DNA of 64,000 nt, taken from Sediminicola sp. (GTDB lineage Bacteria; Bacteroidota; Bacteroidia; Flavobacteriales; Flavobacteriaceae). The stretch is from assembly GCA_024643325.1 (NCBI GenBank), contig JAHEND010000035.1:1-64000 (forward strand). Reading direction: 5' to 3'. Below the pieces are notes generated by a model. That model was not told where the DNA came from. It searched no databases and saw only the letters and a list, made by a program, of their open reading frames with translations. Both the position numbers and the translations under genes were made by a program. Positions 1 to 64,000 of the stretch are shown piece after piece; position 1 is the stretch's first letter; each line of letters opens with the position of its first letter.

Positions 1-99
1 AAAAGTTTTGAGATTATTCCTCTTTTTTTAAGACCCCATGGGGTAAATAGAATCTGTTTTATTAAATAGTTAAGCATCGTAATATTATATATAACACAC

Positions 100-182
100 A
101 ACCAACACACTTCTCCGCAACCTGGCACAACAACATTCTAATCAAAACAGTTAGAAATTCTTTGTTTAATGTCTCTTTTCCG
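100..182. repeat. Copy 1 of a dispersed intergenic repeat (83-bp core, about 94% identical to 5804..5886)
   Basis: Direct comparison: aaccaacacacttctccgcaacctggcacaacaacattctaatcaaaacagttagaaattctttgtttaatgtctcttttccg matches 5804..5886 with 5 mismatches; weaker similarity continues to about 217. Confidence 0.9.
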
Positions 183-246
183 CATAATACATGAGGCATT
201 CTCTATAAGGGTATTATTGATTCGAAAACAGCGCCATAGAGAGTAC

Positions 247-288
247 AACAACCCTTGTTAATCATCTGATTTTCAAGGGTTTTTTGTT
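247..288. terminator. Possible intrinsic terminator (aacccttg ... caagggtt tttt)
   Basis: 8-bp inverted repeat followed by a T-run; long loop. Confidence 0.4.
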
Positions 289-460
289 TAAATAACCTTT
301 TTCTGGCATCATATTGGCATCAAATGCAATAATAAACTCTTTTCAGGCACAAATTTTATAACCCCAAAAAGTTTCATTGCATCACTAGATTTTATCAGAG
401 GGGTGGGTTTAATAGAAACGGTTTTCTTTTTTGAGGTTGGTTGTGATATTTGTATATAAA

Positions 461-1345
461 CTAGAACCTATACCTAAGCATCATTTCACTAGTATTTGCT
501 CTGAGTGCTGTGCTACTAGTTCTTTGCCCAATCTCATAACCAAAACCTAGATCTATCTGGTTCATCTTTACTTGAATCATTGTAGAGATGTAGTCATTGT
601 TACTTACACCTACCCCTAGACTTAGTTTATTTTTTAAAGTGAGCTTGGCTATAGCTGTAAGCTGATTGGGCGCATCGGCCACCATTCTATACAACATAGA
701 AGGACTTAGTGTAATGGCATTGTTCAGCTTTAAATGAAAACCAGCCGTGGTGTATTGATGAGGCTTGTCTGTAGCTGTGGTAGATAGTCCCTCTGCTTCT
801 TTATAACGTTTTGAGTTAAGCATATTTGGGGTAGAGAGTCCTATAAAATATTTTTCTCCTTTTATTAGTAATCCAACACCCACTAACGGGTTCATATAGT
901 TTTGAATGCTGTTTAAATTGGCATTACTCTCCTGTGTAATTCTATCTAAGCCTCCTATGTCTATATTATTGTAAACCGCACCAGCTTTTACTCCAAGATA
1001 AAGGTTTGTATTACCCCCTAGTGTAAGCTTATAGCTATAGTCTACGGCAACGATTCCTTGATTTTCTATATAGACCCTATCTGTTAAATAACTAATCCCC
1101 CAGGAGGCTTTATTCTTCTCTTTGGTATGGTAGATAAATGAAGCTGCTCTAGGCGCGTCTGTTATTCCAGACCAGGCAGATCTATACTGAAGTCCAGCCA
1201 GTGATCCTTCACTACCGGTATAAGCTGGATTAAATAAACTCATATTCTGCTCAAAGAATAGGAAGTTGGGCTGTTGCTGAGCTTTAACGGCTATGCTTGA
1301 AAGTACTAAGACCGTAAAAGCAAGTGTTTTGATGGTGTTTTTCAT
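461..1345 (-). CDS. PorP/SprF-family type IX secretion system outer-membrane protein
   Basis: Signal peptide, QQPNFLFFEQNMSLFNPAYTGSEG motif and C-terminal beta-strand MLRYRF typical of PorP/SprF. Confidence 0.9.
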   Translation of the reverse strand: MKNTIKTLAFTVLVLSSIAVKAQQQPNFLFFEQNMSLFNPAYTGSEGSLAGLQYRSAWSGITDAPRAASFIYHTKEKNKASWGISYLTDRVYIENQGIVAVDYSYKLTLGGNTNLYLGVKAGAVYNNIDIGGLDRITQESNANLNSIQNYMNPLVGVGLLIKGEKYFIGLSTPNMLNSKRYKEAEGLSTTATDKPHQYTTAGFHLKLNNAITLSPSMLYRMVADAPNQLTAIAKLTLKNKLSLGVGVSNNDYISTMIQVKMNQIDLGFGYEIGQRTSSTALRANTSEMMLRYRF

Positions 1346-1365
1346 TTTGTATTGCTTTTAGTGAA

Positions 1366-4300
1366 TTAGTAAGTAATAAATAACCAGCCTGTAAGTGCCT
1401 TTTCTCCGTTATTAGGATCAACTACATAGTAATATGAAGCTGCAGGTAAAAGGTCTCCGCTGTTTTTATAAGTACCCCGCCAATCGTTTTTATAGCCAAG
1501 CGCAGAAAAAACTTCTTGTGCATTTTTATTGTATATAGTTACCCTAGCATTAGGATAGCGTTCTATATTGATTATTTTCCAGGTATCTTCCAAGCCACCG
1601 CTTCCTGGTGTAAGCGCACCAGAAGCAAAAAGTTTATTATCTTCAAAGCCATCGTTATTGTCATCTGGATCTTCATTATCTCCAATCCCATCATTGTCAG
1701 CATCTGCCCACTCATTTGAATCAAGTGGAAAAGCATCGTTTGAGTCTAAATACCCATCATTGTCGTCGTCTACGTCAAAATTATCTCCAAGACCATCTCC
1801 ATCTGAGTCTAGCCACTCTCTTGGATTATCAGGAAAAACATCTTCAGTATTTAGGTATCCATCACCATCTCTGTCAGGATCAACACAATCTGGAATAAGG
1901 TCGTTATCTTGGTCTGCGGGTTTACTAAATTTATCCAATGGGTCTGAATCACAGGCTAACTCATCTAAATCTGTAAATCCATCATTATCATCGTCTGTAT
2001 CTGCATTGTTACCAATACCATCTGCGTCTGTGTCTGTCCATTCGCTTGAGTCTAATGGAAAAGCATCTTCTGTGTCTACTACACCATCGTTATCATCGTC
2101 TGTATCTACGCAATCTGGAATAGTATCTCCATCAGTATCTAAAGAAATTGAAGAAGCTAATAATGGATCTGAGCCACAGGCTATTTCATCTGTGTCTAAT
2201 TGACCATCCCCATCATCATCCGTGTCTGTATTGTTTCCAATGCCGTCTGCATCTGTGTCTAACCATTCTGTAGCATCTAGTGGAAATGCATCGTTTTCAT
2301 CTAAATAACTATCATTATCATCATCAGTATCTATACAGTTTGGAGTACCGTCTGTATCAGTATCTAGTGGTTTAGATGTTGCATCAAGTGGATCTGAGCC
2401 GCAAGTAGCTTCATCAGTATCCGAAAATCCATCGTTATCATCATCCGTGTCTATACAATCTGGAATGCCATCTAAATCAGTATCGGCCGGGAGGCTAGAA
2501 GCCAAGAGTGGGTCTGATCCGCAAGTAGCTTCATCTGTATCTGAAAAACCATCACCATCGTCGTCTGAATCACATACATTTCCAATGCCGTCTGAATCTG
2601 TGTCTAACTGATTACTATTTGGAGTGTATTCACAGTTGTCAATACTGTTTAAAACTCCATCGTTATCCAAATCGGTGTCTGCATTGTCTCCAATTCCATC
2701 TCCATCAGTATCTGCACTTTCTGTTGCATCTAGTGGGAAAGCATCGTCTGTGTCAGCCACACCATCTCCATCATCATCCGCATCAATCACATCTCCAATA
2801 CCATCGCCATCGGTGTCTAATTGATTGGCATTAGATACTATTGGGGCATTATCACAGACATCTCCGATACCGTCTCCATCAGTGTCTAATTGGTCTGAAT
2901 TAGCTGTTGAAGGGCAGTTGTCTAGATTGTTGGTAATTCCATCTCCATCAGAGTCTTCGTCTATATCATTTACTGTTATTGAGAATGCTTCCTCATATGT
3001 CAATCCTCCCACATCAGTTGTTCTAACCCTAATTGAATATGAGTTTTTAGTTTCATAATCTAAAGCCATATTGGTTAGCAGTAATGTGCTGCTAATTATG
3101 AAACTAGCATTGTCTGTATCTCCAGTACCTGACACTAAAGTGTAAGTATGGGTGTCTCCAGAGTCTGAATCAGTAGTAGAAAGTAGTCCAATAGTTGTAC
3201 CTGTATTTACATTTTCATTTACTGATGAAGAGGTCAGAGAAATGTTTGTTGGAGCTGAGTTACTAGATATCGGTAAAGAAAAAGCTTTTACATAGCCTGG
3301 AGCAGGAGTAGGACTATTAAATTGAATAGCTCCAACAGCTAAAATACTTCCATTATCAGACAATTCAACAGAAGCGCCAAAATTATCTCCTGCCGCTCCA
3401 CCATCTAAATCCCCACCTATCTGAATCCAAGCAGATCCGTTCCATTCATAAATCCTGACGTGTCCTGAATTAGCTCCATTTCTATTAGATCCTACAGCTA
3501 TAATGTTTCCATTAGCTGATAATGAACATTTATCTCCAAACCAATCATCTGCCGCTTCACCATCTAAATCCCCACCTTTCTGAACCCAAGCAGATCCGTT
3601 CCATTCATAAATCCTAACATGACCGGATCTATCTCCATTCCCATCATTCCACCAAGCCCCCGCAGCAAAAATTAAACCATTAGATGATAATGAAATAGAT
3701 GAGCCAAATTGATCTCCTGCCGCTTCACCATCTATATCTAAACCTTTCTGAATCCAATCAGATCCATTCCATTCATAAATCCTAACATGACCGGATCTAT
3801 CTCCATTCCCATCATTCCAAACACCAGTCGCTGCAAAAATTGTTCCGTCAGATGATAATGAAACCCAATAACCAAAATAATCTCCTGCCGCTTCACCGTC
3901 TATATCCAAACCTTTCTGAGCCCATGCAGATCCGTTCCATTCATAAATCCTTACGTGCCCTGAATCAGCACCAGTGGCAGAATTTTTATAAGCCCCAATA
4001 GCTAGAATATTTCCATTAGCTGATAATGAAATGGCATGACCTGAGGCATCTCCTGCCGCTTCACCATATATATCTAAACCTTTTTGAATCCAAGCAGATC
4101 CGTTCCATTCATAAATCCTAACGTGTCCTGAATTAGCTCCATTTCCATCATTACTTCCAGACCCAACAGCTATAATATCTCCATTAGCTGATAATGAAAC
4201 TTGTCTCATATTATCCCCTGCTACTTTTCCATCTATATCCAAACCTTTTTGACTCCAAGTAGCTCCGATCAATTCATAAACCCTGACGTGCCCAGATTTA

Positions 4301-4482
4301 TCTCCATTTCCATCATTCCATTGAGCTCCAAAAGCAATTATATTTCCATCAGCAGATAATGAAATACCCCTACCAGCCATGTCACTATCCGCTTCACCAA
4401 TAATATCTTGACCTAGTTGAGTCTGAGAAAATAGAGATGAATTAAAAATTAGGAAAAACGTAATTAATAAATATTTTTGCAT
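1366..4482 (-). CDS. Large secreted repeat protein: propeller-like repeats, cadherin-like domain, thrombospondin type 3 repeats, T9SS type B (CHU_C-like) sorting domain
   Basis: Repeats SLSANGNIIAVGS..GHVRIYEWNGSAWIQKGLDIDGEAAGD; DTDGDGIGD TSP3 repeats; C-terminal YPNARVTIYNKNAQEVFSALGYKNDWRGTY...LPAASYYYVVD..KALTGWLFITY. Likely start is internal Met (MQKYLLITFF) rather than 4518. Confidence 0.88.
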   Translation of the reverse strand: MQKYLLITFFLIFNSSLFSQTQLGQDIIGEADSDMAGRGISLSADGNIIAFGAQWNDGNGDKSGHVRVYELIGATWSQKGLDIDGKVAGDNMRQVSLSANGDIIAVGSGSNDGNGANSGHVRIYEWNGSAWIQKGLDIYGEAAGDASGHAISLSANGNILAIGAYKNSATGADSGHVRIYEWNGSAWAQKGLDIDGEAAGDYFGYWVSLSSDGTIFAATGVWNDGNGDRSGHVRIYEWNGSDWIQKGLDIDGEAAGDQFGSSISLSSNGLIFAAGAWWNDGNGDRSGHVRIYEWNGSAWVQKGGDLDGEAADDWFGDKCSLSANGNIIAVGSNRNGANSGHVRIYEWNGSAWIQIGGDLDGGAAGDNFGASVELSDNGSILAVGAIQFNSPTPAPGYVKAFSLPISSNSAPTNISLTSSSVNENVNTGTTIGLLSTTDSDSGDTHTYTLVSGTGDTDNASFIISSTLLLTNMALDYETKNSYSIRVRTTDVGGLTYEEAFSITVNDIDEDSDGDGITNNLDNCPSTANSDQLDTDGDGIGDVCDNAPIVSNANQLDTDGDGIGDVIDADDDGDGVADTDDAFPLDATESADTDGDGIGDNADTDLDNDGVLNSIDNCEYTPNSNQLDTDSDGIGNVCDSDDDGDGFSDTDEATCGSDPLLASSLPADTDLDGIPDCIDTDDDNDGFSDTDEATCGSDPLDATSKPLDTDTDGTPNCIDTDDDNDSYLDENDAFPLDATEWLDTDADGIGNNTDTDDDGDGQLDTDEIACGSDPLLASSISLDTDGDTIPDCVDTDDDNDGVVDTEDAFPLDSSEWTDTDADGIGNNADTDDDNDGFTDLDELACDSDPLDKFSKPADQDNDLIPDCVDPDRDGDGYLNTEDVFPDNPREWLDSDGDGLGDNFDVDDDNDGYLDSNDAFPLDSNEWADADNDGIGDNEDPDDNNDGFEDNKLFASGALTPGSGGLEDTWKIINIERYPNARVTIYNKNAQEVFSALGYKNDWRGTYKNSGDLLPAASYYYVVDPNNGEKALTGWLFITY

Positions 4483-4669
4483 GTTTTTTTTTTGAAAAGC
4501 AAAAAAAGAAAATATCATTTTGATTTGTTGTCAATATGAATAAATTTGTAAGAAATGAAACATTTAATTATTGAATGTTATTTATTAAAGTACTCATAAT
4601 CATAACTTTGTATTTTATGTGTATTTTTATTAAAAATCATAAATGAAATATAATTTTGCTTTTTGAAAC

Positions 4670-5770
4670 ATGATATTTATTCTCATATCTCTATTTACGG
4701 GTGCTTTTTGTTTTTTTACAATCTTTACTGTTTTTTCTTTTGGAAGAAATGAAAACCTCTTTAATATCTTCTGGATTGTAGCACTAACCTTAGTGGGATT
4801 TGTAAGGTTATTTCCTTTTTTGAATTACGTTTTGGATGATAGTGGTTATAGTATTTTATTGCCAATATCTACCCTTAGCGTTTATTTTGTACTTCCGTTA
4901 GTTTATTTGAATTTCAAAATAATAATTAGAGGTCAAGTAAATAAAAGCTGGATTATTCATTTGATTGTTCCTATTTTCACTTCAATTTTATTTTTTACCA
5001 TAGCTGAGATACCAAGAACATTTTTTGGAATATTCTTTATTTGTTTCTATCTCTTTTATATGGTTAAGTCTGCTCTCTTAGTTATTAATTATCTTCAAAG
5101 AGTAGATTATAATTTGATTGAGAATTTAAGAAAGAAGAGAATTAAAGTTTATCTCTTAGTATTGTTATTAGCGAAGCTGTCGGGCTTAATTGTTTTGGTT
5201 TTGCAAATACTCAAGTTTATTAGCTCAAAAGAGAACTTTGATTTTAATACTGCTTTAGCTTTAGGTTCAATAGGATGGATTTTAGTTTTAGCTTATACAA
5301 TTCTCAATAAAGACTTAGTGATCTCTAAATCTAAGTTCTCTGGTTTAAAAAATGGAATGATACTTTTTTGGAGCTCAAAAAGTCTTAGAAAAATACAGAA
5401 GAGTGATCGAGCCCTCTATGATAAATTAGATGTGACTTCTTTAATTGATAAAATCCTAAACCTTGAGAGTAAATATGAATTCATAAAAGACAATGAATTA
5501 GACAAAAGATATATTTCAAATACTCTAAAAATTCCTGAGTATCAAGTAAGGCTATTGTTTGCCTATCACAACTTTTTAAGTAGTACAGAGTATAAAAACG
5601 CAATAAAGATTAATCAATCGGTAAGGCTATTAAATAATGGATACTTAGACTCCTTAACGGTAGATTCATTAAGCCAAAAAGTTGGCTTTAAATCTAGAAT
5701 AACTTTTTACAATAATTTTAGAAAGTTTATTGGAGTATCTGTAAGTGATTATGTTAAGTCAACCAACTAA
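4670..5770 (+). CDS. AraC-type transcriptional regulator with N-terminal multi-TM domain
   Basis: Several hydrophobic segments followed by C-terminal HTH (LTVDSLSQKVGFKSRITFYNNFRKFIGVSVSDYVKS). Confidence 0.8.
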   Translation: MIFILISLFTGAFCFFTIFTVFSFGRNENLFNIFWIVALTLVGFVRLFPFLNYVLDDSGYSILLPISTLSVYFVLPLVYLNFKIIIRGQVNKSWIIHLIVPIFTSILFFTIAEIPRTFFGIFFICFYLFYMVKSALLVINYLQRVDYNLIENLRKKRIKVYLLVLLLAKLSGLIVLVLQILKFISSKENFDFNTALALGSIGWILVLAYTILNKDLVISKSKFSGLKNGMILFWSSKSLRKIQKSDRALYDKLDVTSLIDKILNLESKYEFIKDNELDKRYISNTLKIPEYQVRLLFAYHNFLSSTEYKNAIKINQSVRLLNNGYLDSLTVDSLSQKVGFKSRITFYNNFRKFIGVSVSDYVKSTN

Positions 5771-5803
5771 TTGTCACTTTTCATCGTTTATATATACCCT
5801 GAA

Positions 5804-5886
5804 AACCAACACACTTCCCCGCAACCAGGCACAACAACATTCTAATCAAAACAATTAGAAATTCTTTGTTCAATGCCTCTTTTCCG
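5804..5886. repeat. Copy 2 of the dispersed intergenic repeat
   Basis: See 100..182; 78/83 identical bases by eye. Confidence 0.9.
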
Positions 5887-6000
5887 AATAAAGGATAAGA
5901 CAATATCTACAAGGGCATTATACTCTTATTATATTAATAGTATTTTTTTCTTGTTTGTATCTTAGTAAATTGGTTTATCCAAATCTTACTAAAACTACCC

Positions 6001-7680
6001 ATGAAAAAACTACTCTCTCTACTTAGCGTCTTTGCTATTGTTTTGTCTTGTTCTTCTGATGAAACCTCAACACAATTAATTACAAAATATAAGGTTGAAA
6101 TAAGTGCAAGTATTGGGGGATCAGTAAGCACTACTGGTGGTGATTTTCAAAGTGGTTATGTTTTAACTTTCAGTGCTATACCGTCAGAAAATTTCTTTTT
6201 CACTAGTTGGTCAGATGGTTACAGTGAAGCTACAAGAAGTATTTTAATTGAGTCAAATGTAAGTTTAACAGCAAATTTTGAAAAGAAAAAGTATCCTCTA
6301 ATAGTAAATATTGAGGGTAACGGAGAAATAATAGAGGAGATTATTAATGCAGGTAGAACTACAGATTATGACACTGGAACTACTGTTAAGTTAACAGCTG
6401 TTCCTGCAGAGGGATGGGAGTTTATAGGTTGGACAGGAGCTATTAATTCAGATGAATTAGAGATTCAGTTATCAGTTAATGAGTCTAAAGAGGTTAATGC
6501 TTTTTTTACTCAAAATTGTTTAGACAATTTATTGAATTCGATGTCGCCAATTAATCGAACATCATCACATTATAAGCCATACTTTATTCCTTTTTTAAAT
6601 TATTTCCAATTGGCATTTGATTACGCAGTTGAATACTCTTGTAAAAGTATGGTTGGCAAAACATTTTTAAACATTAACAATAACGATATTCCAGATTTAA
6701 TGTTTGTTAAATCAAATGGGTGTAATGAAAATTTAGGGACTATATATGTATTTGTGGATAATTTATTAAAATATGAATTTACTGCACCTCAAGCAATGAC
6801 AAATAAACTATTAAGAGGAGATATTAATGAAGATGGAATTGATGATGTCGTTTTAATTGGAACAGGGCTAGATGCTGAACCCTGGCCTGGTGATCAAAAT
6901 TATATAATGTATTTTTATGAGGATTCATATGAACTAATTAAACTTGATGAAGAATTTGGATATTTTCATACAGGTGCTTTGGGAGACGTAAATAACGATG
7001 GCCACTTGGATATTCTTCCAATTAATCCACAATTAAAAGATTCATATATACATTTCGGTGATGGACAAGGTAATTTCCTTAAACAAAAAGTGTTTGACAA
7101 ATTATACACAACTAATACATTTCAATCTGAGTTATATGATTTTAATGGGGATGGAAAATTAGATATTATAATGGGTGGACATGAATATGTTCTTTGGGAT
7201 TGGCAAACATCAGGAAATAAAATTTTATTAGGAGATGGATTAGGTAATTTTGATATAAATAATCCTATTAAATTACCTGAAATAGATGGTTGGGGAGTAA
7301 TAACTAATTTTAGGATATTTGATCTAGATCAAGATGGGATTGGAGAAATAATTATTACAAGAACTTCTGGCTCAAAAGAAAGTAACGGTAATTTAAGTAG
7401 TGGAGATTATTATTCTGGATTTAAGATTCAAATATTAAAAAATCACAATGGAAATTATATAGAATCAATGTTATTAGATTCACCTGATGGATTTGATGAC
7501 TTATGGGTACAGTGGATTCAAAGCACAAATGTGATTGACATAAACGGGGATTGTATTTTAGACTTAGTGCCAGAATCTGACTACATAAATGATTTTAATT
7601 TCGAAAAGATTAAAATGTATAACAGATTGTACTATGAAGGCAATTCCGATGGGAGTTATTCAATAAAATACGATAAATAA
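6001..7680 (+). CDS. Lipoprotein with InlB B-repeats (divergent) and FG-GAP/VCBS-like repeats
   Basis: Lipobox VLSCSSDE; GGSVSTTGGDFQSGYVLTFSAIPSENFFFTSWSDG type repeats; DINEDGIDDVVLIG / DVNNDGHLDILPI / DFNGDGKLDIIMGG VCBS motifs. Confidence 0.82.
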   Translation: MKKLLSLLSVFAIVLSCSSDETSTQLITKYKVEISASIGGSVSTTGGDFQSGYVLTFSAIPSENFFFTSWSDGYSEATRSILIESNVSLTANFEKKKYPLIVNIEGNGEIIEEIINAGRTTDYDTGTTVKLTAVPAEGWEFIGWTGAINSDELEIQLSVNESKEVNAFFTQNCLDNLLNSMSPINRTSSHYKPYFIPFLNYFQLAFDYAVEYSCKSMVGKTFLNINNNDIPDLMFVKSNGCNENLGTIYVFVDNLLKYEFTAPQAMTNKLLRGDINEDGIDDVVLIGTGLDAEPWPGDQNYIMYFYEDSYELIKLDEEFGYFHTGALGDVNNDGHLDILPINPQLKDSYIHFGDGQGNFLKQKVFDKLYTTNTFQSELYDFNGDGKLDIIMGGHEYVLWDWQTSGNKILLGDGLGNFDINNPIKLPEIDGWGVITNFRIFDLDQDGIGEIIITRTSGSKESNGNLSSGDYYSGFKIQILKNHNGNYIESMLLDSPDGFDDLWVQWIQSTNVIDINGDCILDLVPESDYINDFNFEKIKMYNRLYYEGNSDGSYSIKYDK

Positions 7681-8073
7681 GTCTTTAATTATTCTATCTA
7701 TCATATTATCTATTGCTCCTTGTGTTTGAAGATAGATTCCGTTGGAGTGAATTTGGTTGAGTTTCCTAAGGTTGTAGAGATAGAATTGGTGTTGTTAATC
7801 TTTACGTCTAAACAAAAAATAGTACTCAAATAGTTTAAAAGTAAAAATATGTCCAACATATGTCCAACAGATTAAACAAAAGATTATTTTTTACCATTAA
7901 ATACAGTAGCTCAGTTAATAAACAATAACTTCTGTATTGGAAGTAAAGTGCTATTTGCTAGGTGTAATTAGATTTTAGGATTTTAATCATACGTACTTAA
8001 TTTAGAAATTAAATACTTCTTCTATAACATTTGGATACTTGTATTAAGTGAAAATAAATCAATTTTAGAGCAA

Positions 8074-8427
8074 CTACACCTTAAACTCCAAAAGCCATTC
8101 AAAAGATACGTATTCCAAGCATTTTTCATGAGAGGCTTCTAAAACAACCATAGGGGCCATGCCAGCCTCGTAGGCTTGCTTCCATCTAGACACACACAAA
8201 CACCACTGATCACCAGCTTTTAAACCGGGAAACTGATATTCAGGTCTGGGTGTTTGAAGGTCGTTCCCAACAGATTTGGTATATGCGAGAAAGGCGTCTG
8301 TCATAATAGCGCAAACAGTATGGGTGCCAATGTCTCTCATATCTGTATTACAACAGCCATCTCTGAATGCGCCTGTCATTGGATTGCTGCTACAAGTTTC
8401 TAAAGGAGTTCCTAGTACGTTATTGGC
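8074..8427 (-). CDS. DUF2237 family protein
   Basis: NVLGTPLETCSSNPMTGAFRDGCCNT...GTHTVCAIMTDAFLAYTKSVGNDLQTPRPEYQFPGLKAGDQWCLCVSRW...MVVLEASHEKCLEYV; ORF opens at 8463, likely start internal Met. Confidence 0.85.
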   Translation of the reverse strand, partial: ANNVLGTPLETCSSNPMTGAFRDGCCNTDMRDIGTHTVCAIMTDAFLAYTKSVGNDLQTPRPEYQFPGLKAGDQWCLCVSRWKQAYEAGMAPMVVLEASHEKCLEYVSFEWLLEFKV

Positions 8428-8475
8428 CATGTCATATTTTTTATAAAAATAAGACATATCCACCTATTATAAAGA

Positions 8476-9723
8476 CTAATCTGCTATGTATCCGTGCTCC
8501 CCTTGGTCATTGTCTTTAAAAATAGTTCTTAGGATTTCTTTACTAGGCTTTGAAATGACTGGTGCAAAGTATTTGTTATACAATGCATAGCCCAATGGAT
8601 TGTTTTCTTGAAATCCTTGAGGTGTTTTTGAATTGTCATTCCATTCTGGAGATAAGGAGGCATTTTCCCAAAATTCACTGAAGTCCCACATAGCAAATGT
8701 GATTAAATACTGGTATTCCTTTAACATTACAGCGGCGCCTTCAGGGTCGTTAATGTCTCCATATCCAGGAGAAAAAGTGCCATTATCATAGGCCTCTTTC
8801 ATTGCTTTGAAAAGTTCATTATTTTCCAAATAACCTCTATCCTCCCACTCCATATCTAAGGCCAATTCTGAACCAGTTACACCACCTCTTACCCCAAAAC
8901 GGTGCAAGGTGTGTAAAATATGCTCTAAAATTTCATTTATATCATTGTCTCCAGTAAGTGGACTGTCTCCGTGACTGCTGTTTTTATACCAAACCATGTC
9001 GTCTAACTTTAATCCATCCGAAAAAGGCTCATATTGAGGCCATTCAGTCAAACTATTTGGATCCATAAGAAAATTAGGAGAATAACTATCCCCCCCACCA
9101 TAAGCAATTCTCTGACCTGTTTGAATACCTTCATGCCAACCTGAAACACCAGCAAGCGTTTTTAACATGTTTTCTTGATCCTCTTTATTAATACCCGCTC
9201 CCTCTTTATCTAATAAAAGCTTATACACTTGAGCGGTTTTGTAAATCCAAGTATCTGGCACAGCCTCTTGACCCCCAACAGCACCTGCTGCAATTAGTTT
9301 AACTCCATACACTTCTAGGTAATTTCCAAAAAAGAATTTAGAAGCATCCATTTCAATAATGTCACCACTGTTGTAGTAATTTGCGGTAACAATCACCTGA
9401 AACAATGCTTTTATGGTGGTGTTACTATTTATGGTAAGGCTAATTGAGTTGGTAGTCTCAGAACTACCTTCCCATCCTGTAAATTCATATCCTTCACTTG
9501 GCGTAGCTGTAACCGTCACTGTACTGCCTGTCTCGTATTCTCCACTAATATTATTAACTGTTCCTCCTTCTCCTGCAGTGACACTTAAAGTGTACTTCAC
9601 CACCGGTGCTGGTGTTACAGGTTTGCTAATGGGTGTTGGGTCAGGAATGCTTACAGAGTCTGCGCTATCTGAACTACAAGAAATAAAAAAGGATACAATA
9701 AATATGGTAATGTAACTTTTCAT
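8476..9723 (-). CDS. Lipoprotein with InlB B-repeat and a large uncharacterised C-terminal domain
   Basis: MKSYITIFIVSFFISCSSD lipoprotein signal; GEGGTVNNISGEYETGSTVTVTATPSEGYEFTGWEGSS repeat; about 300-aa C-terminal region with no family I recognise. Confidence 0.75.
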   Translation of the reverse strand: MKSYITIFIVSFFISCSSDSADSVSIPDPTPISKPVTPAPVVKYTLSVTAGEGGTVNNISGEYETGSTVTVTATPSEGYEFTGWEGSSETTNSISLTINSNTTIKALFQVIVTANYYNSGDIIEMDASKFFFGNYLEVYGVKLIAAGAVGGQEAVPDTWIYKTAQVYKLLLDKEGAGINKEDQENMLKTLAGVSGWHEGIQTGQRIAYGGGDSYSPNFLMDPNSLTEWPQYEPFSDGLKLDDMVWYKNSSHGDSPLTGDNDINEILEHILHTLHRFGVRGGVTGSELALDMEWEDRGYLENNELFKAMKEAYDNGTFSPGYGDINDPEGAAVMLKEYQYLITFAMWDFSEFWENASLSPEWNDNSKTPQGFQENNPLGYALYNKYFAPVISKPSKEILRTIFKDNDQGEHGYIAD

Positions 9724-9740
9724 GATTTTGGGATAAATTT

Positions 9741-9767
9741 TAAAAAAACCCTCCTTCACAGAGGGTT
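9741..9767 (-). terminator. Intrinsic-terminator-like hairpin just upstream of the 9723 start codon
   Basis: Minus strand AACCCTC-tgtgaag-GAGGGTT followed by T7; 7-bp perfect stem. Confidence 0.6.
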
Positions 9768-9997
9768 CGATTTGGAAGTAGAAAAGGTTTCGTTTTATTC
9801 ATTTGTTTAACTAAACTTTTGCTCTAAAACAATGATATAAATAATACAAGGCTTTGAAAAATGATGTGATCGCTTTTCTCGTTTTACGAATATTTTTTCA
9901 AGATTTGTGAATACACTTATCAAAGACTTTACACACTAAAACGAAAAATGTATATTTATATTCGCTAATTAATTTTACCCAAAGAATTCTACCTAAA

Positions 9998-11113
9998 ATG
10001 TTTTACGCTTTATTGTTGGTTTCCATTAGCCTTATTGGTTTTTTATTAGCATCTATTTTGTTTTCAAAAAGAAAAGCAAATAGCTATTATAATAAATACG
10101 TGGTTGCACTTATTTTAATAATTTCACTTAGAATTTTTTTAGTAGGACTTTATTTAACTTTTAAAAAAGAAATTTTGGAAGTCATTGTATTATACAGTAG
10201 ACCTTTAGTATTAATGGCATTTCCTCTTCTTTATTCTTACATTAAAAGTATTTTAAATGTATCTAAATCAAAAAATGAAATTTCATTTAAATTTTTGTTT
10301 GCCCCTATTATTCTATTTGTTTTTATTATTTTAAAAAGTAAAGGATATGAAAGTGATGATTATCACAACGTAGTTTTTGGTAGCTATTTTTTAGTTCCGA
10401 TTGCTATGGTATCCTTCGTATTATGGCACTTTATTTTTACACTTAAAAATTATTTAAAATTTGCAAAAAATCAAAGAGGTGCTTTAAAATTTTCTGATGA
10501 TATTAAAATCATTAAAGTTTGGAGCGCTATTATAACTGGTGGAATTGGATTTTCTTTAATTTCTTTAATAATAATGTTCATTAGAGATTATAAATTAATG
10601 CCCGCTGCAAATGAATTTCTACTCCTTCTCAATGCGCTATTTTGGCTATACTGTTTTTTTAGAATGTTTAATGAACCCTTACTACTATATGGTATTTCTG
10701 GTGTAGAAAAAATAAGTAAACCAGAGGCAGAGATATGGTTAAAAACAGCCCGTGTTATTTCTAGTGATAAAGATATTTCATTACAAAGAAATATGTACTC
10801 TAAAATAGATCTCTACAAAACACAAATAGAAGCATTTCTTTCAGATACGGATTCTTTTAAAACAACCGAGTTTAACCTTACAGTCATTTCTCAAAAAACC
10901 AATATTCCAGCAAGTCATATTTCATTTATGATTAGATTGTATTCAAAATACACCATGAATGAATTAAAGAATTTTTTGAGAATTAAGGAAGCAGAAGCGC
11001 TTCTGGCTTTAAATGATTCTAATTTAATGTTAAAAGAAGTAAGTTTAATGGTGGGCTATAAGTCCTATACCAGTTTTTATGAAGCCTATAAAAAGTTTGG
11101 TGCCAATGTTTAA
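9998..11113 (+). CDS. AraC-type transcriptional regulator with N-terminal multi-TM domain
   Basis: Seven or so hydrophobic stretches then HTH (LKEVSLMVGYKSYTSFYEAYKKFGA). Confidence 0.8.
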   Translation: MFYALLLVSISLIGFLLASILFSKRKANSYYNKYVVALILIISLRIFLVGLYLTFKKEILEVIVLYSRPLVLMAFPLLYSYIKSILNVSKSKNEISFKFLFAPIILFVFIILKSKGYESDDYHNVVFGSYFLVPIAMVSFVLWHFIFTLKNYLKFAKNQRGALKFSDDIKIIKVWSAIITGGIGFSLISLIIMFIRDYKLMPAANEFLLLLNALFWLYCFFRMFNEPLLLYGISGVEKISKPEAEIWLKTARVISSDKDISLQRNMYSKIDLYKTQIEAFLSDTDSFKTTEFNLTVISQKTNIPASHISFMIRLYSKYTMNELKNFLRIKEAEALLALNDSNLMLKEVSLMVGYKSYTSFYEAYKKFGANV

Positions 11114-11128
11114 ATTAAAGATAGTTGT

Positions 11129-13195
11129 ATGCGCTTAAAAAATAATATTGCTATTACTGCAAGCTTGCTCTTTTCACTAAATACAGCTATTGCACAAGTA
11201 AACCCCAAAAACGTAGAGATCATTAGAGATACTTTTGGGGTGCCACATATCTATGCCAAAACAGATGCCGGTGCCGCCTATGGCTTGGCCTGGGCCAATG
11301 CAGAAGACGACTTTGAAACCATGCAACTGGGCTATTTAGCAGGCAATGCGCTCTTGAGTAAGCATCTGGGATTAAAAGGGGCTTCTGCAGATTTTGTGAC
11401 CCAACTCATCCAAGGCGCTTCTTATGTGGAGGCCAATTATGAGAGCCAGGTATCTGATGATTTTAAAAAGGTTTTAGAAGGCTTTTGTGACGGACTCAAT
11501 GCCTATGCGAAAGTACATCCTAAGGAAGTGTTGGTAAAATCTTTATTGCCATTTACGCCTAAAAAATTAATGACCTATACCTATTTGCAGCTGTTTGTCA
11601 TGTCTGACGCAGATATACTGGTCGCTGCTATAGCGAGCAACAAAACAATAGAATTAAGACCAAAAGAGTCCGTTACAGGTTCCAACACCTTTGCCTTTAA
11701 TTCTAAGAAGACCCAAGACGGAAGCGTGTACTTGGCTATTAATCCGCATCAGCCCCTTGAGGGGCCAACTGGTTGGTACGAGGCCCATTTAAACTCTGAA
11801 GAAGGCACTAATATTGTAGGGGCCTTATTCCCTGGTGCTCCGGTTATTTTAATAGGCTCAAATAATTATTTAGGCTGGTCCCATACGGTGAACAAGCCAG
11901 ACAAAGCAGATATTTTTGAGTTAGAAATGGATCCTGACCATAAAGACCATTACATGGTGAATGCCGTATCCTACCCTCTTGAAAAATTTAAAGCCAAAGT
12001 ATTTTTAAAATTTTTAGGCCTTCGTATTGGCGTAAAAAAGAAATTTTACCGCAGTATGTTTGGACCTACGCTTAAAAATAAAACTGGGGTGTATGCAGTC
12101 AGAACAGGCTCTTTATTCGGTATGGGTGCTATAGAGCAATGGTGGCACATGAATAAAGCGCGGAATTTTTCTGAATTCTACAAAGCCCTTGAACCACAAC
12201 ATATTCCGGGTTTTAATATCAGTTACGCAGACAGGTATGACACCATTTACTATGTATCTAATGCTAAGTTACCCATTAGAGCAAAGGGATATGACTGGCA
12301 AAAAATAGTGCCTGGAAACACCAAAAAAACACTTTGGAAAGATTTTTACACCCTAAAAGATATGCCACAGCAATTACAACCAAGTTCTGGCTATGTCTAT
12401 AACACCAACCACTCCCCTTTCATTTCTGCGGGTCCAGAAAACCATTTAGATCCTGATACATTTAATGCAGATATGGGATTTGAGCGTTTTAATAACAATA
12501 GAAGTGCACGCTTTCAAGAACTCATGAGTGGTTTTGATAAAGTGAGTTATGAAGATTTTTTAAGCCTTAAATACGACCATCAATTGCCTAACAAACTGCA
12601 GTACACCTTTATGAATATAGATGCGTTGTTTAAAATGGATCCAGCTGCTTATCCGGAGGTAGCATCACTAGTAAAGCGCATTCAGAATTGGGATAGAAAA
12701 TCAGATCCTAAAAGCAAAGGTGCTGGAGCCTATGCCATCTTTTATTATTTGGTGAGAAAGTATGTAAACCAACAACCCAATGCCACTTTTAGTGAAGCCG
12801 CTTTGGTGCCAGTGCTTAATGAAACATTGGCCTATATGAAGACTCATTTTGGCAGTACAGAGGTTGCCTTGGGAGATTTTATTAAGGTGGTAAGAGGAGA
12901 CCAAGAAATGCCCAGTTTTGGGTTGCCAGATGTACTGACTGCCATGCACGCAGCCCCTTACAAAAATGGAAGACTAAAAGTAACCGCTGGAGAGTCTTAT
13001 ATTCAATTGGTTCGCTTTACCAGCGAAGGAGCTAGCATAAGGTCTATGGTGCCTTATGGAAGTTCTAATAGACCCAATTCTCCCCATTATGCAGATCAGT
13101 TACCCTTGTATATGAAATTCCAAACCAAAGCCATGCCTTTGGATAGGGCGTATTGGGAAAAAGAGGCGACTAGAATTTACCACCCTATCCAATAG
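11129..13195 (+). CDS. Penicillin acylase family (Ntn-hydrolase) protein, possible acyl-homoserine lactone/penicillin acylase
   Basis: DTFGVPHIYAKTDAGAAYGLAWANAEDDFETMQLGYLAG; GSNTFAFNSKKT catalytic Ser region; HTVNKPDKADIFEL. Confidence 0.88.
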   Translation: MRLKNNIAITASLLFSLNTAIAQVNPKNVEIIRDTFGVPHIYAKTDAGAAYGLAWANAEDDFETMQLGYLAGNALLSKHLGLKGASADFVTQLIQGASYVEANYESQVSDDFKKVLEGFCDGLNAYAKVHPKEVLVKSLLPFTPKKLMTYTYLQLFVMSDADILVAAIASNKTIELRPKESVTGSNTFAFNSKKTQDGSVYLAINPHQPLEGPTGWYEAHLNSEEGTNIVGALFPGAPVILIGSNNYLGWSHTVNKPDKADIFELEMDPDHKDHYMVNAVSYPLEKFKAKVFLKFLGLRIGVKKKFYRSMFGPTLKNKTGVYAVRTGSLFGMGAIEQWWHMNKARNFSEFYKALEPQHIPGFNISYADRYDTIYYVSNAKLPIRAKGYDWQKIVPGNTKKTLWKDFYTLKDMPQQLQPSSGYVYNTNHSPFISAGPENHLDPDTFNADMGFERFNNNRSARFQELMSGFDKVSYEDFLSLKYDHQLPNKLQYTFMNIDALFKMDPAAYPEVASLVKRIQNWDRKSDPKSKGAGAYAIFYYLVRKYVNQQPNATFSEAALVPVLNETLAYMKTHFGSTEVALGDFIKVVRGDQEMPSFGLPDVLTAMHAAPYKNGRLKVTAGESYIQLVRFTSEGASIRSMVPYGSSNRPNSPHYADQLPLYMKFQTKAMPLDRAYWEKEATRIYHPIQ

Positions 13196-13640
13196 TGAAT
13201 AGTTTTTCTTGAGGCCTTGCTTCTGGAAGAGTATTTGCATATTCCACATAGCCCAAAGGTATGTAGAAACTCTCAAGTGATAGGTCTTCTATAGTGAGCC
13301 ACAATTTGGGGGCTGCTTTAGCAATGTGATTTAAAAGTTGTGCGCCTAGGCCCAGCGATCTATGGCTTGGAACAACCCACACAAAACCCAAATAAAGGTG
13401 TCCAGCTGCGAATAAATCCGGTCCATGAAGAAATTCTAATGGAGTTGGGTTTAAAGCCATTTGATTAAATACAATGCCACCTGCAACTATTGCTCCGTTT
13501 TTATTTAAAGTAAATACAGATTGAACGCCCCGGTTTTTTGGCCATTGCAATATTAGTTCATTGCGCCAATCTAGCGGCAATAAAGAAATAAATAAGGACC
13601 AATTTTCAGAAGGCAATGGTTCAAAAAAAATTATTTGCAT
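13185..13640 (-). CDS. GNAT family acetyltransferase
   Basis: LYLGFVWVVPSHRSLGLGAQLLNHIAKAAPKLWLTIEDLSLESFYIPLGY acetyl-CoA binding pattern. Confidence 0.75.
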   Translation of the reverse strand: MQIIFFEPLPSENWSLFISLLPLDWRNELILQWPKNRGVQSVFTLNKNGAIVAGGIVFNQMALNPTPLEFLHGPDLFAAGHLYLGFVWVVPSHRSLGLGAQLLNHIAKAAPKLWLTIEDLSLESFYIPLGYVEYANTLPEARPQEKLFTIG

Positions 13641-13659
13641 CCCTTAAAATTATTTGGTT

Positions 13660-14976
13660 TTATAACAAGCCCCAGGCCCAAAGTTTATCAAAATCTTCTG
13701 CCCAACGGTCTCCAATATCTGTCCTGTAATAAGTATTGTTTATGATTACATTCGAAATCCTTGAATACATCACTTTTTGAGCATCTTTCATGCTTAAGCC
13801 GGTTCCGGAAACCAGTAAAGCAATGCCAGTATTGCCTGTAATGAGCCATTCGTCATTGATTTTTTTGAGGTGCATGGGGTGAATGCCCTCTCTTTGCTCT
13901 CTTTTAAAAACAAGGACTGAATCCTTTGAAAACAACCTAAAGGTTTTTTTGTCTTCAAAAGGAAAAGGGGGTACGACCATAAAGGCACCTACCTGAAACC
14001 CCTTTTTAACCTGTATTTTAAAATCTTGCCCTGTAGCCAATTTATAAAACAATTGGCCCAGTGGTTCAGTAATGCCTGCTCTTTGAATAAAGACCTGAGG
14101 GTATCCAAAACGAGAAGTAAATTCCAAAGGGAATATCCCATTTCCATTCACAATACAATTAATGTCTAATTGACCCACAAAGCCCTCTTTCGCTAGGGTC
14201 GGTTCGAATTTTTTAAGGGTAGCTTCAAAGATAGGAGAATCTGGAGTCCAAAACATAGAGGAACCCATCTCACCAGTTGAAACACCCAACTCTTTAGGGA
14301 ATAATTTCTTATGCTCGAAAGTAACATTAATGGGGTAAACAAATGCTAATCCATTAAAATAGGCAGACACAGAGACCTCTACTCCTTTAACTTTTCGTTG
14401 CAACTGAAAATTACCAAAATCATTGCCCCAAGATTTTTCATAGGCCTTTAAAACCCTAATCACATCCAAACCTTCGTCATCGGTACCCACAAAAAGCAAT
14501 TGCTTGTATTCTTGAGTTTCTCCAGAAGGTTTAATGACATAAGCTTGCGGATGCTGTTTTACATAGGCAATAGCTTCTTGAAAACTACTAAAATCTTTAT
14601 ATGGAAGTGTTTTAACGCCATGTCTTTTAAGTTCTGCCTGACCAAAATCGCGATCTAATTCAAGTTTGTCCGTATAAAAAGTTCCTCCTAATACCACTTT
14701 ACCTTCTGCCCTAAGCTTGGAGCAAATAGCACCATATCCAGTATAATCAAAAATAAGGAGGTCTGCCCATTCAATGTGCTGCTTCCAATCAGATACTTTT
14801 GGAACAAAACCCAGTCCAATCTCTTTTGATCCTTTGTCTTCAATATAAAACTTTATGCTATGCCCTTCTAAATACATGGCATAGGCCAAATCTAGACTTT
14901 CGCCCCATCGAGAGACCAACAAGATTTTTTTCTTGTCTAATAGAGGTTTAGTAGACACCTCATGCTTTTTCTTCAT
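13660..14976 (-). CDS. PurD-like ATP-grasp protein (phosphoribosylamine-glycine ligase paralogue)
   Basis: AYVIKPSGETQEYKQLLFVG, GVEVSVSAYFNG, GFVGQLDINCIVNGNGIFPLEFTSRFGYP ATP-grasp/GARS-like motifs. Confidence 0.75.
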   Translation of the reverse strand: MKKKHEVSTKPLLDKKKILLVSRWGESLDLAYAMYLEGHSIKFYIEDKGSKEIGLGFVPKVSDWKQHIEWADLLIFDYTGYGAICSKLRAEGKVVLGGTFYTDKLELDRDFGQAELKRHGVKTLPYKDFSSFQEAIAYVKQHPQAYVIKPSGETQEYKQLLFVGTDDEGLDVIRVLKAYEKSWGNDFGNFQLQRKVKGVEVSVSAYFNGLAFVYPINVTFEHKKLFPKELGVSTGEMGSSMFWTPDSPIFEATLKKFEPTLAKEGFVGQLDINCIVNGNGIFPLEFTSRFGYPQVFIQRAGITEPLGQLFYKLATGQDFKIQVKKGFQVGAFMVVPPFPFEDKKTFRLFSKDSVLVFKREQREGIHPMHLKKINDEWLITGNTGIALLVSGTGLSMKDAQKVMYSRISNVIINNTYYRTDIGDRWAEDFDKLWAWGLL

Positions 14977-15149
14977 AAAAATAGGCTTAGAGCCTCGTTA
15001 TAATATAGGGTCAAAATTACATATAAACTAGATTCAAATTGAAAATATTAAAGCGAGAATAACACAAAAACAAAGTAGCCGCAACCCTCTATTTTTTTGT
15101 AATTTTATAGCCTTAAGAAAAGATTGAAAAAGTCTTTCAAATACAAGGA

Positions 15150-16178
15150 ATGAATATATTAGTTACAGGAGCCGCTGGGTTTATAGGTTTTCATGTGTGT
15201 CAACAATTATTGTCAGAAGGCCACACGGTAGTTGGATTGGACAATATCAATGACTACTATGAGCTGGGTTTAAAATACGCAAGGCTAGAAGCATTGGGCA
15301 TTTCAAATGCATCGGAATTACCATATAACGAAACGATACAGACCCATAAAAAGCAAAAATTTAGTTTTGTAAAACTTAATATTGAGGACCGAGAAAATCT
15401 TCCGAGTTTGTTTGCCAACCACTCTTTTGATGTGGTTTGCAATTTAGCTGCACAAGCTGGTGTGAGATACAGCATTGAAAACCCTGAAACCTATATAGAC
15501 AGCAATATTGTAGGCTATTTAAATATCCTTGAAGCGTGCAGACATTATAACGTTAAACATTTGGTTTATGCGAGTTCTTCCTCCGTATATGGTCTAAATG
15601 AAGACATTCCTTTTAGTACCGATCAGAAAGTAGACAGACCTATTAGCCTTTACGCCGCCTCAAAAAAAAGTAATGAACTCATGGCCCATACCTACAGCCA
15701 TTTATATGGATTTTGTACTACAGGCCTTCGTTTTTTTACAGTATACGGTCCATGGGGAAGACCAGATATGGCCTTGTTTTTATTTACCAAAGCTATCCTT
15801 GAAGATCGTGCTATAGAGGTGTTTAACCATGGAAATATGTCAAGGGACTTTACCTATATAGATGATATTTGCAAGGGGGTTACTAACATCATAAACGAAG
15901 ACACTAGCGATAGAGAAAATACAAATGCCCTTTATAAATTGTATAACATTGGCAACAGCAATCCAGTGGCACTCACGGAATTTATTGAAGCCATAGAAGA
16001 AGCTTTGGGTAAAAAGGCCATAAAAAACCTCCAGCCCATGCAAGCTGGAGATGTAGCCAAAACATGGGCAGACGTTAGTGGATTAGAAAAAGAGTATCAT
16101 TACCATCCCAATACCCCTGTAAAAGAGGGTATTAAACAGTTTATAGATTGGTATAAAACATATTATAAAATAGCATAA
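15150..16178 (+). CDS. NAD-dependent epimerase, UDP-glucuronate epimerase type
   Basis: MNILVTGAAGFIGFHVCQQLLSEGH; YAASKKSNELMAHTYSHLYG; TGLRFFTVYGPWGRPDMA. Confidence 0.92.
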   Translation: MNILVTGAAGFIGFHVCQQLLSEGHTVVGLDNINDYYELGLKYARLEALGISNASELPYNETIQTHKKQKFSFVKLNIEDRENLPSLFANHSFDVVCNLAAQAGVRYSIENPETYIDSNIVGYLNILEACRHYNVKHLVYASSSSVYGLNEDIPFSTDQKVDRPISLYAASKKSNELMAHTYSHLYGFCTTGLRFFTVYGPWGRPDMALFLFTKAILEDRAIEVFNHGNMSRDFTYIDDICKGVTNIINEDTSDRENTNALYKLYNIGNSNPVALTEFIEAIEEALGKKAIKNLQPMQAGDVAKTWADVSGLEKEYHYHPNTPVKEGIKQFIDWYKTYYKIA

Positions 16179-16231
16179 GGGCAGTACTTTTTCAAAGTAT
16201 TACATTTGCCCCAATAACACCCAAATAAAAA

Positions 16232-17560
16232 ATGAACTTAACAGTTATAGGAACCGGATACGTTGGATTAGTTAGTGGAACTTGTTTTGCAGAAATGGGC
16301 AACAAAGTACATTGTATAGACATAGACCAGCAAAAAATAGATCGCTTAAAGAATGGGATTATTCCTATTTATGAGCCAGGTTTAGAAGCCATGGTAAAGC
16401 GAAATGTAGAGAACAATAGTTTACATTTTTCGACTGATTTAGCTGCACAATTACCCACTACAGATGTGGCTTTTATAGCCGTAGGAACTCCTATGGGAGA
16501 AGACGGTGCAGCAGATTTACAGTATGTTCTACAAGTAGCCAAGAGCATTGGTACGCACATGACAAAACCGCTGATTATAGTAGACAAATCTACCGTACCT
16601 GTTGGAACAGCAGACAAGGTTAGAAATGCCATACATGAGGCTTTGGATTTAAGGGGAGAAAATTTGTCGTTTTCAGTGGTCTCTAATCCAGAGTTTTTAA
16701 AAGAAGGCGACGCCATTGCAGATTTTATGAAACCAGATCGCGTTGTAATTGGTGCAGAAGATCCCGAAGCTTGCGATGTAATGCGTAAGTTGTATATACC
16801 TTTTTTCAGAAGCAGTATGGACAGACTCATTACTATGGACGTTCGCTCTGCAGAAATGACAAAATATGTGGCTAATGCTATGTTAGCTACTAAAATATCT
16901 TTTATGAATGAGGTCGCTAATATTTGTGAATTGGTCGGTGCAGACGTGAATAAAGTTAGGATTGGGATTGGCTCGGACAGCAGAATTGGGTACAGTTTTA
17001 TTTATCCAGGAAGTGGTTATGGCGGCTCTTGTTTTCCTAAAGATGTTAAGGCACTGAAAAAAACAGCTTTAGAAAACGGCTATGATGCCAGATTAATTGG
17101 TGCAGTAGAGGCTGTTAATGAAAGTCAAAAAATGGTGATCGCTAAAAAAGTGGTGACCCGTTTTGGCGAAGATCTCAGTGGTAAAACCTTTGCCGTTTGG
17201 GGCTTGGCTTTTAAACCAGAAACAGACGACATGCGAGAGGCTCCAGCTATTTATATTATTAAAGATCTCGTTAAAAGAGGGGCTAAAATTCAAGCTTTTG
17301 ATCCAAAAGCCATGGAAGAAGCCCAGCACTTTTATTTAAAAGATACTCCTAACGTTAAGTACACCTCAAATAAGTATGAAGCACTAGAAAATGCCCATGC
17401 CATGATCTTGCTCACGGAGTGGAAAACCTTTAGAGCACCTGATTTTGACGCCATAAAAACAGCCTTACAAGACCCTATTGTCTTTGATGGCAGGAACCAA
17501 TATTCAGATATTGAAATGCAAAAAAGAGGCTTTGAATACTATCAGATCGGAAAAAAATAA
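16232..17560 (+). CDS. ugd: UDP-glucose 6-dehydrogenase
   Basis: MNLTVIGTGYVGLVSGTCFAEMGNKV; YPGSGYGGSCFPKDVKAL. Confidence 0.93.
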   Translation: MNLTVIGTGYVGLVSGTCFAEMGNKVHCIDIDQQKIDRLKNGIIPIYEPGLEAMVKRNVENNSLHFSTDLAAQLPTTDVAFIAVGTPMGEDGAADLQYVLQVAKSIGTHMTKPLIIVDKSTVPVGTADKVRNAIHEALDLRGENLSFSVVSNPEFLKEGDAIADFMKPDRVVIGAEDPEACDVMRKLYIPFFRSSMDRLITMDVRSAEMTKYVANAMLATKISFMNEVANICELVGADVNKVRIGIGSDSRIGYSFIYPGSGYGGSCFPKDVKALKKTALENGYDARLIGAVEAVNESQKMVIAKKVVTRFGEDLSGKTFAVWGLAFKPETDDMREAPAIYIIKDLVKRGAKIQAFDPKAMEEAQHFYLKDTPNVKYTSNKYEALENAHAMILLTEWKTFRAPDFDAIKTALQDPIVFDGRNQYSDIEMQKRGFEYYQIGKK

Positions 17561-17572
17561 CGTCAAATTTCT

Positions 17573-18859
17573 ATGTCTGAACCTAAGTTTAAAATTGGTG
17601 TTATAGGTCTTGGCTATGTTGGCCTTCCCCTAGCGACACTTCTGGCAGAAAAATTTGCTGTGGTAGGTTTTGATCTAAACGCCCGTAGGGTATCACAAAT
17701 AAATTCATTTTCTGACCCTACCTTTGAGGTATCTAAAGAAAGTTTAAAAGCTGTTGTAAAAACAATTGACAGCGAGCACAACGGATTGTACTGCTCCTCG
17801 GATCCAAGTAGCTTAGGCGCTGTGAATTTTTATATTGTTTGTGTTCCAACCCCCGTTACCCAAGATAATGAACCAGATTTTAGCTTATTAGAAAAAGCTT
17901 CAGCAGACCTAGGCCCCTATCTTAAAAAAGGAGACTATGTGGTGTATGAATCTACCGTTTACCCTGGAGCCACAGAAGAAATCTGCTTACCTATATTAGA
18001 AAAATACAGTGGTTTAAAAGGCAAAGAAGATTTTTATCTAGGCTATTCTCCCGAACGAATTAATCCTGGAGATAAGGCCAGAAAACTCAAAGATATTCTT
18101 AAAATTACCTCAGGTTGTAGCCCAGCATCTGCAGCTGTCATTAATCAGGTCTATGCCACAGTCATTGAGGCAGGCACCTACCCAGCACCCAGTATTATGG
18201 TAGCAGAGGCAGCTAAAGTCATAGAGAATGCCCAAAGAGACCTCAATATTGCCTTTGTTAACGAATTGGCCATTGTTTTTAGTAAAATGAACTTAAACAC
18301 CCATGAGGTCCTCAAAGCTGCAGCCACTAAATGGAATTTTATGCCGTTTAGCCCAGGTTTAGTGGGTGGGCATTGTATTGGAGTAGATCCATATTACTTA
18401 GCCGCTAAGGCTAAGCTTGTGGGCCATGATCCCAAAGTTATTTTAGCGGGTAGAAAGCTCAATAATGACATGGGTAGCTTTGTTGCCCATCAGGTCCTTC
18501 ACATGTTGGCCCTGAAAAAAATAGGAATGCCAGGCACCGAAGTACTGTTGGTGGGTTTTTCCTTTAAAGAGAATTGTCCAGATGTCAGAAATACAGGCGT
18601 GATGAGTGTTTATCATGCGCTAGACTCCTTTGGAGCACAAATAAGTGTCTACGACCCCGTAGCAGACAAAGAAGCTGCTTTAAACAGTTATGGTGTTTCA
18701 CTGATTCATGAACCAAAAAAATTAGGCTACCAAGCCATTGTCTTATGCGTACCCCATAAAACACTCATAGATATTGATTGGCGTGTTTACAACACAAATA
18801 AGGGTATTATTTACAAAGTAAAAGAAGCTTTTAGCACAGCATCAGACGGTCAATTATAA
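17573..18859 (+). CDS. Nucleotide sugar dehydrogenase (TviB/WbpA-like UDP-N-acetyl sugar dehydrogenase)
   Basis: FKIGVIGLGYVGLPLATLLAEKF; FSPGLVGGHCIGVDPYYLAAKA. Confidence 0.9.
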   Translation: MSEPKFKIGVIGLGYVGLPLATLLAEKFAVVGFDLNARRVSQINSFSDPTFEVSKESLKAVVKTIDSEHNGLYCSSDPSSLGAVNFYIVCVPTPVTQDNEPDFSLLEKASADLGPYLKKGDYVVYESTVYPGATEEICLPILEKYSGLKGKEDFYLGYSPERINPGDKARKLKDILKITSGCSPASAAVINQVYATVIEAGTYPAPSIMVAEAAKVIENAQRDLNIAFVNELAIVFSKMNLNTHEVLKAAATKWNFMPFSPGLVGGHCIGVDPYYLAAKAKLVGHDPKVILAGRKLNNDMGSFVAHQVLHMLALKKIGMPGTEVLLVGFSFKENCPDVRNTGVMSVYHALDSFGAQISVYDPVADKEAALNSYGVSLIHEPKKLGYQAIVLCVPHKTLIDIDWRVYNTNKGIIYKVKEAFSTASDGQL

Positions 18860-18883
18860 GACATAAGTCCATTTAGGTAGTAA

Positions 18884-20026
18884 TTAGCTAGATAAGGTTT
18901 TTCTAGAAGCAAATGCCTTTTTATAAACGCTTTCATACAAAGGCAAAATATTGGTGATGTCGAACTTCTGAGCTGCTAGAACCGCACGTTTTTTAAACTG
19001 CTCCAAGACCTCAGGATCTTGCAAAATAGTCAATGCATTCTCTGCCATTTCATCTACTGCACCTACAGGACTCAAGAAACCGGTCTCTCCATGAATATTC
19101 ACTTCTGGAATACCACCTGTATTACTAGAAATTACAGGAACCTCATTGATCATAGCCTCCAAAGCTGCCAAACCAAAACTCTCCGACTCGGAGGGCAATA
19201 AAAAGAGGTCAGAAAAACATAAAATACGGTCAATTTCATTGCTGTTTCCCAAAAACAACACTTTGTCTGTTATACCAAGGGTCTCACATTGAATTTCTGC
19301 TTTTTCCCTTTCTGGCCCCTCACCTACCATAACAAGTTTGGCTGGAATACGTTCTTGGATTTTATGAAATATAGCCACCACATCTGCAATGCGTTTTACT
19401 TTTCTAAAATTGGAGATATGTGTCACAATTCTTTCATGATCTTGAGCCATTAAGGATCGTTGACAATCTGTGTAATCATGGGCATACTTTTTGGTGTCAA
19501 TAAAATTGGGAATGACCTCAATCTCATTTTTAATATCAAATAGCGCTAAGGTATCCTTTTTTAAACTCTCCGATACCGCTGTAACCACATCCGACTCATT
19601 AATACTAAAAGTAACTGCTGGCTTGTAAAAAGGATGCTTTCCAACTAGCGTAATGTCCGTCCCATGTAAAGTGGTGATCATAGGAATATAGATTCCTTCT
19701 TTGGCTAGCATTTGCTTGGCCATATAGCCTGCATAGGCATGAGGAATGGCATAATGCACATGCAGCACTTCTATACGGTACATTTTCACAGTGTCTACCA
19801 ATTTGCTAGACAGTGCCAATTCATATGGTTGGTAATGAAACAAGGCATATTCAGGCACATGCACTTCATGAAAATGAATGTTTGTATTTAATAATTCCAA
19901 CCGAACCGGTTGTTTATAGGTCACAAAATGAATTTCGTGACCTCTATTAGCAAGGGCAATACCCAATTCAGTAGCAACAACACCGCTCCCACCAAAGGTG
20001 GGGTAACATACAATGGCAATTTTCAT
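18884..20026 (-). CDS. bshA: N-acetyl-alpha-D-glucosaminyl L-malate synthase (bacillithiol synthesis)
   Basis: MKIAIVCYPTFGGSGVVATELGIALANRGHEIHFVTYKQP; LLPSESESFGLAALEAM; glycosyltransferase group 1. Confidence 0.92.
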   Translation of the reverse strand: MKIAIVCYPTFGGSGVVATELGIALANRGHEIHFVTYKQPVRLELLNTNIHFHEVHVPEYALFHYQPYELALSSKLVDTVKMYRIEVLHVHYAIPHAYAGYMAKQMLAKEGIYIPMITTLHGTDITLVGKHPFYKPAVTFSINESDVVTAVSESLKKDTLALFDIKNEIEVIPNFIDTKKYAHDYTDCQRSLMAQDHERIVTHISNFRKVKRIADVVAIFHKIQERIPAKLVMVGEGPEREKAEIQCETLGITDKVLFLGNSNEIDRILCFSDLFLLPSESESFGLAALEAMINEVPVISSNTGGIPEVNIHGETGFLSPVGAVDEMAENALTILQDPEVLEQFKKRAVLAAQKFDITNILPLYESVYKKAFASRKTLSS

Positions 20027-20032
20027 AGTCTA

Positions 20033-21706
20033 TTATTTAATTCCTTTCAAAGAAACCGGCAATACCCCTTTGGCCAGCTTTTGTCCATAAAGAACTTGAG
20101 CGGCGTATTGCTGCATTTGAAAGGCATTCTGGTACCCAAAAAACAATTGGGGAATTTCTTCAATAAATGGTAGGTCTAATACCGCATAAGGCTTTGTGAA
20201 AACAGCCAAAATAGTGGTGTTTGACAATGCGTTAATGTCTTTTAAAAGAGAGACTTCCTCTGGAGATAATCTATGGGCTTTATATGCAGTCTCCATAGAC
20301 CTATGGTGGCCAACCACCACATAATCAAATTCTTTTAAAGCTTGGACCCCATTTTTTAAATCAGACACAGCCACCGCCTGAGCTCCAAAAGACTGAAGCG
20401 CTTCCCTAAAAACCGCAGGAGAGGCCTCCCCTAAGGCTACAAAAGCTACTTTATCTGAGGATTTTAAAACAATAGGAGCCGTATCTGTTTGGCTCACATA
20501 AGTAGCCGCTTGTGCATATGCTTTTTTAATAGTCTGCTTATAAATGGGTTGATTTAATTCTTTGATGAGTCCATTGAGCTGGACCGGAACATATTGATCA
20601 AGTCCCAAATCGTACTTGGCTCCTAATATTTTTTTTACCGAATGTGCTAGCCTAGCCTCAGTAAGTACTCCTTTTTTCAAAGCATCTGACAAATGCGCAA
20701 TGGACAGTCCCAAATCGTTTGGAATGACCAGCACGTCATTTCCAGCCAATAAGGCTTTTAAAGATACATCTCCATCAGGGGAAAAATCAGAGGCCCCTTT
20801 CATATTTAGGGCATCTGTAAAGACAAGCCCTTTGAATTTTAATTCATTTTGTAGTAAATCCGTAGTAACTTTATGAGATAAAGAGACCGGTAAACCGGGT
20901 TTACCAGTGAGTACAGGCACATCTAAATGCGCTACCATGATCCCTTGAACGCCTTGTAATAAGGGTGTTTTATAGGGATACAATTCTATACTATCCAGTC
21001 TTTCTCTAGTAAATGGGAGTACTGGCAACGCTTTATGAGAATCTACAGAGGTGTCCCCATGGCCCGGAAAATGCTTGGCACAAGTAAAAATACCGGCCTC
21101 ATTCATTCCTTGGCTAAGGGCTAAGGCCCTTGCGGACACTTTTCTCACGTCTGATCCGAAAGACCTATTGCCAATAATCGGATTATTGGGATTGATATTC
21201 ACATCTGCCACTGGAGCAAAATTCATGTGTACCCCCAATCGTTTGGCTTGCATACCCATATGGCTTCCAATCGTTTTAAGGAGACTTAGGTCCTGAATAG
21301 CCCCTAAAGTCATATTCCAGGGATACTGTGGCACAGAATCCAATCGCATGGCTACCCCCCACTCTGCGTCCATAGAAATCATGAGTGGTACCTTACTTAA
21401 AGATTGGTAATGATTGGTTAACTGGGCTTGTTTATAAGGGGTTCCCAAAGAAAATATCACGCCTCCCGGCTGATGCCTTTTTAGTTCCTCCTCAAATTCC
21501 TTCAGCTCTTTCTCTGGTGCTTTACTCTGTATCATCACTACAAACAATTGACCAATTTTTTGGACATTCGTAAGAGATTGATAGGTGCTGTCTACCCATT
21601 GTGCTCTTGCTTCTTCCCTAGATTGTTGTGCTAAAGCAGTGAGACTACTCAAAAAAATGAGCGTCAAAAGCAATGGGTTAAAGTTGTTTTTTAATGTGTT
21701 AAACAT
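20033..21706 (-). CDS. Glycoside hydrolase family 3 (beta-N-acetylglucosaminidase-like)
   Basis: MISMDAEWGVAMRLDSVP; CAKHFPGHGDTSVDSHKALP; LVFTDALNMKG. Confidence 0.92.
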   Translation of the reverse strand: MFNTLKNNFNPLLLTLIFLSSLTALAQQSREEARAQWVDSTYQSLTNVQKIGQLFVVMIQSKAPEKELKEFEEELKRHQPGGVIFSLGTPYKQAQLTNHYQSLSKVPLMISMDAEWGVAMRLDSVPQYPWNMTLGAIQDLSLLKTIGSHMGMQAKRLGVHMNFAPVADVNINPNNPIIGNRSFGSDVRKVSARALALSQGMNEAGIFTCAKHFPGHGDTSVDSHKALPVLPFTRERLDSIELYPYKTPLLQGVQGIMVAHLDVPVLTGKPGLPVSLSHKVTTDLLQNELKFKGLVFTDALNMKGASDFSPDGDVSLKALLAGNDVLVIPNDLGLSIAHLSDALKKGVLTEARLAHSVKKILGAKYDLGLDQYVPVQLNGLIKELNQPIYKQTIKKAYAQAATYVSQTDTAPIVLKSSDKVAFVALGEASPAVFREALQSFGAQAVAVSDLKNGVQALKEFDYVVVGHHRSMETAYKAHRLSPEEVSLLKDINALSNTTILAVFTKPYAVLDLPFIEEIPQLFFGYQNAFQMQQYAAQVLYGQKLAKGVLPVSLKGIK

Positions 21707-21715
21707 ATCAGGGTA

Positions 21716-22201
21716 CTATTTCATGAATTGTTCATGCCAACTTTCACTGGCAGGCACTTCCCAATAATTTTCATACTCCGCTTTGGTGGTAACCAAATTA
21801 TTAAAAACTACTGTATTAGCACTCACTGAGCGGTCCTTGGCCATTTTTTTAAAATCTATCAGGGTTTTGTGTGCCACATGAGGTCCCTGTTTGTAGGTTA
21901 CATTCATCTTGTCCAAAAGATCTACATTGTACTGCGCTTCTAGACTTTGAATAAAACGCACTGAACTGTCAATGGAGCAGCCAGAGGCGCCGCCTTGCTG
22001 CGCATCTAATCCAAAGATTATAAAGCGGTTGTAAGGCATGTCTACCCCCGCATGCAAGTCATTCCCATGGGCCGTCCAACCTGATAAGAAAGCTTCACAA
22101 GCCGCTTTAACGGCTGCCGCTTCCTCATGGGTGAAAGGTCTATTGCTTTGGTATATCCAGATTCGAGCATCTCCTGGTAATTCTGAAAAAGGGACTAACA
22201 T
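21716..22201 (-). CDS. Conserved Bacteroidetes protein of unknown function (often labelled 'ABC transporter ATPase')
   Basis: MLVPFSELPGDARIWIYQSNRPFT...; no Walker A/B or ABC signature motif visible. Confidence 0.75.
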   Translation of the reverse strand: MLVPFSELPGDARIWIYQSNRPFTHEEAAAVKAACEAFLSGWTAHGNDLHAGVDMPYNRFIIFGLDAQQGGASGCSIDSSVRFIQSLEAQYNVDLLDKMNVTYKQGPHVAHKTLIDFKKMAKDRSVSANTVVFNNLVTTKAEYENYWEVPASESWHEQFMK

Positions 22202-22321
22202 AAAAGATTAAATATTTAATAATTTAAAAAATGGCCTTTGAGACATATTCGGTGTTGACTTTAGGCCTAGGTGTTTTTTAATGTTTACACTAGCATAGCT
22301 ATGGTCTAATTAAACCTTTGA

Positions 22322-22399
22322 GTAGCTGTGATTACAATTGAGTGGTCGTACTTCCATCGATTGGCCGTGCTTTCATTTTGGTAGCCATGATTTCATTTT
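22322..22399. repeat. Four degenerate about 20-bp tandem units
   Basis: gtagctgtgattacaattga / gtggtcgtacttccatcgat / tggccgtgctttcattttg / gtagccatgatttcatttt. Confidence 0.6.
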
Positions 22400-23192
22400 A
22401 AAGGTCTCCAGCCTGTGCAATAAGCTCCGCTATATCCATAACCGCCACACTGCCTTCTTTTTCTTTGTTTTTTACACCGTCTGTCATCATGGTGTTACAA
22501 AAGGGACAGGCTGCTGCCACTATATCTGGCTCGGTTTCTAAGGCCTCTTCGGTTCTGGCAATATTAATTTCCTTATCTCCAGGTTCTGCATCTTTGAACA
22601 TCTGAGCACCCCCTGCGCCACAACACAAGCCTTTTTCCTTGCAGTTTTTCATTTCTACAAGTTGGGCATCTAATTTTTTAATCAGTTCCCTGGGTGCCTC
22701 GTATACCCCATTGGCCCTACCTAAATAGCAAGGGTCATGAAAGGTAATTTTCTTTCCTTTATAAACGCCTCCCTCTAGACTCAATCTATTTTGATCCATC
22801 AAATCTTTTAATAGTTGGGTGTGGTGCACAACGTCATAGGTGCCCCCCAGGGCAGGGTATTCATTTTTTAAGGTGTTAAAGCAATGTGGGCAAGCCGTGA
22901 CTACTTTTTTAACCCCATAAGCATTCAAGGTGGCAATATTAGTAGCCGCCTGCATTTGAAATAAAAATTCATTCCCTGCTCTTTTAGCAGGATCTCCCGA
23001 ACAGGTTTCTTCTGCACCCAATACCGCAAAAGATACGCCTGCGTTGTGAAGAATCTTTACAAATGCTTTGGTGATTTTTTTGGCGCGCTCGTCAAAACTT
23101 CCAGCGCAACCCACCCAAAATAATATTTCTGCTTCCTTCCCAGCGGCAGCCATTGCAGCTAAAGTGGGAACTTCTATTCTATTTTCAGACAT
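22398..23192 (-). CDS. (Fe-S)-binding protein with CCG domains (heterodisulfide reductase subunit B-like)
   Basis: CPHCFNTLKNEYPALGG; HDPCYLGRANGVYEAPR; GLCCGAGGAQMF; start taken at internal Met MSENRIEVPTL. Confidence 0.9.
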   Translation of the reverse strand: MSENRIEVPTLAAMAAAGKEAEILFWVGCAGSFDERAKKITKAFVKILHNAGVSFAVLGAEETCSGDPAKRAGNEFLFQMQAATNIATLNAYGVKKVVTACPHCFNTLKNEYPALGGTYDVVHHTQLLKDLMDQNRLSLEGGVYKGKKITFHDPCYLGRANGVYEAPRELIKKLDAQLVEMKNCKEKGLCCGAGGAQMFKDAEPGDKEINIARTEEALETEPDIVAAACPFCNTMMTDGVKNKEKEGSVAVMDIAELIAQAGDL

Positions 23193-23196
23193 AGCT

Positions 23197-24522
23197 TTAT
23201 TTTTCTTGGGCCCATAAGAGCCTGTCTTGTTGGTTGTAAGGCCATGGAGCCCCGTTGTTTTCAATATTACCCATCATATTATTTAATGCTTGTGGGGCAG
23301 CAGATTGTTCCATGACAAGGTATTGACGCATTTCCATGATAATGGATAAAGGGTCTATACTCACAGGACAAGCTTCTACGCAGGCATTGCATGAGGTACA
23401 GGCCCACAATTCTTCTGCTGAGATATAATCCCCTAACAGTTGCTTTCCATCTGGAACGAATACCCCTTTATTTTTCTTAGTAATTTTTCCTACTTCCTCC
23501 AAGCGGTCTCTGGTGTCCATCATGACCTTTCTTGGAGATAATTTTTTCCCAGTCTGATTGGCGGGGCACATATCGGTACACCTACCACACTCGGTACAGG
23601 TGTAAGCGTTGAGTAATTGAACCTGATTGAGGTCTTGCACATCTGCAGCGCCAAAACGTTCTGGTGGTGAGGCATCGGCCGCAGGCGCAGCAAAAGGATC
23701 TGCAGAGGGATCCATCATCATGGCTACTTCTCTAGCCACCGTTTCATTGTGGGCAAATTGCCCTTGGGGCGTGAGTCTTCCAAAATAAGTATTTGGAAAA
23801 GCCAATAAAATATGAAGATGTTTAGAGTAATATAAATAATTTAAGAAGAACAATATACCGCAAATGTGCAGCCACCATGCACCTCGTTCCATCAGGATCA
23901 AGCTGGTTTCTGAGAGGTTCTCAAACAAAGGGGCCAATAAACTACTTACAGGAAATACACCTGCCTTGGTATAATGAGCGGCTTCCATGAGCTGTAATTG
24001 ATAATCTGCTGCATTCATGGTTAAAAAGAGTCCCATGAGCACCCATTCAATATAGAGAATATAGTTTGCGTCGTTTTTGGGCCAAGCAGTCATTTCTGGT
24101 TTCCAAAAACGCTTTATTTTAAGCGCATTTCTCCTCAACCAAAATACGCCTACCGAAAGAACAACCGCAGCAGCAAAAATTTCGAAAGTAGCTATGAGTA
24201 CATTGTATGTAGGTCCCAGGAAAGAAAAAAGTCTATGAGTACCTAGTAGGCCATCCAAAACAATCTCCAACACTTCTATGTTAATAATAACAAAGCCTAG
24301 GTACACCACTAGGTGTAATAACCCAGATATGGGACGCTTAAACATTTTACTTTGGCCAAAAGCTATATAGGCTACGTTTTTTAAACGCTCTTTTTTGTCT
24401 CCCTGTACTACTGGTGTTTTCCCCAGTTTAATATTGGCGATAAGTTGCCTAACGTTTTGCACAAAATATCCAATTCCAAGCACTAAAATCAAGGCAAAAA
24501 TTACATTGGGAATGTACTGCAT
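23197..24522 (-). CDS. (Fe-S)-binding membrane oxidoreductase (two 4Fe-4S motifs, N-terminal TM region)
   Basis: CTECGRCTDMCPANQTGKKLSP and CTSCNACVEACPVSIDP; multiple TM helices. Confidence 0.9.
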   Translation of the reverse strand: MQYIPNVIFALILVLGIGYFVQNVRQLIANIKLGKTPVVQGDKKERLKNVAYIAFGQSKMFKRPISGLLHLVVYLGFVIINIEVLEIVLDGLLGTHRLFSFLGPTYNVLIATFEIFAAAVVLSVGVFWLRRNALKIKRFWKPEMTAWPKNDANYILYIEWVLMGLFLTMNAADYQLQLMEAAHYTKAGVFPVSSLLAPLFENLSETSLILMERGAWWLHICGILFFLNYLYYSKHLHILLAFPNTYFGRLTPQGQFAHNETVAREVAMMMDPSADPFAAPAADASPPERFGAADVQDLNQVQLLNAYTCTECGRCTDMCPANQTGKKLSPRKVMMDTRDRLEEVGKITKKNKGVFVPDGKQLLGDYISAEELWACTSCNACVEACPVSIDPLSIIMEMRQYLVMEQSAAPQALNNMMGNIENNGAPWPYNQQDRLLWAQEK

Positions 24523-24525
24523 ATA

Positions 24526-25506
24526 TTAGTTTTTAGGTGTAATAGTATCTTTTTGGTTGGCTGGATCATTTATGGGTAGTTGGTACTCTTTTTGCTTTTT
24601 ACCAAAAACAGATACATTAATATAACGCTTTGGGTTTAATCGCACATCCTGAAGTAAAAGAGACAACTCTTTAGAAGTCTGGCTGAGATAATCATACATT
24701 TCTGTGTCTTTGGTGAGTTTACCCAGGCTTCCTTCGCCATTTTCTACACCTGCTAAAATAGCATTTAATTTTTCTGCCGTTTGGCTCAAATTTGCAAAGG
24801 TGTTTGTGAGTCCCATTTTAGAAATTGAATCTGTTACTAAAGCAAGGTTCTCTGTAAAACTGTCTAGGTTTTGAATGCTTCCCTCAATAGCACCTCTATT
24901 GAGCACCACAATATCTGAAAGCACTGCTGTTGCTTTTTGAGTGTTGGCAATAAGAATATTAAGGCTTTCTATACTCTGCTTGAGGTCTTTTTTGGTCCTC
25001 CCATCTAAAACAGTATTGATATTAACCAGCAGAGAGTCTGCATTTTTAATTACATCTTCTACTTTGTTTTGTAAAGGACTTAGCTGTTGTTGCACCAATT
25101 CTGTTACCCCTGGTTTCACAGAAGCCACTAAAGTATCTCCTGGCTGCGCCACTGGACCATTGTCAAAGGCGGGAAGTATCTGAATCCCTTTACCCCCAAT
25201 AATTCCAGTGTCGTATAATTCTGCGATAGAATTTTTAGAAAAACTAAAACTGTCGTCCACCGAAAAAGTGACCAATAAATCTCCGGAAGCGTCTAAAAAC
25301 CCCACATCATTTACCTTTCCTACATTAAAACCATTAATGGAAACGGCTGTTCCAGGTTGTAAGCCTCCCACATGGTGGTACACCACATAAAGGGTCTTGT
25401 TATTTTCAAATAAAGGCGATGACTTTAAATAGCTATACCCCAGTAAAAAAAGTAAAATACCTCCTATACCAATTATTCCCGTTTTTATTTCTCTACTTAT
25501 ATTCAC
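24526..25506 (-). CDS. MlaD/MCE family lipid transport protein
   Basis: LYVVYHHVGGLQPGTAVSINGFNVGKVNDVGFLD; GIIGGKGIQILPAF MCE motif. Confidence 0.9.
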   Translation of the reverse strand: MNISREIKTGIIGIGGILLFLLGYSYLKSSPLFENNKTLYVVYHHVGGLQPGTAVSINGFNVGKVNDVGFLDASGDLLVTFSVDDSFSFSKNSIAELYDTGIIGGKGIQILPAFDNGPVAQPGDTLVASVKPGVTELVQQQLSPLQNKVEDVIKNADSLLVNINTVLDGRTKKDLKQSIESLNILIANTQKATAVLSDIVVLNRGAIEGSIQNLDSFTENLALVTDSISKMGLTNTFANLSQTAEKLNAILAGVENGEGSLGKLTKDTEMYDYLSQTSKELSLLLQDVRLNPKRYINVSVFGKKQKEYQLPINDPANQKDTITPKN

Positions 25507-25563
25507 AATATATGGTCTTGTTTGTACACAAATTTACTAATAATAATCCCTTTGAGCTCTTGA

Positions 25564-26874
25564 TTATTCCAAGCTTTGTAAGGCTTTAGTGAGAGTGATT
25601 TTTGTTCCGTTCTCATAGGCTGCAATAAAGGCGTTTAAAAAACCGGCATTAACAGCTTTAATCAACAAATCTTTGGCTTGCTTATAATCCGCTGTACTTC
25701 CATAAAAATACCTATTTAAACTTCCCACAGGCTCTGTAGAAATGTCATTAAGTCCTTTAAAATTTGACGCTACCAAAGGTATTTTTTTTGAGACCGCCAT
25801 AAGTTGAATTTTAAAAACAATCGGGCTGCTGCTCTTAACGGTTTCATCATTATTTTCTCTAGTTGAGGTTCCTTGAGCTAAGGTCTTGACCTCTGAAGTA
25901 ACTGCTTCACTTGCCGTCTCATTGATTTGATTTTCAAAAGCATCTTGCTTTTTTGCCACTGTGTTTTTCTCTTCTAAAGTTACATTGACTTCTAAAGATT
26001 CTTTAGTTGAATCTGTTTTAACTGATGCTGGTGTTTCTTTAGCCTGTTGTTCAGTCGTGGCTGGTGTTTCTTTTACGTCATTAGAAAAGTCCCCTAAACT
26101 CAAAGACTGAAGACTGCTTTTGTATTCAAGCACCGCTTCTGCTATGGCGGCGGCTATTTCTGCTTGTCCCTTTTTAGAGTTTAAATAGGCTCCTTCATTA
26201 GCATTGGTTAAAAAACCAGTTTCTACCAGTACAGATGGCATAAAAGTTTGGTGCAACACAATAAAACCTGCCTGCTTTACTTTTCTGTCGTTTCTCTTTA
26301 ACTTGTTTGCAAATCTATCTTGCATAGACTTAGCCAATTGAATGCTCTTGTCTAAAAACTCTTCCTGCATAATGGTAAATCCAATCACAGATTCTGGGGA
26401 ATTAATGTCGTATTGGGCATACCGCTCTTCAAAATTCTCTTCCAAATAAATGGCTGAATTTTCCTTTTTAGCCACGGCAAAGTTTTGCTTATTGGCATGT
26501 AATCCTAGTACAAAAGTTCCAGCCCCATGAGCATTAGAAGTATGAGAATCACAATGAATAGAAATAAAAACGTCTGCTTTTGCCTTGTTCGCAATAACGC
26601 CTCGCTGCATTAGGTCTACAAAATGGTCCGAATCTCTAGTATAAATAACTTTTATATCCTGATTTTCAGACAGCAAATCTCCAGCTTTTAAAGCTATTTT
26701 AAGTGCAATGATTTTTTCCATATAACCATTCCCTAAATTACCCGGGTCTTTCCCACCATGTCCAGCATCTAGAACAACTACAAATGGTTTTATGGGATCT
26801 GGTTTTGCAAAAACCGATGCCGAAAACGCCATAAAAAACAACGAACACAAAAAAGAAGTAGATAAGATCTTCAT
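25564..26874 (-). CDS. N-acetylmuramoyl-L-alanine amidase with signal peptide
   Basis: VVLDAGHGGKDPGNLG; VFISIHCDSHTSNAHGAGTFVLG; VLVETGFLTNANEG; likely start internal Met MKILSTSFLCSL. Confidence 0.92.
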   Translation of the reverse strand: MKILSTSFLCSLFFMAFSASVFAKPDPIKPFVVVLDAGHGGKDPGNLGNGYMEKIIALKIALKAGDLLSENQDIKVIYTRDSDHFVDLMQRGVIANKAKADVFISIHCDSHTSNAHGAGTFVLGLHANKQNFAVAKKENSAIYLEENFEERYAQYDINSPESVIGFTIMQEEFLDKSIQLAKSMQDRFANKLKRNDRKVKQAGFIVLHQTFMPSVLVETGFLTNANEGAYLNSKKGQAEIAAAIAEAVLEYKSSLQSLSLGDFSNDVKETPATTEQQAKETPASVKTDSTKESLEVNVTLEEKNTVAKKQDAFENQINETASEAVTSEVKTLAQGTSTRENNDETVKSSSPIVFKIQLMAVSKKIPLVASNFKGLNDISTEPVGSLNRYFYGSTADYKQAKDLLIKAVNAGFLNAFIAAYENGTKITLTKALQSLE

Positions 26875-26946
26875 ATAAAACAATAGGTTTTTAAACTCTA
26901 GGCATAAAAATACAAAATTATAAGCTCTCACGGAAGCCTAAATATA

Positions 26947-29769
26947 TTGTTAAGAGCAGAGATCAAAATAAAAAATATGCGTAAGTTTGAAGCCTCAAAA
27001 CACGCCTCAAAAGCAACTAATTCGCTTCTATTTTTGTTCTTAAAAAAGTCTTTTTTTTTGTTGTTCTTTGGACTCTTTTTAGCAGTCTCGTCACTCTATG
27101 CTCAAGAGGGAAGCTCCCTATCTGTGATGATGCAGACCAAACAAGATAGTCTTAAAATTTTAGAAGATAGGCTGGCAGAGCGCAGAAATGGCAAAAAACC
27201 AAAGACCGCACTTTCAGATAGTATTCCAAAAGATTCCATTAAAGAAAAGCCTGGTATTTTAGTAGATAAAATTCGTTACAAAGCCAAGGCATATGCTAAA
27301 ATGAGCACTTCAAGTCATGCAATTTACCTGTATGATGAGGCTGAATTATACTATCAAGATACAGAGCTTACTTCAGGTAAGATAGATATGGATTACCTTA
27401 AAAATGAGGTTTATGCCGGAAGACTCAAAGACAAGGAAGGTAGGTTCTCTCAATTACCCAATTTTGTTCAGGCCAACAGCACCGTAAATCCAGATTCTAT
27501 TCGTTTTAATTTTGACACCCAAAAAGCACTGATTTGGAATTCCAGATCTGAGCAACAAGCAGGTTTAGGTTCTTTTGGAGGGGAAAGCATGAATGTCTTG
27601 GCCAATTTGACTAAAAAGGAAAATGATTCCGTATACTTTTTAAAAGACATTCGAATGACTTCTTCTCAAACCCCGGAAGATCCTGACTTTTATATCCGAA
27701 TAAGGAAAGCGAAATTTGTTCCTAAAAAGAAAATCATTTCTGGGCTTGCTAATTTATATATTTCTGACGTTCCAACACCCATTGCATTGCCTTTTGGATA
27801 CTTTCCAATGACCTCCGGGAGGTCAAAAGGACTCATTATGCCCACCTTTGGAAATGATCCAGACCGGGGATATTTTCTTCAAAATGGAGGCTATTACTTA
27901 CCCATATCTGATCATTTAGATTTAAATCTCACAGGAGATGTGTATTCTAATGGTAGTTGGGGATTTAGAACTCAATCTGTTTACACCAAAAAATACCGCT
28001 ATAGAGGTAATATTAATTTCAGGTACGAAAATTTAGTAACCTCACAAAAAGGTTTCAGTGACTATGGTAAAAATACTATATACAACATACAAATATCTCA
28101 TTCTCAAGATGCCAAAGCCAATCCCACTTCTAGACTTTCGGCTTCTGTGAACCTAGGAAGTAGCCAATATTTCAGAAGTTCATTAAACCAAATGAATCTT
28201 CCTAATACGCAAAACAATAACATGTCTTCTTCTATATCCTATTCGAAGAATTTCCCTGATTATCCTGCAGTAAACATGTCTGTTACCGCATCTCATAATC
28301 AGAACAACAACACTCAAGCCATAAATCTTACGCTACCTACTTTTCAAGCAAGTATGGAACGTATTTACCCATTTGCCAAAAGAGACGGTGTAAAAAAAGG
28401 AATCCTTCAAAATATTAATTTCACCTATTCCACAAGGGGGGAAAACAGGTTTCAAACTACAGATTCGCTTTTCTTTAAAAAAGAGATGTTTAAAGGCGCT
28501 AAGCTTGGAATGACGCATAGCATACCATTTAATACCAACTTTAAGGTAGCTAAATACTTCAGTGTTTCTGTAGGGGGTAGCTACGAAGATTCATGGGTAT
28601 TTGAAACGTTTAATAAAAGAGTAGAAAATGGTATTTTAATTAAAGACACCATAAAAGGTTTTGATCGTTTTAACAAATACAACTTAAGCGCCAGTATAGG
28701 AACCACAGTTTATGGTACGTTTGCTTTTAAAGAGGGATCTAAAATTCAAGCATTAAGACATGTAATAAGACCCTCTATAAGCATTGGTTACCTGCCTTCT
28801 TTTGAACAATTTTATGACAGCTACCTAGACGCCAACGGAAAAATGGTTCAATACACTAGGTTCGAAGGTTCTATGTTTGGTGCTCCTGGATTACAATCAT
28901 CGAGATCCGTAGGTTTTTCACTGCAAAATACCCTTGAAGCTAAAATGGCTCCAAAAGACTCCACCCAAACAGAACCTAGAAAAGTGAGCCTTTTAAACAA
29001 TTTAAACTTCTCTTCTAGCTATAATTTTGAGGCAGACTCACTTCGTTTAGCACCTGTCAACTTCTCAGGAGGAACCAGCTTATTTAATTCTAAATTATCT
29101 GTAAACTTTTCAGGAAATTTAGATCCCTATGCCATAGACAACAACGGCAGGAGAATAAACACCTTAAACATTAAAAATGGGGGTGGTTTATTTAGACTCA
29201 CAAGGGGAAGCGCTAACCTGAGCTACTCTTTAAATAACGATAGTTTTAAGAAAAATAAGGGTTCAGAAAAAGAGGAATCTGAAGAAGACAAAAGAAAGAT
29301 TGAAAACCAGCAAGATTTTTACATGGCTGCCTCTGGAGGGCGCTCTGACGGCCTTTTTGGAAGGGCTGGTGAGTTTAGTGATGCCAGAAGCTTTGGTAAT
29401 GACTCTGGGGGAAACACAGTAGAAAACCCGATTTATGGGACCAAGATTCCTTGGAGCTTAAATTTGGCTTATGCCATTACCTATAACAATTCTAACAGAC
29501 AACAAGATTTCACCAACAATTCACTTATGTTCTCTGGGAATGTAGACCTGACCCCGATGTGGAAGGTAGGTGTTTCTTCTGGTTATGATTTTAAAAATAA
29601 AGGATTTACCCTCACCCAATTTAGGATAGAGAGAGACTTAAATGACTTTAGACTTAATTTTGACTGGACCCCCTTTGGCGATTACGAAAGATGGTACTTC
29701 TTTATTGGAATAAAAAGTTCGCTATTAAGCGACCTGAAATGGGAAAAGAGAAACCAACCTGTTCGCTAA
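26947..29769 (+). CDS. LptD-like outer-membrane LPS assembly protein
   Basis: YYQDTELTSGKIDMDYLKNEVYA (OstA-like) followed by long beta-barrel; exact start uncertain (MRKFEASKH or earlier). Confidence 0.8.
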   Translation: MLRAEIKIKNMRKFEASKHASKATNSLLFLFLKKSFFLLFFGLFLAVSSLYAQEGSSLSVMMQTKQDSLKILEDRLAERRNGKKPKTALSDSIPKDSIKEKPGILVDKIRYKAKAYAKMSTSSHAIYLYDEAELYYQDTELTSGKIDMDYLKNEVYAGRLKDKEGRFSQLPNFVQANSTVNPDSIRFNFDTQKALIWNSRSEQQAGLGSFGGESMNVLANLTKKENDSVYFLKDIRMTSSQTPEDPDFYIRIRKAKFVPKKKIISGLANLYISDVPTPIALPFGYFPMTSGRSKGLIMPTFGNDPDRGYFLQNGGYYLPISDHLDLNLTGDVYSNGSWGFRTQSVYTKKYRYRGNINFRYENLVTSQKGFSDYGKNTIYNIQISHSQDAKANPTSRLSASVNLGSSQYFRSSLNQMNLPNTQNNNMSSSISYSKNFPDYPAVNMSVTASHNQNNNTQAINLTLPTFQASMERIYPFAKRDGVKKGILQNINFTYSTRGENRFQTTDSLFFKKEMFKGAKLGMTHSIPFNTNFKVAKYFSVSVGGSYEDSWVFETFNKRVENGILIKDTIKGFDRFNKYNLSASIGTTVYGTFAFKEGSKIQALRHVIRPSISIGYLPSFEQFYDSYLDANGKMVQYTRFEGSMFGAPGLQSSRSVGFSLQNTLEAKMAPKDSTQTEPRKVSLLNNLNFSSSYNFEADSLRLAPVNFSGGTSLFNSKLSVNFSGNLDPYAIDNNGRRINTLNIKNGGGLFRLTRGSANLSYSLNNDSFKKNKGSEKEESEEDKRKIENQQDFYMAASGGRSDGLFGRAGEFSDARSFGNDSGGNTVENPIYGTKIPWSLNLAYAITYNNSNRQQDFTNNSLMFSGNVDLTPMWKVGVSSGYDFKNKGFTLTQFRIERDLNDFRLNFDWTPFGDYERWYFFIGIKSSLLSDLKWEKRNQPVR

Positions 29770-29883
29770 TTTGTGCTAAAGTTGGATTTTATTAAATAAA
29801 AGACAACTTAGTCCCTGTACAATCTTTAGCTTACTTTTTGTGTACTAACTGAAAAGATCATTAAATCATTTTATAAAAAAACC

Positions 29884-30267
29884 ATGAAAAAAATAATCAC
29901 TACTCCCAATGCACCAGCTCCTATAGGCCCATACAACCAAGCAGTTTTGAGTGGCAATACCCTGTATATCTCTGGCCAAACTCCTATTGATCCTCGCACA
30001 GGTAATTTAGTGAGTGGTAGTATTGAGGAAGAGACCCTTCAAGTGATGAAAAATATCGAAGCCATACTAATAGCTGCAGGCGCCACTTTTGAATCTGTCG
30101 TAAAGGCGAGTATCTTTGTAAAAGACATGCACCAGTTTAAAGCCATAAACGACGTGTATGCACAATTCTTTAAACCAGAAACCGCCCCTGCAAGAGAAAC
30201 AATAGAGGTCGCTAATTTACCCATGTTTGTAAATGTAGAAATATCTATGATAGCAAACATTGAATAA
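29884..30267 (+). CDS. RidA family reactive intermediate/imine deaminase
   Basis: APAPIGPYNQAVLSGNTLYISGQTPIDPRTGNLV; PARETIEVANLP. Confidence 0.95.
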   Translation: MKKIITTPNAPAPIGPYNQAVLSGNTLYISGQTPIDPRTGNLVSGSIEEETLQVMKNIEAILIAAGATFESVVKASIFVKDMHQFKAINDVYAQFFKPETAPARETIEVANLPMFVNVEISMIANIE

Positions 30268-30290
30268 ACAAGGCTTGACTTATAAAGAAA

Positions 30291-30317
30291 AGGCCTGCGC
30301 ATGCAGGCCTTTTTTAC
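30291..30317. terminator. Intrinsic terminator after RidA gene
   Basis: aggcctgc-gcat-gcaggcct followed by ttttt. Confidence 0.9.
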
Positions 30318-30334
30318 AATATTGCTGAAGGTTA

Positions 30335-31186
30335 TTAGATATTTTCTTTGTGGAATTCCACCAAACCATCTATGGGTCGTTGTCTAATTTGACCTACAAT
30401 TAAGTCATTGCGATCCATCACCTCTTTAAGTTCTTCTTGAAGGTAAAAAGCGATACTTCCTACAAAATGAACAGGTACTTTGGTCGCCAATTCAAATTGC
30501 ATGATATAGTTATTCACAAACTGCTGTAATCCTTTTTTTATAACCCCATTGCAATATGGGTGTTTCTTGTGCTCCACAATAAACTTGGCAAACTTGGCCA
30601 AATAAGTATTTGGATTGGGTTGCTTATATAAATTTTCCTTAATTACGTCTGCCTCAAGATTGAACTCTTTGGCAAATTGAATGCCTAGATCCTGTGGCAT
30701 TTTATGGAAATAGTAATCCCTAATAAGTTTTCTACCAAAGAAGTTACCACTACCGTCGTCCATGAGGATATACCCCAGAGATTGTACTTTTTGGAACAGT
30801 TGGTGGCCGTCGTAATAACTACAATTAGATCCTGTTCCCAAAATACACACAATACCTGGATCGCCTAATTTAGTGGTCGCATAAACGGCTGCGTAGGTGT
30901 CTTCACGAACATCTGTTTGTGCATTTGGAAAAAAGGTACTGAAAATTTCAGACAAGAAATTTTTCATTCTGTCTGTTCCGCATCCTGCACCATAAAAATA
31001 CACATGAGTAACAGCCTCTGAGTTTTTAGAAAGCTCAAAGTTATTAGCCAATCTATCCTCAATTACATCTCTAGTGAGTACCTCTGGAGATAAGCCGAGT
31101 GTTTGGGTAAAAAACAATTGATTTCCCTTTTCATCCAAGGCAATCCAATCAGATTTTGTAGCCCCACTATCTGCTATTAAAATCAT
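30335..31186 (-). CDS. BadF/BadG-type ATPase, N-acetylglucosamine kinase-like
   Basis: MILIADSGATKSDWIALDEKG; VCILGTGSNCSYYDG; LGYILMDDGSGNFFGRKLIRDYY. Confidence 0.88.
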   Translation of the reverse strand: MILIADSGATKSDWIALDEKGNQLFFTQTLGLSPEVLTRDVIEDRLANNFELSKNSEAVTHVYFYGAGCGTDRMKNFLSEIFSTFFPNAQTDVREDTYAAVYATTKLGDPGIVCILGTGSNCSYYDGHQLFQKVQSLGYILMDDGSGNFFGRKLIRDYYFHKMPQDLGIQFAKEFNLEADVIKENLYKQPNPNTYLAKFAKFIVEHKKHPYCNGVIKKGLQQFVNNYIMQFELATKVPVHFVGSIAFYLQEELKEVMDRNDLIVGQIRQRPIDGLVEFHKENI

Positions 31187-31200
31187 AGTTAAAATAAATA

Positions 31201-31228
31201 AAAAGCCCTGAGTAGTCCCAGGGCTTAT
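31201..31228 (-). terminator. Intrinsic terminator between gap and the downstream kinase gene
   Basis: aaaaa-gccct-gagtagtcc-cagggc; T-run on minus strand. Confidence 0.7.
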
Positions 31229-31241
31229 AAAAATAAAATCA

Positions 31242-32264
<1,023 letters not shown>

Positions 32265-33251
32265 TTATGTTGACATGATATCGGACACCCTAATAAGTTC
32301 CTTATCTATTTTTGTATGCCCTTTAATAGCTTTAATTAAAGGGGTTAATGTTAATTTATTGTCTTGGATTCCCACCATAAGGCTACTCTTACCATCTAGA
32401 AGTGCTTCTACAGCCTTAACACCCATTCTACTAGCTAGTACACGGTCAAAGCAGGACGGCGAACCTCCTCGCTGCATGTGGCCAAGTACAGATACACGTA
32501 CGTCGTAAATAGGAATGTGCTCCTCTACGTATTCTTTGAGTTCAAAAACATTTTTACCTGTTTTATCTCCCTCAGCAACCACTACAATACTAGAAGATTT
32601 TCCAGATTGTTTGGATCTTTTCAAGGACTCTAGCAAACGATCTAATCCAAGGTTTTCCTCAGGGATTAGGATTTCTTCTGCTCCTGCACCTACTCCAGCA
32701 TTCAAGGCAATATGTCCTACATCTCTTCCCATGACCTCTACAAAGAAAAGTCTATTATGAGAACTGGCGGTGTCCCTGATCTTATCTATTACCTCAACCA
32801 CAGTATTCAGAGCGGTGTCAAAACCAACCGTGTAGGTTGTCCCGTAAATATCGTTGTCTATTGTTCCAGGGATTCCTATAACAGGAAAATTGTATTCTTG
32901 GTTAAAAATCATGGCTCCGGTAAAACTTCCATCTCCTCCAATCACCACAAAGGCGTCTATACCCTCTTTTTTTAAATTTTCATAGGCCTTAGCCCTTCCC
33001 TCAGGGGTTCTAAATTCCAAAGACCTTGCTGACTTTAAAATAGTCCCTCCCTTATTGATAATATTATTGACGCTCCTAGCATCCATGGGTTTAAAATCCC
33101 CCTCTATCATTCCCTCGTAACCTCTATAAATCCCTACACATTCAATATTCATGTAGGCGCAGGTTCTCACTACAGAACGGATAGCAGCATTCATTCCAGG
33201 AGAATCTCCTCCTGAGGTAAATACTCCAATTTTTTTAATTTCTGTACTCAT
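32265..33251 (-). CDS. pfkA: 6-phosphofructokinase
   Basis: IGVFTSGGDSPGMNAAIRSVVR; IPGTIDNDI; FVEVMGRDVGHIA. Confidence 0.96.
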   Translation of the reverse strand: MSTEIKKIGVFTSGGDSPGMNAAIRSVVRTCAYMNIECVGIYRGYEGMIEGDFKPMDARSVNNIINKGGTILKSARSLEFRTPEGRAKAYENLKKEGIDAFVVIGGDGSFTGAMIFNQEYNFPVIGIPGTIDNDIYGTTYTVGFDTALNTVVEVIDKIRDTASSHNRLFFVEVMGRDVGHIALNAGVGAGAEEILIPEENLGLDRLLESLKRSKQSGKSSSIVVVAEGDKTGKNVFELKEYVEEHIPIYDVRVSVLGHMQRGGSPSCFDRVLASRMGVKAVEALLDGKSSLMVGIQDNKLTLTPLIKAIKGHTKIDKELIRVSDIMST

Positions 33252-33381
33252 AATTTCTTAAAAAAGTAAAATTAACAAACTTAAATGGATGTAAACCGCT
33301 ATTTTAAAGAATATTTAATACGACCTGAAAATTCAAACGTTTTCGTTAATAAAAAGCTTATTAAATTGTGATATAAACACT

Positions 33382-36300
33382 TTACTCTGCTTCTTTTTTA
33401 TCCAAAATCTTTCTCAACAACTCTTGAAATGAATTAAAATCTACCTGATAAGACAAACCAACCCCTTGAGTATAGCCCTGTCTATCTGCCAAGAATTGCT
33501 GAATTTCGTTCTCTCTATTGAATATTTTTGCACTTAGGCTACCTTGATCATTCAGTATAATTTGAATTTCAGCGTCTCCAGCGACCACATTCTCCGTTAC
33601 CCCGCCCACTGGAACACCTAATCTTCCATTGAATAACACCCGATCACTAATCTGAGTACTTACACTCACCCCTATCCTCGAATCGGTCTGCAAATTTGAG
33701 ACCCTGTCCAACATACCTTGTTCATAAGACAGTCCAAAGTTGAGTTTATCATTGCTTCCTTCTAGTATACTACTCAATAATCCTGAAGCAGATTGTAGCA
33801 GGTTTCCAGTAACAGCTTGTTGGTTAATGCCTGTGGCATCATTGACAAAAGTTCCTTGTGCCAAAAGAAAAAAAGCATTTCTATCCTGAACGGTAGGATC
33901 TTGTAAGGCGTATTGCAACTCAGATTTCACCACGGAATTGGTTCCTGGGAAAGCAATATCAAAATCTATGTTGGGATTTTCTAATGCACCGTTTAAACGA
34001 ACCAATACCTCAGTTGGAATTCTATTCGTATAACCACTACTCTCTAAAAGTGGTGCCGGATTTGCGAACAAGCCATAAGAGGCCTCCATATCAAGTTGAG
34101 CACCCATAGGATCTCCATCCCAAATAATACTTCCTCCTGGGTTTACTTTAAAGGTTTTATCTATAAAACCGCCAAATTTATAATTGTAAGATCCGGTAGC
34201 CACTACAAAATCTCCAAACATTTTAAATTTCCCATTGGTATTAATTTCCATGAGTAAAATACCTCCTCCAGTACCTTTTAGAGAAGATCCTGATTTTTGA
34301 TCTACAACTATCTCCACCTCTGCTTCTGGGGTTACGGATAAATCAAAACTAAGCTCTAAACCCCTATAATCTGTAAGTTCTTCCTCAGCAACTTCAATAT
34401 CTAAAGCCGTCTTTTCTATAAAATCTATAAAAGTATAGTCCCCAACATTAACAATATCTTGCAAAGGTATTTTTAGTGATGTTCCCAATGCTGTAGCACC
34501 TGTAACATCTATATTTAATGCTTTAGTGGGACCATAAATACGCCCGTTACCTTTTAAAAACCCACTACCGTAATACAGGGCTTCTGGGTCGTAATCTGTA
34601 TCCAAAATTAGGAACCGCTCTGAAGAGGCATCTATATTGAGGTCTAAGTTCCAATCGTCAAATGATCTGTGGTCTATAGTACCGGATAAATTAGCCTGGG
34701 TGTTTTGCTCTTTATCAATCAGTGTGATGTCTTTAAAATCAAACACTTGGTTGTATAGACCAATCTTAGCGTTGGGAGAAAAATCATAATTTACACCCAG
34801 ATAAGGGACACTTATTCCCGCCTTATTCAAGGTTAATGTTCCTGTAAAATCAGGATTAATAATAGGCCCTGTTATTTCTGCATTACCCCAAAGTCCACCC
34901 CTAATGTCACCGATCACTCCTTTTCCCAATGGACTAAAAGGGTCTAAAGGAAAAGCATTAAAACTGGCTAATAATTTAGTTTGATAGTCACTGCTATCTG
35001 ATTTAAAAATATTCCCCAAAAGGCGTAATTTTTCCTCTTTATCCTTTAATAATTTAGCGTTAATGATAAAATCTGTAAGATCTCCATTTCCCAGCAAGTC
35101 CAAATCTAGATTTCCTAACACGGTTTGATTAATTTCGAAATCTGCAATGTCTAAGTTTGAATTTGGAAAGTAAACATTGTCTTTTTGCAAAATGTTGAGC
35201 TCTCCATTCACCCAACCATCTAGATCAAGGCTGTCTACGCTGGGGAATATTTTTCTTAGAGCTACTTTAGAAAAGGACAACCTAATATCTTTATAGGTAC
35301 TGTCTGACAATTGACCATTCAAAACAACTTTTTCTCGTTCGGGAGTACTCATGACCAAAGAAGAAACAAAAACACTGTCCAAATTTTTATTAAAGACTAC
35401 TTTATTGTCCTTGTTTCCAGACTCGTTAATATACCAGTCGGCACCTTTAAAAGTCAAACTAGATTTTTTCAATCCTATAATAGATTGTTTTGTGTCGTTA
35501 AATGTGTGGTAAAAGTTCAATCCAAAACTATCTGAATGATCCTTTCCGCCCTTAAATTCCGTCCTGAAAAACAAGGTGTCTTGTAGGGTATTGTTAATGA
35601 GTCTTAGATCTTCAATCTCATAATAAGGTGTCTTGGCACTTTTAAGGGCCAAAAAGGTGTTAAACAAAGGGTTTTTGGTGTCTACTTTTAGTACGACACT
35701 ATCCAAAAGATTATTATACAATGAAAATTTAGGAGATTTAAAATCAAGTTTAAAAATACCAGCATCGGCCTGAAGGGCCCCACGAATAAATGTATTAGAA
35801 CCAAATTGTACCTCAGGGAAGAAAATTTCTACCAAAGTGTTGTAAATATCAAATTCAAAGGTCATTTCTTGGCCTTTGGTCACCTCAAATGGCTTGTAAT
35901 TGGTGTAAATACTCCCCATAGCGTTTTGGAGTAGCTTTCCAAACTCTACTAATTTATAACGCCCACGAATGGCGCCAGATATAATGTCTTTTGAATTAAT
36001 GGAAATAGTCCTAAATCCATCTACTAAGCTATCTGCAGCAACATTAAAATCCTCAAAAAAGTAAGTGTTTTTAGCATTCTTGTACTGGGTGTTTTTAAAA
36101 GATAGCACCCCCAAAACATTGTCAATGTCGGTTCCTTTTAGGTCAATGTTCAAATCGCCTTTAAAGAGTGCTGTTGAGTCCTTGACCAAATTCATCTTGT
36201 GCAAATCTGCATAACCCACTGAGGCATTAAAATTAAATGCCCTATTGGCTTTTGAAAAATCTGCCAAGCCACTAAATGAAAACTTACAATTGGGATCTTC

Positions 36301-37794
36301 TACAGCAAGTGAGCCTTCAAAGCGTTCATTTTTAAATAATCCAGACACGCTAGCGTCTATATAATTGTACCCTTTAAGGTTCATATGGTACACCAGACCC
36401 TCTAAATTGGTATTTAAATTATTGAGCAAAAAACCAGCCCCTTTTATATTGGCATCCATACTCACTAGGCCAAGTGCGTCTATTTGTGTATATGCGCCTA
36501 AATCAAAATCTATGAGAGATAAAAAACCTTCATATACCCCTTGGGTTATGTTGGTGATATTGGAGAGATCTAATGCCGCATAAAAATTACCCAAACGTGT
36601 ACTGGCGTTAATTTGAGTGGTGACCTGGTCTATGCCAATCCCTGCAGTTCCCCTCAGGGTAAAGGTGCCCAAGCGACTCATAGAAATAGGCAGGTTGTTA
36701 CCCAAAACCCTTGGCATTAATCGCTTTAAGGAACCGTATTGGCTTTCAAACCCTTTAATTTTAGCGTCTAAAAAGAAAGGGGTAAACGGATCAAAAAGAC
36801 TGTTAAATTCAAAATCTCCTCTTAAAGCCGTATTCTCGTTAGTCAAAAATAAATTCGACGCATTAAGCTTATTTAAAGTCCCGTCTATAGCAGCAGAAAA
36901 ATTAAATACGGAGGTTTCGTCGAACTCTGGGTAAAGTAAATTGAGGTCTGCGGTACCAATCTGGCTGTCTTTAAACTCTCCATGAAATAATACTTTGTTA
37001 TAAAAATCTCCAAAATCCTCTCTTTCATAATCTAAATTTAGTTGCCCTAAAAGAATAGAATTAGGGGTTTTAAGAGCCAGTGATTCAAAACGCATTTGAC
37101 GGAGTCCATAACTAAATTGAGTACTTAAATCTGAAACGACTATTCCGTTAGAACTGTCAAAAGCCAACTTTTTTATGGTTGCATTTACATTAGGGCCATG
37201 AATGCTAAATTTCGTGCTGTTAATCTGTAAGTTGTTAGCTGTGAAAAGTGAGGGCTGTACTTTATTAAAATCTGTGAGCACAAAACGGGCATTAGAAACC
37301 TGGACTTGTTTGGCCTCTAATTCAAAAGGTGTAGCAGGCTTACTATTTGTATTTTCAGCATATAATTTTTCTAAAAAAACAGCCCAATTACTTTGATTAG
37401 AATCGTGGTAGGTTGTGATTTTATAAGTGAGTTGTTCTATCTCAACCTTTCCCAAACTAAAGCGGCCTTTAACAAGCGCATTTAAATCTAAAATAGGGGC
37501 TTTTATTTGCTTTGCATAAAACAAGGTGTCCTTCTGATAATCCTCAGCAAACACATCATTTAAGCCAAATTTAAAGGTAAATAAGGAGCCCTCCACGCCT
37601 TTTACGGAAAGATTTATCCCGTATTTTTCCTCAAGTGAGTCGGTCAGCTTACCGGCCAAATAGGTTTGAAAGCTTGCGCTAGAAAGCAACAGGGTGCCCA
37701 AACTTAAAAACAATAGTACCCCTAGGGCTATTTGAATTCCTATTTTTCTGTATTTTTTGATAGCGCTATATGTTTTACCTTTGTGAGATATCAA
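33382..37794 (-). CDS. TamB-like translocation/assembly module (DUF490)
   Basis: N-terminal TM anchor, long repetitive beta-helical protein, C-terminal DUF490-like region (GGILLMEINTNGKFKMFGDFVVATGSYNYKFGG). Confidence 0.88.
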   Translation of the reverse strand: MISHKGKTYSAIKKYRKIGIQIALGVLLFLSLGTLLLSSASFQTYLAGKLTDSLEEKYGINLSVKGVEGSLFTFKFGLNDVFAEDYQKDTLFYAKQIKAPILDLNALVKGRFSLGKVEIEQLTYKITTYHDSNQSNWAVFLEKLYAENTNSKPATPFELEAKQVQVSNARFVLTDFNKVQPSLFTANNLQINSTKFSIHGPNVNATIKKLAFDSSNGIVVSDLSTQFSYGLRQMRFESLALKTPNSILLGQLNLDYEREDFGDFYNKVLFHGEFKDSQIGTADLNLLYPEFDETSVFNFSAAIDGTLNKLNASNLFLTNENTALRGDFEFNSLFDPFTPFFLDAKIKGFESQYGSLKRLMPRVLGNNLPISMSRLGTFTLRGTAGIGIDQVTTQINASTRLGNFYAALDLSNITNITQGVYEGFLSLIDFDLGAYTQIDALGLVSMDANIKGAGFLLNNLNTNLEGLVYHMNLKGYNYIDASVSGLFKNERFEGSLAVEDPNCKFSFSGLADFSKANRAFNFNASVGYADLHKMNLVKDSTALFKGDLNIDLKGTDIDNVLGVLSFKNTQYKNAKNTYFFEDFNVAADSLVDGFRTISINSKDIISGAIRGRYKLVEFGKLLQNAMGSIYTNYKPFEVTKGQEMTFEFDIYNTLVEIFFPEVQFGSNTFIRGALQADAGIFKLDFKSPKFSLYNNLLDSVVLKVDTKNPLFNTFLALKSAKTPYYEIEDLRLINNTLQDTLFFRTEFKGGKDHSDSFGLNFYHTFNDTKQSIIGLKKSSLTFKGADWYINESGNKDNKVVFNKNLDSVFVSSLVMSTPEREKVVLNGQLSDSTYKDIRLSFSKVALRKIFPSVDSLDLDGWVNGELNILQKDNVYFPNSNLDIADFEINQTVLGNLDLDLLGNGDLTDFIINAKLLKDKEEKLRLLGNIFKSDSSDYQTKLLASFNAFPLDPFSPLGKGVIGDIRGGLWGNAEITGPIINPDFTGTLTLNKAGISVPYLGVNYDFSPNAKIGLYNQVFDFKDITLIDKEQNTQANLSGTIDHRSFDDWNLDLNIDASSERFLILDTDYDPEALYYGSGFLKGNGRIYGPTKALNIDVTGATALGTSLKIPLQDIVNVGDYTFIDFIEKTALDIEVAEEELTDYRGLELSFDLSVTPEAEVEIVVDQKSGSSLKGTGGGILLMEINTNGKFKMFGDFVVATGSYNYKFGGFIDKTFKVNPGGSIIWDGDPMGAQLDMEASYGLFANPAPLLESSGYTNRIPTEVLVRLNGALENPNIDFDIAFPGTNSVVKSELQYALQDPTVQDRNAFFLLAQGTFVNDATGINQQAVTGNLLQSASGLLSSILEGSNDKLNFGLSYEQGMLDRVSNLQTDSRIGVSVSTQISDRVLFNGRLGVPVGGVTENVVAGDAEIQIILNDQGSLSAKIFNRENEIQQFLADRQGYTQGVGLSYQVDFNSFQELLRKILDKKEAE

Positions 37795-37812
37795 TTATGA
37801 TTCCAAAGATAA

Positions 37813-38847
37813 ATGGAAAATACCTCAATTCACATTTTAGCGATAGAATCTTCCTGCGACGACACCTCGGCAGCAGTACTCCATGGAGATAAACGACTGA
37901 GCAATGTGGTGGCTACCCAAAAAATACACGAAGCATACGGTGGTGTGGTGCCTGAATTGGCCTCAAGAGCACACCAGCAAAATATTGTACCTGTAGTAGA
38001 TCAGGCACTCAAACAAGCAGGTATTGACAAATCAGACTTAGATGCCATTGCATTTACAAGGGGACCTGGCTTAATGGGGTCTTTATTGGTAGGTACTTCA
38101 TTTGCAAAATCGCTTTCTTTGGGGCTGGATATTCCACTTATAGAGGTGAATCATATGCAAGGACACGTTTTAGCACATTTTATTAAAAGTCCTGAAGAAG
38201 TTGAAAAAGCGGTCCCGAAGTTTCCCTTTTTGGCTATAACCATTAGCGGCGGTCACACACAAATTATATTGGTTAAAGATTATTTTGACATGGAAGTTTT
38301 AGGAGAAACTCTGGACGATGCCGTTGGGGAGGCCTTTGACAAATCTGCCAAAATATTGGGCTTCCCTTACCCTGGAGGACCTTTGATTGACAAATTTGCT
38401 GCTGAGGGAAATCCCTTTGCGTTTGAATTCCCCATTCCAAAGGTGGCAGATTTAAACTTTAGTTTTAGTGGCCTTAAAACCAGCATACTCTATTTCATAC
38501 AGAAAGAAACGGCTAAAAATCCAGATTTCATTGCGACGCACAAAGCCGACATTTGCGCTTCCATACAGCACACCATTGTGGAGATATTGATGAGAAAAGT
38601 AAAAAAAGCCGTGACCCAAACTGGGGTTAGAGAAATAGCCATTGGTGGAGGTGTTTCTGCTAACAGTGGGATTAGAGCAGCTCTTACAAATGCAGCTAGA
38701 AAACACGGCTGGACCACTCATATTCCAAAATTTGAATACTGTACAGACAATGCAGCTATGATTGGCATTGTAGGGTATCTAAAATACCTCAATCAAGATT
38801 TTACCCACCAAAAAGTGGCCGCTAAGGCGAGATATATCATTGAATAA
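37813..38847 (+). CDS. tsaD: tRNA N6-threonylcarbamoyladenosine synthase subunit TsaD
   Basis: ILAIESSCDDTSAAV; EVNHMQGHVLAHF; ISGGHTQIILV; GGGVSANSGIR. Confidence 0.96.
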   Translation: MENTSIHILAIESSCDDTSAAVLHGDKRLSNVVATQKIHEAYGGVVPELASRAHQQNIVPVVDQALKQAGIDKSDLDAIAFTRGPGLMGSLLVGTSFAKSLSLGLDIPLIEVNHMQGHVLAHFIKSPEEVEKAVPKFPFLAITISGGHTQIILVKDYFDMEVLGETLDDAVGEAFDKSAKILGFPYPGGPLIDKFAAEGNPFAFEFPIPKVADLNFSFSGLKTSILYFIQKETAKNPDFIATHKADICASIQHTIVEILMRKVKKAVTQTGVREIAIGGGVSANSGIRAALTNAARKHGWTTHIPKFEYCTDNAAMIGIVGYLKYLNQDFTHQKVAAKARYIIE

Positions 38848-38853
38848 AATACT

Positions 38854-39567
38854 ATGAATTTATTTTACGCCCCCTCCTTTACGGCAGAAGACAAAAGCGT
38901 AGCGCTTTCTCAAGAAGAGAGCAAACACGCGACTAAAGTGCTTAGAAAGAAAAATGGAGACCATATTCACCTTACTAATGGCAAGGGGCTTATAGCTGAA
39001 GGCAAAATTCAAAACACTTTAGGTAAAACCGTACAGGTATCTATAATAAATATTAAAGAACAAAAGCCAAAGTCTTATACCTTAGACCTATACGTTGCGC
39101 CCACTAAAATGAATGATCGCTACGAATGGTTTTTAGAAAAGGCCACTGAAATAGGGCTTTCCAGTGTTACTCCAATTCTATGTGATCAATCGGAACGGAA
39201 AGTGATAAAAGCGGAGCGATATGAAAAAGTGCTTTTAAGTGCCATGAAACAGTCTCTTCAAGCCTATTTACCTGTACTACACCCAGCTATTTCTCTAAAG
39301 AAATGTTTAGATCAGGATATTACTGGAGAAAAGCTTTTTGCGCATTGTGAGGCAGATAAGATGAAAACAGCTTTAAATTCCCTAGATTTAAAAAATAAAA
39401 AACTATCTATTTTCATTGGCCCTGAGGGAGATTTCTCCCTATCAGAAATTAAAAAAGCCATAGAAAAAGGGTGCAAACCCGTGAGTTTTGGAAACACCAG
39501 ACTCAGAACAGAAACAGCTGCTTTATACGCTTGCGCCTCTGTGGCAGCTCAAAATGAAAGTGAATGA
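38854..39567 (+). CDS. rsmE: 16S rRNA (uracil1498-N3)-methyltransferase
   Basis: ATKVLRKKNGDHIHLTNGKG; FIGPEGDFSLSEI; LRTETAALYA. Confidence 0.92.
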   Translation: MNLFYAPSFTAEDKSVALSQEESKHATKVLRKKNGDHIHLTNGKGLIAEGKIQNTLGKTVQVSIINIKEQKPKSYTLDLYVAPTKMNDRYEWFLEKATEIGLSSVTPILCDQSERKVIKAERYEKVLLSAMKQSLQAYLPVLHPAISLKKCLDQDITGEKLFAHCEADKMKTALNSLDLKNKKLSIFIGPEGDFSLSEIKKAIEKGCKPVSFGNTRLRTETAALYACASVAAQNESE

Positions 39568-40652
39568 ACGCAAAAATCATTTCTTCTGGGATTTTAAGGG
39601 CCCTGGCTATTGTAGTGGCTATTCTGGCTGGTTTGTATTTTCTAAATGCAATTACAACAGTTTTAGTTTATATAGTCATAGCAGCCATTGTATCCCTTAT
39701 TGGGAGACCCATTGCCCTTTTTCTAAAAAACAAACTCAGGTTTAATAGGACTATAGCCGCTATAAGCACTATGGCTATTTTATTAGGTATTTTATCCATG
39801 CTTATTGCCCTGGTAGTTCCCTTACTCGTTCAACAAGGGGAAAATCTAAGCCTATTGAATATTAAAGGCCTCAAAAGTAGTATTACTGACTTATATGCAG
39901 AAATCACAGCCTATTTTGGTCTAGAAAACAATTCTTTATTTGCTCAATTTCAAGACAGTAGCTTAATCACCACTTTATCATTAGAGCAGCTACCCGCGTT
40001 TTTTAACGCCGTATTGGGTCTTCTAGGGAACTTTGGAGCAGGCCTCTTTTCGGTGGCCTTTATCTCTTTCTTTTTCTTAAAAGACAGTGAATTGTTTGAA
40101 AATGGCATTCTGATGTGGGTGCCTTCAAAAGAAAATCTTAAAACCAAGGAGGCTTTTGCTAAAATTAAAAGCCTCCTGTCTAGGTATTTTTTAGGATTGT
40201 TGTTTCAAATACTCATATTGCTTGTGATTTACAGTATTGTTTTGAGTGTTTTTTCTGTGCCCAACGCCATGGTCATTGCCTTCCTTTGTGCCCTGTTAAA
40301 TCTTATCCCATATGTGGGTCCAATAGTGGGTGGAATGCTCATGATGTTTTTAACCATGAGCAGTCAATTAGGCGCTTCATTTAATGAAATAATCTTACCG
40401 AAAACCACCTATGTAATGATCGGTTTTATCATAGGACAATTGGTAGATAATTTCTTGTCGCAACCCCTTATTTTTTCTAAAAGTGTCAAGTCACATCCAC
40501 TGGAAATATTCTTAATTATTTTGTGTGGCGGCCTACTTTGGGGCGTTACTGGAATGGTGGTAGCGATCCCATTATACACGGCAATAAAGGTGGTATTAAA
40601 GGTGTTTTTTACAGAAAATAGTCAGATAAAATCTTGGACAAAAAACTTATAG
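39564..40652 (+). CDS. AI-2E family transporter (YdiK/PerM-like)
   Basis: Multiple TM helices, LLNLIPYVGPIVGGMLMMFL; overlaps rsmE stop by 4 nt. Confidence 0.88.
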   Translation: MNAKIISSGILRALAIVVAILAGLYFLNAITTVLVYIVIAAIVSLIGRPIALFLKNKLRFNRTIAAISTMAILLGILSMLIALVVPLLVQQGENLSLLNIKGLKSSITDLYAEITAYFGLENNSLFAQFQDSSLITTLSLEQLPAFFNAVLGLLGNFGAGLFSVAFISFFFLKDSELFENGILMWVPSKENLKTKEAFAKIKSLLSRYFLGLLFQILILLVIYSIVLSVFSVPNAMVIAFLCALLNLIPYVGPIVGGMLMMFLTMSSQLGASFNEIILPKTTYVMIGFIIGQLVDNFLSQPLIFSKSVKSHPLEIFLIILCGGLLWGVTGMVVAIPLYTAIKVVLKVFFTENSQIKSWTKNL

Positions 40653-40659
40653 TTTTACT

Positions 40660-41841
40660 TTGAATAAGAATATATTAAATACTGGTATTCAAGATTTTAT
40701 AAATAAAAATTTAACTACTGACACCTTGTCAGTTGCGCTTTCCAAACCCCTTTTTGAAGAGGTAAGCAATACTGAAATCATTCAGCAGATAGAAGCGGCT
40801 AAAAAGTGCGTCCACAAGCTACCCACTTGGTTTAATACCCAGGGCATTTATTACCCCCTACCCCTTCAAGTAGAACAGACTTCCTCTGAGATTACTGCGC
40901 GCTATAAAACTGGCTTAGTCAGTGGAGAATCTCTCGCAGATGTTAGTGGGGGGACTGGTGTAGATAGCTTTTATTTTGCAAACAATATAAAACAGGTTTA
41001 TCACCTTGAAATAGATCCTGAATTGGCTGAAATTGCCGCCTTTAATTTAAGTGTTTTGGGGGCTAAAAATATTTGTTCAATGGCTACTGACGGCATTGCT
41101 TTTATTCAAGATTTTAAAGGTACTCTTGATTGGGTTTATATAGACCCCTCTAGAAGGAGCGATCAAAAGAGAAAGGTTTTTATGCTAGCAGATTGCAGCC
41201 CCTCTATGCCTGCTGTTTTACCCATACTTTGGAATAAAACGGACAAGATTTTGATTAAAACAGCTCCTCTGTTAGATATTAGTGCTGGTTTAAAGGAATT
41301 GAGCTGTGTTAGAGAGATTCATGCGGTTGCTGTAAACAGGGAAGTTAAAGAGCTGCTGTGGCTGCTTGAAAAGGATTATGATGGGCCTGTGGCACTTAAA
41401 GCAGTAATTCTCAATGAAAATGGGGTATCTGAATCATTTAATAGTAGTATTCCTGAAGAAACGCAAAGCAAAGCAAGCTTTAGCCTGCCGCTGGAGTATT
41501 TATTTGAACCACATGCAGCTGTATTAAAATTGGGGGCTTTTAAAAGTGTTTCCAGCCAACTAGGAGTTCTTAAACTCCATACAAACAGTCACTTATACAC
41601 CGGGCGCAATATTGTTCCCTTTCCCGGTCGCAGCTTTAAGATTGTGGATTTTTTTGCCTACCACAAGAAAGCGATGAAGCCTTTTGACAAAACTAAGGCC
41701 AATGTGAGTACGCGAAATTTTAAAATGTCCGTGGCGGCTTTAAGGAAAAAACACCACCTCCAAGACGGAGGCAGTGTGTATTTGTTTTTTACAACAGATC
41801 TTGAGGAAAGGCCCATTGTGATAGTTTGTGAAAAAATTTAA
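40660..41841 (+). CDS. Class I SAM-dependent methyltransferase with THUMP-like C-terminus
   Basis: DVSGGTGVDSFYFANNIKQVYHLEIDPELAEIAAFNL; VYIDPSRRSD; TTG start. Confidence 0.82.
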   Translation: MNKNILNTGIQDFINKNLTTDTLSVALSKPLFEEVSNTEIIQQIEAAKKCVHKLPTWFNTQGIYYPLPLQVEQTSSEITARYKTGLVSGESLADVSGGTGVDSFYFANNIKQVYHLEIDPELAEIAAFNLSVLGAKNICSMATDGIAFIQDFKGTLDWVYIDPSRRSDQKRKVFMLADCSPSMPAVLPILWNKTDKILIKTAPLLDISAGLKELSCVREIHAVAVNREVKELLWLLEKDYDGPVALKAVILNENGVSESFNSSIPEETQSKASFSLPLEYLFEPHAAVLKLGAFKSVSSQLGVLKLHTNSHLYTGRNIVPFPGRSFKIVDFFAYHKKAMKPFDKTKANVSTRNFKMSVAALRKKHHLQDGGSVYLFFTTDLEERPIVIVCEKI

Positions 41842-42551
41842 GTCAAGAGGTTGCCTTGTTCGTCCCATGAGGCTATATTTCCCCTAGTTTTCTGATCTAT
41901 GCATTTGGCCAACCAGGCTTCTTCATAAGCCATACCGTGTTGGTCTAATACCTCCTGCGGCACGCCATCCCAAACATTAGGCATATTTCCCTTGTAACCT
42001 AAATCTTTAATACCAGTTTCTGTAGTGTAATAGCCTGTTAGGGTAAGGTTTCTCATCAATGAGAAGAAACGTACTTCTAACGGGCGTTCCCCTTCAGAAA
42101 CGGCTAAATCTGGATACGCAATTTCTTCTAATATCTCATGCTGTTGTCCCTGTTTAAGTTTTTTAAACTCCAGTTCAAAACGCCTATTGCTTGTATGATC
42201 AAGCCACATAAGGCCTCCCCTAATAGGGGTTTGGAAAGCTGGGTAGTCTTTGACCATGAATTCTATGAAATCTGGAACCCCCACAGATGCTGCACTAGGA
42301 AAATCATCATTTTCAGGTAAAATAAGCGCTGTAAGCGTGGCCAAACTTTCTAACTCATGAGGAGTGAAAAATTGCTGGGCATGTAAAGAAGCTATTTGAG
42401 CGTCTTCTTCTGGAGTTCTTCCATAATTGGTTGCCCCTGTAGACATGGCTTCTTGAGCTTCTGAACTGATTTCTGGCTGGCAAGAAGCTAAGGCCAAACC
42501 TCCAGCTGCTGCACCAATAAAAAGGGACTTAATACTTTCTCTTCTATCCAT
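41838..42551 (-). CDS. Gluconate 2-dehydrogenase subunit 3 family protein
   Basis: Twin-arginine/lipoprotein-like N-terminus DRRESIKSLFIGAAAGGLALASC; adjacent to GMC oxidoreductase. Confidence 0.85.
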   Translation of the reverse strand: MDRRESIKSLFIGAAAGGLALASCQPEISSEAQEAMSTGATNYGRTPEEDAQIASLHAQQFFTPHELESLATLTALILPENDDFPSAASVGVPDFIEFMVKDYPAFQTPIRGGLMWLDHTSNRRFELEFKKLKQGQQHEILEEIAYPDLAVSEGERPLEVRFFSLMRNLTLTGYYTTETGIKDLGYKGNMPNVWDGVPQEVLDQHGMAYEEAWLAKCIDQKTRGNIASWDEQGNLLT

Positions 42552-42554
42552 TTC

Positions 42555-44273
42555 TTAAATATTTTGCATTTTAAGCTGTTCAACAATATAATCACAAGTC
42601 CTCCAAGATAGCGCCAGGATAGTCCATGTAGGGTTTTTGTCGGCCTGAGAAACAAAAGGTCCTGCGTCTACAATAAATACGTTATTTGCGTCGTGTAATT
42701 GCTGGAATTGATTCACCACAGATGTTTTTGGATCATTTCCCATTCGAGTAGTACCCACCTCATGAATAATTCTACCTGGTGCCTCTAATCCATACTCCCT
42801 GTCTGCACCAGGTGCAGCAGAAAGCGCCTCTCCACCCATATTGTGAATGAGCTCGTCAAAGGTCTCGTGCATATGCTTGGCCTGTTTTCGCTCAAAGTCT
42901 GACCAATTATAATGAAAACGAAGTACTGGAATTCCAAACTCATCTACCACAGAAGGATCTATTTCACAATAGTTATCTTTCATGGCAATAGACTCTCCTC
43001 TTCCTCCAAAACCAACTACAGAACCGTAGTATTTCTTAATATCTGAACGAAGGCTATTTCCATAACCTCCTACCTTGAGTCCAAAAAACTTATTGTATTC
43101 GTTTGCGTTAAAACCAAAACCGTAGTTTGGCATTCCCATACCTCCCCAAACTTCTATATGGTAGCCTCTAGGAAAATCTAATTTTTTATTGTCTAACCAC
43201 CATGGTGTATAAACATGCATTCCTCCTACGCCATCTTCATTATACATTTTCCTGTTGACTAAATCCGGTATAAAAGCAGCCCTGCTGCTTCCTGTGGAAT
43301 CATGAAGGTACTTCCCTACAGTGTTCCCACTATTCCCCAAACCATTAGGATGCTGGGGAGATTTAGAGTTTAATAGTATTCTAGCTGAGCTACAAGCAGA
43401 AGCTGCCAATACAACCACCTTAGCTCTTAAAGTGTATTCTTTTCTATCTGATTTGTTAATATAAGACACTCCTGTAGCCTTTCCTTCTGAGTTAGTCAGT
43501 ACTTCTCTCACCATGGCATTATTGTACAAGTCTATCTGACCACCATTTTTTTGCGCTGGAAAAATAAGACAACTTCCCGCTGAGAAATCTGCATAGGCAG
43601 AACAAGACCTGTTGCACTGTCCACAGTAAAAGCAAACCCCGCGTTCAGGATTAATTTTCTTAGTGAGCATAGACATCCTAGAAGGAATCACTGGAATATT
43701 AGATTTTCTTGCACCTTTGATATAAAAAAGTTCGTGCAACCTTGGTTTTGGTGGCGGCAAGAAAAATCCATCCGGCTCATTGGGTAGGTTTTCCTTAGAT
43801 CCAAAAAGACCAATGAGTTTGTCTACCTTGTCGTAATAAGGCTTTACATCTTCATAGCCTATAGGCCAATTATCTCCCAAGCCATCTACATCTTTGTGCT
43901 TAAAATCACGCGCTGAAAAACGGAGCGATATACGGCCCCAGTGGTTAGTTCTACCACCTAGCATACGTGCCCTAAACCAGTCAAACTTGGTACCGTCTTT
44001 TCTAGTGTAGGGTTCTCCGGGTATATCCCATCCGCCGTATAAGGCGTCAAAATCTCCAAAAGTTCTTTGGGTATTTGCCCCCCTTCTAGGAGACTCCCAA
44101 GGCCATTTCATCTGGGTTTGTTGGTCTGGATTGGCTGGATCAAAATGAGGTCCTGCTTCTACCACTGCGATGTTTAAACCTGCCTCTGATAGTATTTTTG
44201 TAGCCATACCACCACCAGCTCCAGAACCGACAATCACTGCGTCGTATATTTTAGAGGATTCTTTTATTTGCAT
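42555..44273 (-). CDS. GMC family oxidoreductase
   Basis: YDAVIVGSGAGGGMATKILSEAGLNIAVVEAG; MLGGRTNHWGR; HEVGTTRMGNDPKTSVVN. Confidence 0.92.
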   Translation of the reverse strand: MQIKESSKIYDAVIVGSGAGGGMATKILSEAGLNIAVVEAGPHFDPANPDQQTQMKWPWESPRRGANTQRTFGDFDALYGGWDIPGEPYTRKDGTKFDWFRARMLGGRTNHWGRISLRFSARDFKHKDVDGLGDNWPIGYEDVKPYYDKVDKLIGLFGSKENLPNEPDGFFLPPPKPRLHELFYIKGARKSNIPVIPSRMSMLTKKINPERGVCFYCGQCNRSCSAYADFSAGSCLIFPAQKNGGQIDLYNNAMVREVLTNSEGKATGVSYINKSDRKEYTLRAKVVVLAASACSSARILLNSKSPQHPNGLGNSGNTVGKYLHDSTGSSRAAFIPDLVNRKMYNEDGVGGMHVYTPWWLDNKKLDFPRGYHIEVWGGMGMPNYGFGFNANEYNKFFGLKVGGYGNSLRSDIKKYYGSVVGFGGRGESIAMKDNYCEIDPSVVDEFGIPVLRFHYNWSDFERKQAKHMHETFDELIHNMGGEALSAAPGADREYGLEAPGRIIHEVGTTRMGNDPKTSVVNQFQQLHDANNVFIVDAGPFVSQADKNPTWTILALSWRTCDYIVEQLKMQNI

Positions 44274-44384
44274 AGTTGGTTATTTTGAAAACAAGATAAG
44301 GCAAAAATCTGTTTTGAATAAAACGATTATACCAACAACTTGTTAGAAGCTAAAAACAACCTTTTTGAAAGGTTTAATGACTTT

Positions 44385-46466
44385 TTATTGTAATTGCTCC
44401 AGGGCTTCTGAAATGCTACTTACAGGTAGCTTACAACTGTAGTCTACACAGACATAAAATAAGGTTTCTCCCGCTATGTATCTATCCTGAAACAAAGGCA
44501 ATTCACTGGGTTCTTGTGAACCAACCACCAATACATTTGGAAGTCCAATTTTGTTCACTTTTTCAGTAAAATCCAATGCTTGAGGTCCTAAAATAGCCAA
44601 TTCATAAAAAGGAAATAATTTGTATAAATAAACTTGGCCCCATTGGGTGTAGTTTGCTAAATCACTAGACATATAGGTCTGAACGTTCGCCATAGCTTTA
44701 GTAGACTTCTCACTGGCTTTAGTGTCAAATTTAATATGCCCTATCAGAAAATTTACTTGAGCTGCTACCCCATTATCAGAGGGCATTACACCGTCTGAAA
44801 ACACATAAAGTGGCGCCATTAATTCATTAGCGTCACCAAAGGCATATGCAGATTTTTCTTCACTGTAAAAGCGACTGTTTAAATAAGCCATTTTGTTTTC
44901 TGCAGCGGCTAAATAAATGGTGTTGTTTGTGGTGAGATACAATGCCAATGCTGCTTGGGACAAGAAAACAATATCTTGCGAGAACACCGGCGCCGTTTTT
45001 GATGCCTTGTAAATATGGCGCAAATTCTCTGGTGCTTTTGCGCTAATTAATCCATAAAGATCTGTGGCTTTTTTTAAATAATGTGCCATCCCAAAAGCAC
45101 TATATGCTTCTGTATAAGCGCTTACCAATAAAGCATTCCAAGAAGTAATAAGTTTATGATCTCTCAGGGGAGCCCCTCTTTTGCTTCGGGCTTCTAAAAG
45201 TAATCGTTCCCAATCAGTTCTCAAAGCATCGAATCGCTCTTTAGTGAGTCCGTAAGTAGTTTTAAATAATGAGTTGTCCTGGGGTGCCTGAAGTATCCAG
45301 TAACGATCTTCCCATAAATCGTTTTCAGACAATTGAAAATAAGCAGCAAACAAGTCCCATTGTTCTGTAATTAAGCCTTTGAGTTCTTGTGGAGTCCACA
45401 CATAGAAAAGCCCTTCTTCTCCCTGAAAATCTGCGTCTAATGCTGCAGCGTATCCGCCAGAGTCGAGTTTCATCTCTCTCTCTAGAAAATCATAGGTTTT
45501 GGACACCACTTCTTTATAGGTGCCTTTCTTGAAAAATTTAAAGGCTTTAGAATACAGTTGGATCATTTGTGCGTTGTCGTAAAGCATTTTTTCAAAGTGA
45601 GGGACTTTCCAATTAGCATCTGTACTGTAGCGGTAAAAACCACCCCCTATTTGATCAAAAATACCCCCCGAAGCCATTTTATCAAGGGTGTTTTCTACAT
45701 AAGAAAGCACCAGGCTATCTTTGGCAAGTTGTCCGTATGAAAGGAGAAACTCCAAACTATTTGGGCGCATGAATTTCTGATCTCCTTTGAGCCCTCCAAA
45801 TTCAAGATCCCATTTCTTTTGCCAATCTATTATTCCATTTGTCAGATCTAACTGACTGACTTGGGTTTCCTCTGAGGGAATCTGAACAGCCATGGCCTCA
45901 GCAATACCGTTTTTAAGATCAGCCGCAAAAGACTTGAGTTGCTCTGGTTGACTAGAATAGAGGTCCTTTAGCTGTTTTAAAACAGTCATCCATTGGGTCT
46001 TAGAATGATATGTGCCTCCATATATAGGAGTGCCATCTGGTAAAGCGACCACGTTTAAAGGCCAACCCGTCTGCTTACCCATAAGACTTAAAGCAGTCAT
46101 ATATGTTTGATCAATATCAGGCCTTTCTTCTCGGTCCACTTTGATATTTACAAAAAAATTATTCATTAATTTGGCAACTGCCAAGTCTTCAAAACTCTCT
46201 TCTTCCATGACATGACACCAATGACAGGAAGCATATCCCACACTTATCACCATTAAACGATCTAAGTCTTTTGCTTTTTCTAGTGTGTTATTATCCCAAA
46301 CTTTCCAAGCCACTGGGTTTTTAGCATGCTGCAATAAATAAGGGCTATTTTGGTTAGATAAGTCGTTCTTTTGAGTGAACAAGTCTTGCGAGCGCGTAGA
46401 TACTGGTAGTAATAATACAGCCAACAGCATTAATAAAACCTGATATATTTTAGTCATTTCATTCAT
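44385..46466 (-). CDS. Thioredoxin-domain/DUF255 protein (YyaL-like), exported
   Basis: NSPYLLQHAKNPVAWKVWDN; GYASCHWCHVMEEESFED; VDREERPDIDQTYM. Confidence 0.93.
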   Translation of the reverse strand: MNEMTKIYQVLLMLLAVLLLPVSTRSQDLFTQKNDLSNQNSPYLLQHAKNPVAWKVWDNNTLEKAKDLDRLMVISVGYASCHWCHVMEEESFEDLAVAKLMNNFFVNIKVDREERPDIDQTYMTALSLMGKQTGWPLNVVALPDGTPIYGGTYHSKTQWMTVLKQLKDLYSSQPEQLKSFAADLKNGIAEAMAVQIPSEETQVSQLDLTNGIIDWQKKWDLEFGGLKGDQKFMRPNSLEFLLSYGQLAKDSLVLSYVENTLDKMASGGIFDQIGGGFYRYSTDANWKVPHFEKMLYDNAQMIQLYSKAFKFFKKGTYKEVVSKTYDFLEREMKLDSGGYAAALDADFQGEEGLFYVWTPQELKGLITEQWDLFAAYFQLSENDLWEDRYWILQAPQDNSLFKTTYGLTKERFDALRTDWERLLLEARSKRGAPLRDHKLITSWNALLVSAYTEAYSAFGMAHYLKKATDLYGLISAKAPENLRHIYKASKTAPVFSQDIVFLSQAALALYLTTNNTIYLAAAENKMAYLNSRFYSEEKSAYAFGDANELMAPLYVFSDGVMPSDNGVAAQVNFLIGHIKFDTKASEKSTKAMANVQTYMSSDLANYTQWGQVYLYKLFPFYELAILGPQALDFTEKVNKIGLPNVLVVGSQEPSELPLFQDRYIAGETLFYVCVDYSCKLPVSSISEALEQLQ

Positions 46467-46556
46467 AAGTGATCCAAATTACAATTTATTTTCAAAATAC
46501 AATCACCTGTATGAACTGCTAAAAAAATACTTACATTTACTCATATTTTTTGGCTT

Positions 46557-48422
46557 ATGAAAACCATGACCAAGTACGCCTTAGTACTGCCTTTATTTTT
46601 TTTCTTTATTACTGCTAAAGCACAAGATTCTATCCCAGCTTTAGCCGCAATAAACCAAGACAGCATTCGTCTAGAACAATACAATACAAAAATACAGCTA
46701 ATTGAAAGTCAAAGGATTGCAGACTCTATCAAGAAAGTAGAGTTATTGGCTGAGATTCAGAGCCTTAAAACTACAGACAACCTCAAAAAAGAAACCCTGC
46801 AAGCCCAATTAGACGCTATTAGCTCTCAAGAAAAAGAGCGATTGGCTGCAAAAAAGAGAGAAATAGAAGCTTTAAGGGCTACAATCAAGGGTGTCCCAGT
46901 GAGGGGCTTTTTTAAAGACACCCTGTTTACAATATACAGCCGTTTGGGAAGTTTTTCACCAAAAGAACGTGCCAAAGCAGTCAGTGAAAGAATTCAAAAC
47001 CTTGCTGGATTAAGGAATTTTTCTGCAGACAGCCTAGTTGTAAAGAGGGAGTACAATATTTTAAATTTGGTGTATTCCGATCAGATTATCACCAGCATTT
47101 CAGAAGAAGACGCACTTTGGTCTAAAATGAATGCTGAAGACTTAATTACTAGTTACCAAAAAGTTGTTGCTACATCTGTTATAAATTATCAGAATGAAAC
47201 CAATATAATCACTCTGCTCAAAGAGTTTGGTTTGGCTTTATTGGTACTCATTATTACCTATCTTGTTATTAAATACATCTTTATAGCTTTTAGATGGACT
47301 GCCATTAAAATACACGTCCAAGAAAACAAACGTATCAAAGGAATAAAAATTAAAGACTATACGCTCTTTGACGCCTCTAGACAGGTAGCAGTGCTTATTA
47401 ATTTTAATACCTTTCTAAAGTGGCTTGTGGTGTTAAGCACGGTATATATAGCACTCCCTATTTTGTTTGGAATTTTCCCATGGACCAAAGACATGGCCCA
47501 GACACTATTTGGTTATGTATTAGATCCTTTAAAAGACATTGGTTTGGGACTTTGGAATTACCTACCCAACCTAATCACTGTGATCGTTATTATTGTAGTG
47601 TTTAGGTATGTACTCAAAGGTTTATACTTCTTAAAATCGGAGATACAACAAGAAAACCTAAAACTTCCTGGCTTTTATTCAGATTGGGCTGCACCTACTT
47701 ATCAGATTATAAAGGTATTGGTCTTTGCCTTTATGATTGTGGTAATTTTCCCCTATTTACCTGGATCTGACTCACCCATCTTCCAAGGGGTATCTGTATT
47801 TCTTGGATTCTTATTCACCTTTGGATCTGCTGGTTCACTCTCTAATATTATTGCAGGGCTAATACTGACCTACATGCGGCTTTTTAAAATGGGTGATCGA
47901 GTTAAAATTGGCAGTATATCTGGAGATGTGATTGAAAAAAATATGTTGGTGACCCGAATAAGGACCATAAAAAATGAAATTATCTCCATTCCCAATGCTA
48001 CGGTAATGAACAGTCACACGATTAATTACAGCAGTGACGCCCCAGAAAAAGGACTTATCATGCATTCCACTATTACCATTGGGTATGACGTTCCATGGAG
48101 AAAAATGGAAGAAGTGCTTATTAAAGCAGCACTAAAAACGCCTTTATTATTAGATGATCCAGCTCCATTTGTGCTTCAAACAAGCCTAGATGACTTCTAT
48201 GTGTCATACCAAATAAACGCTTATACTAGGGAGCCTAACAAACAAGCCACCATCTATTCTAACTTACACGCTAACATTCAAGATTTTTGTAACGAGGCGG
48301 GTATAGAAATTATGTCACCACATTACAGAGCGGCTAGGGATGGAAACCAAAGTACTATTCCTGCAGATCAGTTGCCTAAGGATTACAAAGCACCTAGTTT
48401 TCTGTTCAAAAGAGAGGAATAA
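46557..48422 (+). CDS. Mechanosensitive ion channel (MscS family)
   Basis: FGSAGSLSNIIAGLILTYMRLFKMGDRVKIGSISGDVIEKNMLVTRIRTIKNEIISIPNATVM. Confidence 0.92.
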   Translation: MKTMTKYALVLPLFFFFITAKAQDSIPALAAINQDSIRLEQYNTKIQLIESQRIADSIKKVELLAEIQSLKTTDNLKKETLQAQLDAISSQEKERLAAKKREIEALRATIKGVPVRGFFKDTLFTIYSRLGSFSPKERAKAVSERIQNLAGLRNFSADSLVVKREYNILNLVYSDQIITSISEEDALWSKMNAEDLITSYQKVVATSVINYQNETNIITLLKEFGLALLVLIITYLVIKYIFIAFRWTAIKIHVQENKRIKGIKIKDYTLFDASRQVAVLINFNTFLKWLVVLSTVYIALPILFGIFPWTKDMAQTLFGYVLDPLKDIGLGLWNYLPNLITVIVIIVVFRYVLKGLYFLKSEIQQENLKLPGFYSDWAAPTYQIIKVLVFAFMIVVIFPYLPGSDSPIFQGVSVFLGFLFTFGSAGSLSNIIAGLILTYMRLFKMGDRVKIGSISGDVIEKNMLVTRIRTIKNEIISIPNATVMNSHTINYSSDAPEKGLIMHSTITIGYDVPWRKMEEVLIKAALKTPLLLDDPAPFVLQTSLDDFYVSYQINAYTREPNKQATIYSNLHANIQDFCNEAGIEIMSPHYRAARDGNQSTIPADQLPKDYKAPSFLFKREE

Positions 48423-48426
48423 TAAA

Positions 48427-49038
48427 CTATTTAGCTTTAAAAGAGCCAAAAATGAACTCCTGCTGTGTATTAAAAGGGGTGGAATGAATTTGTGTCTCAA
48501 AAGACAAAGACTCATAACCATACTTCTCAAAGAGCTGTTTCAATGACGCTTTATTGTATTGCATAATCTCTAATCCACTGCACTTTTTAGGCCCGTTGGT
48601 AGAGAAAGTTCCAATAATGACGTGACCTTTAGCAGCACGCTTTAATAATGTTAAATAATCTCTAATGCTTTCAGACGATGCCTGAAAGTGAAACGAAGCT
48701 CTGTCATGCCAAAGATCATAAGATATCTCAGGATTAAAATCTAACACATCACTCACTATCCACTTTACTTGTGAGGCGCTAGCCCCAAGTCTTTCCTGAG
48801 CTCTAACAATAGCGGTTTCTGAAATATCTAATACCGTTAAATTCTTATACCCCTGATTTATAAGATGGTCTACTAGTTGGCTATCTCCGCCACCCACATC
48901 TATTATTTTGGCGTCCAAAGATAATTTGGCGTTAGAAATAAACTCTAAAGAGGTATGAGGTATGTTTTCTGTCCAGCTAACCTCTTGAGCGGTTTTCGTT
49001 TTGTAAATACGCTCCCAGTGCACTTTTTGATTATCCAT
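48427..49038 (-). CDS. Class I SAM-dependent methyltransferase
   Basis: AKIIDVGGGDSQLVDHLINQGYKNLTVLDISETAI. Confidence 0.88.
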   Translation of the reverse strand: MDNQKVHWERIYKTKTAQEVSWTENIPHTSLEFISNAKLSLDAKIIDVGGGDSQLVDHLINQGYKNLTVLDISETAIVRAQERLGASASQVKWIVSDVLDFNPEISYDLWHDRASFHFQASSESIRDYLTLLKRAAKGHVIIGTFSTNGPKKCSGLEIMQYNKASLKQLFEKYGYESLSFETQIHSTPFNTQQEFIFGSFKAK

Positions 49039-49046
49039 AGAATAAA

Positions 49047-49430
49047 CTAAGAAAGTTCCTTTTGTCTATTCATTAAGATAATAGTCAAACTAAATAGAAG
49101 CATTAGACCCGCAGGTAAAAATTTAATAGCTTCATCGCTTACTTTAAAATGCATAAAGACAGCACCTAACATTAGCGCGCCCATTAATGCAGCAGAAGGA
49201 AGTATGACTTTGCTTTTCACAAAACCAATTAATAACCCCATAGCAGCTAATATTTTCAAGCCTCCAATCAGATATACCATGGTTTCATTGAGTCCGTAAA
49301 CCGCAAATTCCTCCATCATATTCATTGCCTTTCCGCCTCTATAAATAGTTGGATTATTAAATCTAAAAAACCAAACATTAATAACCACTAATGAAACCAC
49401 AGCCATTAAAACATATTTTAAGTATTTCAT
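49047..49430 (-). CDS. DoxX-like membrane protein
   Basis: Four TM helices, GGLKILAAMGLLIGF. Confidence 0.65.
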   Translation of the reverse strand: MKYLKYVLMAVVSLVVINVWFFRFNNPTIYRGGKAMNMMEEFAVYGLNETMVYLIGGLKILAAMGLLIGFVKSKVILPSAALMGALMLGAVFMHFKVSDEAIKFLPAGLMLLFSLTIILMNRQKELS

Positions 49431-49432
49431 AA

Positions 49433-49771
49433 TTAAAGTTTTAAGCTTTTTATAAAGATATAAGAATTTAGCAATAAGTAAAACAAAGCGGGTAAAGACT
49501 GTATTAAACTATCTTGAATATTGATTCGAGTTCCTAAAGCTCCAACCATCATTATGGATAAAATGGCAGCACTTATTAAGGAAATTTTAAACTTACCCAT
49601 ACCGTACAAAAGTCCCGCACCACAAATTAGCTGCACAAGCCCAATGAGTATTCTCATTGTAGAGAAGCCATATCTTGTGAATTCCGCTATATAAAAGGGG
49701 TGCAATAAAGTAAGTATTCCATAGATTAAATGTGATGTACCACAAAAAAATCTAATGATTGATAATGTCAT
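49433..49771 (-). CDS. Small membrane protein, unknown (DoxX-like topology)
   Basis: Four hydrophobic segments; 2-nt spacing to 49430. Confidence 0.6.
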   Translation of the reverse strand: MTLSIIRFFCGTSHLIYGILTLLHPFYIAEFTRYGFSTMRILIGLVQLICGAGLLYGMGKFKISLISAAILSIMMVGALGTRINIQDSLIQSLPALFYLLLNSYIFIKSLKL

Positions 49772-49840
49772 GACGCGAAGCTAAATGTTCTGTGGTTAAT
49801 AACCGGACTTTTTTTAAAATTTTAGCTCCAATTGCGAAAC

Positions 49841-50062
49841 CTATTTATTTTTTATAGAATACAGGTAAAACCGCTCCACTTTTTCTCTAGCCCATGGTGT
49901 TCTCCTCAAGAAGGTCAAACTAGATTTCACCGTCTGATTACTCTTAAAGCAATTAATATTGACCTGATTCGCCATTTCTTCCCATCCGTGCGTTTCCAGT
50001 AGATATTCCAATATATCTAATAATTTTACGCCGTGCAAAGGGTTGTTAGGTTGTTGTTCCAT
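49841..50062 (-). CDS. VF530 family (DUF2132) protein
   Basis: NNPLHGVKLLDILEYLLETHGWEEMANQVNINCFKSNQTVKSSLTFLRRTPWAREKVERFYL. Confidence 0.9.
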   Translation of the reverse strand: MEQQPNNPLHGVKLLDILEYLLETHGWEEMANQVNINCFKSNQTVKSSLTFLRRTPWAREKVERFYLYSIKNK

Positions 50063-50108
50063 ATATACTTAAAAAGTTAGAGACATTTGATCATTGGCTA
50101 AATTACAG

Positions 50109-50143
50109 AAAAAGCCGCTTGATTGCATCAAGCGGCTTTTTTA
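50109..50143. terminator. Bidirectional intrinsic terminator
   Basis: aaaaagccgcttgat-tgc-atcaagcggctttttt. Confidence 0.9.
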
Positions 50144-50160
50144 TTCATACCATTCAATCA

Positions 50161-50400
50161 TTAGATACTTTTCTTTGCCAAATACCAGGTTACCTTCTCT
50201 ACACTATTGTCTGCCAATCTAGCATTCAAATCATTTAATGATTTGGGTGCGGGGCAGATGACCTTATCCCCTTTTTTCCAATCTAAAGGTAGGGCAACTT
50301 TATACTTATCAGAAATCTGAAGGGCTTCTAAGGCTCTTAGTATCTCATCCATATTCCTACCTACATTTAAAGTATAATACATAATCAACCATCTATTTTC
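50161..50400 (-). pseudogene. C-terminal fragment of a 1-Cys peroxiredoxin (Prx6-like)
   Basis: LIMYYTLNVGRNMDEILRALEALQISDKYKVALPLDWKKGDKVICPAPKSLNDLNARLADNSVEKVTWYLAKKSI resembles the Prx6 C-terminal domain; no catalytic domain upstream and an in-frame TAA about 15 nt upstream of the homology. Confidence 0.8.
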
Positions 50401-51021
50401 TTCTTAGAGTGGCTTAAATACGCTAAAAGCAAGAACAAAGAAAGCTTAATACCTGAAATGGAGCTATGTTTAAGACTTGTTTTAAACGGAGAAATATATT
50501 CTTACATAAGCAACAATTCTGATGCATTTGGAAGTATGAAATACAAAGACCTAAAAAAAAGTGTCTTAACTATTTTTAATGCTGATAAATATGCAGGAGA
50601 AAAAAAAGACGAAATGATTCGACTGTTCCCTAACTTAATGAAATGGGTATTTGACATGAAGAATAAATCAGGTTATAAATCAGTAAGTAAATTAGGACAC
50701 AAGACAGAAGCAGATATATTTGTTGAGGTATACAAAAACCTTCCTGATGATATATTCTCTTTAATTATACATGACTGTATTTTATTGACTAAGAGTAGTA
50801 TAAACCTTGTGAGAGAGAAATTAGAAAATAGGGTAAGAGAGTTATATAAAGAAGTAATTGTTCCTGAAGACAACTTAGAGAAGCTATTTAAAGTCAGTCT
50901 TGTCTCTCTCACGGATAAACAACTAATTAACACTCAATTTGAAGATTATCTCAAAACATTAGAAATTGATGAAAATCAAGAAATAGCTACAGACTTTAAA
51001 TGGGATTTTGAAGATATATAA
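50401..51021 (+). pseudogene. C-terminal remnant of an unidentified larger protein (possibly polymerase-like); ORF track start 50458
   Basis: Reading frame is open upstream of 50458 through 50401 (FLEWLKYAKSKNKESLIPEMELCLRL...) with no obvious start; IIHDCILLT motif. Confidence 0.5.
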
Positions 51022-51107
51022 ATTCAATTATGAATGAATCTTTTAAATTTAGAAGTTAAACATTAAATTATTTGGTATTACGTTAAATGCAAAATCAACT
51101 GCCATAT

Positions 51108-51139
51108 AAGTGTCAAATATTGACAGTAATCTGACACTT
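51108..51139. repeat. Dyad-symmetric element with alternative pairings (aagtgtca...tgacactt)
   Basis: 8-bp perfect inverted repeat plus internal tgtcaa-ata-ttgaca dyad. Confidence 0.6.
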
Positions 51140-51181
51140 GAGTGATTTTTTAATTAAATTTATGGTGTAATAAATAGGCAC

Positions 51182-51213
51182 AAAAAAACCCTCACATCAC
51201 TGTGAAGGTTTAA
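51182..51213 (-). terminator. Intrinsic terminator downstream of tRNA cluster
   Basis: Minus strand AACCTTCACA-gtga-TGTGAGGGTT then T7. Confidence 0.85.
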
Positions 51214-51244
51214 TTTTAAAAGCCTCAGCGCTTTTATTTATATG

Positions 51245-51318
51245 TGATCGCGAAAGGATTCGAACCTTTGACCGTCTGCTTAGAAGGCAGATGCTCTATC
51301 CAGCTGAGCTACGCGACC
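51245..51318 (-). tRNA. tRNA-Arg (TCT)
   Basis: Reverse complement GGTCGCGTAGCTCAGCTGGATAGAGCATCTGCCTTCTAAGCAGACGGTCAAAGGTTCGAATCCTTTCGCGATCA folds as cloverleaf. Confidence 0.95.
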
Positions 51319-51371
51319 ATTTCCCGAAGGAAAAAGTTTTGAGATTTTGGGAATATCTCTGTTTATTAATG

Positions 51372-51446
51372 TCGGGGTGGCAGGATTCGAACCTGCGACC
51401 TCCGCGTCCCAAACGCGGCGCGATAACCGGGCTACGCTACACCCCG
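51372..51446 (-). tRNA. tRNA-Pro (TGG)
   Basis: CGGGGTG/CACCCCG acceptor; loop TTTGGGA. Confidence 0.94.
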
Positions 51447-51483
51447 AGACCTTGTAATAAGGTATCTATTTTTCAATAAAGAG

Positions 51484-51567
51484 CGGAGAGACAGGGATTC
51501 GAACCCTGGCGACAGTTACCCGTCGACAGATTAGCAATCTGCTCCATTACCACTCTGGCACCTCTCC
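51484..51567 (-). tRNA. tRNA-Ser (GCT)
   Basis: GGAGAGG acceptor, long variable arm, anticodon loop ATTGCTAAT. Confidence 0.94.
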
Positions 51568-51680
51568 TAACACAAAAAGTGTTTCACGCCTTAAAAACGC
51601 GGTTGCAAATGTACTTTTTAGAATATAATATCACAACATTTTTAAAGCTTTTTTTAGCTTTATTTTTCATTGATCCTGAA

Positions 51681-53744
51681 TTACTCTGGATATGCAACCC
51701 TAAGGTGGTAGATATTAGTTAGTTTGCCTTTTAGGACCTTCTTAATTAATTCAATGTCTTTAAAGGTAATATTGGCATTTACAAACTGATTGGCCTGCAT
51801 TTGTCCTGTAATAATTTTTTCTACAAAGGCATCTATCTCTAAATAAGTAGGGTTTTTAAGACTTTTTGAGGCAGCTTCTACAGCGTCTGCCATCATGAGA
51901 ATAGCCGTTTCCTTTGAAAAAGGAAGAGGGCCTGGATAAGTAAATAAAGAAACGTCTACATTAGGTTGGGTCTCTTGCGCTTTTTTATAGAAATAGTACA
52001 CTTGAGTAGTTCCGTGGTGAACTCTAATAAAATCAATCAAGCGGTCCGGTAAATTGTGTTTTTTAGCTATTTCAATTCCATCTGTAACATGATCCAAAAT
52101 AATCTTAGCACTGTCCAAAGGATCCAATTCGTGGTGTGGGTTTACAGAAGTGATCTGATTTTCAGAAAAATAAGTAGGGTGGTTCATTTTTCCAATATCG
52201 TGGTATAGCGCCCCTACCCTTACAAGCATAGCATTAGCCCCTATTTCATTAGCAGCGGACTCTGCAAGATTAGCCACCTGTAGGGAGTGATGAAAAGTCC
52301 CTGGCGCTTTGTTAGAGAGTTCTTTTAAGAGTTTTGAATTAGTGTCTGAAAGTTCTAATAGAGACACCTCAGAGACCAGACCAAAGAGTTTCTCATAAAT
52401 GTAGATGAGGGGTTGGGCAAAGAGTGTTATCATTCCGTTTAAGGCGAAAAGGCCAAAAACCAGCCACTGTAAATTATTTATAGTACCTTCTTGAATGATA
52501 TGAAAGGAAAGATAACCCAACATATACACTATGGTAATTTGACCCACTGAAATAAATAAGTTGGCCCTCTTGTACAACTCGGTAACAGATAAAATGGTTA
52601 CAATACCGGCAATGGTTTGTAAAAAAACAAACTCAAAACTATTAGGTACTACAAACCCTAAAATAAGTACCGTGAGCACATGCACGAAAAGCCCTAAACG
52701 AGCGTCAAAAAACGTTTTAAGTATGAGGGGTAAAATACACAGCGGCACTACGTAAACATAAGTTTCGTTGTATTGCACCACAAGTGTGGTGAGCAGGACC
52801 ATGAGAACCACATTGGCCAGTATAAATGTAAGTTTGGTATTATCCCTATATATATGCGGCCTGTATTTGGCTAAAAACAAAAATAACATGACCATCACTA
52901 ATGCCACCAAAAGAGTATAACCAAATAAGATAATATAGTAATTGGCGTCTGACCATAAAACAGATTCATACTCTGATTTAAGGGAAAGTAGCACCTTGTA
53001 ATTTTCTTGTTCTACTACGGCTCCTTTGGCTATTATAAGTTTTCCCTTATCTACAAAACCCCTTGTTAACGACAGACTATTTATGGCTTCCGAAAGCGAT
53101 TTTTCCGTAAAGTCTTTGTTGTAAACCACATTAGGAACTAACACATCTAACAACAACTCTTCCGCAAAAGGAGCTTGACGCTTAAAAATTGGTGATTGGA
53201 TTTGGGATTGAATCAAAGGAAGTAGTTCAGGGATGCTTACAAAAGAGCTTACAATCCTTATACTGGCTGTATTATCTTGTAACAAATACAAACTATTTCC
53301 TAAGTTTTCTGTGGCATTTCTAGCCAGTAAACCTCGGGAATATATGCTGTCTAATACATCGAATAATACCCATTTAATTTGGGCAGTATCTTTTAGTGTT
53401 GGTTGGCTTTTTTTTAAATCAGCCAATGCGAGAGACAAATCTTCTTTTGACTTTAAAAGTAGGGAGTCATTCAAGGAAAAATAAGGAATGTGTTCGCGCC
53501 GAATAGTTTCTTTCTCCTCTGACAATTCCTCTGAGGTCTTTTTAACGCTAAAATCAAAGGGAGCATACAATGTCTCGTGCTGCCATGGTTTTCCCTTTTG
53601 AAACTCGTATTTAAACTTACCTCCTTTTGGAAAAAAATAAACCACCAAACCCACCGCCAATATATAAAGCAGGAATTTATAAAGTAGGGATTGGTTTTTA
53701 TAGAGGATATCTAGACTTTTAGCCATGAAATAAGTTTGATTCAA
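51681..53744 (-). CDS. 7TMR-HD phosphohydrolase (PgpH-like HDIG domain membrane protein)
   Basis: FHHSLQVANLAESAANEIGANAMLVRVGALYHDIGKMNHPTYFSENQ; multiple TM; likely start internal Met MAKSLDILYKNQ. Confidence 0.93.
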   Translation of the reverse strand: MNQTYFMAKSLDILYKNQSLLYKFLLYILAVGLVVYFFPKGGKFKYEFQKGKPWQHETLYAPFDFSVKKTSEELSEEKETIRREHIPYFSLNDSLLLKSKEDLSLALADLKKSQPTLKDTAQIKWVLFDVLDSIYSRGLLARNATENLGNSLYLLQDNTASIRIVSSFVSIPELLPLIQSQIQSPIFKRQAPFAEELLLDVLVPNVVYNKDFTEKSLSEAINSLSLTRGFVDKGKLIIAKGAVVEQENYKVLLSLKSEYESVLWSDANYYIILFGYTLLVALVMVMLFLFLAKYRPHIYRDNTKLTFILANVVLMVLLTTLVVQYNETYVYVVPLCILPLILKTFFDARLGLFVHVLTVLILGFVVPNSFEFVFLQTIAGIVTILSVTELYKRANLFISVGQITIVYMLGYLSFHIIQEGTINNLQWLVFGLFALNGMITLFAQPLIYIYEKLFGLVSEVSLLELSDTNSKLLKELSNKAPGTFHHSLQVANLAESAANEIGANAMLVRVGALYHDIGKMNHPTYFSENQITSVNPHHELDPLDSAKIILDHVTDGIEIAKKHNLPDRLIDFIRVHHGTTQVYYFYKKAQETQPNVDVSLFTYPGPLPFSKETAILMMADAVEAASKSLKNPTYLEIDAFVEKIITGQMQANQFVNANITFKDIELIKKVLKGKLTNIYHLRVAYPE

Positions 53745-53846
53745 AAATAGAAAAATAAACCCATACCGGCGTTATTTTAGTTTTTCTGCAGGTGGCTTTG
53801 CCACTAATTTTAGTATTTTTGGAGCAATACACTTTAAGATCATTCT

Positions 53847-55031
53847 ATGAAAGAAGTTGTCATTGTTTCCGCAGTAAGAACTCCCATTGGACGTTTTATG
53901 GGCGCTTTATCACAAATTGCTGCACCAGAACTGGGTGCCATTGCAATAAAAGGTGCTTTGGAACGTATTAATTTAGATCCAACCCAGGTGGGGGAAGTCA
54001 TTATGGGTCATGTGTTGCAAGCTGGAACAGGACAAGCACCTGCTAGGCAAGCGGCCATAAAAGCGGGAATTCCAAATACCGTTCCCTGTACTACCGTAAA
54101 TAAGGTATGTGCCTCTGGAATGAAAACCATTATGCAAGCTGCACAATCTATTGCGATTGGAGACCATGAGATCGTTATAGCAGGTGGTATGGAAAATATG
54201 AGCATGGCGCCCCATTTGCTGTCTATGCGAAATGGGCAAAAATTTGGCCCTACCTCCCTGGAAGACAGCATGCAAAAAGATGGCTTAGTAGACGCATACC
54301 AACAAACAGCTATGGGTGTTTTTGCAGACCAATGTGCCATAACTTACGAATGTTCAAGAGAAGATCAAGACCAGTTTGCCATTCAGTCCTACCAGCGTGC
54401 TAAAGCTGCCTGGGATGCCGGAAAATTTTCTAGTGAAATTGTTCCTGTGACAATACCACAGCGCAAAGGAGATCCTATTATTTTTAATACAGATGAGGAA
54501 TATAGCAATGTATTTATAGATAAAATATCATCCTTAAGACCGGCTTTTACTAAAGACGGTACTGTAACTGCTGCCAATGCTTCTACAATAAATGATGGGG
54601 CTGCTGCATTGGTGTTAATGAGCGCAGAAAAAGCAAAGTCCCTAGGACTTAGGCCTATGGCCACCATTAAAGGATACGCAGATGCTGCTTTGGAGCCTGA
54701 ATGGTTCACTATCGCACCTGCTAAAGCGCTTCCCAAAGCACTTTCAAAAGCTGGAATAAAACAATCTGAAATAGATTTCTTTGAATTTAATGAAGCCTTT
54801 TCAGTAGTTGGATTGGCCAATATGAAATTACTCAATATTCCAGACAGCAAAGTGAATATTTACGGAGGCGCCGTTTCTCTTGGCCACCCTTTGGGATGTT
54901 CAGGAACCAGAATTGTGGTAACACTCCTCCATGTGCTCGCCCAAGAGAAAGCGCGCTTTGGCGCAGCAGCCATTTGCAATGGCGGCGGCGGCGCCTCTGC
55001 CCTGGTGATCGAAAACAACTTAGAAGCCTAA
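53847..55031 (+). CDS. Acetyl-CoA acetyltransferase (thiolase)
   Basis: VVIVSAVRTPIGRFMGAL; CTTVNKVCASGMKTIMQAAQSI; GAVSLGHPLGCSGTRIVVTLLH. Confidence 0.95.
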   Translation: MKEVVIVSAVRTPIGRFMGALSQIAAPELGAIAIKGALERINLDPTQVGEVIMGHVLQAGTGQAPARQAAIKAGIPNTVPCTTVNKVCASGMKTIMQAAQSIAIGDHEIVIAGGMENMSMAPHLLSMRNGQKFGPTSLEDSMQKDGLVDAYQQTAMGVFADQCAITYECSREDQDQFAIQSYQRAKAAWDAGKFSSEIVPVTIPQRKGDPIIFNTDEEYSNVFIDKISSLRPAFTKDGTVTAANASTINDGAAALVLMSAEKAKSLGLRPMATIKGYADAALEPEWFTIAPAKALPKALSKAGIKQSEIDFFEFNEAFSVVGLANMKLLNIPDSKVNIYGGAVSLGHPLGCSGTRIVVTLLHVLAQEKARFGAAAICNGGGGASALVIENNLEA

Positions 55032-55034
55032 ATC

Positions 55035-55784
55035 ATGCGTTTTGGAATAGCAAAACTTTCTAATATAGCCTTAAGGAGCGCTCCAGATATGGAAAGTGCG
55101 ATTGTTACCATAGCCCATTACGGAGAAGGTTTTAAAATACTAGACCACAGAAAATTTTGGTTTAAGGTAAGAATGGCCTACGACCAAACTGAGGGTTGGG
55201 TAGAAAATTTACAGGTCTTGGAAATTTCACAGGACCAATATCAAAGCATTGAAGCGCAAACTCCTCACTATTGTCAAGAACTCACTGGTTTTATTCAAGA
55301 AGAAAACGGTGGCCTTATGCCCGTTCTATTGGGAGCTAACACTAGTCAATCTAAATTAATGTCCCATACATTTGAAGGAAACACAAAGGCTAAGGGGACT
55401 AAAAATGGGATAGTAAATACCGCTTTAATGTATTTAAACGCACCCCATCTTAAAGGAGGCACGCTTCCATTTGGTATAGACGCTTCGGGATTGAGCCAGA
55501 TGGCTTATAAACTCAATGGCTATTCATTGGCTAGAACAGCTGAATTACAATCCAAACAAGGAGACCCCCTGAGCTTTATTGAAGAATCAGAAGCTGGAGA
55601 TTTGGCATTCTTTGACAATGCAGAAGGGATCATAGATCACGTAGGCATTATACTCCCAGACCATCATATCATTCACTGCCATGGAAAAGTTCGCATAGAC
55701 CGAATAGACCACACAGGAATATTCAACAACGACACCAATCAGTACTCCCATTCCCTAAGGGTAATTAAAAAGATCATAACATAA
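55035..55784 (+). CDS. NlpC/P60 family C40 peptidase with SH3-like domain
   Basis: GGTLPFGIDASGLSQMAYKLNGYSLARTAELQSKQG...GDLAFFDNAEGIIDHVGIIL; note D-A-S in place of the usual D-C-S. Confidence 0.75.
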   Translation: MRFGIAKLSNIALRSAPDMESAIVTIAHYGEGFKILDHRKFWFKVRMAYDQTEGWVENLQVLEISQDQYQSIEAQTPHYCQELTGFIQEENGGLMPVLLGANTSQSKLMSHTFEGNTKAKGTKNGIVNTALMYLNAPHLKGGTLPFGIDASGLSQMAYKLNGYSLARTAELQSKQGDPLSFIEESEAGDLAFFDNAEGIIDHVGIILPDHHIIHCHGKVRIDRIDHTGIFNNDTNQYSHSLRVIKKIIT

Positions 55785-55806
55785 AATGATCTGAAAAATA
55801 AGATCA

Positions 55807-55841
55807 TAAAAAAAAGCCCTCCGTTGGAGGACTTTTTTTTA
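55807..55841. terminator. Bidirectional intrinsic terminator
   Basis: aaaaaaaagccctcc-gtt-ggaggactttttttt. Confidence 0.88.
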
Positions 55842-55862
55842 TACTAGTAAAGTGCTTAGCAG

Positions 55863-57125
55863 TTATTCTTCTAGTAATTTCTTAAGCCTCATATAGTTTA
55901 CATTGTCACCTAAAGCACCATAAATGTTCTTTAACTGACTCAATAAATCTGTATTATTATCATTTGCAGCCAATCCAGATTCTAAAGCTTCAGCAGCTTT
56001 CTTAAAGAAGGCCTGCTTTTCAGCCTTAAGCTCGTCATAACGGGCAATATCCTTTTTAGAACTTCCCAATTTATTCATCTCATCAATCAATGCGTTTCCT
56101 TCGTTCACAAAAGAAGTAGACAAATTTAAATATGCGTTAATGTAGGTAGGAGACAAATCAATGGCTTTCTGATATGCCGTTCTAGCTTCAGCAGGATTTC
56201 CCTGCTCCATATTAATCACCCCAATATTGTAAAATAAATCAGGATTTGTAGGATCTAATTCAGTAGCTTCATTCATAAGGCTCTTGAATTTTTCTTTTTC
56301 TCCTTGCTTAAAATATAAATTGGCTTGATTTAAAATAAGCCCAACATCATTAGGGTTTACTTCTCTAGCTTCAACATAGGCAGACATAGCTTTGTCGTCT
56401 TCGCCCAATTGAGTATAGATAAGAGCTATATTCTTAATGATTTCGTTAAATTTAGATGGCGTACGTTCATCTTTAGGCTCGTCATAAGCACCAGATTTAA
56501 CCATTAAATCTCTTTGAGATTTTGGCATTTCCTCACGCTCCCCTGTTTCAATATTTCTTGCAGAGAATTTTTCCTCACTACCGTCGTAGTTAATGTCTTT
56601 AAGCATATTGTAATACTTCAAAGACAATTCGTATTCATTTCCATTCACCGCACTACTCGCTGCATAGTACAAATAAATAGTATCTTGAGGACTCAATGAA
56701 TAGCTTAAAAACAACTTTTCAGCAGCATCTTTATACTTTTCTTCATTGTTGTCAGATACAGCCGCATTGACAATTTCAGAGGTCATAATAGCAAACTTCT
56801 GCTTAATATCTGCAGTGTACTTGGTTTTACCAGAAGCTGTTTCACTTTCCATAGCTTTGGTGTAAGCAGCTACTGCTTTGTCATAAGCAGAGAAATCTCC
56901 AGCCTTAGCTTGAATGGCATAAGCTTCTCCTTGTAAAAAGTAAAACTGGTTAACATATTTAGCCTCAGCATTGTCAATAGTGCTTGCAGCACCATCTAAA
57001 GCAGAAAGCACCGCTGCTGCATCTCCAGATTTAAGCGCCTTATTGGCTGCTTTAATTTCATCTTTCTGAGCAAAACCAGCAGTAGACATTCCAATAGCTG
57101 CTAATAATAATATTGTTTTTTTCAT
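55863..57125 (-). CDS. Tetratricopeptide repeat protein, exported
   Basis: Signal peptide; TPR motifs (NPDLFYNIGVINMEQGNPAEARTAYQKAIDLSPTYINAYLNLS). Confidence 0.9.
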   Translation of the reverse strand: MKKTILLLAAIGMSTAGFAQKDEIKAANKALKSGDAAAVLSALDGAASTIDNAEAKYVNQFYFLQGEAYAIQAKAGDFSAYDKAVAAYTKAMESETASGKTKYTADIKQKFAIMTSEIVNAAVSDNNEEKYKDAAEKLFLSYSLSPQDTIYLYYAASSAVNGNEYELSLKYYNMLKDINYDGSEEKFSARNIETGEREEMPKSQRDLMVKSGAYDEPKDERTPSKFNEIIKNIALIYTQLGEDDKAMSAYVEAREVNPNDVGLILNQANLYFKQGEKEKFKSLMNEATELDPTNPDLFYNIGVINMEQGNPAEARTAYQKAIDLSPTYINAYLNLSTSFVNEGNALIDEMNKLGSSKKDIARYDELKAEKQAFFKKAAEALESGLAANDNNTDLLSQLKNIYGALGDNVNYMRLKKLLEE

Positions 57126-57172
57126 TGTTAATGTTTTATAATAATTTTATGAGCAGGTAAAAATAATCAAAT

Positions 57173-59722
57173 TTAAGATTCAGACCCTGTTTCTTCACTA
57201 TTTTCTTGAGTGGCTTCTGGTGTGTCTGAAGGAGCATGAGTGCTTGCGCCAGAATCCTGTAATTCCTCAGAAAGAATATCTTCTTCTTCTTTCATCACTT
57301 TAGCTACTGCAGCAATAGAATCGTTTTCTCTAATATTAATTAATTTAACACCTTGGGTAGCTCTACCCATGACACGCAAGTCTTCTACACCCAATCTAAT
57401 GGCAATACCAGATTTATTTATAATCATGAGGTCATCTGAATCTGTTACATTTTTAATCGCAACAAGCCCACCTGTTTTCTCGGTAATAGAAATGGTTTTA
57501 ACTCCTTTTCCGCCACGGTTAGTCACACGGTAGTCTTCCATAGAAGAACGTTTCCCATAACCTTTTTCAGAAACCACTAAAATATTGTCATCTTCATTGT
57601 GGACTGTTATCATTCCAATTACCTCATCTTGGTCATCTGCTAAACTCACCCCTCTTACGCCAGAAGCTCCCCTACCCATTGGTCGGGTTTTGCTCTCTTC
57701 AAAGCGAATGGCTTTACCAGATTTAAGGCCTAGGAACACTTGGCTAGTTCCAGTCGTTAATTTAGCCTCTAAAAGCTCATCGCCCTCTCTAACTCCAATG
57801 GCATTAATACCATTCGTTCTGGGTCTAGAATACTGCTCTAATGATGTTTTCTTTACAATTCCCTTTTTAGTGGCCATGATCACATAATGACTGTTCACAT
57901 ACTCCTCATCCTTAAGATCTTGGGTACAAATAAAGGCTTTCACCTTGTCATCCTGAGTAATATTAATCAAGTTTTGAATAGCCCTACCCTTAGAGGTTTT
58001 AGAGCCTTCTGGGATTTCATACACACGCATCCAGAAACACTTTCCACTTTGGGTAAAGAACAACATATATTGGTGATTGGTACCCACAAATAGGTGCTCC
58101 AAGAAATCTTCATTTCTTGTTGCCGATGCCTTTTGCCCTACACCCCCTCTATTCTGAGTCTTGTACTCAGAAAGTGGCGTTCTCTTAATATAACCTGCAT
58201 GAGAAATGGTAATCACCACCTGCTCATCTGGAATCATGTCTTCTATACTAAGGCTTCCTCCAGCATAGTTTATCTCAGAACGGCGTTCGTCTCCATACTT
58301 GGCTTTCACCTCCTGGAGTTCCTCTTTGATAATCGTCATTCTGCGCTCCTTATCTGCTAAAATATCTTTAAGATCTGCAATGGTAGCAATAATATCGTTG
58401 TACTCGTTTCTTAACTTATCTTGTTCAAGGCCTGTCAATTGACGCAAACGCATTTCTACAATAGCCTTTGCTTGAATTTCAGACAATTTAAAACGCTCCA
58501 TTAAGGATTCTCTAGCCTCATCTGGACTTGAAGAAGCTCTAATGAGCTTAATAACCTCGTCTATATTGTCTGAAGCGATAATTAAGCCTTCTAGGATGTG
58601 AGCCCTATCTTCTGCTTTCTTTAATTCAAATTGGGTTCTTCGCACCACAACTTCATGTCTGTGCTCCACAAAATAGTGGATCATTTCCTTGACATTTAAT
58701 TGCTGAGGTCTTCCATTGACAAGTGCAATATTATTGACACTAAAAGAAGATTGGAGTGAAGTGTATTTATACAGGGTATTTAATACAATATTTGGAATAG
58801 CATCTCTTTTTAATATATAGACAATACGCATTCCATTTCTATCGGATTCGTCCCTAATAGTGGCAATACCATCAATTTTCTTTTCATTGACCAAGTCTGC
58901 CGTTTTCTTGATCATGTCTGCCTTATTCACTTGATAAGGAATCTCCGTCACAATTATACACTCCCTACCTTGAACTTCTTCTATGACAGCCTTGGCACGA
59001 ACAACAACTCTACCCCTTCCAGTATGAAAAGCTTCTTTCACCCCTTCATATCCAAAGATCACCCCACCTGTAGGAAAATCTGGTGCCTTGATATGGGTAA
59101 TGAGTTCATCTATTTCAATGTTAGGGTTCTCTATATAGGCTACAGTTCCGTCTATTACCTCAGAGAGGTTGTGCGGTGGCATATTGGTTGCCATTCCTAC
59201 TGCAATTCCAGAAGCACCATTTACCAATAGGTTGGGAATTCTAGTAGGCAGTACTTTGGGCTCTTCTAAAGTGTCGTCAAAGTTCAACTGATGATCTACG
59301 GTATCCTTATCAATATCTATAAGCATGTCGTCTGCAATCTTTCGCATACGGGCTTCCGTATAACGCATGGCTGCAGGACTGTCTCCGTCAATGGAACCAA
59401 AATTACCCTGACCGTCTACGAGCATATAACGTAAACTCCATTCTTGTGCCATACGCACCATAGTGTCATATACTGAGGTATCTCCGTGTGGGTGATACTT
59501 ACCCAAAACTTCTCCAACAATTCTCGCAGATTTTTTATGGGCACTTGTTGCTCTAACACCCAACTCATGCATGCCAAACAACACCCTTCGATGTACCGGT
59601 TTTAAACCATCTCTTACATCTGGTAAGGCACGTGATACAATCACCGACATAGAATAATCTATGTAGGCAGACTTCATTTCTTCGTCTATGTTAATTGGAA
59701 TTAATTTTTCTCCTTCTGCCAT
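57173..59722 (-). CDS. gyrA: DNA gyrase subunit A
   Basis: [55 protein letters not shown]. Confidence 0.97.
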
Positions 59723-59823
59723 ATTAAAAAGCTATTCATTATTCATTAAAAAATCAAGCCAATATACATAATTTGGATGCTTTAGAAGATGTTAAAAAGC
59801 ACTTTATTAAATAATTTATTAAC

Positions 59824-59906
59824 ATATATGACAGGACAAATAGTTAATAAAATAGCGCTAACTCGCTTGTACAAGCAAATGATTTTTTGTCAATTGTGTC
59901 ATATAT
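59824..59906. promoter_or_regulatory. Nested palindrome/inverted repeat in gyrA-clpC divergent intergenic region
   Basis: atatatgaca (59824-59833) / tgtcatatat (59897-59906) flanking the 12-bp palindrome gcttgtacaagc (59865-59876). Confidence 0.55.
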
Positions 59907-59977
59907 TACAAAAAGGAATAGTATTTGTAAATAAGTGCTAAAAAGATTTAGTATTTTTGAGTATAAACAACTGGTTT

Positions 59978-62533
59978 ATGGATGATAATTTTTCACCTAG
60001 AGTAAAAGACGTAATAGCCTACAGTAAAGAAGAAGCCCTTAGATTAGGACATGACTTTATTGGAACGGAGCACCTAATGTTGGGTTTATTAAGAGATGGT
60101 GGCGGAAAAGCCATTAGCATCTTAGACGCCTTATCAGTAGACTTAGAACACCTGAGAAGAAAGGTAGAAATACTTAGTCCAGCAAATCCAAACCCAAGTT
60201 TGGTACATCAGGACAAGAAGAATCTCCACCTAACCAGACAAGCAGAAAGAGCCTTAAAAACTACTTTCTTAGAAGCCAAACTATTTCAGAGTACGGCAAT
60301 TAATACGGCGCATTTGTTGTTGTGTATTCTCAGAAACGAGAATGACCCTACTACTAAATTGTTGCAAAAAATGATGGTAGACTACGACGGTGTAAAAGAG
60401 CAATTTAAATCTATGATCACTTCAGACGACGATTATACCAGTGGGCCAACTGAGGCTTCTTTCTCAAGTGAGTCTGACTCAGAAGAAGCTGCAGGAGAAT
60501 CTTTTGGAGGTGGCACAACTGCCAACAAGTCAGGTAAAAAATCAAAAACTCCTGTTCTTGACAACTTTGGTAGAGACCTCACCCAGATGGCTGAAGAAAA
60601 CCGCTTAGATCCTGTGGTAGGTAGACAAAAGGAAATAGAGCGTGTGTCTCAAATTTTAAGTCGCAGAAAGAAAAATAACCCCCTATTAATCGGTGAACCC
60701 GGAGTGGGTAAAAGTGCCATTGCAGAAGGTTTGGCGCTTAGAATCATACAAAAAAAGGTCTCAAGGGTACTGTTCAACAAAAGGGTGGTTACTTTAGACT
60801 TAGCCTCCTTAGTAGCGGGCACAAAATACCGTGGTCAATTCGAAGAGCGTATGAAAGCGGTCATGAACGAATTGGAAAAAAATGACGATATTATTTTATT
60901 TATAGATGAAATTCACACCATAGTTGGTGCGGGTGGTGCTACGGGAAGTTTAGACGCTTCTAATATGTTTAAACCAGCCCTAGCCAGGGGAGAGATACAA
61001 TGTATTGGTGCCACAACCTTAGATGAATTTAGACAACACATAGAAAAAGATGGTGCCTTGGAAAGAAGGTTTCAAAAAGTCATTGTGGAACCTACCTCTG
61101 TAGAAGAAACCATCGAAATTCTTAAAAATATTAAACCCAAGTATGAAGACCACCACAATGTTAACTATACTGATGAAGCATTAGAAGCATGTGTGACGCT
61201 TACGGACCGCTATATTACGGATCGCTTCTTACCAGACAAGGCTATTGACGCCCTAGATGAAGTGGGCTCAAGAGTTCATATTACCAATATGAATGTACCC
61301 AAACAGATTGTTAGTTTAGAAAACCAGTTAGAAACTGTTAGGGAAGAAAAGAACACTGTGGTGAAAAAGCAGCGTTATGAAGAGGCTGCCAAACTCCGTG
61401 ACGACGAGAAAAAACTAGAAAAAGCACTTCAAGACGCTCAAGATAAATGGGAAGAAGAGAGTAAATTACATAAAGAAGTCGTTACAGATAACCATGTGGC
61501 AGATGTAGTTTCTATGATGAGTGGTATTCCTGTTACTAAAATTGCACAAGCAGAAAGCACAAAGTTGGCTAAATTACCTGAGATTATTCAAGAAGCTGTA
61601 ATTGGTCAGAACGAAGCAGTTGCAAAAGTAGCCAAGGCCATTCAAAGAAATAGGGCTGGATTAAAAGACCCTAATAAACCCATCGGATCTTTTATATTTT
61701 TAGGACAGACCGGTGTAGGAAAAACTCAATTGGCTAAAGTATTGGCAAAGGAATTGTTTGACTCTGAAGAATCGCTCATTCGTATAGACATGAGTGAATA
61801 CATGGAGAAATTTGCCATTTCTAGATTAATTGGTTCCCCTCCGGGCTATGTGGGTTATGAAGAAGGTGGGCAGTTAACTGAAAAAGTAAGGCGGAAACCT
61901 TATGCTGTGGTACTTTTAGATGAGGTAGAAAAAGCACATCCAGATGTGTTTAACACCATGCTTCAAGTCTTAGACGACGGTTATTTAACAGATAGTTTAG
62001 GACGTAAGATTGATTTTAGAAATACCATTATTATCATGACCTCTAATATTGGGTCTAGGCAACTTAAAGACTTTGGTCAAGGGGTTGGTTTTGGTACCGC
62101 ATCTATGAAATCTCAATCTGAAAAACACAATAAAGGCGTCATAGAAAATGCCCTTAAAAAGGCATTTGCTCCTGAATTTTTGAACAGAATAGACGACATT
62201 GTTATTTTTAACGCTCTGGAACAGGAAGACATTCATTTGATCATTGATATTGAGTTAAAGAAGTTATTTAAGAGAATTGAAAGACTTGGCTACCAATTGA
62301 AACTGTCCAAAAAGGCTAAAGATTTTATTGCTGAAAAAGGATTTGACAAACAGTTTGGCGCAAGACCACTAAAAAGAGCCATTCAAAAGTATATTGAAGA
62401 CAGTTTGGCGGAGCAGATAGTCAATGCTAATTTGGTCTCAGGAGACACCATTTCATTGGACAGAGATGCCAGTGATGATGAAAAACTAAAGGTTACCATT
62501 AAAAAAGCAGAAGAGTCATCTGAAGCCTCTTAA
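59978..62533 (+). CDS. clpC: ATP-dependent Clp protease ATP-binding subunit ClpC
   Basis: [38 protein letters not shown]; two AAA+ domains [13 protein letters not shown] and [17 protein letters not shown] region. ATG at 59978 preferred over the TTG at 59957. Confidence 0.96.
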
Positions 62534-62554
62534 TGGAAACATATACAGCCTGTC

Positions 62555-62586
62555 AAAAAAGCCGCTCCGTTTGAGCGGCTTTTTTG
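62555..62586. terminator. Bidirectional intrinsic terminator
   Basis: aaaaaagccgctc-cgttt-gagcggctttttt. Confidence 0.92.
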
Positions 62587-62695
62587 ATATACCTCCATTT
62601 TAGCGTATATATCTATAAATTCTCATCAAAAAGTATCTAAAATTACACATCTACTAAAAATAAGTGTTTTACAATGCTCAGGTGGTGCATTTGTT

Positions 62696-62703
62696 TATAT
62701 TTG
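62696..62703 (+). promoter_or_regulatory. TANNTTTG -7 element of a Bacteroidetes-type promoter
   Basis: tatatttg about 20 nt upstream of the leader ORF start; no clear -33 TTTG, only tttt. Confidence 0.5.
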
Positions 62704-62722
62704 ATTTATAAATCATCAAAGC

Positions 62723-62818
62723 ATGCCATTTTCACTTCGTATTGAAACTACAGGCACTCGTAATCTAACGAGCACATTTGCTATGACTACTACTACAGGA
62801 ACCCCTTTGGGGTACTAG
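62723..62818 (+). CDS. Threonine-rich leader peptide MPFSLRIETTGTRNLTSTFAMTTTTGTPLGY (putative thr operon attenuator leader)
   Basis: 31-aa ORF with 10 Thr, 54 nt upstream of thrA; overlaps small hairpin accccttt-ggggt. Confidence 0.75.
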   Translation: MPFSLRIETTGTRNLTSTFAMTTTTGTPLGY

Positions 62819-62872
62819 ATGATTACTTCCGCAACCTATTTATTTATTTATTTTATTTTTAAAAACTAACCC

Positions 62873-64000
62873 ATGAATGTTTTAAAATTCGGTGGTACCT
62901 CAGTAGCCAACGCACAAAATATCAGTCTTGTAAAAAATATCGTTCAACAGAACACCTATAAAAAACAATATGTTATTGTTTCTGCACTTGGTGGCGTAAC
63001 GGATTTATTACTTGAAACCGCCGCTTCAGCAGCCCATCAAGATCCCCAATACAAAATACCCTTAAACGAGATTGAAAAAAGACACTTAGACACGGTAAAA
63101 TCTCTGATTCCAACCAATGATCAGGCTGGAATCTTAAGCCAGATTAAAGCGGCATTAAACACCTTAGAAACCCTTTTAGAAGGAGCTTTCCTCATCGGAG
63201 AAATAACACCAAAACTCTCAGACAAAATAGTGAGCTTTGGAGAACTATTGTCCTCTTATATTATCAGTGCTTACTTTAAGTCTCAAGGCTTAGACGCCCT
63301 TCATGCAGACGCGAGAACACTCATCACCACAGACCATTTACACGGTAAAGCAACTGTTAACTACCCCCTCACCAATCAAAAATTGAAAGCATTCAATGGG
63401 GACAATAAAAACGCTATTGTAGTGATGGGTGGCTTTATTGCTTCTAGCACAGATGGTGTTGCAACTACACTAGGAAGGGGTGGTTCAGATTTTACTGCAG
63501 CCATAGTGGCAGCTGCTCTAGACGCAGTATTGCTTGAAATATACACCGACGTAAGTGGGATGTTTACCGCCAATCCAAAATTGGTAAAGCAAGCCAGACC
63601 CATCATTAGCATTTCATATGAAGAGGCCATGGAGTTGTCTCATTTTGGCGCTAAAGTGCTCTACCCCCCTACCATTCAACCGGTATTACAAAAGCAAATT
63701 CCTATTGCCATTAAAAACACTTTTGACCCTCAGGCGGTAGGTACACTAATTCAAAAACAAACTTCAGAAGGAAACAAAACAGTGCAAGGCATTAGCCACG
63801 TAGAAAATATGGCCTTAATTTCTTTAGAAGGACCAGGCATGGTTGGTATTCCAGGAATATCTAAAAGATTTTTCGAAGTGCTCTCCAATGCAAAAATAAG
63901 TGTGGTATTAATTACTCAAGCTTCTTCAGAACATTCTATCTGTGTGGGTATTGCTGCAGAAGACACTTCAGCCGCAGTGGCACTCGTAAATGAAGCCTTC
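62873..64000 (+). CDS. thrA: Bifunctional aspartokinase/homoserine dehydrogenase I, N-terminal part (runs off window)
   Basis: MNVLKFGGTSVANAQNISLVKNIVQQ; VVMGGFIASSTDGVATTLGRGGSDFTAAIVAAAL; no stop before window end. Confidence 0.92.
   Translation, partial: MNVLKFGGTSVANAQNISLVKNIVQQNTYKKQYVIVSALGGVTDLLLETAASAAHQDPQYKIPLNEIEKRHLDTVKSLIPTNDQAGILSQIKAALNTLETLLEGAFLIGEITPKLSDKIVSFGELLSSYIISAYFKSQGLDALHADARTLITTDHLHGKATVNYPLTNQKLKAFNGDNKNAIVVMGGFIASSTDGVATTLGRGGSDFTAAIVAAALDAVLLEIYTDVSGMFTANPKLVKQARPIISISYEEAMELSHFGAKVLYPPTIQPVLQKQIPIAIKNTFDPQAVGTLIQKQTSEGNKTVQGISHVENMALISLEGPGMVGIPGISKRFFEVLSNAKISVVLITQASSEHSICVGIAAEDTSAAVALVNEAF

Follow-up and report, generated by a model that had tools for sequence, protein, structure and literature searches.

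The usual textbook account of amino-acid attenuation has the transcript choose between two structures, an antiterminator and an intrinsic terminator. Upstream of thrABC in a marine Flavobacteriaceae genome lies a short threonine-rich open reading frame (ORF) that ends at a small hairpin, and the question that this locus raises is whether this leader controls the operon by attenuation, as the sequence-only reading proposed by analogy with thrL of E. coli, and by what means it would do so. The phylum concerned, the Bacteroidota, has unusual promoters and makes little use of Shine-Dalgarno sites.

A threonine-rich leader ORF upstream of thrA

The stretch of DNA analysed here, called the window, is 64,000 nucleotides long and contains the thr locus with the features listed in Table 1. 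The product of thrA is a bifunctional aspartate kinase/homoserine dehydrogenase I (NCBIfam PRK09436.1 equivalog, 1037.8 bits), and the ORFs of 306 and 435 amino acids located 3' of this gene are read as putative thrB and thrC. The gene upstream of the leader matches Clp ATPase models with scores under the model cut-offs, and a terminator-like inverted repeat stands between this ClpC/ClpB-like gene and the thr leader. By thrA, the closest named relatives are uncultured Flavobacteriaceae, strain MS024-3C, followed by the Arenibacter/Maribacter/Zobellia group.

Table 1. Features of the thr leader region, with positions in the window
Feature	Position	Strand	Basis
Inverted repeat AAAAAAGCCGCTCCGTTTGAGCGGCTTTTTT of the ClpC/ClpB-like gene upstream, resembling an intrinsic terminator	62553..62585	+	read in sequence
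Bacteroidota -7 promoter box TATATTTG (TAnnTTTG)	62696..62703	+	sequence; same box in relatives
Leader ORF MPFSLRIETTGTRNLTSTFAMTTTTGTPLGY, ATG...TAG, 31 aa, 10 Thr	62723..62818	+	sequence; open frame kept in relatives
Control-codon run ACT ACT ACT ACA GGA ACC, codons 22-27	62786..62803	+	sequence; Thr+Ile enrichment in 71 leaders
Leader-end hairpin ACCCC-TTT-GGGGT (arms 62801-62805 / 62809-62813)	62801..62813	+	sequence; pairing kept in another family
Leader stop codon TAG, directly after the hairpin	62816..62818	+	sequence
Local counterpart ATTACTTCCGCAACC of the relatives' post-hairpin motif TATATATTCNTCCGTCC; diverged, without ATAT	62822..62836	+	comparison with relatives
T-rich tract tatttatttatttattttattttt, detached from the hairpin	about 62837..62861	+	sequence
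thrA, first gene of thrABC (814 aa in full)	62873..64000, runs past window end	+	profile match and sequence

The 31-codon ORF with ten threonines that the sequence-only reading placed between the promoter box and thrA is present as described. The window contains 462 ORFs of 15-70 codons that start with ATG, and this one is the richest of them in threonine (32%, with 24% in the runner-up and a background of 5.4%). The probability of at least ten threonines in 31 residues is 3.4e-6 per ORF, or about 0.0016 over all 462 ORFs, and in shuffled windows (n = 10) no ORF of 25-35 amino acids held more than six.

The promoter box sits 19 nt 5' of the leader ATG, and 59 of 71 relatives likewise have a TAnnTTTG box before the leader start codon, often at a distance of 16-21 nt, compared with 3.6% in shuffled sequences (single ATG). 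The sequence-only reading depended on transcription not starting downstream of position 62818, and the predicted box does precede the leader ORF, in the window as in these relatives; judging by this placement, transcription probably begins just upstream of the leader ORF. The motif TATATATTC was considered as a second promoter and rejected, as it has no G at the TAnnTTTG position.

The comparison set consisted of 84 thrA leaders from loci of the family and the class, selected for having the hairpin described below, 71 of which are non-redundant. A leader of the same design occurs at 27 of the 30 thrA loci that matched best in a set of 60 genomes and at 76 of the 80 best-matching named Flavobacteriaceae loci (Maribacter, Arenibacter, Zobellia, Cellulophaga and others); at a 77th (L245) the hairpin is visible in a sequence that ends at the contig end, and a recognisable hairpin is absent from three Pricia-like loci among these 80. 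A covariance model of the element, run on 151 genomes of the family, identified a single site in each of 50, and all 30 of the 30 sites retrieved lie upstream of thrA. In the window's own genome the sole match of this model at E<=10 is the thr leader, with no second copy at other operons.

In 83 of the 84 leaders the hairpin begins with a Thr codon read in the frame of a leader ORF, and the stop codon of this ORF follows within 24 nt. In the remaining leader (L023) the frame fits too, but the stop lies further on. The threonine at position 0 is partly a consequence of the search pattern, which required an in-frame arm beginning with AC but placed no demand on the adjacent positions. Frame 0, in which the hairpin opens, extends over a median of 36 codons and over at least 12 codons in 71 of 71 leaders, and its last ten codons contain on average 3.82 threonines, where the two alternative frames average 0.15 and 0.06. 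The combined fraction of Thr and Ile in the 71 leaders is 0.89 at codon -2, 0.86 at codon -1 and 0.59-0.69 at codons -6 to -4, and goes down to 0.1-0.4 further upstream. The alignment of Flavobacteriaceae thrA upstream regions that the sequence-only reading had proposed thus recovers a Thr-rich, and also Ile-rich, leader ORF conserved in the same place, and the Thr-codon enrichment on which that reading hinged is present in the homologous leaders and limited to the leader frame. These comparisons support the conservation of a Thr/Ile leader upstream of thrA across the Flavobacteriaceae and several other families of the class. The leader is a short ORF rich in codons for the operon's product and conserved upstream of the operon, features by which an attenuator is recognised, and its predicted role as a sensor of threonine supply is regarded as near certain. 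In one family (f27, L106-L111) thrA has no leader, and a conserved stretch ending in TTGTTTATTTTCGC lies directly before the gene; this stretch looks like a promoter that would leave only a very short 5' UTR.

A functionless ORF of low complexity that lies by chance beside a small hairpin would agree with the local RNA fold, since the 83-nt stretch at the window's leader folds no better than shuffled sequences (z 0.20). However, chance is refuted by the conservation of the leader in most thrA leaders of the family, by its frame and codon specificity and by the compensated hairpin, and hardly deserves any credence.

A short hairpin at the leader stop codon

The first triplet of the hairpin 5' arm is the in-frame Thr codon 27. 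Family-wide, the hairpin has the form ACCC(C)-loop-GGGGT, in which the first four pairs are near-invariant and the loop varies (TTT, ATT, TAT, CCT and others in named genomes). The stop codon is located inside the hairpin in 16 of the 71 leaders; it follows the hairpin directly or within 4 nt in 54, and lies at a greater distance in one. It is well supported by the aligned leaders that the last leader codons are Thr/Ile codons and that the stop codon lies in or beside a conserved short hairpin.

Evidence that the pairing itself matters comes from more distant leaders. Family f30 has swapped arms (ACGGG/CCCGT) with the stop codon forming part of a GTAA or GTGA loop, and the hairpin of L094 is CCCGG-TAA-CCGGG, so that the covariation check proposed with the sequence-only reading finds the pairing held despite arm swaps, which are few and, as f30 represents one lineage, are counted as one or two independent compensations and not as many. 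The residues encoded across the hairpin vary considerably (TPLG, TPWG, TLWG, TLRG, TPRG, TP*, TR*, TG*). Since the helix is kept while the encoded residues change, the peptide is not what is preserved, and judging by these substitutions the hairpin is under selection as RNA. A related proposal is that the hairpin and the motif downstream of it constitute the site of an RNA-binding protein, with the leader peptide being secondary. The primary sequence of both elements is indeed conserved within the family, but the Thr/Ile codons occur in one frame only and are crowded against the hairpin, and the arm swap in another family would not be easily tolerated by a sequence-specific protein, which makes a protein site improbable.

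Downstream of the hairpin, relatives contain a spacer of ~7-9 nt and an ATAT core, followed by a stretch rich in C; many of them read TATATATTCNTCCGTCC here. Within +4 to +20, ATAT or TATA occurs in 57 of the 71 leaders (20.7 +/- 3.6 in shuffles), and G is almost missing at +7 to +16 in the relatives' leaders. The sequence-only reading had the hairpin run into a T-rich tract; the hairpin was confirmed, whereas the tract tatttatttatttattttattttt starts 23 nt past it, is found in the closest relatives only and is not terminator-shaped. In his and trp leaders of related Flavobacteriales (L061-L087, L188-L217), the predicted leader helix often has ATAT 3-7 nt after it, resembling the thr leaders. 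This helix-then-ATAT arrangement, common to thr, his and trp leaders, is a possible pause signal, the spacing of which comes from a small sample and is suggestive only.

A second, AU-rich hairpin is located 3' of the stop-codon hairpin in L017, L020, L025, L045, L053, L118, L131 and their relatives, and is missing from the window's clade. Two or three of its pairs are changed on both sides (GTAAT/ATTAC, GTGAT/ATCAC, GCGAT/ATCGC). This hairpin was rejected as a 3:4 terminator, as no T-tract lies behind it and the window's clade does not have it. A switch in which its 5' arm would pair with the Thr/Ile codons (ATTACAA, in some species) was rejected as well, since this pairing does not track the arm changes (L131, L135), and so was a pairing, examined by eye, between the GGGGT arm and the TTCC motif further downstream, which is inconsistent between species.

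Terminators, competing structures and the output of the leader

A single terminator-scan rule was used on all leader sets (his, trp, classical thr and hairpin-type thr). With this rule, 0 of the 71 non-redundant hairpin-type leaders have an intrinsic terminator anywhere from the Thr codons to thrA, compared with 26 of 27 his leaders, 24 of 26 trp leaders and, in other families, 6 of 7 thr leaders of the classical kind; L155, a classical thr leader missed by the scan rule, is classical when read by eye. On the + strand at the window's thr leader the terminator scan detects none. The hairpin with the T-tract was therefore rejected as a terminator, the scan being negative and the hairpin being conserved where the tract is absent. 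Consensus folds of two aligned groups contain no conserved mutually exclusive antiterminator/terminator pairing, the feature on which the thrL mechanism turns: they show the stop-codon hairpin only, plus, in one group, the AU-rich covarying hairpin as an independent element. A 7-bp pairing in the window between AATCATC at the leader 5' end and GATGATT after the stop codon is broken in L003 and not conserved. Searches of the thrA upstream region with Rfam families (including Thr_leader RF00506, T-box and other cis-regulators) gave no match at the gathering threshold, and at relaxed E-values the sub-threshold matches lie over the clp terminator only and none over the leader.

These results bear directly on the thrL-type mechanism of the sequence-only reading, in which the ccccttt-gggg hairpin and the T-tract form an intrinsic terminator and an antiterminator forms on stalling. 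The Thr-rich leader and the hairpin do occur in the order that this mechanism requires, and family f53, also of this class, has true classical thr attenuators complete with intrinsic terminators (L112, L113, L117, L141, L142, L150). However, with no canonical terminator in any of the hairpin-type leaders, a detached and unconserved tract, no conserved antiterminator pairing in the two aligned groups and a hairpin conserved as one helix, this part of the earlier proposal was abandoned, and classical attenuation is now considered quite unlikely here. A further classical thr leader, L155, belongs to family f49, another genome of which has the stop-codon hairpin type (L093). The occurrence of both types within f49 implies that hairpin-type and classical thr attenuators are seemingly interchangeable.

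Other amino-acid operons of these genomes were inspected as well. The regions upstream of hisG (L068 in the window's own genome; L061-L087) contain classical attenuators with an HHHH-type leader, an antiterminator CTCAAGCGAGG versus CGTTTGAG, and a terminator with a T-tract. Those upstream of trpE (L209 in the own genome; L188-L217) are also classical, with a TGGTGGTGG leader and a GGCTTGTC...GACAAGCC-TTTT terminator. Upstream of ilvD (L160, L161, L168, L171 and others) there is no clear leader peptide, and the stretches TTGAATATGATAAAA ... CTTGAATACAG are conserved across genus relatives. Related genomes thus have classical attenuators for his and trp and the hairpin type without an intrinsic terminator for thr.

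The same sensor could in principle have a translational output, with stalling altering access to the thrA start or with thrA being reached by re-initiation after the leader. This requires no terminator, and terminator-less amino-acid leaders that act on translation are on record; the poly-Cys leaders of mycobacteria, which have no terminators, have reportedly been described experimentally as able to act on translation. Nevertheless, the predicted openness of the thrA start is equal with a free, a stalled and a terminating ribosome (0.56, 0.57 and 0.58, respectively), and sequestration of the start was rejected because openness does not change between these ribosome states. Moreover, the distance between the hairpin and thrA (60-175 nt) is too variable for coupling, and no conserved pairing extends to the thrA start. 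A translational output is thus regarded as unlikely, if less so than a classical terminator.

The interpretation that we favour, and hold to be more probable than not, is that the leader is a Thr-responsive (and Ile-responsive) leader-peptide attenuator of thrABC in a form without an intrinsic terminator. The conservation of the leader, its frame, its codon enrichment, the hairpin and the absence of terminators are observed directly, and translation of the ORF, ribosome stalling, RNA polymerase pausing and Rho action are the steps that we infer. When charged tRNA-Thr or tRNA-Ile is scarce, the ribosome would stall once one of the last few control codons occupied its A site, and its leading edge would lie over the 5' arm. 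The hairpin would then be blocked and RNA polymerase would proceed, leading to expression of thrABC. When the amino acids are plentiful, the ribosome would reach the stop codon and depart, the hairpin would close and expression would be cut off downstream. A ribosome spans roughly a dozen nucleotides past its A-site codon, and one waiting at codons -4 to 0 would therefore cover part or all of the 5' arm. The concentration of control codons at these positions is what favours the rule that a stalled ribosome holds the hairpin open and a departed one lets it close. As no conserved pairing that excludes the hairpin was found, the ribosome itself would have to set the ON and OFF states by steric occlusion. 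The model further requires that the ribosome be released promptly, given that the hairpin is opened too by a ribosome that occupies the stop codon. The loss of the ATAT core from the window's own copy of the downstream motif counts against this interpretation.

How expression would be cut off is best guessed as a hairpin-linked pause of RNA polymerase ~10-20 nt downstream, followed by the action of Rho on the ribosome-free, C-rich and G-poor leader; in starvation, the stalled ribosome would also shield the leader RNA from Rho. The rho gene is present in the genome. Between the hairpin and thrA, the 71 leaders have a C content of 0.181 and a G content of 0.088 (C:G 2.06), with C exceeding G in 67 of 71. 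The corresponding values are 0.145/0.126 (1.15) in window 5' regions, 0.159/0.165 (0.96) in his leaders and 0.181/0.137 (1.3) in trp leaders, and the excess of C over G, which the trp leaders share, is a weak indicator of Rho. By exclusion and base composition, a Rho output appears the favoured one. The full scheme, in which a terminator-less Bacteroidota thr attenuator uses a hairpin on its last Thr and stop codons to report whether the ribosome is stalled or gone, the output is a pause resolved by Rho, and the helix with the nearby ATAT is the pause signal, is put forward tentatively.

Comparison with known attenuators

The leader shares with E. coli thrL (Rfam RF00506, Thr_leader) a run of Thr and Ile codons in a short ORF just upstream of thrABC and the same presumed signal. 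It differs from thrL in having neither an intrinsic terminator nor a conserved antiterminator, in the location of the hairpin at the stop codon and in its lack of an Rfam match. Runs of cognate codons in the leader peptide are likewise common to the his and trp attenuators of related Flavobacteriales and to the classical thr attenuators of another family, all of which, unlike the hairpin-type thr leaders, mostly carry a GC-rich terminator with a T-tract.

Leader-peptide control in which the terminator is missing has precedents. The actinobacterial cys leaders described as 'without obvious terminators' encode leader peptides and were suggested by their authors to involve Rho (PMC1262725); they resemble the thr leader in having a run of cognate codons near the stop codon and no conserved terminator. 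In mycobacterial cys leaders there are no conserved potential-terminator hairpins (PMC1262725), whereas the thr leader has a compensated hairpin that overlaps or abuts the stop codon. With the tna operon of E. coli (tnaC-type Rho-dependent attenuation) the leader shares the proposed output, namely that Rho is denied access to the leader RNA while a ribosome is stalled on this RNA, and the untranslated RNA downstream of the leader is C-rich and G-poor as in tnaC-like systems. In tnaC, however, the ribosome stalls at the stop codon and the nascent peptide senses tryptophan, while the proposed stall in the thr leader would occur at control codons that lack charged tRNA.

Older comparative work on attenuation reportedly counted the Bacteroidetes among the groups with candidate attenuators. 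By 2010, a study presenting a case in Firmicutes stated that, before it, leader-peptide systems had not been found beyond Proteobacteria and Actinobacteria, save the atypical ermC leader (PMC2965389). In the same family as the genome analysed here, the transcriptome of Flavobacterium psychrophilum is reported to give strong indications of attenuation by leader peptides in front of amino-acid operons (PMC9723704), the main text of that study giving no leader architecture and no mention of thrA.

In all, related bacteria keep the classical design for his and trp, and across several families do without it for thr, of which the sensor and one hairpin are retained. If confirmed, this leader would be a small, naturally occurring example of control by a leader peptide with no terminator involved, and would explain why attenuator searches based on terminators would miss thr in such genomes.
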